Assembly: GCA_903885595.1 (NCBI GenBank) | Contig: CAISJJ010000243.1 | Span: 1-37,430, forward strand | Length of the DNA: 37,430 nucleotides | Reading direction: 5' to 3' | Source: an uncultured Bacteroidales bacterium | GTDB taxonomy: Bacteria; Bacteroidota; Bacteroidia; Bacteroidales; FEN-979 | In this document: one piece after another, positions 1 to 37,430 of the stretch | How positions within the stretch are numbered: position 1 is the stretch's first letter | Layout of the letters: each line of letters begins with the position of its first letter | Program-made: the position numbers and the translations under genes | Notes under the pieces: model-generated | The model's input: the letters and a program-made list of their open reading frames with translations, nothing else | The model's database searches: none | Told to the model about the DNA's origin: nothing

Positions 1-1
1 G

Positions 2-265
2 CTTGATAAGGTTGGTCAGCAGTTCGATGCCCTGATTTCAGGTGTGAGCAAATGGGGTATTTTCGCCGAAATTGTGGGCACGAAATGTGAAGGAATGATC
101 AGGTTACGCGACCTGGAGGATGATTATTACTACCTGGACGAGGAAAATTACCAGATTATCGGGCAGCGGAACGGCTACCGGTTTAAACTTGGAGATAAAC
201 TAAAAATCAGGGTGAAGCGTATCGATCTTGCACGAAAACAGATGGATTATGATTGGGTTTCCTGA
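2..265 (+). CDS. rnr: Ribonuclease R, C-terminal S1 domain (5' truncated by window edge)
   Basis: The open frame enters from the left edge and ends with TGA at 263-265. The 87 visible residues form an S1 RNA-binding domain: a start resembling FDALISGVSKWGIFAEI, then EGMIRLRDL, then a final strand with KQMDYDWV before the stop. This is the layout of the C-terminal S1 domain of RNase R/VacB, a processive 3'-5' exoribonuclease that degrades structured RNA in the cytoplasm. The catalytic RNB domain would lie outside the window. An internal GTG at 44 is not the real start, because the S1 fold begins upstream of it. The gene converges on the LytTR regulator with one base between the stop codons. 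Another S1-containing protein is possible but less likely given the short tail. Confidence 0.8.
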   Translation, partial: LDKVGQQFDALISGVSKWGIFAEIVGTKCEGMIRLRDLEDDYYYLDEENYQIIGQRNGYRFKLGDKLKIRVKRIDLARKQMDYDWVS

Positions 266-266
266 T

Positions 267-995
267 TCACGCCAGTTTTTTCCTCTCCACCAGGTCAAAA
301 AAGGCTTTATGATAAGTTTCGCTAACAGGGATATATTGGTCTCCGATCTTAATCCTGTTACGTTCAATAGATTCTATTTTATCCAGGGCGATAAAAAATG
401 ATTTATGAACCCTGCAAAACTGGGGCTCATGAAGTATTTCTTCCAGTTTTTTTGCATTCATCAGGGTCATGATCCGTCTTGTTTTCGTAACAATCCGCCA
501 GTAGTCTCCCATTCCTTCAACATAAAGGACATCGTTGTTTTCAATTCGTTCCATCCGTGTTTCGGTCTTAACGAAGAAAAATGAGGCTTCTGCCGGTTTG
601 GTTTTACTAGTTTCAGGTTTTGCACCACCCACATCAAGCTGCACTCTTTCGAACACTTTATTGACTCCTTTGATGAACCGTTCAAAAGATATCGGTTTCA
701 GCATATAATCCACCACATCGAGCTCGAAACCCTGGATCGCATATCGTTCATAAGCAGTGGTGAAAATTACGAACGGCCGGTACTTGAGGGCATTCAGCAA
801 TTGGATTCCCGTGAGCTCCTCCATCTGGATATCCAGAAAAATAAGATCGACCTTATTTGAACGGATATACTCAATCGACTCAATGGCATTATCGAATGTT
901 GTCAGGAGATTCAGAAATTCAACCTTTGAACAATAATCCTTGATTATGTCAAGCGCCAAAGGTTCATCATCGATCGCAATGCAATTTATTTTCAT
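267..995 (-). CDS. LytTR-family response regulator
   Basis: This 242-residue protein is a two-domain regulator of the LytR/AlgR type. The receiver domain (about 1-120) has the acidic pair D9-D10, the phospho-acceptor D55 in FLDIQM, the TTAYERYAIQGFEL stretch and K100 in DYMLKP. The LytTR DNA-binding domain covers about 140-240, with LYVEGMGDYWRI and RVHKSFFIALDKIESI. It should bind promoter DNA once phosphorylated by the sensor encoded just upstream. Its start codon overlaps the sensor stop by four bases, so the two are translationally coupled. The DNA targets cannot be told from the sequence. Confidence 0.93.
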   Translation of the reverse strand: MKINCIAIDDEPLALDIIKDYCSKVEFLNLLTTFDNAIESIEYIRSNKVDLIFLDIQMEELTGIQLLNALKYRPFVIFTTAYERYAIQGFELDVVDYMLKPISFERFIKGVNKVFERVQLDVGGAKPETSKTKPAEASFFFVKTETRMERIENNDVLYVEGMGDYWRIVTKTRRIMTLMNAKKLEEILHEPQFCRVHKSFFIALDKIESIERNRIKIGDQYIPVSETYHKAFFDLVERKKLA

Positions 996-2017
996 ATTGA
1001 AAGTATTAATTTAACGGTGTACAAATTTTCATCACAAATTATATTCAGCTGATGTTTTCCCGGATACAGCAGGTTGAGCCGCCGGCGGATATTGTTATAC
1101 CCGATTCCGCCTACCTGATCCTTTGCAACAGAGCTGTTTTTCCGAAAGTAATTAATCACTTCGAACCTGATTTCATGTGCACCAATGGTTAGATTGATCC
1201 TGATTCCAGGGAACGTCACATTTTTACTACAGTGTTTGAAGGCATTCTCAACAAAAGGAATCAGTAACATCGGGGCTATAGTCCGGCCTTCCAGAGCACC
1301 CGAAATATTCAGTTCCACAAAATCCTGGTGTTTAAGCCTGAGCTTTTCCAGTTCAATGAAACTCTTTAGGTATTCGATTTCCTTTTCCAGCATCACTTTG
1401 TCGGTGGTGGCATCATAAAGCATATACCTCATAATGGCCGACATTTTCATCACTGCTTCCGGGGCATCCTCCGATTTTTTATAAACCAGCGAATAAATAT
1501 TGTTCAGGGTATTAAATAAAAAATGCGGGTTGATTTGTGAGCGTAACAGCGCCAGTTCACTCGATTGCTTTTCAACCAGCAATTCCGATTTCAGTTTCTG
1601 GGTTTCAAACCAACTGATAGCAAGTTGAATAAACAGAGCATAAATTCCGTATATAATCACCAGACGGATTGAGTTGAACCACCATCCGCCGGTGATCATC
1701 AGCGGTTCTTCAGGTTTAATGTGGCTATATCCGATATATTTCCAGAAAACGTATTCAAGACCAACGCGAAAGGGGATCAGAATGGCAATGACCATAATCA
1801 AAAATAACACTGGACATAACTTGTTTTTCCGGGTGAAAAACAAGCTATAAGTGAAGTAGAAACTGTAAAAGGTAATAAAACTGGTAACAGGATAAATTGT
1901 AATCTGCTCAAAAAAATCGACCTTTTTTCCCGACATCATGGCAAAGGTAAGCAGAATCTGGTTGAACATGTAAATCCAGAAAGCGACATGGACGAGTATC
2001 TTGTACTTTGTCTTCAT
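992..2017 (-). CDS. LytS-type sensor histidine kinase (His_kinase family)
   Basis: This 341-residue membrane kinase belongs to the LytS/YehU group. The N-terminal 135 residues hold about four hydrophobic segments. They are followed by a short linker and the His_kinase dimerisation motif SQINPHFLFNTLNNIYSL, with the likely phospho-His at 165, then a HATPase region with IPFVENAFKH and GGIGYNNIRRRL. It signals to the LytTR regulator with which it overlaps by four bases. A longer frame begins at 2071, but I chose ATG 2017: the extra 18 residues look unlike a membrane N-terminus, and a promoter-like pair lies at 2035-2066 inside the longer version. The stimulus is unknown because there is no periplasmic sensor domain of note. 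Confidence 0.9.
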   Translation of the reverse strand: MKTKYKILVHVAFWIYMFNQILLTFAMMSGKKVDFFEQITIYPVTSFITFYSFYFTYSLFFTRKNKLCPVLFLIMVIAILIPFRVGLEYVFWKYIGYSHIKPEEPLMITGGWWFNSIRLVIIYGIYALFIQLAISWFETQKLKSELLVEKQSSELALLRSQINPHFLFNTLNNIYSLVYKKSEDAPEAVMKMSAIMRYMLYDATTDKVMLEKEIEYLKSFIELEKLRLKHQDFVELNISGALEGRTIAPMLLIPFVENAFKHCSKNVTFPGIRINLTIGAHEIRFEVINYFRKNSSVAKDQVGGIGYNNIRRRLNLLYPGKHQLNIICDENLYTVKLILSI

Positions 2018-2034
2018 TACATACCATTGAAATT

Positions 2035-2066
2035 CAAACACAAAATAACAACAGAACCACATCAAA
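2035..2066 (-). promoter_or_regulatory. Candidate Bacteroidota promoter for the LytS/LytTR pair
   Basis: On the minus strand TTTG (2063-2066) is followed after 20 bases by TGTGTTTG (2035-2042), one mismatch from the phylum's TAnnTTTG -7 box. Transcription would begin a few bases before ATG 2017, which supports that start. Confidence 0.35.
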
Positions 2067-2196
2067 TCCAAGAGAATTCCCTACTAATCGATCATGCAGG
2101 AAGTATCTCCGGTCATGCATTCATTTCTATCGATAAAAATCACCGGTTAGCATGGATAAAAAACAACAATCCTGTTTTAATTGACGCGGCCGGTAA

Positions 2197-2223
2197 TTGA
2201 ATCGCAATAATTATGTAAGTTTG
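2197..2223 (+). promoter_or_regulatory. Candidate promoter for the secreted protein gene
   Basis: TAAGTTTG at 2216-2223 matches TAnnTTTG exactly. TTG at 2197-2199 could be the -33 box, although the 16-base spacer is short. The ATG at 2251 follows after about 27 bases. Confidence 0.4.
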
Positions 2224-2250
2224 AAAGAAGAAATGGTTCTGAGTTAGCCT

Positions 2251-3552
2251 ATGATTGAATTAGTGTTCAAACGGGCGGAATTTCTCCGGTTTGCCAGAAT
2301 TTTCACCTTGCTTGTTCTGTTTTCCGGTGTTACATCCATTGCCCGGAGCCAGTATAATTTTTACTATGGGAGTGTACTTGATGCATTGACCAAAGCCGGA
2401 ATTCCTGATGTTAATCTTTCCATTGCCGGATCACGGGTTGGAACGGTATCTGATAAAAAAGGAGCATTTTCGTTTTTTATCGACAGCATTCCTGCAACGC
2501 TGGTTGTAAGTTGTGTTGGCTTTGAAACGAAAACCATTCTGCTTGATAAAACCTCATTTTCACTCACCTTGTACCTGAATCATGAAGTAACAGAGTTACA
2601 GGAGGTGGAAATTAAGGCCAGGGAGCATGAAGCTTTTTTTAAAGATACGCATTATTCTGTTCTTGATTACGAGATCGACAGTAGCCTGACGTACCTTTTG
2701 ATTTTCAGGCAAGGTGTTGCCGGGGTGGAGTTGTTGTGTAAAAATTTTAATGGCGATACTGTAGCCACCTCCCTGACCTTATATTTCAAGCCCATCAGAC
2801 TATTCAAAGATTGCCTTGGAAACCTGCATGTATTAGGACATGATTCGGGATTCCAGGTTTTCAGGCAGGAGCATCGGCTGCATCTGATTCATCCGGTAAA
2901 CCTGAAAAAATTTGACAATGTGCTTAAGAATTGTGTCGCAGCCACACCTGAAATACTTTTTTATCAAAAGATTATGAACCATGGACTTGGAGTGGAATAT
3001 TTCGGGATAAACCGAAAGACTTATTTAAAGCAGGCTGTCTCACAGGTGAACGATGAAAACAAACTCAAAATGATGCGGCGCAATGCAGATGATGCGGCAT
3101 TATTAATGCGTGCAAGCCATCCTGATTCAAGGGATGAATTCGTCACCTGGAATTATGTTCATAAGATTCTTTACCGGCCAATAAAGACAGCGCTGTATAA
3201 AACCGGGAATTTTATCTGCATTTTTAATACACCGGAAAGGCAGATGGAATTTTATGATTTGGGTGGAGTCTTTTCTTATAAGCTTGCGCTGAAGATTGAA
3301 AACGTTAATGATGGAAGGTGGACCAGTGATATTATCATTGATGAACAATCTGAAAAGACATATACGACCTTTGTTTCAAATGGCCAGTATAGTCTTTATG
3401 AAATCGATCTTAATACGGGCATGTTGAGGAAAAGACTGACTTTGTTTCATTACTATCCTGAAAAAGTCCGCGTCGCCCATAATTTTGTCTATTACTTATA
3501 TGATGTTGCATCAGATCCGGATAATAAAATACTTTACCGCCATGGATTTTAA
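2251..3552 (+). CDS. Secreted protein with carboxypeptidase-regulatory-like domain
   Basis: This 433-residue protein begins with a basic stretch and a hydrophobic core (FTLLVLFSGVTSIA) that looks like a signal peptide cut near residue 34. A CarboxypepD_reg-like beta sandwich follows (about 38-110), with YGSVLDALTKAGIPDVNLSI, a strand around GTVSDKKGAFSF and VVSCVGFETKTILL. The rest (about 120-433) is rich in beta-strand-like segments and aromatic residues and may be propeller-like, but I do not recognise the family. The first domain is the one found at the N-terminus of many SusC-like receptors, but no barrel follows, so the protein is probably periplasmic or surface exposed. It sits divergent from the LytS/LytTR pair and 31 bases before a membrane protein. 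Confidence 0.7.
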   Translation: MIELVFKRAEFLRFARIFTLLVLFSGVTSIARSQYNFYYGSVLDALTKAGIPDVNLSIAGSRVGTVSDKKGAFSFFIDSIPATLVVSCVGFETKTILLDKTSFSLTLYLNHEVTELQEVEIKAREHEAFFKDTHYSVLDYEIDSSLTYLLIFRQGVAGVELLCKNFNGDTVATSLTLYFKPIRLFKDCLGNLHVLGHDSGFQVFRQEHRLHLIHPVNLKKFDNVLKNCVAATPEILFYQKIMNHGLGVEYFGINRKTYLKQAVSQVNDENKLKMMRRNADDAALLMRASHPDSRDEFVTWNYVHKILYRPIKTALYKTGNFICIFNTPERQMEFYDLGGVFSYKLALKIENVNDGRWTSDIIIDEQSEKTYTTFVSNGQYSLYEIDLNTGMLRKRLTLFHYYPEKVRVAHNFVYYLYDVASDPDNKILYRHGF

Positions 3553-3583
3553 AACAGTATTTTTACCCTAAAAACAATAACGT

Positions 3584-4261
3584 ATGGAAACCCTGCAAAA
3601 CAATGAGAACATGAATCAAAATCAGATACCTGAAACCACTGTGTCCGGTGCTTATGGACACGGCTGGGTGATCCTGAAAAAATTCTTCCCTGAACTGCTC
3701 CTCGTATTCTTTGTTCAGATACTTCTTTCAGTCCCCATGGGATTTACGAGCATGTTTTTTAACGTGCAATATGTCGGCGCTTTTACAACCGGGTTGTTCA
3801 ATTTTATTTATGGTGTGCTGGTACTGATGCCGGTCAGTTATGGATCTTCGTGGGTATATCTTAAAGCGGTAAGGGGTGAACCTTTCAGGGTGCAGGACAT
3901 TTTTTTCGCCTATCAGTCGTTTGGTAATATTCTCCTTGCCAATCTTCTGGTTTTTTTGATTGTCGGAGCCGGATTCATGATGCTGATCATTCCCGGAATT
4001 ATCTTTGCCTGCAAGCTTTCCTTTGTACCATATCTTGTGATGGACGAAAAAATGGAGGCGGTTGATGCTGTCAGGAAAAGCTGGAATATGACTAAAGGGT
4101 ATACGGGGACTATATTCCTCATGGGAATTGCTGCATTTTTCGTTGGCTTGTGCGGCCTGATTTGTTTTATTATCGGTATCATTCCTGCTGCAATCTGGAT
4201 CAGCCTTGCTTTTGCAACGATCTACATGTCGGTTTCAGGCAGGGTAAAGCAGGAAAAATAA
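3584..4261 (+). CDS. Multi-pass membrane protein (DUF975/GDPD-membrane-domain-like)
   Basis: This 225-residue protein has a polar N-terminus of about 25 residues and then five or six hydrophobic segments, including LLLVFFVQILLSV, FLIVGAGFMMLIIPGIIF and GLICFIIGIIPAAIWISLAF. The central stretch with IIPGIIFACKLSFVPYLVMD and a following AVDAVRKSWNMTKG is typical of inner-membrane proteins of the DUF975/YciC and GDPD-membrane-domain group, where it recurs as P-G-I plus D-A-xx-S. The molecular role is unknown. It lies between the secreted protein and an ECF sigma factor gene, with short gaps of 31 and 58 bases, so co-transcription is possible. Confidence 0.65.
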   Translation: METLQNNENMNQNQIPETTVSGAYGHGWVILKKFFPELLLVFFVQILLSVPMGFTSMFFNVQYVGAFTTGLFNFIYGVLVLMPVSYGSSWVYLKAVRGEPFRVQDIFFAYQSFGNILLANLLVFLIVGAGFMMLIIPGIIFACKLSFVPYLVMDEKMEAVDAVRKSWNMTKGYTGTIFLMGIAAFFVGLCGLICFIIGIIPAAIWISLAFATIYMSVSGRVKQEK

Positions 4262-4319
4262 ATCCATGATGTAACAAATCAACACTGGATGTATCCAAAT
4301 TGATGCAAACAGGAAAAGC

Positions 4320-4841
4320 ATGAACCGTGAACAACTTTTCAGAAATGTAATCGGGGAAAACAATCAGCGTATTTTCCGGATTTGCAGTTATTTTTTTACT
4401 GACCGCGACGATAGAAACGACGCTTACCAGGAAACACTGATCCGGATCTGGGAAAATCTTCATTCATTCAAAGGAAAATCACTTCTAAGCACCTGGATTT
4501 ACCGTGTGGCAGTAAACTCATGTCTTTCGCGCATCCGGAATGATAAAAAACGCACTAATCTCATTGAATGCAGGAGCAATCAGGAAACTTTTCATGTTGC
4601 AGAAATTACCCCGGATGAAGATTCCGGCAATGAAGAATTTAAAATAATTTTCCTGCAGCATTTTATGATGAACCTCATTACAGCCGATCGTACGCTGGTT
4701 TCCCTTTATCTTGAAGACCTGTCGACAAAAGAGATTGCTGAAATTACCGGATTGTCAGAGGCCAACGTCCGGGTCAGGATACACCGTATCAAAGAAAGAA
4801 TCAAAAACGAATGGGAGGAAAAGCAACATGGAATTGGATGA
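4320..4841 (+). CDS. ECF-type RNA polymerase sigma factor
   Basis: This 173-residue protein has the two sigma-70 regions of the extracytoplasmic-function class. Region 2 (about 14-80) includes DAYQETLIRIWENLHSFKG and STWIYRVAVNSCLSRIR. Region 4 (about 115-165) is a helix-turn-helix with LEDLSTKEIAEITGLSEANV and RVRIHRIKERIK. It directs RNA polymerase to a dedicated promoter set. The 3' end overlaps the next membrane-protein gene by 14 bases, which suggests that the downstream product controls it, as is common for ECF/anti-sigma pairs. Its promoter and regulon cannot be read from this window. Confidence 0.9.
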   Translation: MNREQLFRNVIGENNQRIFRICSYFFTDRDDRNDAYQETLIRIWENLHSFKGKSLLSTWIYRVAVNSCLSRIRNDKKRTNLIECRSNQETFHVAEITPDEDSGNEEFKIIFLQHFMMNLITADRTLVSLYLEDLSTKEIAEITGLSEANVRVRIHRIKERIKNEWEEKQHGIG

Positions 4842-5427
4842 TTTTAAACCTGGCAAGAAATCGGAAACGCCTGAGGAAAAAAACCGGGAAGGAGTTAGTT
4901 CCAATCCGTTACAAGGTCTGATCGGGGAGATGAAAGAAAAGGACAACAGGGAACGACAAGCGTTGTTATATTTGATTGTACTGTTTGGTCTTTTTGTTGT
5001 TCTTTATCTTTCGGGAATGAATTTACAGAGGGGCGACATGCGGGAAGGCTATTCTTTACTTGCTGGTGGATTCGTGCTTTCACTTTTATTTTTCCTGTTT
5101 AAATACCTGAAGCAGAAAAAGATTGACTATACTGCCCCAACCCTGGTGTTTCTCAAGGATGCTGAGCGAAGGTATGCTTACTGGACATGGCAGGACCTGG
5201 TTATTTCATGCCCGTTGCTTGTGTTGATGGGGTGGGGTGGTGGTATTATCGTAACCTGTTCATTTGAAAAATATTATCCTGGTTCGATCGTCCCGGTTAT
5301 AATTTTTATTGTTGTATACCTAATCGCCGTTGCAGTAGGTTTTTGGGCGGGAAAAAAGCAGTGGGAAAAAAGCAAGCGGGCAATTTATGAAAAGGTCCGA
5401 CGGATGAGACAGGAGTTCGGCACATAA
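4828..5427 (+). CDS. Membrane protein coupled to the ECF sigma factor (possible regulator)
   Basis: The frame is open from 4711, but the stretch before 4828 is sigma-factor DNA read out of frame, so I take ATG 4828, which gives 199 residues. The N-terminal 45 residues are charged and cytoplasmic in character (MELDDFKPGKKSETPEEK). Four hydrophobic segments follow: LLYLIVLFGLFVVLYLSG, LLAGGFVLSLLFFLFKYL, LVISCPLLVLMGWGGGII and IVPVIIFIVVYLIAVAVGF. The tail is basic. The position, overlapping the sigma gene by 14 bases, is that of an anti-sigma factor. However, I see no ASD/zinc-finger anti-sigma motif (HxxxCxxC), so the role is inferred from context only. Confidence 0.65.
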   Translation: MELDDFKPGKKSETPEEKNREGVSSNPLQGLIGEMKEKDNRERQALLYLIVLFGLFVVLYLSGMNLQRGDMREGYSLLAGGFVLSLLFFLFKYLKQKKIDYTAPTLVFLKDAERRYAYWTWQDLVISCPLLVLMGWGGGIIVTCSFEKYYPGSIVPVIIFIVVYLIAVAVGFWAGKKQWEKSKRAIYEKVRRMRQEFGT

Positions 5428-5463
5428 AAAAGAGGCTGTTCCGGTTTATCAGAAACAGCCTCT
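5425..5463 (-). terminator. Intrinsic terminator of the S46 peptidase gene
   Basis: The 10-bp stem AGAGGCTGTT (5431-5440) pairs with AACAGCCTCT (5454-5463). On the minus strand it is followed by six T (5425-5430). It lies 18 bases past the peptidase stop. There is no T-run on the plus side, so it chiefly serves the minus strand. Confidence 0.8.
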
Positions 5464-5481
5464 CAAAGTTGGAGAAAGATA

Positions 5482-7674
5482 TTATTTTATCAAAGTCAGT
5501 TCGTTGATCAGGTTTGTTGCACCTGCGAATTTATCAATAATGAACAGGACATAACGGATGTCAACATTGATGGTACGTTGCATATCAGGTTCAAACATTA
5601 TATCGCCGCTCATGGCTTCCCAGTTGCCATCAAAGGCAAGGCCGATCAGCTGGCCATCACCATTGATAACCGGGCTACCGGAGTTCCCCCCGGTTATGTC
5701 GTTGGTTGTTAGGAAACAAACAACCATCTCCCCATTTTCCCCATATTGGCCATAATCTTTAGCACTGAAAAGGTCCTTCAGTTTTTTCTCCACAATGAAT
5801 TCATCGTTGGTTGGATCTTCTTTTTGCATGATGCCTTTCAGTGTTGTCACATAGTCATAGTGAACCGCATCGGCTGGATAGTAATCCAGAACACTTCCAT
5901 ACGACATACGCATTGTTGAGTTTGCATCAGGATACTTTACCATGTCAGGGTTCATCTCTCTGATTCCGGCAATGAACAACCGGTTTGCCACACCAACATT
6001 TCCTCTTGCCGTACTATATGCAGCTGAATTTTTTCCCATGGCTTCCTCCATCGACTTGGCGAGTTGCCATCCCAGGTCTTTATTGTATGCTTTCAGACTT
6101 GGTTTATCGATAAATTTTGCTGCATTTTCTGGTGTAGCAAATACTGAAGTGGTATAAACGGCATCGGCAAAGGCAGTAAAATCATTGTTATAGTCCTCTT
6201 CGATCACTTTAAAAATGCCCGGCAGCTCAGCCTTTGCCACATCTGCTGCATACAGGCGGAGCATCTCGGCAAGTGTTTTCTTGGCAATGGCCTGGTCATA
6301 TTCTTTGAAGTGTTCTTTTACTGCCGATTTTAAACCATCCTGAGCCTCTTTTATCGCGCCCTTGTTCTTCTTTTCCAGGGCGCTTTGTAATCCGCCAAAC
6401 TGATTAGCCATTTGCACAACATCAAGACTCATTCCCGCAAGGTTGGCATAGAAAAAGGGAACTGCAATTTTTTTCATGCCGGCATAGTTTGATTTCAGGT
6501 CATCCAGAACTTTCCCGTATTTTTTCTGCAGGGCAGGATTCTTGCTGTACCAAGCTATAAAATCACTTTCAATGGTCTTTTTCTTATCTTCCACCTTGTT
6601 GCGTATCAGCATTCTGGACTGGCCGATGAAATTTTTCCATGTGTTGGCAATCCCTGCATAGTCGTCGGCATAGGCAATTTTAACCGCTTTATCAACATCC
6701 ATACGCTCTTTCATGATTTCCAGTTCTTTTCCGAAAATCTTGATCAGGGTAGGATAAAAGACATCTAGATTATATTCAATCCCAAAGGAGGTGATATATC
6801 TTGTGGTGGTTCCCGGGTATCCCCACACCATGGCGAAATCGTTCTTTTTAATCCCTTTAAGGCTGATGGGGAGATGGTATGCAGGTTTCAGCGGGACATT
6901 CTTTTCCGAATATTTTGCTGGGTTTCCATCGGGGTCGGTATAAACACGAAAAATAGTAAAATCGCCTGTATGGCGGGGCCACATCCAGTTGTCGGTATCA
7001 CCACCGAATTTTCCGATGGAGGAGGGGGGCGCACCAACTAAACGGACATCTTTATAAGTTTTAAAGATAAACAGGTAATATTCGTTGCCACCATAAAACG
7101 CTTTTACTGTGGCTTCAAATTTACCGCCATCTTCGGCCCTTTTCCTGAGTCTGTTTGAAATTTCCTTGACTTTACTTGCCCGGTCGGATTCTTTCAGTGT
7201 ATCGGAAAGAAAAGGGATAATTGAATCGGTCACATTCTCGATGCGTTGCAGAAATGATGCACACATGGACTCGTTGGATAGCTCTTCGCTCAGCGACTTT
7301 GCCCAAAAACCATTTGTCAGGTAATCATGTTCCGGGGTGCTGTGGTTTTGCACGGAGCCATAACCGCAATGATGGTTGGTAAATAAAAGTCCCTGGTCAG
7401 ATACCAATTCAGCTGTACAGAAAAAACCGTTAACCCCGCCGTTTGAAAGGCCAACAATAGCATCCTTCAAGCTGTTGTTATTAATACTGTAGAGTTCCTC
7501 GGCAGTAAGATGGAGGCCCATTTTCTGCATGTCAATATAATTCAGCCGTTCAAGCAACAGTGGAAGCCACATACCTTCATCGGGCGGATTTTCAGCAAAA
7601 CTGAATGACCCGGATACTGCAAAAAGCATAATCGCGATCAAGACAGATTTCAATTTCAAGGATAATGTTTTCAT
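5482..7674 (-). CDS. S46 family dipeptidyl-peptidase (DPP7-like)
   Basis: This 730-residue exported serine peptidase has a signal peptide that ends near residue 27 (VLIAIMLFAVSGSFSFA). The catalytic His lies in LLFTNHHCGYGSVQ (101/102) and the nucleophile is Ser665 in GGNSGSPVINGDGQ. Length and motifs fit family S46, which removes dipeptides from the N-terminus of oligopeptides in the periplasm and feeds peptide catabolism in Bacteroidota. The residue 18 positions after the nucleophile is Gly683. In the family this position is Gly in DPP7, which prefers hydrophobic P1 residues, and Arg or Ser in DPP11, which is specific for Asp/Glu, so I call it DPP7-like. A weak promoter (minus strand, TAACTTGG at 7718-7725) precedes it and a terminator follows it. 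It sits between two LytS/LytTR pairs. Confidence 0.9.
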   Translation of the reverse strand: MKTLSLKLKSVLIAIMLFAVSGSFSFAENPPDEGMWLPLLLERLNYIDMQKMGLHLTAEELYSINNNSLKDAIVGLSNGGVNGFFCTAELVSDQGLLFTNHHCGYGSVQNHSTPEHDYLTNGFWAKSLSEELSNESMCASFLQRIENVTDSIIPFLSDTLKESDRASKVKEISNRLRKRAEDGGKFEATVKAFYGGNEYYLFIFKTYKDVRLVGAPPSSIGKFGGDTDNWMWPRHTGDFTIFRVYTDPDGNPAKYSEKNVPLKPAYHLPISLKGIKKNDFAMVWGYPGTTTRYITSFGIEYNLDVFYPTLIKIFGKELEIMKERMDVDKAVKIAYADDYAGIANTWKNFIGQSRMLIRNKVEDKKKTIESDFIAWYSKNPALQKKYGKVLDDLKSNYAGMKKIAVPFFYANLAGMSLDVVQMANQFGGLQSALEKKNKGAIKEAQDGLKSAVKEHFKEYDQAIAKKTLAEMLRLYAADVAKAELPGIFKVIEEDYNNDFTAFADAVYTTSVFATPENAAKFIDKPSLKAYNKDLGWQLAKSMEEAMGKNSAAYSTARGNVGVANRLFIAGIREMNPDMVKYPDANSTMRMSYGSVLDYYPADAVHYDYVTTLKGIMQKEDPTNDEFIVEKKLKDLFSAKDYGQYGENGEMVVCFLTTNDITGGNSGSPVINGDGQLIGLAFDGNWEAMSGDIMFEPDMQRTINVDIRYVLFIIDKFAGATNLINELTLIK

Positions 7675-7900
7675 AAAAGGCGAGTATTAAAATTTAGAGA
7701 TATAATATATGATTTGTCCAAGTTAAAGGCTGATTGAAAATGGATTGCAATATTAGCAACATTTTATGCATCAGGGCGTATTTTTTGATGAACAGTTGAA
7801 ATTCTCGATGATCGATGTTATTTGGCGGTTAAAATACCGGCATCCTTATAGCGAAAAGTGAGGCTTTCGTCTTGTTTTTTATCCAGGATATCAAAAAAAA

Positions 7901-7931
7901 TTGATAATCCCGAAATCAATGCCCACATTTG
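7901..7931 (+). promoter_or_regulatory. Candidate promoter for the second LytS/LytTR pair
   Basis: TTG at 7901-7903, then a 20-base spacer, then CACATTTG at 7924-7931 (one mismatch from TAnnTTTG). The ATG follows at 7948. The rest of the 273-base gap shows no gene. Confidence 0.4.
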
Positions 7932-7947
7932 CCAAAAATTCACTTAA

Positions 7948-9000
7948 ATGAAATTCAGCAGCTTCATGCCGAAGCGTAAACGTAACCTGGTCGCCCAGCA
8001 TATCCTCTTCTGGCTTATCAGTATCATATTATTTACGGTTGTCCTAATTTATACCCGGGGTGATTTTAATTTTTATAGCATCACGCTTCAGATGGCTGCC
8101 AGCATCCTGATAACCACCATATTCCTGGCGATCTCAGTCTATATTAACCTACTTTGGCTAATACCGTCATTTTTTAACAGAAGAAAGTTCCTGCTGTTTT
8201 TCATCCTGGAGCTTGCTAACATTCTACTATTCATTTTTTGTAATTATTTTATCACGTATGTTTTTGAAGGGGGATCACATCCAAACTTTTTAACTGAGTT
8301 TATCGCTGAATTCATCCTGGTGTTATTATTCCTTATCGTATCAACCTTGCTGAAGGTCATGCGCGATTCAATTACTTTGCAGGATGTTGAACTTCGCATG
8401 AAGGAGGTGGAGAAACAGAAGATTGAGGCTGAACTCAGGGCACTGAAAGCCCAGGTAAATCCTCATTTCTTTTTTAATACCCTAAACAGTTTGTATTCTC
8501 TCAGTCTCGACAAATCGGATAAGGCGCCGGAGCTAATTCTGAAATTGTCGGACCTGATGCGTTATGTTATCTATGAATCTAAGGATGACCAGGTTCCCAT
8601 TGGTAAACAGCTTGATTTTCTTCAGAGTTATGTTTACCTTGAGCGCCTCCGTGCCGATGAAAATCTACAGGTAGATTTTGTAGTGCAGGGCATTCATCTT
8701 GATCTGAAAATTGCCCCGCTTCTTTATATAGCCTTTATTGAGAACGCCTTCAAGCACGGATCAAAGGATAAGAAAAACGATCCGTATATCCGGATTGTTT
8801 TCAACCTGGAAAATACAGATTGTGTCATTTTCAGCATCGAAAATAAAGTGGAAGGCTATCACGAACATAATGCCGGCGGAGGTTTTGGATTATCCAATGT
8901 CAAAAAACGCCTTGAATTGCTCTATCCGGGCAGGCATGAATTAAAAATTGTTCAGTCACCGACGCTTTATCGTGTGGAATTAACTATTTTAGTCCGATGA
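7948..9000 (+). CDS. LytS-type sensor histidine kinase (His_kinase family)
   Basis: This 350-residue kinase has four hydrophobic segments in the first 137 residues, then a coiled linker (about 140-168) rich in E, K and L. The His_kinase motif is QVNPHFFFNTLNSLYSLSLD with the phospho-His at 173. A HATPase region follows, with IAFIENAFKHGSKD and GGGFGLSNVKKRLELLYPGR. It shares its arrangement with the kinase at 992-2017 but is not a near-identical copy. ATP-dependent autophosphorylation would pass phosphate to the LytTR regulator encoded next, with which it overlaps by four bases. The signal sensed is unknown. Confidence 0.92.
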   Translation: MKFSSFMPKRKRNLVAQHILFWLISIILFTVVLIYTRGDFNFYSITLQMAASILITTIFLAISVYINLLWLIPSFFNRRKFLLFFILELANILLFIFCNYFITYVFEGGSHPNFLTEFIAEFILVLLFLIVSTLLKVMRDSITLQDVELRMKEVEKQKIEAELRALKAQVNPHFFFNTLNSLYSLSLDKSDKAPELILKLSDLMRYVIYESKDDQVPIGKQLDFLQSYVYLERLRADENLQVDFVVQGIHLDLKIAPLLYIAFIENAFKHGSKDKKNDPYIRIVFNLENTDCVIFSIENKVEGYHEHNAGGGFGLSNVKKRLELLYPGRHELKIVQSPTLYRVELTILVR

Positions 9001-9713
9001 ATATCCGTTGTTTAATTATTGATGACGAACCACTGGCACAACGTGTGGTTGAGCGTTATGCTGAGAACATTTCATTTCTCGAAATCGTTGCAAAATGCAA
9101 CAGTGCGGTTGAAGCCATCGATGTGCTGCACAACCATGAGGTGGATTTGCTTTTCCTTGATATCAATATGCCCCGGCTTAGCGGAATGGATTTTCTGAAA
9201 ACCCTGAAAAATCCGCCACTGGTGATCATTACCACGGCATATGCCGAATTTGCCATCCAGGGATATGAGCTTGATGTGGTTGATTATCTCATGAAACCGT
9301 TTGCTTTTGACCGTTTTTACAAGGCCATCCAGAAAGCTGAGGAGATGCTGAAAGGGAGAGAATTGCCTCATTTCGAAATGAAGGAGGCAGATAAGCCCGA
9401 TGATTCGTTTCTCTTTATAAAATCCAGTAAAAAGACCTATAAGGTTACCCTTGATGAAATCCTTTATATTGAAGCGCTTGGCGATTATGTTAAGATTTTT
9501 ACAATTGATAAAATGATCGTTAGCTATCAGTCACTGAAGAATATAGAAACACTGTTACCCTCCAAATTATTCCCACGGATCCATAAATCTTTCATTATTG
9601 CCCTGTCGCGGGTCGATCTGATCGAAGGAAATCATGTTAAAATCAAAGACCGGATGATCCCGATAGGCACCAATTTCAAGACTGACTTTGAAAAACTGAT
9701 CAAATCAATCTGA
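8997..9713 (+). CDS. LytTR-family response regulator
   Basis: This 238-residue regulator has a receiver domain (1-120) with D9-D10, phospho-acceptor D55 in FLDINMPRLSG, TTAYAEFAIQGYEL and the conserved Lys in DYLMKPFAF. A LytTR DNA-binding domain (about 138-238) follows, with LYIEALGDYVKIF and RIHKSFIIALSRVDLIEG. The gene begins inside the stop of the kinase gene, so the pair is co-translated. The DINMP around the phospho-site is closer to the textbook form than the DIQME of the other regulator in the window. Confidence 0.93.
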   Translation: MNIRCLIIDDEPLAQRVVERYAENISFLEIVAKCNSAVEAIDVLHNHEVDLLFLDINMPRLSGMDFLKTLKNPPLVIITTAYAEFAIQGYELDVVDYLMKPFAFDRFYKAIQKAEEMLKGRELPHFEMKEADKPDDSFLFIKSSKKTYKVTLDEILYIEALGDYVKIFTIDKMIVSYQSLKNIETLLPSKLFPRIHKSFIIALSRVDLIEGNHVKIKDRMIPIGTNFKTDFEKLIKSI

Positions 9714-9746
9714 AATCAAGGCAAACTTTGCTGAAATGTTTCGGTT

Positions 9747-9777
9747 GTTTGAGTTCGCACAAAAAGCGAACATAAAC
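9747..9777. other. Hairpin between convergent genes
   Basis: GTTCGC (9753-9758) pairs with GCGAAC (9766-9771) and is extended by GTTT/AAAC after a 2-base bulge. It lies between the LytTR and LysE stop codons. Neither side has a T-run, so terminator activity is uncertain. Confidence 0.35.
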
Positions 9778-9799
9778 GCCCCGGTATAAAAAGAGATGT

Positions 9800-10471
9800 T
9801 TAAGGGACCTGCAGCGAGATTCCCCTGAAATATTCCAACAGGGAGCCTGATATTACAAAAATGCCAATAATAATAAACAACACACCAACGATCCGGTTCA
9901 TCCACAATTTGACCAATGGATTACCAGCGATTTTTATCTTGTTGGCTAAAACCACCTTTAATATATCAGTCATGAGGATCATGGACAAGGATCCCACAAA
10001 AAAAAGGGCAACGGATTTTTGGTTTCCACCATAAGTGGCGTTTATGGCAATCATTGCGGTGATCCAGAAAACCCATAGAAATGGGTTGGCCAGGTTGAGC
10101 ACAAAGCCTTTAGCAAAGTATGGAAAGGGACCTTTTTTCTTTACTTTTATTTCATTGATGGCTTCAACCTGCTCTGTCATCGACACCTTTTTTAAAACAG
10201 TATAGATCCCAAAGATTGTCATGACAATGCCCCCTATGATGCCAAGCACCAGGTGATATTTAGGGTCGGTGATGATCTGGGCAGCACCAAAATATAAAGC
10301 AACGACAAGGGTCAGGTCACTGATGAATATTCCGGCTGCAAGGAAAATGCCGATCTTCACCCCATGTTTGATGCTGGTCTGTAACAATGCAAACAATGCC
10401 GGGCCTAGCGATATGGCAACGGTAAGGCCTAAAATTATGCCTTCAAATAAAGGATGTAAAAATGAACTCAA
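9800..10471 (-). CDS. LysE/RhtB-family amino acid exporter
   Basis: This 223-residue inner-membrane protein has about six hydrophobic segments. It shows the LysE-family hallmarks: an early GP (ISLGPALFALLQTSIKHG), then LAAGIFISD, then the central NLANPFLWVFW. Family members export amino acids or related small molecules by proton exchange. The start codon appears to be TTG (10469-10471), because the first in-frame residues MSSFLHPLFEG already open the family's first helix. This TTG overlaps the TGA stop of the GH3-like gene, which argues for translational coupling. The substrate cannot be assigned. Confidence 0.85.
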   Translation of the reverse strand: MSSFLHPLFEGIILGLTVAISLGPALFALLQTSIKHGVKIGIFLAAGIFISDLTLVVALYFGAAQIITDPKYHLVLGIIGGIVMTIFGIYTVLKKVSMTEQVEAINEIKVKKKGPFPYFAKGFVLNLANPFLWVFWITAMIAINATYGGNQKSVALFFVGSLSMILMTDILKVVLANKIKIAGNPLVKLWMNRIVGVLFIIIGIFVISGSLLEYFRGISLQVP

Positions 10472-12012
10472 GAACCTGTATGAATTTTGTATGAATTTTT
10501 ATGTGTGATCCATTGTTTCAATTGACTGTTTTTAAGAACCCTGGGAAATTTATGTGCACCACCTTCCCTTCCCATCGCTTTCATCCAGTCGTGAAACACC
10601 TGCAAAGGTAATACTTCTGCAGAAACGTTTTTAATTGCCTCTATTCGTTCCACCCTGTAATCATCATTCAGGATTTTGAGATATTCATCCAGCTTACATG
10701 CTGCAACAACCGGATCAACCTTATCGTCGGTACCCAGGTACCATTGATGTGCAAAGAGGTTTCCATAACTTATACCGGTGATGGTAAATTCGTTGATTTT
10801 CACATTATATTCGTCCTGAAACATACGGATGGCCCGGTTAAGGTTGTCCTGTGAAACATGTTCCCCGCATAGACTGATAAACTGTTTTGTACGACCGGTA
10901 AGCATAATTTCGCTTCGATTTTTTGAAATGAATTTAATTGTATCTCCTATCAGGTATCGCCAAACCCCTGCACAGGTAGACAGCAGGAGGGCGTATTCCT
11001 TCCCCTCCTCAACCTGACCTATGGTGATGGCCTCAGGATTGGGTTTGAGGTTGCCCTCACTATCAAAATTGGCATCATTGAAAGGGATAAATTCATAATA
11101 GATGCCATTATCCAGGATCATTTCCATACTTTTCAGGTTTCCTGGACGCTGGAAGGCGATATATCCCTCTGATGCGAGATAGGTTTCATTAAACAGTATT
11201 GGCCGGCTGAGTAATTTTTCGAAACTCCTTATGTATGGCTCAAAGGAGACCCCGCTGTGAACATATGCCGAAAGGTTTGGCCAGATATCATGAATGGTAA
11301 TGACACCATAATAGTCAATGATTTTTTCAAGGATTATCTGGATCCATGCCGGTACACCAACAATAATCCCAATATCCCAGGCCTTGGCATTCATGACGAT
11401 GTCATTCAGCTTGACAGACCACTCCTGTTCACGGGAAATCCTTCGACCTGGTTTATAGAAATGCTGAAACCAGAAAGGGATATTACTGGCAGTAATACCC
11501 GACAAGTCTCCCTGGTAATAGGTGCCATTGTATCGCAAATGGGTGCTTCCACCGATCATTAAAATACCCTTTTCGTAAAATTCATCCGGGAAGTCATATT
11601 TGGTTGCAGAGACCAGTTGACGGATACTTGCTTTCTGGATAGCCCGCAGCATATCGGCTGTCACCGGAATGTGCTTGGAAGAGGATTCAGAAGTTCCGGA
11701 GGTTAAAGCAAAATATTTAACCTTTCCTGGCCAGGTAACATAAGGTTCGCCATTCAGGCAACGATACCACCAGTTTTTAAACATGGAACTGTAATCATGC
11801 ACAGGGACAGTTGCGCAGAATTGCTCACTGAAATCATGCCGGCCGACAATCCTGCTGAAATTGTAGTATTCACCAAAAGCAGTATCCTGGGCCTTTAACA
11901 GTAGTTTTTTAAGAACATTTTCCTGTTCGGTTACCGGATCGACATTGATGATATCAATGGGCAACTGGCGAAGTTCGTATGCTTTTCTGATGAGTGAACC
12001 GAGGAGTGGCAT
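10468..12012 (-). CDS. GH3-like (auxin-responsive promoter family) adenylate-forming enzyme
   Basis: This 514-residue protein looks like the bacterial branch of the GH3 family of acyl-adenylate-forming enzymes. It has the nucleotide-binding ALTSGTSESSSKHIPVT around residues 105-121, the FNETYLASEGYIAFQ segment, GVWRYLIGDTIKF and LTGRTKQFISLCGEHVSQD. Plant GH3 enzymes conjugate amino acids to carboxylic acid hormones. The bacterial substrates are unknown, so acyl-amido synthetase activity is an inference from the fold. It is coupled by stop/start overlap to a LysE exporter, which hints that an amino acid or an amide made by the enzyme is exported, but nothing in the sequence proves it. Confidence 0.88.
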   Translation of the reverse strand: MPLLGSLIRKAYELRQLPIDIINVDPVTEQENVLKKLLLKAQDTAFGEYYNFSRIVGRHDFSEQFCATVPVHDYSSMFKNWWYRCLNGEPYVTWPGKVKYFALTSGTSESSSKHIPVTADMLRAIQKASIRQLVSATKYDFPDEFYEKGILMIGGSTHLRYNGTYYQGDLSGITASNIPFWFQHFYKPGRRISREQEWSVKLNDIVMNAKAWDIGIIVGVPAWIQIILEKIIDYYGVITIHDIWPNLSAYVHSGVSFEPYIRSFEKLLSRPILFNETYLASEGYIAFQRPGNLKSMEMILDNGIYYEFIPFNDANFDSEGNLKPNPEAITIGQVEEGKEYALLLSTCAGVWRYLIGDTIKFISKNRSEIMLTGRTKQFISLCGEHVSQDNLNRAIRMFQDEYNVKINEFTITGISYGNLFAHQWYLGTDDKVDPVVAACKLDEYLKILNDDYRVERIEAIKNVSAEVLPLQVFHDWMKAMGREGGAHKFPRVLKNSQLKQWITHKNSYKIHTGS

Positions 12013-12088
12013 TGGGAAGGGATAAATTGAAAAATTGAGAAGGTAAAGTTAAAAAAAAATGTGTACCTTCGGTTTTTATAACGTCACT

Positions 12089-13156
12089 ATGCCAAAGCCA
12101 GTTAAATTGTTTTTCAGGATTTCGGCGATTCTCGCGGGACTCCTCATTTTATTTACCCTGGGTTTCGTAGTCTATCTTTCAGTTACCGAGTTTACTCCGG
12201 ATTTGAAATCAAAGGTGATAATCAGTGGAAATGGAAAATCAATTGAAAGGGACTGTCGTGAGTTTAATCTTTTTAGCTGGAACATCGGTTACGCCGGGCT
12301 GGGCAGGGAGATGGATTTTTTTTATGATGGCGGGAAAAAAACACGGCCAACAAAAGCCCAGTGCCTTGGTTATTTCAATGGAATCAAAAAAGTCATAGGA
12401 GCAAATGACACAATAGACTTTATCCTGCTTCAGGAGGCAGACCGTTACTCAAAACGAGCGTGGTTCCAGGACGAGTATGTTGGCTTGGCTAATGTTTTAT
12501 CAGGATATTACCATGGTTTTTCTCTTAATTATGATTGCCGCTATGTACCTACACCGCTTTCAGATCCTATGGGACAGGTTAAAGGAGGTCTGGCAACATT
12601 TTCTTCATTCCGGCCTGATGATGCAACAGTTCAGTATTTTGAATCCGATTTTCCGTGGCCAACCCGGCTGGCGATGCTAAAACGATGTTACATGCTATTC
12701 CGCTACAAACTTGGCGATGGAAAGGATCTTGTAATAATCAATCTTCACAATTCAGCCTATGACTCAACCGGGTTATTGCGTGAACGGGAACTGTCAATCC
12801 TCGATTCAGTTTTTAAAAGCGAATATGGCCTAGGCAATTATGTTATCGCTGGGGGTGACTGGAACAGCAACCCACGCGGGTTTTATGTTGGTTCATTTCA
12901 GCAGGGTGATCTGTCGATGGCAATTGAACCTCCAATACCTGACACATTTGCTCCCGGGTGGACCTTTGTTTTTGATTCACGGTGTCCTTCAAACCGGTTT
13001 ACTGACATCCCATACCAGCAAGGGGTAACGCGTACGACCATTATTGATTTCTTTGTTGTTTCACCAAATGTTGAAATTAAGAATATTGCGACTCAATATG
13101 CAGGATTTGAATATTCTGATCATGAGCCTGTTATTTTAAGTATAAAGTTGAAATGA
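12089..13156 (+). CDS. Endonuclease/exonuclease/phosphatase family protein
   Basis: With ATG 12089 this is a 355-residue protein with one N-terminal membrane segment (SAILAGLLILFTLGFVVYL), probably anchored with the catalytic domain outside the cytoplasm. The metal-dependent phosphoesterase motifs appear in order: FSWNIGY, LLQEADRYS, INLHNSAYD, GGDWNSNP, DFFVVSPN and a final SDHEPV. Family members cleave nucleic acids, phosphoinositides or sphingomyelin; the substrate here is unknown. An upstream ATG at 12059 would add ten residues, but a -7-like TACCTTCG at 12063-12070 overlaps that stretch. The gene is divergent from the GH3-like gene with only 76 bases between. Confidence 0.88.
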   Translation: MPKPVKLFFRISAILAGLLILFTLGFVVYLSVTEFTPDLKSKVIISGNGKSIERDCREFNLFSWNIGYAGLGREMDFFYDGGKKTRPTKAQCLGYFNGIKKVIGANDTIDFILLQEADRYSKRAWFQDEYVGLANVLSGYYHGFSLNYDCRYVPTPLSDPMGQVKGGLATFSSFRPDDATVQYFESDFPWPTRLAMLKRCYMLFRYKLGDGKDLVIINLHNSAYDSTGLLRERELSILDSVFKSEYGLGNYVIAGGDWNSNPRGFYVGSFQQGDLSMAIEPPIPDTFAPGWTFVFDSRCPSNRFTDIPYQQGVTRTTIIDFFVVSPNVEIKNIATQYAGFEYSDHEPVILSIKLK

Positions 13157-13294
13157 GTCAATTATGATTTCGGACAATTGGTCGTGTGGACGAGTTCAGG
13201 TATCAGATAGTTGTTGCAAGTATATTCTTATAAACCATGAATTGTAGAGTTTTCGGGGACCCCAATAAACCAGACCACGTATAGTGTTGTAGAT

Positions 13295-14170
13295 ATGAAA
13301 GTTAAAATCGGAAAGGAGATTTCATTGTTGGCACATCTGCTTGAAGAGTTTCAGACAGCTTCAAAAACTACGGTGAAACAGAGAATTTCGCATGGCAATG
13401 TGCGGGTAAACGGAAAGATGGTCACTAACCCAGCGGCTATGCTTAAGGAAGGTGACACTGTTGAATATGTCAAACAGGCAGTTAAAATACACAAGGTGAA
13501 ATCACCATACCAGGTTCTTTATGAGGATGACGCAATTCTGGTATCAGTAAAGCCAGCCGGTTTACTTACCATTGGGGACCGGGGGCTTGGAGGAACTTCA
13601 TTTTACCAGCAGATGCAGTCATATGTCAAGGAGAATTCAAAAGGAAAAGAGCGCCTGTTTGTTGTGCACCGGCTTGACCGGGAGGTTTCAGGGATCCTGC
13701 TTTTTGCAAAAAGTGAAGCATTGCAGGAGGAGATTAAAAACCACTGGATGGATACCAAGAAACTTTATTATGCACTGGTTGAGGGACAGCCTAAGGAGGA
13801 TAAAGGCACCATCCGCAGCTGGCTTGTCGAGGGACATGATCAACGGGTTTATTCTGTTAATGTACAGGAGGGTGCTAAATTGGGAATTACACATTACCGT
13901 GTAATGGATCGCACCTCCGATTATGCACTCCTGGAGGTGGAACTTGAAACAGGCCGAAAGAATCAGATCAGGGTTCACTTATCTGAGATGGGGTGTCCGG
14001 TGGTTGGCGACCGGCGTTATGGCGCTGATTCACAATATGAAAGACGTATCCGCCTGCATGCTTTTTATCTGTCAATCCGCCATCCGGTTACAGGAAAACT
14101 CATCGATTTTAAAAGCAAGATGCCCAAAGGTTTTCTGGAATTGAAGCCAGGAGACGAGAAGTATAAATAA
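13295..14170 (+). CDS. RluA-family pseudouridine synthase with S4 domain
   Basis: This 291-residue protein has an N-terminal S4 RNA-binding domain (about 1-60; KQRISHGNVRVNGKMV). It is followed by the RluA catalytic domain with the catalytic Asp128 in VVHRLDREVSGILLFAKS and the later GRKNQIRVHLSEMGCPVVGD. It isomerises uridine to pseudouridine in rRNA or tRNA in the cytoplasm. Which position it modifies cannot be decided between the RluC, RluD and RluA types. The gene is about 140 bases after the phosphoesterase gene. Its stop is one base from the stop of the convergent RNA methyltransferase, another RNA-modification gene. Confidence 0.92.
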   Translation: MKVKIGKEISLLAHLLEEFQTASKTTVKQRISHGNVRVNGKMVTNPAAMLKEGDTVEYVKQAVKIHKVKSPYQVLYEDDAILVSVKPAGLLTIGDRGLGGTSFYQQMQSYVKENSKGKERLFVVHRLDREVSGILLFAKSEALQEEIKNHWMDTKKLYYALVEGQPKEDKGTIRSWLVEGHDQRVYSVNVQEGAKLGITHYRVMDRTSDYALLEVELETGRKNQIRVHLSEMGCPVVGDRRYGADSQYERRIRLHAFYLSIRHPVTGKLIDFKSKMPKGFLELKPGDEKYK

Positions 14171-14171
14171 A

Positions 14172-15014
14172 TCAAGCGGTGTTACCAGCCTGAAGGGATG
14201 GGGGGAAAGTTCTCATGAAATTCCTTTGCCGCATTGCCTCGAAAATCACAATGGCAGCGGAAGCAGAAACATTCATCGAGTCAATTTTACCCATCATTGG
14301 GATTTTTATAAGATCATTGGCCCCTTTAATCCAGACATCACTTAATCCGTTTGCTTCCGAGCCCATGATAATTGCTGATGGTTGGTTGAAATCAGTCTCA
14401 TGATAATAATGGGTTGCATTGAGTGCTGTTCCAAACATTTTTATTCCTTCTGATTGCAACCAGTTTATAGCTTCCCCGGATGTGGTTGTAACAACAGGCA
14501 TTGTAAAGATGCAACCGATAGCCGACCGGATAGCATTCGGATTATAGATATCGGTTTGAGGATCGCAGATGATAACCGCATCAAGCCCTGCAGCATCAGC
14601 AGTGCGGAGAAGAGCGCCAAGATTGCCTGGTTTTTCGATGGTTTCGAGGACCAGCAGAAGGGGTTTTTTGCTAAGCTGCAGGTGATTGAACTGAAGTCTT
14701 CTTGGTTCTGCGAGTGCCACAACTCCGCCGCTGTCCTTCCGGTATGCCATTCGGTTGAAGACATCAGCAGTTACTTCTGTTAATTCAATAGGCTTTTCTA
14801 CATGGAGAGAGAGTGACCTTAGATCGGTTTCATTGATCATGGCCGGGCAAAAAAACAAATCGGTGATGCAGAAACCACTAACTGCTGCAAGTTTGATTTC
14901 ACGCTGGCCCTCAATTACAATCCTATTTTGTTCTTTACGGGCACGGGGTTTGTCGCTGAGCAGTATTACGTTTTTTATCAGCGGATTTTGTAAGCTGGAG
15001 ATGATTTTAACCAT
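14172..15014 (-). CDS. TrmH/SpoU-family RNA 2'-O-methyltransferase
   Basis: This 280-residue protein has an N-terminal substrate-binding domain (about 1-105; SSLQNPLIKNVILL, VIEGQREIKLA). The C-terminal SPOUT domain carries the three family motifs: EKPGNLGALLRTADAAG, IIMGSEANGLSD and IPMMGKIDSMNVSASAAI. It transfers a methyl group from S-adenosylmethionine to a ribose 2'-OH in rRNA or tRNA; the deep trefoil knot is formed by the last two motifs. The split into an L30e-like domain plus SPOUT resembles RlmB and TsnR relatives, so 23S rRNA is the likelier target. It converges on the pseudouridine synthase gene with one base between stops. Confidence 0.9.
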   Translation of the reverse strand: MVKIISSLQNPLIKNVILLSDKPRARKEQNRIVIEGQREIKLAAVSGFCITDLFFCPAMINETDLRSLSLHVEKPIELTEVTADVFNRMAYRKDSGGVVALAEPRRLQFNHLQLSKKPLLLVLETIEKPGNLGALLRTADAAGLDAVIICDPQTDIYNPNAIRSAIGCIFTMPVVTTTSGEAINWLQSEGIKMFGTALNATHYYHETDFNQPSAIIMGSEANGLSDVWIKGANDLIKIPMMGKIDSMNVSASAAIVIFEAMRQRNFMRTFPPSLQAGNTA

Positions 15015-15143
15015 AAATTATGCGTTATTAAATAAACAGCTCTCATTGTTTTTCTATTTGTAACAATTTCGGAAAAGGCTAAATTGTTTTATTTAGATCT
15101 GATATACAATGATTTTCATCAAAAGTAACTTTTTTTTTGTTTC

Positions 15144-15177
15144 TTTGTCGGAGAAATAAAAAACATACATACATTTG
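15144..15177 (+). promoter_or_regulatory. Promoter of the Rrf2-led cluster
   Basis: TTTG at 15144-15147 and TACATTTG at 15170-15177, 22 bases apart, match the Bacteroidota -33/-7 consensus (TTTG...TAnnTTTG). The Rrf2 ATG follows at 15202, so the leader is short. Confidence 0.55.
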
Positions 15178-15178
15178 C

Positions 15179-15197
15179 GTATTCAAATACCTGAATA
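15179..15197. promoter_or_regulatory. Candidate operator at the Rrf2 transcription start
   Basis: Two overlapping inverted repeats lie between the -7 box and the ATG: GTATT-CA-AATAC (15179-15190) and TATTCA-N6-TGAATA (15180-15197). The position fits autorepression by the Rrf2 protein encoded next. Confidence 0.35.
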
Positions 15198-15201
15198 AAC
15201 C

Positions 15202-15600
15202 ATGTCCAAGATTTTTGCCCTTTCTGAAGCCTCTTCAATAGCAATTCACAGCAGGGTTTTGATTGCCCGTTCCGAAAATGGAATTAATGCGGTTAAGATT
15301 GCTGAAATTACAGGATTTTCAAAGAACCATATTGCTAAAGTTTTGCAACGCCTTGTTAAAAACGATATGCTTAAATCGGTCAGGGGGCCTTCAGGCGGAT
15401 TTTCAATGAAAATGGATCCGAAGAATGTTAGCCTGCTGGACGTATACCAGTCCATTGAAGGGCAGATTGATGTGGGTGATTGCCCGCTTGCATATGATTT
15501 CTGTGGATTTGATCGCTGCCTGATGGGCAATGTGGTAAATAGACTCACAACCGAATTCAAGAAGTTTTTAAAAGAACAGACATTACAATCATACCTATAA
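15202..15600 (+). CDS. Rrf2-family transcriptional regulator (likely Fe-S sensing)
   Basis: This 132-residue protein is a typical Rrf2 regulator: a winged helix-turn-helix (about 27-72) with ITGFSKNHIAKVLQRLVKND and the wing RGPSGGFSM. A dimerisation helix follows, and three Cys at 94, 101 and 106 (CPLAYDFCGFDRC) sit where IscR and NsrR bind a 2Fe-2S or 4Fe-4S cluster. Rrf2 proteins of this kind respond to nitric oxide, iron-sulfur status or redox. The genes downstream (ferredoxin, hemerythrin-like, cupins) and the nrfA remnant favour a nitrosative or anaerobic signal, which is inference. A good promoter and a palindrome at the start site suggest autoregulation. Confidence 0.88.
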   Translation: MSKIFALSEASSIAIHSRVLIARSENGINAVKIAEITGFSKNHIAKVLQRLVKNDMLKSVRGPSGGFSMKMDPKNVSLLDVYQSIEGQIDVGDCPLAYDFCGFDRCLMGNVVNRLTTEFKKFLKEQTLQSYL

Positions 15601-15650
15601 TTTTTTTATCCACAAAGAGGCAATAACATACCTAAATACACCTATAACAC

Positions 15651-16505
15651 ATGAAGCGAAAAATCATCCAGATTGATGAAGAGAAATGCAACGGATGTGG
15701 CATTTGCATTCCAAACTGCCATGAAGGTGCCATGCAGCTGATCGATGGGAAAGCCAGGCTGATCAGTGATTTGTTTTGCGACGGACTTGGTGCGTGTATT
15801 GGCCATTGTCCTGAAGAAGCCATTACAATCATCGAGCGTGAGGCAGAGCCATACGATGAGCGAAAGGTGATGGAGATTATGGTTCCTAAGGGAACGAATA
15901 CCATTCTTGCGCACCTGGATCATCTTCGCGATCATAATGAAACGGAATTTTTACAACAGGCAATTGATTATTTAAAAGAAAACAACATTAAGATGAATCC
16001 CGAAAAAACAGAACATCATTCCCATGGTGAATGTGGATGCCCCGGATCAATAGCCAGGGATTTCCGTGCCGAAGAAATCAAACAGGAAGCAATCGCCGTT
16101 CCGTTGGCAGCAGCGGTTGCTGCCTCTGAACTCCGCCAGTGGCCGGTTCAGTTGCATTTGCTCAATCCCCTGGCATCCTATTTTATAAATGCAGATGTAT
16201 TGTTGGCTGCAGACTGTGCAGCCTTTGCCATGGGTAATTTTCACTCACGGTTCTTAAAAGGGAAATCTCTTGCCATTGCCTGTCCGAAGCTGGACAGCAA
16301 CAAAGAATCTTACATTCAGAAACTTACATCCATGATTTCCGATACGAAAATCAATTCCCTGACGGTGGTGATTATGGAGGTGCCATGTTGCGGAGGACTT
16401 CTGCATATGGCTCAAACCGCACGAAGCAATGCAGGCCGGAACATTCCCATCAAACAGGCGATTGTAAGTATTCAGGGAGAGGTACTGGAAGAGGAATGGA
16501 CCTGA
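15651..16505 (+). CDS. 4Fe-4S ferredoxin-domain protein
   Basis: This 284-residue protein carries an N-terminal ferredoxin-like domain. The first site is complete: Cys 13, 16, 19 and 23 in CNGCGICIPNC followed by H. The second reads CDGLGACIGHCPEEA with Cys 43, 49 and 53 only; the position where a second Cys would be expected is Leu46. The remaining 220 residues are not a family I can name, and they hold ECGCPGS, a mid AVPLAAAVAASELRQWPVQL segment and a late EVPCCGGLL. Proteins of this design often accompany hybrid-cluster protein and Rrf2 genes and probably carry electrons in anaerobic or NO metabolism. It starts 50 bases after the regulator gene and is probably in its operon. Confidence 0.8.
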   Translation: MKRKIIQIDEEKCNGCGICIPNCHEGAMQLIDGKARLISDLFCDGLGACIGHCPEEAITIIEREAEPYDERKVMEIMVPKGTNTILAHLDHLRDHNETEFLQQAIDYLKENNIKMNPEKTEHHSHGECGCPGSIARDFRAEEIKQEAIAVPLAAAVAASELRQWPVQLHLLNPLASYFINADVLLAADCAAFAMGNFHSRFLKGKSLAIACPKLDSNKESYIQKLTSMISDTKINSLTVVIMEVPCCGGLLHMAQTARSNAGRNIPIKQAIVSIQGEVLEEEWT

Positions 16506-16506
16506 T

Positions 16507-16609
16507 AAAACTTAAAACTCAAAGATCAAAGCTCAAAATTGGCACATCGGTTAGTGCCTCCAAGTTTTTAACTTTGAGTTGTAATTTTGAATTTTGAGTT
16601 TTGATCTTT
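16507..16609. repeat. Inverted pair of 7-bp-period A-rich tandem repeats
   Basis: The left arm is five heptads of form AAAnnTn (AAAACTT, AAAACTC, AAAGATC, AAAGCTC, AAAATTG; 16507-16541). The right arm (16563-16609) holds about seven heptads in the opposite orientation. Within them, 16521-16540 and 16590-16609 are reverse complements at 19 of 20 positions. An inner GGCAC/GTGCC (16541-16545/16554-16558) closes the structure. It fills the gap between the ferredoxin and cupin genes. Confidence 0.8.
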
Positions 16610-16622
16610 AAATTAAACAACT

Positions 16623-16952
16623 ATGGAAAAAAGCATTTTCGAACATTCAAATGTTTTCCGGTTCCCCGAAAAGGTGGACTATTCATCAGAGGGAATCATC
16701 AGTAAACGGGTAATCGACCGTCCGGTCGGGACCGTAACCTTGTTCTCATTTGACCAGGGCCAGCGCCTCAGCACCCATTCTGCGCCGTACGATGCCATGT
16801 TGCAGGTCATCGAGGGAAAGGCAGAAATAATCATCAACGATGTGCAGTTTATTCTGACGACAGGTGAAACGATCATCATGCCGGCGGGGATTCCCCATGC
16901 CGTGAATGCAATGGAGAAGTTTAAAATGGTGTTGACCATGATCAAGGGATAA
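16623..16952 (+). CDS. Cupin-domain protein
   Basis: This 109-residue protein is a single cupin barrel. It has the first conserved block around RLSTHSAPYDAMLQVIEGKA and the second block around IIMPAGIPHAVNAMEKF. The metal-site His residues expected in cupin motif 1 (two His plus Glu) are only partly present, with H in STHSAP and the Glu in VIEG, while motif 2 keeps PHAV. Such short cupins bind small ligands or metals and have many roles, so the function is unknown. It sits between two heptad-repeat elements inside the Rrf2-led gene cluster, which suggests a link to the same stress response. Confidence 0.82.
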   Translation: MEKSIFEHSNVFRFPEKVDYSSEGIISKRVIDRPVGTVTLFSFDQGQRLSTHSAPYDAMLQVIEGKAEIIINDVQFILTTGETIIMPAGIPHAVNAMEKFKMVLTMIKG

Positions 16953-16957
16953 AATAA

Positions 16958-17054
16958 AAAAGTCAAAATTCAAATATCAAAGTGCAAAATGAAAAACAAG
17001 GGGATAGCTTATATTCTCTAAATTTTAACTTTTTCATTTTGCAATTTTCATTTT
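16958..17054. repeat. Second inverted pair of 7-bp-period repeats
   Basis: The left arm is six heptads (AAAAGTC, AAAATTC, AAATATC, AAAGTGC, AAAATGA, AAAACAA; 16958-16999). The right arm (17020-17054) is five heptads in reverse (seen as AAATTTT, AACTTTT, TCATTTT, GCAATTT, TCATTTT). The segments 16983-16996 and 17030-17043 are perfect 14-bp reverse complements. It lies between the cupin and DUF438 genes. Confidence 0.8.
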
Positions 17055-17072
17055 TAATTAATAATCTGACAT

Positions 17073-18320
17073 ATGAGTGAACTCATCAACAACTTTCAAA
17101 GCAGGAAGGAACTGCTCAAACATATGATCCTTCAGTTGCATGAAGGAGAGGCCCCGGAAGCGGTCCGTGCACGCATGATAGAACTGTTGACTAAGATTCC
17201 TTATGGTGAAGTGGTTGAGGTGGAACAGGAACTCATCAGTGAGGGCCTGCCCGAATCGGAGGTGCTCCGTCTCTGCGATATTCACAGCCAGGCGCTGGAG
17301 GGCCACATTGACCTTTCGGGAATGAAAGTAGTGGCTCCCGGCCACCCGGTTGATACCTTTAAAAGGGAAAACCGTGAACTTGAGAAGGTTGTAAGACAGC
17401 TTCATGAATTATTCAGCCAGTCGGAAACGGAACTGTCCGGGCCTGGTAAGGATAAATTTCTTAATATGGTGAAAGGGCTGTTCAACAGCCTGATGGATGT
17501 TGACAAACATTACCGGCGAAAAGAAAACCTGTTGTTCCCTTTTTTGGAAAAATACGGGATTACCGGTCCGCCAAAAGTTATGTGGGGCAAGCATGATGAA
17601 ACCCGTGATTTGCTGAAAAACGCGATCAATTCACTTATCATGCCCGGAGACATCAGCCCGGAGATGATGCAGATGAAAGTGGAGCTTTATCTGAATCCTG
17701 CGGTCAAAGCCATCACCGATATGATCATGAAGGAGGAGGAGATCCTGTTGCCCATGACCCTGGATAAGCTGACGGAAACCGACTGGTACCAGATCTACAG
17801 GCAAACCAACGAAATCGGTTATTGTCTCTATGATCCGGATGTCGCCTGGAAGCCGCAGGGCATTGAAATTGCCGAGGAAACATCGGCCCTGGAGGGGACC
17901 ATCAGCCTGCCCAGCGGAAAATTCACGTCTGAAGAACTTCTGGCGATCCTGAATACAATCCCTGTCGACCTGACCTTTGTTGACCGCAACGACAAAGTCA
18001 AGTACTTTTCACAGGGAAATGAACGTATTTTCGACCGGAACCGGGCAATCCTGGGCCGTGATGTGAGGATGTGTCATCCCCCTTCGAGTGTTCACATCGT
18101 TGACCAGATTGTAGGTGATTTCAAGGCCGGAAAAGCAGACAGCGCCCCGTTCTGGATCCAGATGGGAGGGAAATTCATCCACATCGAGTATTTTGCCCTG
18201 CGAAATGAAAAAGGGGAGTACCTCGGAACACTTGAGATGTCGCAGGATCTGACCGAAAAGCGCAGGATCAGCGGCGATCAGCGGTTGCTCACTTATAAAA
18301 ACAGCGAGGTAGCGAGGTAG
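17073..18320 (+). CDS. DUF438 - hemerythrin-like - PAS protein
   Basis: This 415-residue cytoplasmic protein has three parts. Residues about 10-85 match DUF438 (LKHMILQLHEGEAPEAVRAR, then EVVEVEQELISEGLP). Residues about 110-250 are a hemerythrin-like four-helix bundle with candidate iron ligands in DVDKHYRRKENLLFPFLE, WGKHDETRD and MKEEEILLP. Residues about 290-405 are a PAS domain (LAILNTIPVDLTFVDRNDKV, VRMCHPPSSVHIVDQIV). Hemerythrin folds bind O2 or NO at a diiron site, and PAS domains bind ligands or haem, so a gas-sensing or scavenging role fits, especially next to an Rrf2 regulator. The last codons and the TAG stop lie inside an 8-bp tandem repeat (18303-18334), so the C-terminal NSEVAR is repeat-derived. 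Confidence 0.85.
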   Translation: MSELINNFQSRKELLKHMILQLHEGEAPEAVRARMIELLTKIPYGEVVEVEQELISEGLPESEVLRLCDIHSQALEGHIDLSGMKVVAPGHPVDTFKRENRELEKVVRQLHELFSQSETELSGPGKDKFLNMVKGLFNSLMDVDKHYRRKENLLFPFLEKYGITGPPKVMWGKHDETRDLLKNAINSLIMPGDISPEMMQMKVELYLNPAVKAITDMIMKEEEILLPMTLDKLTETDWYQIYRQTNEIGYCLYDPDVAWKPQGIEIAEETSALEGTISLPSGKFTSEELLAILNTIPVDLTFVDRNDKVKYFSQGNERIFDRNRAILGRDVRMCHPPSSVHIVDQIVGDFKAGKADSAPFWIQMGGKFIHIEYFALRNEKGEYLGTLEMSQDLTEKRRISGDQRLLTYKNSEVAR

Positions 18321-18334
18321 CGAAATAGCGAAAA
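18303..18334 (+). repeat. 8-bp tandem repeat covering the DUF438 gene stop codon
   Basis: Four units read AGCGAGGT, AGCGAGGT, AGCGAAAT, AGCGAAAA. The stop codon TAG (18318-18320) falls in units two and three, so a change in copy number would alter the protein end. Confidence 0.75.
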
Positions 18335-18381
18335 ACAGGAGACTATTCAAGATCCCGGTTCATAATCTTAAAAACAAAAAA

Positions 18382-18633
18382 ATGACAGCAGCCGATTGGT
18401 TAAAGACTGACAAGATCAAAATATCGCTTGATGCAAGGCCACTTCTGGCACAGGGCATCCATCCGCTGGAAAAGGTGCAGCAGGAATGTGCAACATTACA
18501 ACCCGGCGAAATCTTTGAAATCATCACGCCATTTCCACCTGCCCCGATGATTGAGAAAATGGCTGCCGCAGGATTTGAAACTCATTCGGAAGCGGGGACT
18601 GATGGGTTGTTCCATAGCTACTTTAAAAAATAG
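18382..18633 (+). CDS. DUF2249-domain protein
   Basis: This 83-residue protein fits DUF2249: a first strand with ISLDARPLLAQGIHPLEKV, a Gly-Glu turn (LQPGEIFEIITPFPPAP) and a terminal GLFHSYFKK. The fold is SirA/TusA-like. DUF2249 domains are commonly found with DUF438, hemerythrin and Rrf2 genes in anaerobes that meet nitrite or NO. The biochemical role is unknown; a TusA-type sulfur relay would need a Cys, and no Cys equivalent to the TusA one stands in the first loop, where DARPLL is found instead. It follows the DUF438 gene after 61 bases and probably closes that operon. Confidence 0.75.
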   Translation: MTAADWLKTDKIKISLDARPLLAQGIHPLEKVQQECATLQPGEIFEIITPFPPAPMIEKMAAAGFETHSEAGTDGLFHSYFKK

Positions 18634-18669
18634 CGCACCGTCGAGTCGGTGAGATGCGAAATTATCGCA
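18634..18669. repeat. REP-like double hairpin after the DUF2249 gene
   Basis: CACCG (18636-18640) pairs with CGGTG (18647-18651), and TGCGA (18655-18659) with TCGCA (18665-18669). The string TGCGAAATTAT is shared with the palindromic element at 24803-25081, so the two are probably related. It starts directly at the stop codon of the DUF2249 gene. Confidence 0.5.
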
Positions 18670-18796
18670 GGATCCACCATTCATTGTCATGCCATCTGTA
18701 TATATGCTTCATTTCTTACGGAAATACCATAAAAATGTGTTAACTTTCAACCTCTTTTGGCTGAAATATTAACACGTATCAACTTATAAAATCTTT

Positions 18797-19198
18797 ATGG
18801 CCTATTATTTAAAATTATATTTCGCGACCCTGGCGGTCTTTTTTGCTGCAGACATGATCTGGCTTGGATTTATCGCAAAAAATCTTTATAAAAAACATCT
18901 TGGTTTTCTAATGGCCCCGGAAGTAAACTGGTATGCGGCACTGATCTTCTACATTATTTTTATTGTTGGTGTTCTGGTTTTCGTTGTTTTGCCTGGGATT
19001 AAGGAAAATGATTTACCATTGACACTGGTTAAAGCCGCATTTTTCGGGTTAATCACCTACGCCACATATGATCTGACAAACCTTGCCACTGTCAGGGACT
19101 GGCCGATGGTTATCACCTTTATCGATCTGATCTGGGGGATGGTTCTCACATCCATCGTCAGTCTTTCAGGATTTTTTATTGGGAAATGGCTAGCCTGA
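18797..19198 (+). CDS. DUF2177 family membrane protein
   Basis: This 133-residue protein has four hydrophobic segments: LKLYFATLAVFFAADMIWL, ALIFYIIFIVGVLVFVVLP, a third around LVKAAFFGLITYATYDLTN and a fourth around GMVLTSIVSLSGFFIG. The signatures AADMIWLGFIAKNLY and YATYDLTNLATVRDWP are those of DUF2177, an uncharacterised inner-membrane family. Upstream, GTGTTAA (18737-18743) and TTAACAC (18769-18775) form a 7-bp inverted repeat that could be an operator. The gene ends about 20 bases before the nrfA remnant begins. Confidence 0.82.
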   Translation: MAYYLKLYFATLAVFFAADMIWLGFIAKNLYKKHLGFLMAPEVNWYAALIFYIIFIVGVLVFVVLPGIKENDLPLTLVKAAFFGLITYATYDLTNLATVRDWPMVITFIDLIWGMVLTSIVSLSGFFIGKWLA

Positions 19199-19219
19199 AT
19201 GAGAACTTGAAATAGGTTA

Positions 19220-19625
19220 ATGGAAAAAATGGGAGCCATGGAGTTCTACAAGGGGAAATGGCATTGCCTGTGCTGATTGCCACATGACTTATATCACGGA
19301 GGGCGGCCAAAAGTTCACCAGGCATAAAATAGCCAGCCCGGTAGGTAACATTGCCGGAACCTGCCAGGTTTGTCACCGCGAAAGTGAAGAAATATTGCGA
19401 AACAATGTGTATGATCGCCAGCGGAAAGTAAAAGAAATTAGAGAACTTGCCGAGATTGAACTTGTAAAGGCACATGTTGAGGCAAAGGCTGCCTGTGATG
19501 CAGGCGCATTAGCTCAGGAGATGGATCCATTCCTTCAGCATGTCCGAAATGCACAGTGGTACTGGGATTATGCAGCAGCCAGCCATGGCAGCGCGTTCCG
19601 TTTCCCCGTAGAGGTTTCGAGAATA
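19220..19625 (+). pseudogene. nrfA: Remnant of cytochrome c nitrite reductase (nrfA), C-terminal part
   Basis: The DNA encodes a stretch clearly derived from ammonia-forming nitrite reductase NrfA. It has a CADCHM haem site (from 19269), a KFTRHKIASPVGNIAGTCQV stretch with the next haem site CQVCHRESEE, then NVYDRQRKVKEIRELAEIEL, EAKAACDAGA and QWYWDYAAASHG. Everything before the fourth haem site is missing, and the frame leading in (MEKMGAMEFYKG, from 19220) joins CADCH only if one A near 19256-19258 is removed, so there is a frameshift. The His expected after SHG (family HAPxE) is replaced in FRFPVE. The 3' end is cut where the cupin begins. The protein cannot be a working reductase. Confidence 0.8.
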
Positions 19626-19982
19626 ATGGCCGATTTTCGGATCATCCCTTTTGAAGAAACCCCAAAGGTTCCCTTCAATTTCGACGGAAGGATACTGTTT
19701 AAATCTGATAAATTTGAAGTAGTTCACCTGGTCCTGAAACCGGGAGAATATTTGGATCCTCATATACAACCCATGGATGTTGTTTTCTTTGTAATGGAAG
19801 GAAAAGGCTCGCTTCTCATTGGGAAAGAGGTGGTTGAGATTCCGGAAAACACGACAATTCATGTAAAATCAGGCATCCTGAGAGCGTGGCCAAATACAGG
19901 AAAACGTCCACTCAGAATACTTGTGAGTAAATTATTTTACATAACCGGTTCTTCCGGGATGATGATCCAGGCTACAATATAA
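19284..19982 (+). CDS. Hybrid reading frame: NrfA fragment plus cupin domain
   Basis: The frame runs 232 residues. Residues 1-114 are NrfA remnant and residues about 115-218 are a cupin barrel with FEVVHLVLKPGEYLDPHIQP, VFFVMEGKGSLLIGKE and IHVKSGILRAWPNTG. An internal ATG at 19626 gives a 118-residue cupin (MADFRIIPFEETPKVP...), which I take as the functional product; the fusion frame may simply be accidental. The last 15 codons (FYITGSSGMMIQATI) overlap the convergent pspC-like gene and look like read-through, so the original cupin end may also be lost. Ligand and role are unknown. The neighbours suggest nitrosative or anaerobic stress. Confidence 0.65.
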   Translation: MTYITEGGQKFTRHKIASPVGNIAGTCQVCHRESEEILRNNVYDRQRKVKEIRELAEIELVKAHVEAKAACDAGALAQEMDPFLQHVRNAQWYWDYAAASHGSAFRFPVEVSRIMADFRIIPFEETPKVPFNFDGRILFKSDKFEVVHLVLKPGEYLDPHIQPMDVVFFVMEGKGSLLIGKEVVEIPENTTIHVKSGILRAWPNTGKRPLRILVSKLFYITGSSGMMIQATI

Positions 19983-20131
19983 GCAAGGAAACCTACACCA
20001 CCCATAAAGAATGAGACTGCCCATAAAACCCGGACAAGAACTGGATCAATGTTAAAGTATTTTCCGATGCCTCCGCAAACACCGCCCAGCACGCGGTCGA
20101 TTTTCGAACGAAATAATCTTTTTGGTTCCAT
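19937..20131 (-). CDS. PspC-domain protein
   Basis: This 64-residue protein is a bare PspC domain: a basic start (MEPKRLFRSKIDRVLGGVCG), GIGKYFNIDPVLVRVLW and a hydrophobic helix SFFMGGVGFLAYIVAWIIIP ending in EEPVM. PspC domains act at the inner membrane in phage-shock or envelope stress responses. The short size is usual for Bacteroidota members. Its 3' end overlaps the cupin reading frame by 46 bases on the opposite strand. Confidence 0.88.
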   Translation of the reverse strand: MEPKRLFRSKIDRVLGGVCGGIGKYFNIDPVLVRVLWAVSFFMGGVGFLAYIVAWIIIPEEPVM

Positions 20132-20269
20132 AAAATTAATTTGAGAATTTGAGAATATGAAGATTAGATGGTATTGTCATTCTTTAGTTACAAATATATG
20201 AATGAAAACAGTTGAATAGCCGCAAACTGTCGACCAAAAGTATCTACTTTTACCAAAAAACTGAGCACC

Positions 20270-20602
20270 ATGGAATGGATTGAACAACTGGATGGCAATG
20301 TTATCGTCAGTGATGCAGAAGGAAAAATCATTTACATGAACGAAAAGGCCCTCATGCATTATGAAAAGGATGGCGGCATAAATCTCATTGGCAAGGATCT
20401 GCTGGAATGCCACAATGAATCCTCCAGGAGGAAAATTATGGAGATCATGACCTCCGGCCAAAAGAATGTTTACACAATCGAAAAGAAGGGAAAGAAAAAG
20501 ATCATTTACCAGTCTCCCTGGTTCCTGAACAGCGAATTCAGGGGAATCATCGAGTTTTCACTCGAGATTCCCAATGAAATGCCACACTTTATCAGAGGTT
20601 AA
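20270..20602 (+). CDS. Small single PAS-domain protein
   Basis: This 110-residue protein consists of one PAS fold: a first strand with DGNVIVSDAEGKIIYMNEKA, GKDLLECHNESSRRKIMEIM and the final strands KKIIYQSPWFLNSEFRGIIE. It has no effector domain, so it is either a stand-alone sensor or a partner for another protein such as the PAS-containing DUF438 protein nearby. The bound ligand is not evident. The stop codon lies three bases from the stop of the convergent EF-G gene. Confidence 0.8.
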   Translation: MEWIEQLDGNVIVSDAEGKIIYMNEKALMHYEKDGGINLIGKDLLECHNESSRRKIMEIMTSGQKNVYTIEKKGKKKIIYQSPWFLNSEFRGIIEFSLEIPNEMPHFIRG

Positions 20603-20605
20603 GGG

Positions 20606-22681
20606 CTATTTTGCTGCCTTTTTCTCGTCAGCAATCTTTTTTAGCACCTCGTCCTGAAGTTGTTTTGGCAGCGGAGTATATTTATAGAACTCCATTGAGT
20701 AATTGGCACGACCGCTTGAAATATTTCTCAACTGAGTTGCATAGCCGAACATTTCCATCAATGGGACAAAAGCATTGACCTTTTGTGAACCCTTACGATA
20801 ACGGCGCATAGCCTCAATTTTTCCGCGACGGCGGTTAAGATTACCAACAACATCGCCGATGTATTCATCGGGGGTGTTTACTTCCACCTTCATCATTGGT
20901 TCGAGCAGAACAGGATCCGCTTTCATAAAGCCTTGTTTGAAACCGATGGATGCGCAGGTCTGGAAGGCCATGTCGGAGCTGTCGACAGGGTGGAAACTAC
21001 CGTCAAGCAGGACAACCTTCACATCAACAACCGGGTATCCGGCCATCACACCACGTTCAAGTGTTTTTAAGATTCCCTTGTTTACCGAAGGAATGTATTC
21101 GGCAGGAATATTTCCGCCCTTGATCTTTTCGATGAATTCATACCCCTTGCCTTCATTCGGTTCCATACGCATCAGAACGTGCGCAAACTGGCCTTTGCCT
21201 CCTGTTTGTTTGGAATGCTTGTAATTTGTTTCAACTTCACTTGTGATCGTTTCGCGGAAGGCCACGGCGGGTTCGCCCACAATCGCATCCACCTTAAATT
21301 CGGTTTTTAAACGGTCAACTATGATCTCGAGATGCAATTCTCCCATTCCGGCAATGATCGTCTCTTCTGTTTCATCGTCAAATCGAACATTGAAGGAAGG
21401 GTCTTCCATGGCGAGCTTATGCAGTGCTTCCCCCAGTTTCGACTGGTCGGCACGTTTCGCAGGGTTGATCTTGAGCTCAATGACGCTGGGCGGAATGTGG
21501 ATGTTTTCCAGCAGGAGGCGATGTTCATCACTGCAAAGGGTATCGCCGGTTTTGGTAACTTTCATCCCGATTAAGGCAACAATGTCGCCTGGGCCTGCTT
21601 CTGCGATTTCCTCGCGATCTTTTGCATGGATCCGGAAAATACGGCCAACCCGTTCGTGTTTCCCCTTGGTGGAGTTGTATACCTGCATGCCACTTTTAAG
21701 TGTGCCCGAGAAGATGCGGGTGAAGGTTTGTTGCCCTACAAACGGGTCGTGAATAAGTTTGAAAGCCAGGGCCGAAAATGGTTCTTTCGGCGATGGGTGG
21801 CAGGTGTGAAGTTTTTCAGGATCATCAAGATCAGTACCGGTCACGGCGCCAACATCCACGGGCGAAGGAAGGTAGTCAACCACAGAATCAAGCAGCATTT
21901 GTACGCCTTTATTTTTATAAGCAGCACCACAGAAAACAGGGGTAATGAGGAGTTTGAGTGTCGATTCGCGCAGCGCTTTCTTCATTAATTCAGGAGAAAC
22001 AGCTTTGTCTTCCATGAACAAATCCATGATCTCATCGTTGAACTCTGCCAGTTTTTCAACAGCCCAGGCGCGTGCTTCTTCGGTTTTCTGTTTATACTCT
22101 TCCGGTATTTCTGTTTCAACCTGCTCCATTTCCTGGAACATGTATGCTTTGCGGTAAATGATATCGATGATGCCTTCAAAATGTTCTTCGGCTCCAATGG
22201 GAATATGAAAAGGCACTGCATTGGCGTCAAGATATTTATTCATCTGTGCAACAACGGCCGGAAAATCGGCGCCTGTGCGATCCATCTTATTGATGAATGC
22301 AAAGCGGGGCACCCGGTAACGATCGGCCTGGTTCCAGACAGTCTCACTCTGCGGTTCAACACCACCAACAGCACAAAAAACGGCAACCATGCCGTCGATT
22401 ACGCGCAGGGAGCGTTCCACTTCGATAGTGAAGTCAACGTGGCCAGGGGTATCGATCAGGTTGATCTGGTGGCCTTTCCATGCACATGTAATGGCCGCCG
22501 ATGCGATGGTTATTCCGCGTTCCTGTTCCTGCTTCATGAAGTCCATGGTAGCTGCACCGTCATGGACCTCACCCATCTTTCGATTGGTTCCGGAAAAAAA
22601 CAGAATACGTTCAGTAACAGTGGTTTTGCCGGCGTCAATGTGTGCGGCAATCCCGATATTTCTAAGTTTGTTTAATGGCAT
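20606..22681 (-). CDS. fusA: Elongation factor G (canonical GTPase motifs)
   Basis: From ATG 22681 the protein is 691 residues, the usual EF-G length. The G motifs are all present: P-loop AHIDAGKT (13-20), RGIT (55-58), DTPGHVDF with catalytic His81, and NKMD near 131. Domains II-V follow with [19 protein letters not shown] and [14 protein letters not shown] drives ribosomal translocation and, with RRF, recycling. The longer frame from 22744 is rejected: its first 21 residues do not match the family, and a -7 box (22705-22712) lies inside it. The gene is not next to rpsL/rpsG, so it may be a second copy rather than the str-operon fusA. Confidence 0.9.
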
Positions 22682-22704
22682 ATCAGCTTCATTTTTTGGG
22701 GGTG

Positions 22705-22712
22705 CAAAGGTA
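22705..22712 (-). promoter_or_regulatory. -7 box upstream of the EF-G gene
   Basis: On the minus strand the bases read TACCTTTG, an exact TAnnTTTG match. No convincing TTG stands 19-22 bases further upstream. It lies 23 bases before ATG 22681. Confidence 0.4.
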
Positions 22713-22744
22713 CACCAATTTTCTGATATACAGCCATAAAACAA

Positions 22745-23791
22745 TTATTTCTTTTTTAATTGCAGCGCTTTTGTGAAATCTGCAACGGAACCAGACAAGT
22801 CACCATTCGCTTTTTTTGCAAATCCACGGTAATAATATGCGTCACCTAAACCGGGCTGTAGCTGGATTGCTGTTGAGAAGTCTTCTATTGCACGGTCGAA
22901 TTTTTCAATCTTCAAGAAAATTATGCCACGATTCCAATAAGCTTCTATCAAGCGTTCTTCCTTGGCAATAGCCTTCCCCAGATCGCTGATGGCACGATTA
23001 TATTTCTCCAGATAAGCATATACACATCCCCGGTTGTTATATGCAGCCGCATGGTCAAAGTCCCTGGATAAAAGCAGGTCATACGATTTGATAGACTGAG
23101 TATTATCGCCGACAAGACGATATATATATCCCATGCACAACAATAATACACCATCATCTTCCTGGTTCAGTTCCCGGGCTTTGAGCAAAAGACCAATGGC
23201 CTTTCCATAACGCATCATGTTGTAAGCGTAACAACCATAATTTACAAAAGCATCGAAAAAAGTCTGATCCTTTGTGGCATAGTTGAAAAGAGCTTCGATC
23301 AGGATGGTATCTGCCGAATGGTGCATTGCATTGTTGGTTCCCATAAGGTAGGCTCCAAAGGTATTTTCCTTTATGTAAGGGGTATTATCCCAGAACTCCG
23401 GTTTCTTCAATTCCGGTATGGGAACATTCATTGCCTTACTATACATAATCAGGATGCTGTCGGGCAAGTTAAGCTGCATAAAGGCAATACCTAAATAAAG
23501 ATTGCAAAGTGAACGGGAAACAGTCGTGTCGGTCAGAGCACTCTTGAAATCCAAAATCGACTCACGATATAATCGCTGCCGGAGCAGGCTTATCCCCCGG
23601 TAAAAATGGACAAATCCAATTGTACTGCCCTTTGGAAAAAGATCATCCTTGTTCCGGTCGGCAATTGAAGTATAATCAGTCCTGTAATCAAAATGACAAA
23701 TTTCACGAAGTTCGAGTGTCTGAGCTTCGACATTAATACCTTGTAAACACAAGCTGAATATAATGATCAGCAACCATTGCTTTCTATTCAT
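22745..23791 (-). CDS. Exported TPR-repeat protein
   Basis: From ATG 23791 this is a 348-residue protein with a signal peptide (MNRKQWLLIIIFSLCLQGIN, cut after VEA). At least four tetratricopeptide repeats run through the second half, for example AAAYNNRGCVYAYLEKYNRA, AYWNRGIIFLKIEKFDRAIE and AYYYRGFAKKANGDLSGSVA. TPR superhelices bind partner proteins; no enzyme domain is visible. The protein is likely periplasmic. The longer frame from 23848 is less likely, since the signal peptide begins at 23791 and an exact -7 box TATATTTG lies at 23817-23824. It precedes the EF-G gene on the same strand, with 63 bases between. Confidence 0.82.
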   Translation of the reverse strand: MNRKQWLLIIIFSLCLQGINVEAQTLELREICHFDYRTDYTSIADRNKDDLFPKGSTIGFVHFYRGISLLRQRLYRESILDFKSALTDTTVSRSLCNLYLGIAFMQLNLPDSILIMYSKAMNVPIPELKKPEFWDNTPYIKENTFGAYLMGTNNAMHHSADTILIEALFNYATKDQTFFDAFVNYGCYAYNMMRYGKAIGLLLKARELNQEDDGVLLLCMGYIYRLVGDNTQSIKSYDLLLSRDFDHAAAYNNRGCVYAYLEKYNRAISDLGKAIAKEERLIEAYWNRGIIFLKIEKFDRAIEDFSTAIQLQPGLGDAYYYRGFAKKANGDLSGSVADFTKALQLKKK

Positions 23792-23816
23792 TTTTTCCGG
23801 ATTGAAAAAGAACACC

Positions 23817-23824
23817 CAAATATA
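23817..23824 (-). promoter_or_regulatory. -7 box upstream of the TPR gene
   Basis: TATATTTG on the minus strand is an exact TAnnTTTG match, 25 bases before ATG 23791. A clear -33 box is lacking. Confidence 0.4.
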
Positions 23825-23916
23825 TACATTTTTATCCACCAGAGGCATATATGAACTGCATCGAGTGGTATTACCATCTGAAATTAATATTAATTTTACC
23901 TGAATAATCTGAAGAA

Positions 23917-24762
23917 ATGAGTTTTCGATTTAAAACACGGGAAGTACTGGTTTTTATCCTTGTATCTCTTGGTATCTATATGATCTTTATTTTTGGTTTT
24001 GCCTGGATCTACTATTTGACCGGAAGCATTGAAATGACACCCTATTCCAAAACCATTGGAGATCCCAAGGCAAACCAGATCAACTTCGAAAAGGCTGTGT
24101 ATTTCAGTATTGTATCATTTCACACAATAGGGTTTGGCGATATTCACCCCATTACACAGCTTGGACGGCAAATAGTGATGATCCAATCGACCATTTCCCT
24201 TTTCTTCACTTCCATTTTTTCCGGGTTTCTGGTTTATTTTGTGATTAAAAGGCCACAGGATATCTTTACTACAAAAAAAGTATACATCCGTTACCGTAAA
24301 CAACAATATTTATTATCGTTACGACTTGGAAATAAAGGGCGGGACATCATTGACCTTAAAAGTAAATTCGAGGCATGGACCATCGAAAACAATTCCAGGA
24401 TCAGGGTTTTTCGTGTTGAGGAGGATTTACCAGACCTGGAGAAGATACTTTATTACGACATCAACCTGGACAACCCGGCCGGGCTCCCCCTCCGCGTTGC
24501 CATACGTGATGCAATGATCAATAAAACATTGCTTCACATGAAGTTTTCATTTATTGGCAACGATATTAAAACCGGTGAACAGGTTGCCTATGCAAAATAT
24601 TATGATTCCACTCACCTGAGATTCGGGAAGATGTTCCACAATGTATATTCATGGGATATCAATGGAAGAAGAAAAAACTTCCGGTGGGGAAACTTCGAAC
24701 GGATCGAAACAATGGAGGAGGAGGTAATTGAGGGGTTTTTGGAGAACAATGGGGAATTATAA
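23917..24762 (+). CDS. Kir-like (inward-rectifier) potassium channel
   Basis: This 281-residue protein has a first membrane helix (about 10-32), a pore loop with selectivity filter T70-I-G-F-G-D75 (SFHTIGFGDIHPIT) and a second helix (about 88-110). The C-terminal 170 residues are beta-rich and cytoplasmic (KKVYIRYRKQQYLLSLRLGN, LPLRVAIRDAMINKTLLHMK). This resembles the immunoglobulin-like domain of prokaryotic Kir channels, although the match is by eye. It would pass K+ across the inner membrane. The GFG filter instead of GYG is a known variant in two-helix channels. The stop codon lies in a 7-bp tandem repeat, and a palindromic element follows. Confidence 0.75.
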   Translation: MSFRFKTREVLVFILVSLGIYMIFIFGFAWIYYLTGSIEMTPYSKTIGDPKANQINFEKAVYFSIVSFHTIGFGDIHPITQLGRQIVMIQSTISLFFTSIFSGFLVYFVIKRPQDIFTTKKVYIRYRKQQYLLSLRLGNKGRDIIDLKSKFEAWTIENNSRIRVFRVEEDLPDLEKILYYDINLDNPAGLPLRVAIRDAMINKTLLHMKFSFIGNDIKTGEQVAYAKYYDSTHLRFGKMFHNVYSWDINGRRKNFRWGNFERIETMEEEVIEGFLENNGEL

Positions 24763-24781
24763 ATTAAAAATTAAAAATTTC
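24761..24781 (+). repeat. Short 7-bp tandem repeat at the channel stop codon
   Basis: Two AAATTAA units are followed by AAATTTC. The first unit begins inside the TAA stop codon of the channel gene. The form AAAnnnn matches the heptads at 16.5, 17.0, 27.4 and 28.2 kb. Confidence 0.6.
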
Positions 24782-24802
24782 GATTCTTTCAGAGTTATCC
24801 AA

Positions 24803-25081
24803 AAAACTTTATTGATTGAGCGCAATTATACCAGTGAAGTTAACATTTGTAGCAGAGACCTTCTTCAATGCGCGCCGTAGGTGCGAAATTATTCCCCGGA
24901 GAATCAAATCCAAAATGCATTGCGCACCTACGGCGCGCTGAGCTCGGGGTGGGGGCATACTGGCTACCAGGATTTGGCTCCTACGGAGCCGGAAAGAATT
25001 ATTGAAACTGTATACTCAAACAGGAAGCATCTTGCTATATTGAATTCTTCAGGTATAAATGCGCTCAATCAATAAACTTTA
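24803..25081. repeat. Nested palindromic, MITE-like element in a 383-base intergenic gap
   Basis: Outer arms 24805-24832 and 25052-25079 are inverted at 26 of 28 positions, with the shared core TTTATTGATTGAGCGCA. An inner 16-bp perfect inverted pair, GCGCGCCGTAGGTGCG (24870-24885) and its complement (24923-24938), and a 6-bp hairpin GGCTCC-TAC-GGAGCC (24976-24990) lie inside. A 64-codon open frame across it has no protein-like features. The remaining 25082-25145 shows nothing recognisable. No transposase is present, so any mobility would depend on a helper elsewhere. Confidence 0.65.
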
Positions 25082-25145
25082 ACCATAATTTTCAATATCG
25101 CGTATCCCGATTTTCGTCCCGTGTCCCGAGACCAACCTCCCGTTC

Positions 25146-26099
25146 TCAAAATCTTTTCACATACCCGTGACAATATGGGGCCGTGCCTTTGTGATCGTAG
25201 TAATCCTGGTGATAATCCTCTGCTTTCCAAAATGTTTTTGCCGGATACAATTCAGTTACCACCTTAAATCCATTTTCTTTTAATTGTGTGATCAGGTTTT
25301 CAGTGATTGTTTTTTGCTGTTCATTCCGGTAAAATACAGCCGAACGATACTGTTCCCCCCAATCGGGCCCCTGGTGGTTCCAATGGGTTGGGTCATGGGT
25401 TTCGAAAAACATTTTTGCCACGACTTCATAGGATGTCTGGCCAGGATCGAATATTACCTCAATGGCTTCATAATGACCAGTATTCCCTGCGCAAACCTCT
25501 TTGTAGGTTGGGTTTTCGGTCTTCCCGCCCGTGTAGCCGACTTCTGTTGAAATAACCCCTTTGATTTTTTTCATATAATATTCAACTCCCCAGAAACAAC
25601 CTCCTGCGAATATGGCTGTATCGGTCAGGGCGGGTTCACCGGCAGGAACAAAATCCAGTGATATCGAATTTACGCAATGGCGGATATTTTTATCAGTAAG
25701 TTCTTCCCCCGAAAAAATGTGGCCCAGGTGGGCGTTACAAGCAGCGCATAGGATTTCAGTCCGCATTCCGTCGGCATCAGGGATGCGTTTTATGGCCCCG
25801 GCAATCTCATCGTCGAAAGCGGGCCAGCCGCAATGTGCATCGAATTTATCTGAGGACCTGTACAACGGAGCATTACATCGTTTACAGACATAAGTACCGG
25901 ATTCGTTGTATTTCTCGTATTTGCCCGTGAAGGGGGTCTCAGTTCCTTTGTGTACGATCACCCGCGCTTCCTCTGGAGTCAACTGTTTTAAAGTCATATT
26001 GTTTTGATTATTTTTTGATGTATTTTCAGGATTTTGGGAGCACCCGTTGAATGCCTGGAGTGAGATAAAAAGGAAAAAGAACAACTGACGCACATGCAT
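25146..26099 (-). CDS. msrAB: Fused methionine sulfoxide reductase MsrB-MsrA, lipoprotein
   Basis: This 317-residue protein begins with a lipoprotein signal (FISLQAFNGC, lipidated Cys20) and so works outside the cytoplasm. The MsrB domain (about 36-155) has zinc-site Cys 72/75 and 118/121 and catalytic Cys142 in RHCVNSISLDF. The MsrA domain (about 160-317) has catalytic Cys168 in AGGCFWGVEYY, and GYTGG and DPTHWNHQGPDWGEQYRS. The two domains reduce the R and S forms of methionine sulfoxide in oxidised periplasmic proteins. The MsrB-MsrA order is less common than MsrA-MsrB. It fits with the redox-stress genes in the window, but it is not in their operon. Confidence 0.93.
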   Translation of the reverse strand: MHVRQLFFFLFISLQAFNGCSQNPENTSKNNQNNMTLKQLTPEEARVIVHKGTETPFTGKYEKYNESGTYVCKRCNAPLYRSSDKFDAHCGWPAFDDEIAGAIKRIPDADGMRTEILCAACNAHLGHIFSGEELTDKNIRHCVNSISLDFVPAGEPALTDTAIFAGGCFWGVEYYMKKIKGVISTEVGYTGGKTENPTYKEVCAGNTGHYEAIEVIFDPGQTSYEVVAKMFFETHDPTHWNHQGPDWGEQYRSAVFYRNEQQKTITENLITQLKENGFKVVTELYPAKTFWKAEDYHQDYYDHKGTAPYCHGYVKRF

Positions 26100-26156
26100 A
26101 CAAAATATATTCAGACTTAATAAAACGGGAAACAGGAAAAATTGTTACAACAAAAG

Positions 26157-26186
26157 AAAAAAAAGACTGCCAGGAAGGCAGCCTTT
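26157..26186 (-). terminator. Intrinsic terminator after the T9SS-tailed protein gene
   Basis: CTGCC (26167-26171) pairs with GGCAG (26177-26181), extended outward past one mismatch by AAAG/CTTT. On the minus strand the stem is followed by eight T (26157-26164). It sits about 37 bases past the stop at 26223. Confidence 0.65.
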
Positions 26187-26222
26187 CAAACCAATGAAAC
26201 GTAAATAGATGAAATAAACCCC

Positions 26223-26714
26223 CTAAAGAATAAAAATTTTTTCCATTTTGGTAATCACGCCTGAGGTAAGTCTTACGTAAGCATCTCCACGGCTTACCTG
26301 GCCATTTATATCAAACGTACTTTCTTTGATTCCTTCACCATAAACGACTTCATTCATCAGGGTTTTGATCAACTTACCCTGGCAAGACAGAAGTTCGATT
26401 TTAACTTTCTGACCGTTTTCGGTATCATAAATCACATTAATGTATTTCAGAACAGGGTTTGGCATAATCCTGACTTTTAAATTCTGCCTTTCTCTCGCGC
26501 TTCCCTTGCAAGGGTTTTCATATACAATGGGCATTTCTTCGAACAAAACATTTCGGTAGATTTTCTTGACTACCGGGGCAGCGGTTTTTTTCTGAACCAC
26601 CTGTCGGGTAATAACCACTTTTTTCTTTCTGCATGGGCAATCATCGTCAACAGCCATTACACTGAGTGAAAAAAAGATCATCAGGGTGAATGATAAAATG
26701 ATACGCGTTTTCAT
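26223..26714 (-). CDS. Small secreted protein with T9SS type A sorting domain
   Basis: This 163-residue protein starts with a signal peptide (IILSFTLMIFFSLSVMA). The middle is a short basic, Cys-containing stretch (DDDCPCRKKKVVITRQVVQK). The last 80 residues resemble a type A C-terminal sorting domain of the type IX secretion system: IMPNPVLKYINVIYD, KVKIELLSCQGKLIKTL, then GDAYVRLTSG and the basic-hydrophobic end KMEKIFIL. Such domains guide cargo across the outer membrane and are removed at the surface. The mature part is only about 60 residues with no known domain, so the function is unknown. Confidence 0.72.
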   Translation of the reverse strand: MKTRIILSFTLMIFFSLSVMAVDDDCPCRKKKVVITRQVVQKKTAAPVVKKIYRNVLFEEMPIVYENPCKGSARERQNLKVRIMPNPVLKYINVIYDTENGQKVKIELLSCQGKLIKTLMNEVVYGEGIKESTFDINGQVSRGDAYVRLTSGVITKMEKIFIL

Positions 26715-26888
26715 GTTTTCGTTTTCTGTTTTGTACGGAGCTCATGTACATATGGTTACAATTTTTCGCTTGCGAATGAGTATCTGTTACTTTATTTATT
26801 CCTTTTGTAGTCATTTGGGATACAAAATGTGAAGCTGATAGGAAGGCCAGGCTGGATTATTGAAATAGCCATGAAACCGGATAATTTA

Positions 26889-26896
26889 TAACTTTG
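26889..26896 (+). promoter_or_regulatory. -7 box upstream of the adenosine-kinase-like gene
   Basis: TAACTTTG matches TAnnTTTG exactly. A TTG at 26860-26862 is 26 bases upstream, longer than usual. The leader to ATG 27008 would be about 100 bases. Confidence 0.35.
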
Positions 26897-27007
26897 CAGT
26901 CACTAAAGAGGATAACTGAAATCTCCGGGCATGCTGATCTTAAAACGACAGGTGAATGTCAACAATGGATATCTGGTGTGAACAGTTATAAAACAAAACT
27001 TTAACAG

Positions 27008-28024
27008 ATGAAAAAGATTCTTGGCATGGGAAATGCCCTTGTTGACATTATGATCCCGCTGGAAAGCGACAATATTCTTGAACTTCTGGCATTGCCTAAA
27101 GGAAGCATGCAGTTGGTAGACATGGAGCGCAGCAATGTAGTTCTTGCTGCATTGAAAGATTATCAGAAAAGTCTTTCTGCCGGTGGATCTGCAGCAAATA
27201 CCATCCATGGTTTGGCAATGCTTGGGGCTCAAACCGGGTACCTGGGTGTTGTTGGTGAGGATGAACTTGGCGGTTTTTTTGTACGTGACCTTATCCAGGC
27301 AGGCGTTGACCCTCATATGATACACAGCAGGCAGGAAACCGGGCGAGCCGTTGCACTGGTCACACCCGATTCAGAGCGTACTTTTGCAACTTTTCTTGGC
27401 GCAGCAATTGAACTTGCAGCAGTGCACCTGGAACCCCGGATTTTAAATGACAAATTACAAATGACCAACGACCAATCAAGTATCTTCAAGGGGTATTCGT
27501 ATTTTCACATAGAGGGATATTTGGTGCAGAACCATGAGTTGATCCGCCGTGCTGTTGAGCTGGCTCAGGAAAACGGACTAATTGTTTCACTTGACATGGC
27601 CAGTTATAATGTGGTAGAGGCGAACAAAGACTTTCTGCTGTCGATCATCAATGATTATGTTGATATTGTATTTGCGAATGAAGATGAAGCAAGGGCCCTG
27701 ACCGGACTGGAACCCGAGGAAGCCTTACTCAAATTGAGCGAAATGGTTGATATTGCCGTGGTTAAAACAGGAAGCAGCGGATCGCTTGTTAAGTCCGGTT
27801 CTGATATTTTCACCATTGGCATCATCGAAGTCACGCCGGTTGATACCACTGGTGCCGGAGATCTTTATGCTTCGGGATTTTTATACGGGCATTCCAATGG
27901 CATGCCCATTCAAAAATGCGGGGAACTGGGTTCCGTGCTTGCCGGCAATGTCATCGAATTTATCGGATCGAAAATGCCAGCCGAACGCTGGGAAAAAATC
28001 AGGGCTGAAGTGAAGCACATCTGA
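27008..28024 (+). CDS. PfkB-family carbohydrate/adenosine kinase
   Basis: This 338-residue protein belongs to the ribokinase/PfkB family. The N-terminus has GNALVDIM and the Gly-rich SAGGSAANTIHGLAMLG. The ATP/anion-hole motif DTTGAGDLYASGFLYG carries the catalytic Asp. The opening MGNALVDI and overall order are closest to adenosine kinases, but sugar kinases cannot be excluded. It would phosphorylate its substrate at a primary hydroxyl using ATP in the cytoplasm. Residues about 147-158 (NDKLQMTNDQSS) are encoded by a 7-bp tandem repeat at 27446-27480 and look like an in-frame insertion between the segments PRIL and FKGYSYFHIEGYL. The open frame continues, so the enzyme may still work. Confidence 0.87.
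   Translation: MKKILGMGNALVDIMIPLESDNILELLALPKGSMQLVDMERSNVVLAALKDYQKSLSAGGSAANTIHGLAMLGAQTGYLGVVGEDELGGFFVRDLIQAGVDPHMIHSRQETGRAVALVTPDSERTFATFLGAAIELAAVHLEPRILNDKLQMTNDQSSIFKGYSYFHIEGYLVQNHELIRRAVELAQENGLIVSLDMASYNVVEANKDFLLSIINDYVDIVFANEDEARALTGLEPEEALLKLSEMVDIAVVKTGSSGSLVKSGSDIFTIGIIEVTPVDTTGAGDLYASGFLYGHSNGMPIQKCGELGSVLAGNVIEFIGSKMPAERWEKIRAEVKHI
27446..27480 (+). repeat. 7-bp tandem repeat inside the kinase gene
   Basis: Five units: AATGACA, AATTACA, AATGACC, AACGACC, AATCAAG. The same unit (read as GTCATTT on the other strand) recurs just downstream of this gene at 28155-28182. Confidence 0.7.
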
Positions 28025-28030
28025 GTCGTG

Positions 28031-28128
28031 CCTCACCCCCTGACCCCCTCTCCACCCGGAGAGAGGGAGACAGTTTATTTTCCGGATACCTGACCCCCCT
28101 CTTGCGGGGGAGAGGGGTTAGCGGTGAG
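28031..28128. repeat. Empty inverted pair of the GC-rich palindromic repeat
   Basis: A forward copy (28031-28070, opening CCTCACCCCCTGACCCCC, hairpin CTCTCC-ACCC-GGAGAG) faces a reverse copy (about 28087-28128, ending GGTTAGCGGTGAG). The outer CTCACC (28032-28037) and GGTGAG (28123-28128) are complementary. It begins seven bases after the kinase stop. It has the geometry of the DUF559-bearing unit at 31857-32369 without the gene. Confidence 0.75.
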
Positions 28129-28154
28129 ACATCTCAGTTATAATAGATTGATTC

Positions 28155-28182
28155 TTAATTAGTCATTTGTCATTTGTCATTC
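28155..28182 (-). repeat. 7-bp tandem repeat before the EF-G2 promoter
   Basis: Plus-strand units: TTAATTA, GTCATTT, GTCATTT, GTCATTC; on the minus strand these read as AAATGAC-type heptads. It ends 10 bases before the -33 box of the EF-G2 promoter. Confidence 0.65.
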
Positions 28183-28192
28183 ATTAAGGTGC

Positions 28193-28223
28193 TTGGTTAA
28201 TTGCATAAATATTTCTAATTTTG
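28193..28223 (+). promoter_or_regulatory. Promoter of the EF-G2 gene
   Basis: TTG (28193-28195), a 20-base spacer, then TAATTTTG (28216-28223), an exact TAnnTTTG. The ATG follows at 28279 after a leader of about 50 bases. Confidence 0.55.
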
Positions 28224-28278
28224 TCGCCCTTTCACGAAAACAATAATTTTCAGAAACTTATAATATTACTTAGCTGCC

Positions 28279-30414
28279 ATGAAGGTATACCAAACCAACG
28301 AAATCCGCAACATCGCCCTCATAGGAGGGGCAAAATCAGGAAAAACAACTTTAGCCGAGGCAATGCTGTTTGAGGGGGGCATAATCAGCCGCAGGGGATC
28401 AGTAGAAGACAAGAACACGGTTTCCGATTATCGTCCCATTGAATTGGAGCGTCAGAATTCTGTTTCCGCAACGATACTGTATACATTGTGTGACAATAAG
28501 AAGATCAATATCATTGACACACCTGGTTTCGATGATTTTTGCGGCGAGGTGATTTCAGCACTTCGCGTGGTTGATACAGCCGTGATGCTTGTCAATGGCC
28601 AGAACGGCGTGGAGGTTGGCACTGAGATAACCTGGCGGTACGCCACCCGCGCCAATACACCGGTTATTTTCGTGATGAACCATCTTGACCAGGAAAATGC
28701 CAATTTTGATGAAACCCTTCGTCAAATGAGGGCTCAGTTTGGCAAGAATGTCACCCTGATGCAATACCCTGTGAACGCCGGTTCAGGCTTCAATACGATC
28801 ATTGATCTATTGAAAATGAAACAGTATAAGTTTGCTTCCGGCGGAGGCAAACCAGAGATTTCCGACATTCCTGCAAGCGAAAAGGACAAGGCCGAAGAGA
28901 TGTATGCGGCGCTGATGGAAGAGCTTGCATCAAAGGATGAAGAGCTGATGGAGATTTTTTTTGATAAAGGTACCTTGACAGAAGAACAGATGCTGCAAGC
29001 TATGAAAACAGGTCTGATCAACCGGACCATTTTTCCGGTTTTATGCACCTGTGCCAAGCACGATATGGGCGTTGGACGCTTGCTCGAATTTATTGCAGGA
29101 AGTGTTCCCGCTCCCAATGAAATGCCTGGCATTAAAACCAAGGAGGGAAAGCTGTTAAAATGCAAATCAACAGATCCCACCTCTGCTTTTATTTTTAAGA
29201 CGGCCATCGAACAACACCTTGGAGAAATTTCCTATTTCAAAGTCTATGCAGGAGAGATTACGGAAGCTATGGATATGGTCAATCCGGTTCGCCAGTCTAA
29301 AGAGCGTCTTTCCCAGCTTTTTGTGATCAATGGCAAGAACCGAGAGAAGGTCGAAAAAATGGTAGCCGGAGATCTTGGCGCCACGATCAAATTAAAAAAT
29401 TCTTTTACCAATAACACCCTGAATTCGCTTAAAAATCCGGATGATGTGGTTGAACCCATCACCTATCCTGATCCTAAGTTCAGAACCGCAGTCAAGGCAA
29501 AAAACACTGCCGATGATGAAAAAATCAACAGCATTCTGAACGAACTTGCCAAGATGGATCCTACCCTGATCATGGGATATTCACGCGAGCTGAAGCAGAT
29601 GATCCTGCAGGGACAGGGAGAGCTTCACCTGAACCTGGCCAAATGGCATGTGGAAAATCTTGAGAAAATCCCAATGGAATTTTATGCCCCGCGAATTCCG
29701 TATCGTGAAACTATCACCAAATCTGCAAAAGCCACATATCGCCATAAAAAGCAATCGGGAGGTTCTGGCCAGTTTGGCGAAGTGCACATGATGATTCAAC
29801 CCTATCGTGAAGGGATGACAGAGCAAACCGAATTTCCGATTCGCGGACGTGATGTGATCGACCTTGACTGGGGTGGAAAATTGCAGATGAATACCTGTAT
29901 CGTTGGAGGTTCCATTGATGCACGGTTCATGCCTGCCATTCTCAAGGGAGTTATGGAAAAAATGGAGGAGGGTCCGTTAACCGGTTCGTATGCCCGTGAT
30001 ATTGTTTTCAATGTTTATGATGGCAAGATGCATCCGGTTGACTCCAATGAAATTTCGTTTAAACTGGCTGGTCGTAATGCTTTCCGTGAAGCATTCAAAA
30101 ACGCAGGCCCGAAAATCCTTGAACCGATTTATGACGTGGAGGTTATTGTTCCGGAAGATAAAATGGGTGAAGTCATGACCGACTTACAAGGCCGTCGTGC
30201 AGTTATCATGGGGATGGATAGCGAAGGCAACTATCAGAAAATCATGGCCAGGGTGCCACTGGCAGAAATGAACCGGTATTCAACAGCCCTGAGTTCGATA
30301 ACCAGTGGCCGTGCAACCTATAATATGAAGTATGCAGAGTATGCACAGGTTCCGGGTGATATCCAGGATAAGTTGCTCAAGGCATATGAAGACCAGGAAA
30401 AAGACGAAGAATAA
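28279..30414 (+). CDS. EF-G2, divergent elongation factor G paralogue lacking the catalytic His
   Basis: This 711-residue protein keeps the five-domain EF-G layout and a good P-loop (GGAKSGKT, 16-23), but other G motifs are altered. Switch I has ERQNSV where ERGITI is expected, G3 is DTPGFDDF with Phe84 in place of the catalytic His, and G4 is NHLD (134-137) instead of NKxD. The opening MKVYQTNEIRNIAL matches the EF-G2 paralogue of Bacteroides as I recall it. That paralogue is reported to support translocation without GTP hydrolysis under nutrient limitation. Domains IV-V are intact (HKKQSGGSGQFGEVHMMIQP, MHPVDSNEISFKLAGRNAFR). It has its own promoter and a strong terminator, so it is a one-gene transcript. 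Confidence 0.88.
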   Translation: MKVYQTNEIRNIALIGGAKSGKTTLAEAMLFEGGIISRRGSVEDKNTVSDYRPIELERQNSVSATILYTLCDNKKINIIDTPGFDDFCGEVISALRVVDTAVMLVNGQNGVEVGTEITWRYATRANTPVIFVMNHLDQENANFDETLRQMRAQFGKNVTLMQYPVNAGSGFNTIIDLLKMKQYKFASGGGKPEISDIPASEKDKAEEMYAALMEELASKDEELMEIFFDKGTLTEEQMLQAMKTGLINRTIFPVLCTCAKHDMGVGRLLEFIAGSVPAPNEMPGIKTKEGKLLKCKSTDPTSAFIFKTAIEQHLGEISYFKVYAGEITEAMDMVNPVRQSKERLSQLFVINGKNREKVEKMVAGDLGATIKLKNSFTNNTLNSLKNPDDVVEPITYPDPKFRTAVKAKNTADDEKINSILNELAKMDPTLIMGYSRELKQMILQGQGELHLNLAKWHVENLEKIPMEFYAPRIPYRETITKSAKATYRHKKQSGGSGQFGEVHMMIQPYREGMTEQTEFPIRGRDVIDLDWGGKLQMNTCIVGGSIDARFMPAILKGVMEKMEEGPLTGSYARDIVFNVYDGKMHPVDSNEISFKLAGRNAFREAFKNAGPKILEPIYDVEVIVPEDKMGEVMTDLQGRRAVIMGMDSEGNYQKIMARVPLAEMNRYSTALSSITSGRATYNMKYAEYAQVPGDIQDKLLKAYEDQEKDEE

Positions 30415-30434
30415 GCAACTTTTTAAATCAATTA

Positions 30435-30462
30435 AAAACCCGGTCTTCAAGCCGGGTTTTTT
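30435..30462 (+). terminator. Intrinsic terminator of the EF-G2 gene
   Basis: AAAACCCGG (30435-30443) pairs with CCGGGTTTT (30452-30460), with an 8-base loop, and is followed by TT. It stands 20 bases past the stop and is GC-rich at its core. Confidence 0.9.
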
Positions 30463-30562
30463 GCAATGGAAACTAGCATAGAAATCGGCCAGGAATAATG
30501 ACGGTTTCAGAATGAAGAAAATGATCAGGCAGTCTGGATGAATTGAAAGGGAACAAAGGGGG

Positions 30563-31822
30563 ATGAACAATGAATTAACCACTGGGAAGCACGATGCATA
30601 TGCAGTGCTGAAGGTACGCGATTTCAGGTTGTTCCTGACATTCCGGTTTTTCACAACCATTGCCTTTCAGATGCAGGGTCTTATTGTGGGCTGGCAGATG
30701 TATGAACTAACCAAGGATCCTCTTGCGCTTGGACTGATCGGACTCGCAGAGGCACTGCCGAATATTGCGACAGCGCTCTTTGCCGGACATGCTGCTGATC
30801 GTTACAACAGAAAACGGATTATTGTTTGGTTTACATTGTTATTCCTTGTTGGAACGACACTGCTTTTCCTTTTTTCCATCAAATCCATTGGAATCATTGC
30901 TGTGCTTGGGGTTTTTCCGATCTACCTTGTTGTAATGATTTCTGGAGTTTCACGGGCATTTCTGTATCCTTCGATTATCGCGATGATGTCGCAACTGATA
31001 CCACGACATCTCTATACCAATGCCTCTACATGGAACAGTACCATGTGGCATGTGGCGGCCATTACCGGTCCGGCACTGGGGGGAATGATCTATGGATTTT
31101 TCGGGGTGAGAATTGCCTATTTGGGAGTTCTTTTCTTTCTGCTTATTGCATTGACTTTGCTGGGCATTGTAAAGAACCGTCCGGTGCCACAACCGGAAAC
31201 CGGCGAAACCTTATTCCAGCGCCTTTCATCGGGACTGAAATTTGTCTTTAATAACCAGGTATTGCTTGGCGCCATGTCGCTCGATATGTTTGCCGTGCTT
31301 TTCGGAGGGGCCGTTGCCATGCTTCCGATCTTCGCAGCTGAAGTGCTTTTGGTTGGCCCACAAGGACTTGGATTTTTGCGTGCAGCTCCTATGGTTGGCG
31401 CTGTCGCTATGTCGCTGGTTATGGCGCACCGGCCTCCGATGGTCCATGCCGGAAGATACCTGATGATTGGTGTCGCCGGCTTTGGACTGAGCATCATCTG
31501 CTTTGCCCTGTCACGAAATTTCTATTTGTCGATGGGATTGCTGATGCTGAGCGGGATGTTCGACAACATCAGCGTAATCATCCGTTCAACGGTGATGCAA
31601 TTGCTCACTCCCGACGAAATGCGCGGCCGCGTAGCCTCTGTTAACGCTATTTTCATCGGTTCATCAAATGAAATAGGCTCCTTTGAATCGGGCGTGGCGG
31701 CAAAACTCATGGGATTGATTCCCTCTGTGATCTTCGGGGGTATCATGACCTTAGGAGTTGTGGGTTTCACTTCGAAATTTGCGCCCAGGCTGAGAAAGCT
31801 AAATCTTAGGGCGATTTGTTGA
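30563..31822 (+). CDS. MFS transporter (MFS_3/enterobactin-exporter-like)
   Basis: This 419-residue protein has about 12 hydrophobic helices and a motif-A-like loop after helix 2 (HAADRYNRKRIIVWF). A second signature near helix 11, PDEMRGRVASVNAIFIGSSN, is typical of MFS_3 drug/siderophore exporters. It would export a small molecule by proton antiport; the substrate is unknown. A purine-rich stretch AAAGGGGG lies just before ATG 30563. A degenerate copy of the GC-rich repeat lies five bases after the stop, and the DUF559 unit begins 35 bases after it. Confidence 0.87.
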   Translation: MNNELTTGKHDAYAVLKVRDFRLFLTFRFFTTIAFQMQGLIVGWQMYELTKDPLALGLIGLAEALPNIATALFAGHAADRYNRKRIIVWFTLLFLVGTTLLFLFSIKSIGIIAVLGVFPIYLVVMISGVSRAFLYPSIIAMMSQLIPRHLYTNASTWNSTMWHVAAITGPALGGMIYGFFGVRIAYLGVLFFLLIALTLLGIVKNRPVPQPETGETLFQRLSSGLKFVFNNQVLLGAMSLDMFAVLFGGAVAMLPIFAAEVLLVGPQGLGFLRAAPMVGAVAMSLVMAHRPPMVHAGRYLMIGVAGFGLSIICFALSRNFYLSMGLLMLSGMFDNISVIIRSTVMQLLTPDEMRGRVASVNAIFIGSSNEIGSFESGVAAKLMGLIPSVIFGGIMTLGVVGFTSKFAPRLRKLNLRAIC

Positions 31823-31826
31823 GAAC

Positions 31827-31847
31827 ACCTCGCCCCCCCCCGGCCCC
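31827..31847 (+). repeat. Degenerate half copy of the GC-rich repeat after the MFS stop
   Basis: The run CACCTCGCCCCCCCCCGGCC resembles the CCTCACCCCC opening of the repeat, but it lacks the hairpin half. It lies five bases after the MFS stop codon. Confidence 0.5.
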
Positions 31848-31856
31848 ATTTTGTAT

Positions 31857-31902
31857 GAAATACCTCACCCCCCTGCCCCCTCTCCGCCCGGAGAGGGGGA
31901 GG
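31857..31902 (+). repeat. Left inverted-repeat arm (GC-rich palindrome)
   Basis: It opens GAAATACCTCACCCCCC and contains a 10-bp stem with a GCCC loop. The DUF559 stop codon (31865-31867) lies inside the arm, so the arm encodes the protein's C-terminal PSPGGEGAGG. Confidence 0.8.
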
Positions 31903-32293
31903 ATGATCTTAGAATGGTTTGTTGAATTTGCCGAAGAACAGATTCAATATTATTTAGGATATCTTCATTTGAAAAACGGATGACCTGAATCCCTAATTCT
32001 TCAAGTTCAGATGTCCGGTTTTCATCATGTTCTGATTGAATACCATTGTTGTGAATCCCACCATCTACTTCAATTACCAGTTTGAAATCATGGCAATAAA
32101 AATCGGCAATGAACCATCTGACCGGGTGTTGTCTCCTGAACTTCAGGTTTGCAAAACCATGGTTTCGCAAAGCATTCCAAAGTACTTTCTCAGCCTCTGT
32201 TTGTGTTTTTCGGAATTCCTTCGCCAATTCGATCAATTCCTTCGAAGCTCCATAATAAAAATCATTTCGATAACTGGTCTTAATATATGGCAT
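31865..32293 (-). CDS. DUF559 endonuclease-domain protein
   Basis: This 142-residue protein has the DUF559/Vsr-like PD-(D/E)xK nuclease core: an N-terminal helix region (about 17-47; LAKEFRKTQTEAEKVLWNAL), then FRRQHPVRWFIADFYCHD with D64, VIEVDGGIH with E75 and D77, and EELGIQVIRFSNEDIL. Family members resemble the very short patch repair endonuclease fold; none has a firmly known role. The last 13 residues (SSSPSPGGEGAGG) are encoded by the left inverted repeat. The start at 32293 is 29 bases inside the right repeat. The gene is therefore exactly contained in the candidate mobile unit, and a role in moving or maintaining the repeat is a fair hypothesis. Confidence 0.85.
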   Translation of the reverse strand: MPYIKTSYRNDFYYGASKELIELAKEFRKTQTEAEKVLWNALRNHGFANLKFRRQHPVRWFIADFYCHDFKLVIEVDGGIHNNGIQSEHDENRTSELEELGIQVIRFSNEDILNNIESVLRQIQQTILRSSSPSPGGEGAGG

Positions 32294-32322
32294 ATTTAAG
32301 TCGTTTAAAAAGAATCAGGTGA

Positions 32323-32369
32323 TTTCCCCCTCTCCGTGCGGAGAGGGGGTCAGGGGGGTGAGGTATTTC
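32323..32369 (-). repeat. Right inverted-repeat arm (GC-rich palindrome)
   Basis: Reverse complement of the left arm with one extra A and three or so substitutions. It has a 10-bp stem with a GCAC loop on the minus strand. Its outer end touches the TAG stop (32370-32372) of the alcohol dehydrogenase. Confidence 0.8.
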
Positions 32370-33512
32370 CTACAAATACAACTCAATCAAAGCTTTATAA
32401 TCCTCCTCCTTCATCTTCACATTTCCCCCATTCACTTTGCTATGAACCATTGATTCGAAAAGTGGCTGGCGATGGTCGCCCGGAATATTCATATCCGATA
32501 AGCGGATCGGGCATCCGAGCGATTTAAAGAAGGCTTCGATACGGTCGATAGATTCATCGGCCGTAAGTGGTTCGCCGAATAATCCGGAGCCCAGTTGTGC
32601 AATGCGATTACCAATCTGACCCTTGAAGTGACGCATCCAGGCCGGAAAAACAATGGTGAGGGATGCGCCATGAGGTACATCATAAAGTAAAGAAAGACAA
32701 TGACCGGTGCTGTGCACGCCCCAGTCGCCCGTGGAACGGCCATACATGGTCATCCCGTTCAGCGCCATGGTTGCGGCAAACATGATCCTTTCACGGTACT
32801 CGTAATTGTGCAGATCATCAAGTAACTTTGGTCCGTAATCCATCGCTTCCTTAATAATAGAGAGGACAAACCGGTCGGTGAGGGAGGTTTCCCCGATGCC
32901 AAACCAGGCTTCAAAACAGTGCGCGATCAGGTCTGCAATGCCATATGCAGTGTGATTTTTTGGAACAGTCAGTGTCAATGCAGGATCAAGGAATGAATGT
33001 TTGGGAAATGTCAGGGGTCCTCCAAATGCTGCTTTTAGTCCCTCGGCGTGGTTGGAAACCACGGCAAACGGGTTCATCTCCGAGCCGGTTGCTGCAAGTG
33101 TCGGAATTGCAATGAAAGGGATAGCCTTTACAGGTTTTGCTTTCCCTGTAAAGAAATCCCATCCCCCGTGATCAACCGGGATGGTTACCGAAATGATTTT
33201 TACCGAATCGATGACACTTCCACCGCCAACGGCAAGTAAAACGTCAACCTTCTGTTGCCTTCCTATTTCTGCAGCTGCATCTACATCCCCGATTACCGGA
33301 TTGGGTTTTATTCCCCCATATTCACAAACTTCAAAACCCTGGGTTTTCAGGTCTGCCATAATCCGGTCATAGAGGCCGCTTTTTTTAACAGAGCCTTTTC
33401 CGTAAATGAGCATTACACGGTTGCCGTATTCTTTCAGTGTAGTCACCAAAGACGTCAGAATGTTTTTCCCGAAATGAAGAGTTGTGGGGTTATATGCAAT
33501 GAAGTTTTCCAT
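32370..33512 (-). CDS. Iron-containing alcohol dehydrogenase (YqhD/BdhA-like)
   Basis: This 380-residue protein fits group III metal-dependent alcohol dehydrogenases. The opening FIAYNPTTLHFGKN and the nucleotide-binding AVGGGSVIDSVK precede a metal-site region: ADLIAHCFEAWF and VHSTGHCLSLLYDVPHGASL with the His ligands. It interconverts aldehydes and alcohols with NAD(P)H in the cytoplasm, probably in fermentation or aldehyde detoxification. The opening and the length are closest to the NADPH-dependent YqhD/butanol dehydrogenase branch. Its stop codon abuts the candidate mobile unit, so the end (ELYL) could have been affected by insertion. A -7 box is seen at 33597-33604. Confidence 0.9.
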   Translation of the reverse strand: MENFIAYNPTTLHFGKNILTSLVTTLKEYGNRVMLIYGKGSVKKSGLYDRIMADLKTQGFEVCEYGGIKPNPVIGDVDAAAEIGRQQKVDVLLAVGGGSVIDSVKIISVTIPVDHGGWDFFTGKAKPVKAIPFIAIPTLAATGSEMNPFAVVSNHAEGLKAAFGGPLTFPKHSFLDPALTLTVPKNHTAYGIADLIAHCFEAWFGIGETSLTDRFVLSIIKEAMDYGPKLLDDLHNYEYRERIMFAATMALNGMTMYGRSTGDWGVHSTGHCLSLLYDVPHGASLTIVFPAWMRHFKGQIGNRIAQLGSGLFGEPLTADESIDRIEAFFKSLGCPIRLSDMNIPGDHRQPLFESMVHSKVNGGNVKMKEEDYKALIELYL

Positions 33513-33916
33513 AAAATAATTATAATTAGTTGGTTATATGAAAAGATGAAAATTAATTTCTGCATAAATCTGCAAGTCTGCAAGAAATCATGACTCCAAA
33601 ATTACGACTAAAAGTTAATTAATAACACTAAAGCGAAGGAAGACGAACATCCATGATGAAGTGCAAAAATCTCGTCGAATTGTCACTAAATCACCTACCC
33701 ACTTGCTATTTGTCCACTAGCTCTCCAATGAATCCGTTATCATTTTCACAATTAATCAAAACAAGATGGAAAATGAAAACTAATTTTATATTTTTGTTTG
33801 GTATTTTTAGATTCATGGATAAATCATTGAGCTGAACCCGGTGCATTGACACCCTCGGATTAACCGCAAAAAGCATAATGAGATCTGCACTCAATTTGAA
33901 AGCCAAAGTTTTACAA
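33513..33916. other. Intergenic region with divergent promoters and weak 8-bp repeats
   Basis: This gap of about 400 bases lies between two divergent genes. On the minus strand TAATTTTG (33597-33604) is an exact -7 match for the dehydrogenase. On the plus strand TATTTTTG (33789-33796) is a possible -7 box for the kinase, without a clear -33. Bases 33683-33721 hold degenerate 8-bp units (TCACTAAA, TCACCTAC, CCACTTGC, then CCACTAGC after a 7-base unit). No gene is apparent. Confidence 0.45.
33597..33604 (-). promoter_or_regulatory. -7 box upstream of the alcohol dehydrogenase
   Basis: TAATTTTG on the minus strand matches TAnnTTTG exactly. The -33 box is poor. It would give a leader of about 80 bases. 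Confidence 0.3.
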
Positions 33917-36900
33917 ATGAGAAATGTACTATTGTTCAGCAGTGTTTTGTTTCTTTTCCTGACCGCCTGCCACCGTTCACCAGAGCATAAAATCGCCAAT
34001 CTTTTTTCACCAAAAGTAACCGAAGCCAGGGGCTATGTTGTGCCGAAAGACAGTATGGCCAAGCCCACCGTGGTACCGGCCGGCAAACCAATAATTAAAA
34101 AAGCGGTCAAAACCGACATGGTGTTAACCAACACCAATGTAATTCCTGCCGGGGCGCCAAAAGTAGTTGTGGCTGGAACACCGGAAATTTACACCCCGGG
34201 CCAAGATGGTTATCCACTCCCCAAAACAACACCTGTTACCGACAGTTCGGTGGTGGCTGTAATTCCCAGGATCTCGCAGGTGAAGGATAACTATTTTCAG
34301 GACAATTTCCCCCAACCCGGCAGTTCTTTTATAAAACTCAGGGGAATGAACCTGGTCATCATCAATTGCATCATGAAGGACAACAGCGGGAACATCTGGG
34401 TTGGCACGGAAGCCGGAGTTTCCCGTATGGACGGCAGGTTCCGCAGCCACTTCAGCAGAAGGGACGGGCTTGCCGGATCCTTTGTTGCAGGCATTATACA
34501 GGATAAAAAAGGGAACATGTGGTTTGGGACCGCGGGTGGCCTGAGCCGTTATGATGGAAAACAGTTAACGAATTTTACAGAAGAGACCGGATTACCCTCA
34601 AATTATATTCAGTGTTTGCTCGAGGATAAAAGCGGGAATATCTGGTTTGCAGGAGTCTATGGCAATATTACCAGGTACGATGGTAAAACCTTCACGCTGT
34701 TTAATGCAGCCCAGGGACTCGGTAATGGGATGTTCATGGCGATAGTCCAGGATAAAAACGGGAACCTTTGGTTTGGTTCTTCAACCGGCTTGTATTGCTA
34801 TGACGGGAAAAAGTTTAGCCATTTTACTACAAAGGAAGGCCTGATCAATAATGGGATCCAGCGGATGTTAGTTGACAGGAAAGGAAATATCTGGTTGGGA
34901 AATGATGCCGGCATCACCTGTTATGATGGAAAAACATTTTCATGTTTTGCCGGGAAGGAAGCGCTTGTTGGTGGCATATGGGATATGACCGAGGATGATT
35001 CCGGGAACCTTTGGCTTGCAACCAAGGCGGGAGGTTTATGCCGTTTCGACGGCAAAAGTTTTACCCGTTATACGAACCAAAGAGACCTTGTTGATGCCGA
35101 GGCGAATGCACTTTTTAATGATAAATCGGGTAATATCTGGGTTGGAGGAGGACGAACAGATGTTTTGATGCGGTATAACGATAATTGTTTTTCCCATTAT
35201 ACCGTCAGGGATGGATTGAGTGATTATGAAATCTGGAGTATGCTGAAAGATAAAAACGGGAACATGTGGTTTGGAACCAACTTCGGCGGGGTGGACCTGT
35301 ACGATGGTAAATCCATGACACATTTTTCCAATAAGGAAGGTTTTGTCAATCATCCCGTTGTAGATATCATCCAGGATAAAACAGGGACCATCTGGTTTGC
35401 CACATCTGGAGCCGGTGTTATCAGTTATGACGGGAATTCCTTCCGGCATTTTGGTAAGAACCAGGGTCTGCCGGATCGTTTCCTCGAGAGCATTGTAGAA
35501 GACAGAAGCGGGAATATATGGCTGGGAACCCAGGGCGCCGGCTTATGCCGGTTTGACGGAAAATCATTTACAAATTATACGAAAAACGAAGGGCTGAGCG
35601 ACAATACCATCCTGAGTGCTTTTATTGACAACAATGGAATCCTGTGGTTTGGCAGCAGGTACGGGGGCGTTATGCGTTACGATGGCAAATCGTTCACTCA
35701 TTTTACTGAAAAAGAGGGCTTTTGCAATAAACCTGTTTATTCCATTTACCAGGATAAGAGCAATTACCTCTGGTTTTGCACGGTTGGTGCCGGGGCGGTT
35801 CGATATGACGGGAAGTCCTTTCTCTTTATCACTGAACAGCAGGGGCTGAAATATAACACGGTAAACGGGATGCTGCAGGATAAAAGCGGTAATTTCTGTT
35901 TCGCATGCGGCAATGGTTTAAGCATCCTGCCCGCCGGAAACCTGGAGAAATTGATAAAAGGAGGAGGTTACAGACCTGAAAATCAGCCTGTTTTATTCAG
36001 AAACTTCAATCCCGAAGATGGTTTTTCAGGATGGGGTTGCAACGGACCCATTTGCGAAGACGACCAGGGGACCATCTGGATCTCTTCATCCGACAGGCTT
36101 ACAGCATATTATCCCACGAAGGATGTCACGGATACCACTGCACCATCCATGCAGCTGACCGGCATCCAGGTCTACCATGAAATTATTCCATGGATTAAAC
36201 TGGAAAAGCGGAAAGATACCAGTTTTGTATTGGGGAACGGCGTCAGGTTCAGCAATTTTAAGTTTGACAGTCTGGCGATGTGGTACGCCTATCCTTTGAA
36301 TCTTAGCCTCGCCTACCAGAATAACTACATCACCTTTAATTATAATGGTATCACCCCGAAACTCAATACGCTGGTGCAATACCGGTATAAGCTGGATGGC
36401 CTGGATGAAGACTGGAGCGCCCTGACCACCCGCGCCGAAGCCCCTTATGGCAACATTCCCCATGGCACTTATACTTTTAAGGTGAAGGCTATGAACAGCG
36501 AAGGCTACTGGAGCAAAGAGTTCAATTATACCTTTACCATCCGCCCGCCATGGTGGAAAACCTGGTGGGCGTATGCCGGTTATATTCTGGTCATCCTTGC
36601 AGGGTTCTGGGCTGCAATCCGCACCACCCTTGAAAACCAGCGGAAAAAAATCAGGCTGATCGTCAATGAACGAAACCGCATCGCCCGCGAACTGCATGAT
36701 GACATCGGGGCTGAACTTAACCGGATCACGATTGTCAGCCAGCTCCTGCATAATGCACCGAACAGCAACAAAGACCAGCAGGAAAAGCTGCGATATATTT
36801 CTGAGGCGGGTAAAAAGGTGTTGGGGAGTATCGGGGAGATCATCTGGACCATGAATCCGCAAAAAGACAACCTCGACAGCCTGCTGGCTTACATCCGGAG

Positions 36901-37267
36901 GTTTGTCACCGAATATCTCGAAACAAACGAGATCGATGTGAACATTGAATTCCCGGATGAAATCCCCGCAAATGCTGTCAGCGATGAATACCGGAGGAAT
37001 CTTTTCCTGGTGGTAAAGGAGGCCACTGCCAACATATCGAAGTATTCAAAAGCAACCACCGTGAGGCTCTCCATGAATATCAGAGATCGGTTGGCCGATT
37101 TTGAAATATCTGATAATGGAATAGGTTTTTCTGTCAAGGAAAAGCAAAACTGGGGAAACGGGCTCAGGAACATGAACCAGCGGATGAAAGATATCGGGGG
37201 TGATTTCGAGATCAGCTCCGGCCAGAACCAGGGAACCCTGATCAGGCTGACATTTCCCGTCCGATGA
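33917..37267 (+). CDS. Periplasmic Reg_prop/Y_Y_Y sensor histidine kinase (HisKA_3 type)
   Basis: From ATG 33917 the protein has 1116 residues. The start MRNVLLFSSVLFLFLTACH carries a lipobox (LTAC, Cys18). Fourteen two-component-regulator propeller repeats follow (about 135-765), each with a core like DKSGNIWFGT...YDGKSFTHF, enough for two seven-bladed propellers. Then come a Y_Y_Y domain (YRYKLDGLDEDW), one membrane helix (WAYAGYILVILAGFWAAI), a HisKA_3 domain with phospho-His927 in ARELHDDIGAELNR, and a HATPase with SDNGIGFS and WGNGLRNMNQRM. It senses an external ligand and phosphorylates the NarL-type regulator starting at 37374. A longer frame from 33878 is less likely because the lipoprotein signal starts at 33917. 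Kinases of this design often control glycan use, but no Sus genes are in view. Confidence 0.9.
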   Translation: MRNVLLFSSVLFLFLTACHRSPEHKIANLFSPKVTEARGYVVPKDSMAKPTVVPAGKPIIKKAVKTDMVLTNTNVIPAGAPKVVVAGTPEIYTPGQDGYPLPKTTPVTDSSVVAVIPRISQVKDNYFQDNFPQPGSSFIKLRGMNLVIINCIMKDNSGNIWVGTEAGVSRMDGRFRSHFSRRDGLAGSFVAGIIQDKKGNMWFGTAGGLSRYDGKQLTNFTEETGLPSNYIQCLLEDKSGNIWFAGVYGNITRYDGKTFTLFNAAQGLGNGMFMAIVQDKNGNLWFGSSTGLYCYDGKKFSHFTTKEGLINNGIQRMLVDRKGNIWLGNDAGITCYDGKTFSCFAGKEALVGGIWDMTEDDSGNLWLATKAGGLCRFDGKSFTRYTNQRDLVDAEANALFNDKSGNIWVGGGRTDVLMRYNDNCFSHYTVRDGLSDYEIWSMLKDKNGNMWFGTNFGGVDLYDGKSMTHFSNKEGFVNHPVVDIIQDKTGTIWFATSGAGVISYDGNSFRHFGKNQGLPDRFLESIVEDRSGNIWLGTQGAGLCRFDGKSFTNYTKNEGLSDNTILSAFIDNNGILWFGSRYGGVMRYDGKSFTHFTEKEGFCNKPVYSIYQDKSNYLWFCTVGAGAVRYDGKSFLFITEQQGLKYNTVNGMLQDKSGNFCFACGNGLSILPAGNLEKLIKGGGYRPENQPVLFRNFNPEDGFSGWGCNGPICEDDQGTIWISSSDRLTAYYPTKDVTDTTAPSMQLTGIQVYHEIIPWIKLEKRKDTSFVLGNGVRFSNFKFDSLAMWYAYPLNLSLAYQNNYITFNYNGITPKLNTLVQYRYKLDGLDEDWSALTTRAEAPYGNIPHGTYTFKVKAMNSEGYWSKEFNYTFTIRPPWWKTWWAYAGYILVILAGFWAAIRTTLENQRKKIRLIVNERNRIARELHDDIGAELNRITIVSQLLHNAPNSNKDQQEKLRYISEAGKKVLGSIGEIIWTMNPQKDNLDSLLAYIRRFVTEYLETNEIDVNIEFPDEIPANAVSDEYRRNLFLVVKEATANISKYSKATTVRLSMNIRDRLADFEISDNGIGFSVKEKQNWGNGLRNMNQRMKDIGGDFEISSGQNQGTLIRLTFPVR

Positions 37268-37268
37268 A

Positions 37269-37310
37269 GCACCTCATCCCCCGGCCTCTTCTCCTCAGGG
37301 AGAAGGGTTG
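37269..37310 (+). repeat. Degenerate single copy of the GC-rich repeat after the kinase gene
   Basis: It opens GCACCTCATCCCCCGGCC and carries a hairpin CTTCTCC-TCA-GGGAGAAG. It begins one base after the kinase stop, between the kinase and its regulator. Confidence 0.6.
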
Positions 37311-37373
37311 AATTAAGTAAAATACGACTTTTGTCTTATTGACTTGTTCTCTTTTTTGACTGATTTTTGCTTT

Positions 37374-37430
37374 ATGATATCTATCGCAATTATTGAAGAT
37401 GACCAGGTTACCAGGGAAAGCCTGGAAAAC
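37374..37430 (+). CDS. Response regulator, N-terminus only (cut by window edge)
   Basis: The 19 visible codons (MISIAIIEDDQVTRESLEN) open a receiver domain: a first beta strand followed by the acidic pair ED/D that binds Mg2+. With a HisKA_3 kinase directly upstream on the same strand, a NarL/LuxR-type output domain is expected but not visible. It starts 106 bases after the kinase stop, with a degenerate repeat in between. Confidence 0.75.
   Translation, partial: MISIAIIEDDQVTRESLEN

Follow-up and report, generated by a model that had tools for sequence, protein, structure and literature searches.

We found that a DUF559 nuclease gene and the two inverted, REP-like palindromes that enclose it probably form one mobile element, a reading to which we assign a probability of roughly 0.68; we infer its mobility from comparison with related loci. 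The unit lies in a stretch of 37,430 nucleotides (the window) from an uncultured Bacteroidales bacterium. Its left arm, a CCTCA-tagged, C-rich palindrome (31862..31900, + strand), faces an inverted copy on the right (32323..32364, − strand). When 31857-31902 was aligned with the reverse complement of 32323-32369, 43 of 46 aligned positions were identical, 3 were mismatched, and one gap was needed, so the inverted arms described in an earlier note are real. The highest-scoring local match reached outward to ~31850 (49 of 51 aligned positions, 1 gap) and took in a left extension, TTTGTATGAAAT (31850..31861, +), and a right one (32365..32376, −) that overlaps the stop codon of the neighboring dehydrogenase gene at 32370-32372. 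The ungapped inverted-arm score was 25 at the unit, and 340 further positions of the window scored no higher than 14. When folded as single-stranded DNA, both arms (hairpins at 31876-31899 and 32326-32349) formed the 10-bp stem that had been claimed for each, closed by a 4-nt loop (−11.6 and −11.8 kcal/mol; z of −2.9 and −4.0).

The ORF between the arms (31865..32293, − strand, 142 aa) matched DUF559 (PF04480) at 120 bits, over a cut-off of 20.6, in agreement with the DUF559 nuclease gene read there before; the nuclease is of the Vsr/EDxHD type. The stop codon of the gene, TGA at 31865-31867, is contained in the CCTCA tag with which the left arm is marked, and this arm also encodes the nuclease’s last ~10 residues (SPSPGGEGAGG); the earlier statement that gene end and repeat coincide was thus confirmed from the sequence. 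The insertion site is bounded on the left by an MFS transporter-like gene (30563..31822, +) and on the right by an alcohol dehydrogenase-like gene (32370..33512, −), the stop codon of which lies 5 bp from the right arm. The gap that separates the unit from the transporter gene contains, at 31830-31847, a degenerate C-rich stretch resembling an incomplete additional repeat copy. Two inverted copies of this kind of repeat also occur as a REPIN/MITE-like pair with no gene ~4 kb from the unit (28031..28128; read by eye, one palindrome also computed). No direct repeat or target duplication was found flanking the window unit, and it contains no transposase, its ORF matching PF04480 and no Y1_Tnp. 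We rejected the arms as a terminator, there being no terminator-like site at them, and as a known RNA, with no Rfam match across 31700-32500 at gathering thresholds; the same scan of the window locus gave no match to group I or II intron RNA around the gene.

We read 16 dehydrogenase loci from the genus and family of the window genome. A DUF559 unit stood directly behind the dehydrogenase stop codon in four of them: the window, G014, where it is oriented as in the window, G013, where the gene is inverted, and G004, where the gene is damaged and at a contig end. Dehydrogenase and transporter adjoined without such a repeat in four others (G008, G019, G020, and G022), and in G008 a single base separates the two stop codons (read by eye). 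The G021 junction holds a gene-less inverted repeat pair. In G016 and G002, the transporter is ~670 and ~930 bp off, and the intervening DNA is different and lacks such a repeat; the remaining five loci had no transporter in the stretch available, G017 among them having the repeat without the gene. By this comparison, the insertion site is polymorphic within the genus and family, and the empty MFS-alcohol dehydrogenase junctions that the earlier note proposed to look for were found in four relatives.

The combination of gene and repeat as one unit recurs across DUF559 loci. A pattern-free test for inverted or direct repeats within 500 bp found them at 73 of 116 distinct loci (inverted 56, direct 35) but at only 6 of 350 shifted positions (inverted 0, direct 6), all of these positions lying in the named-genome loci and most in coding DNA; by the same test, repeats were absent at 43 of the 116. 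This set omits L120, L121, L122, L123, L137, L157, and L183, which are the same places as relatives’ loci, and the test omits the Vsr-type loci L087-L089 and those with fewer than 250 bases on either side. With the seven duplicate loci kept, the counts were 77/120 and 8/368. Control gene families gave 0/21 for the dehydrogenase, 7/27 for a permease (inverted 1, direct 6), and 8/26 for Y1_Tnp (inverted 5, direct 5), from 30 loci each of which 21, 27, and 26 were used. Inverted arms scoring at least 18 within 300 bp were present at 36 of the 72 DUF559 matches examined (79 in total, 61 genomes), and in 13 of the 35 loci of relatives that could be compared, the downstream arm contained the nuclease stop codon. 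The earlier note had predicted DUF559 genes in such repeats elsewhere, as these counts bear out. The pattern it had set against its own reading, the same gene and arms at this locus in every relative and no such repeats at other DUF559 genes, is therefore not what we found, given the unit-free orthologous junctions and the many DUF559 genes in such repeats.

Named-genome loci with inverted arms include those of Planktothrix, Lysobacter, an Omnitrophota, and a Desulfuromonadales genome. In samples from two phyla, without control positions of their own, flanking repeats were present at 17/25 cyanobacterial and 15/29 pseudomonadotal loci (54 of 60 loci used after the length filter). Sixteen phylum loci were listed as free-standing, and 8 of the 10 tested had repeats; two of the 16, L343 and L364, in fact have long frames, with the DUF559 domain at the end of the frame in L364. 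Only 5 of 13 in-frame loci showed flanking repeats, so their arms are weak or decayed. Among viral DUF559 loci (59 found, 21 tested), one had inverted and three had direct repeats. The short Vsr-type matches L087-L089, from the same genome set, had no such arms.

Arm type follows the nuclease. Of 28 units, 25 had left and right arms of the same stem type, against an average of 8.1 and a maximum of 17 over 10,000 permutations, and on a nuclease tree of 60 of 69 rows after length filtering, 39 of them labelled, arm type changed 10 times vs. 22.6 times when shuffled, with none of 200 shuffles as low. One genome may hold units of two arm types, as the window’s own does (L001 and L002).

The repeat is also found without the gene. 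A strict pattern (ACCTCACCCC, gap, CCCTCTCC, loop, GGAGAGGG) had 16 matches in the window’s 6.0-Mb genome, where the reversed control pattern had none; 15 of the 16 copies are on contigs without a DUF559 match. Our sample of that genome, 198,798 bases, includes contigs chosen for known repeats and therefore gives no unbiased repeat density. The pattern was present in 29 of 61 genomes, the richest relative having 34 copies, and DUF559 in 36 of 61 (79 matches). Both were found in 26 genomes, DUF559 only in 10, the repeat only in 3, and neither in 22 (Fisher p = 5e-6, relatedness ignored); among the first 37 genomes, of the genus and family, p was 0.003, with relatedness again ignored. No co-occurrence of the repeat with Y1_Tnp, the RAYT-type transposases, was seen in the 61 genomes (p = 1.0), and on this independence we rejected a RAYT as the mover of the repeat. 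More broadly, gene and repeats might be passengers, the palindromes being moved in trans by a RAYT or IS transposase and DUF559 captured between copies. Y1_Tnp genes are indeed common (48/61 genomes), and 5 of 26 Y1 loci have inverted flanks. However, the repeat tracks DUF559 and not Y1_Tnp, the only transposase compared, and it would be surprising if members of one gene family had been captured again and again, in three phyla, between arms of matching type; we consider passenger status unlikely.

The earlier claim that target duplication is missing held for the window copy but not for six of seven units in Algoriphagus. There, a DUF559 gene lies behind a permease gene in 7 of 30 loci, and in six of these seven the permease 3′ end is found again beyond the unit; the gene end is also duplicated in 5 of 23 loci without DUF559 (by tblastn; 3 of the 23 with little sequence available). 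The duplications are ~30-110 bp long, comprising the last ~110 nt in L410 and parts in L414, L418, L435, L437, and L439, and the pattern suggests that insertion makes a long duplication, by which the gene end would be restored. The duplications in unfilled loci lie nearer, beside other repeats where read; because 5 of the 23 have them, duplication is not specific to the DUF559 nuclease. Behind the permease in L412, L417, and L419, gene-less repeats of a different kind (CCCGAT...ATCGGG) stand beside 32-36 nt duplications of the 3′ end. The view that direct repeats are a target duplication made at every insertion was rejected: they are absent from the window unit, many of them are paired repeats of the same family, the duplication at L164 may reflect paralogous permease genes, and gene-end duplications also occur in the Algoriphagus loci without DUF559 just described.

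Related units also occur in frame inside protein genes. Among the 150 Bacteroidota matches listed, at least 37 lay in open frames of at least 600 aa, and frames of at least 280 aa were present at 15 of 29 fetched Bacteroidota DUF559 loci. We read 46 long frames, which included MetH (9), LeuRS (9, at two sites with 6 and 3), HsdR (6, at more than one site), RecG (4), and restriction-type proteins (4), besides others; 31 of the 46 were chosen for length, hence the counts are not a rate. In four cyanobacterial loci (L444, L446, L448, and L463; genomes of ~2 Mb), DUF559 lies in frame within PriA, each time at the same site. Eight DUF559 matches apiece were present in two further small genomes from the cyanobacterial sample. 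One carrier each passed the curated cut-off for LeuRS (TIGR00396), MetH (TIGR02082), RecG (TIGR00643), PriA (TIGR00595), and HsdR (TIGR00348), the other hosts being named by similarity or context. The inserts are often edged by translated, SPSPxGEG-like palindromes. In the HsdR of one relative (L066, genome G009), short palindrome-like peptides (FPSSGGVVEDRGGK) are also in frame at further points beside the DUF559 insert. In three genomes of the Pseudomonadota sample (L471, L472, and L474), DUF559 is joined in frame to the beginning of a protein that we take to be CbiG-like.

At one LeuRS point, 2 of 30 loci read have DUF559 and 28 do not, L297 among the latter having a longer loop; the in-frame units carry palindromes, and the relatives read have none at the site. 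No intein model matched the LeuRS, MetH, and HsdR carriers (full lists) or was among the best 25 families for RecG and PriA. A separate case is L276 of Planktothrix rubescens, where DUF559 lies within an apparent intein of an N6/N4 DNA methylase and the C-terminal splicing motif TIGR01443 is over its cut-off. When host genes and sites were placed on a poorly resolved tree of the short DUF559 domains, the nine labels (free-standing, other in-frame, and one for each of seven host genes or sites) required 16 changes vs. 42.7 when shuffled, with 0 of 200 shuffles as low; MetH accounted for two changes, RecG for one, and the first LeuRS site for four. Recurrence at the same site could be inheritance with losses, which counts against the mobile-element reading, and the host-site pattern suits either homing to fixed sites or such inheritance, between which the tree cannot decide.

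DUF559 genes are under purifying selection, with NG86 dN/dS of 0.07-0.29 for 10 of 11 pairs and YN00 values of 0.09-0.43 where run, some dS values exceeding 1. Such constraint would also be expected of a resident Vsr/DUF559 nuclease, active in repair or against foreign DNA to the host’s benefit, with the hairpins serving as transcription or mRNA-stability signals and the unit immobile. Further points on that side are the PADLOC matches, weak and led by a methyl-directed restriction enzyme at 7e-7, and a Caulobacter DUF559 Vsr-like protein tied to cytosine methylation and DNA damage (PMC12907096). A resident immobile gene is nevertheless at odds with the unit-free junctions in close relatives, with the in-frame copies in LeuRS, MetH, RecG, and PriA, with arms that lack a terminator-like site or Rfam match, with hairpins of one nuclease-specific type on both flanks, and with the Vsr-type genes of the same genome set that have no such arms; we regard it as improbable.

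A profile of 14 DUF559 proteins matched PDB 3hrl, a solved endonuclease-like structure, at 5.8e-31 and, over a partial alignment only, the “mobile intron protein” 3r3p_A at E = 1.7e-5; 3r3p is presumably the EDxHD homing endonuclease I-Bth0305I. D64, E75, D77, H81, and D90 are invariant in the 14 proteins, with which 3r3p aligns only partly. The Algoriphagus nuclease L126, which reads E-V-Y-G where the 14 others read E-x-D-G and thus lacks D77, may be inactive. One DUF559 gene is placed in the EDxHD family by PMC9403480. The homing-type homology to 3r3p, and units that lie between direct copies of paired repeats as if inserted into a resident repeat (L127, L144, L188, and L194, among others), would fit palindromes that pre-exist as homing sites of a free-standing endonuclease and spread on their own, but arm type covaries with nuclease lineage and the in-frame LeuRS units have palindromes where the relatives read have none, and we give this explanation little credence.

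For the preferred reading, a mobile unit of one nuclease gene and two palindromes, we propose that the Vsr/EDxHD-type nuclease would nick or cut at its cognate palindrome or target site, or close to it, and that the break would be repaired by copying in either the element or a repeat without the gene. Since Vsr is a nickase, two offset nicks on opposite strands by a Vsr-like enzyme could produce the long duplications that restore a host gene’s 3′ end. The palindromes are stop-poor, which would allow a unit landing in an ORF to be read through. Taken further, these units might constitute a separate class in which a Vsr/EDxHD-type nickase, and not a transposase, moves both itself and gene-less palindromes, makes long gene-restoring target duplications by offset nicks, and enters essential genes in frame without splicing; we put this forward tentatively, at somewhat less than even odds. 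The earlier note spoke of a minimal selfish element: a recurrent unit and a polymorphic site support that description in part, and its selfish status is something we infer from sequence comparison. Its analogy with RAYT and REP sequences holds for architecture, in that arm type covaries with the nuclease and gene-less copies occur singly and in pairs, but does not cover the homing-like features or the target duplications in Algoriphagus. The homology to 3r3p and the recurrent in-frame sites in LeuRS, MetH, RecG, PriA, and HsdR are as suggestive of homing as of the spread of a REP sequence.

Pfam lists DUF559 as a domain of unknown function. Of the genomes that we searched, it was present in 222 of 395 from Bacteroidota, 136 of 194 from Cyanobacteria, and 108 of 299 from Pseudomonadota. 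If many of its genes drive a palindrome-bounded mobile element, a very common family would gain a function, and palindromic repeats that do not follow RAYTs would be assigned an enzyme. Selfish genes would then be kept in frame in LeuRS, MetH, RecG, and PriA without splicing, and parasites would account for some of the “extra domains” seen in essential enzymes. Judged across many bacterial genomes, the gene and its hairpins probably spread together as a tiny selfish element able to settle next to important genes, or even inside them, and leave them intact. In the open literature, we found neither DUF559 together with an inverted repeat, of which a prior description is possible in subscription papers outside the scope of the search, nor, within the same scope, non-splicing in-frame insertion of a homing endonuclease. 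A segment with a transposase and DUF559 is reported as a recombination hotspot in Legionella (PMC12308824), the text of a REP survey contains neither “nuclease” nor “RAYT” (PMC12306157), and the question whether “untagged” palindromes go with specific proteins is left open in PMC3733652.

Known systems share parts of this design. The inverted ends, gene-less copies, and duplicated target at some sites recall MITEs and IS elements, but the DUF559 unit has no transposase, and its duplications of ~30-110 bp copy a gene end. Palindromic inserts kept in frame in protein genes are also seen in the Rickettsia palindromic elements, which are not known to carry a nuclease gene. With EDxHD homing endonucleases such as I-Bth0305I, the units share a homologous catalytic domain (3r3p) and sporadic occurrence at recurrent sites in conserved genes, the window unit itself being intergenic. 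They differ from these enzymes in being bounded by palindromes of several types, in having dispersed gene-less derivatives, and in showing no intein model match in the five DUF559 host proteins tested. The likeness to REP/REPIN-RAYT systems lies in short tagged palindromes, a gene flanked by inverted copies, and copies elsewhere that lack the gene, some single and some paired; in RAYTs, as in DUF559 units, the type of repeat goes with the enzyme lineage. The enzyme differs, being a DUF559 nuclease of the PD-(D/E)xK/EDxHD type where a RAYT (TnpA-REP) is a Y1 HUH transposase, and DUF559 units are also found in frame inside conserved genes. The tag of the window type is CCTCA, whereas the tag beside REP hairpins is GTAG or CGTC (PMC3733652). 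Copy number is lower as well, at 16 in the window’s genome and at most 34 in the 61 relatives by the strict pattern, against more than 100 per genome for REPs (PMC2817692). We describe the unit as a homing-type nuclease gene with REP-like ends.
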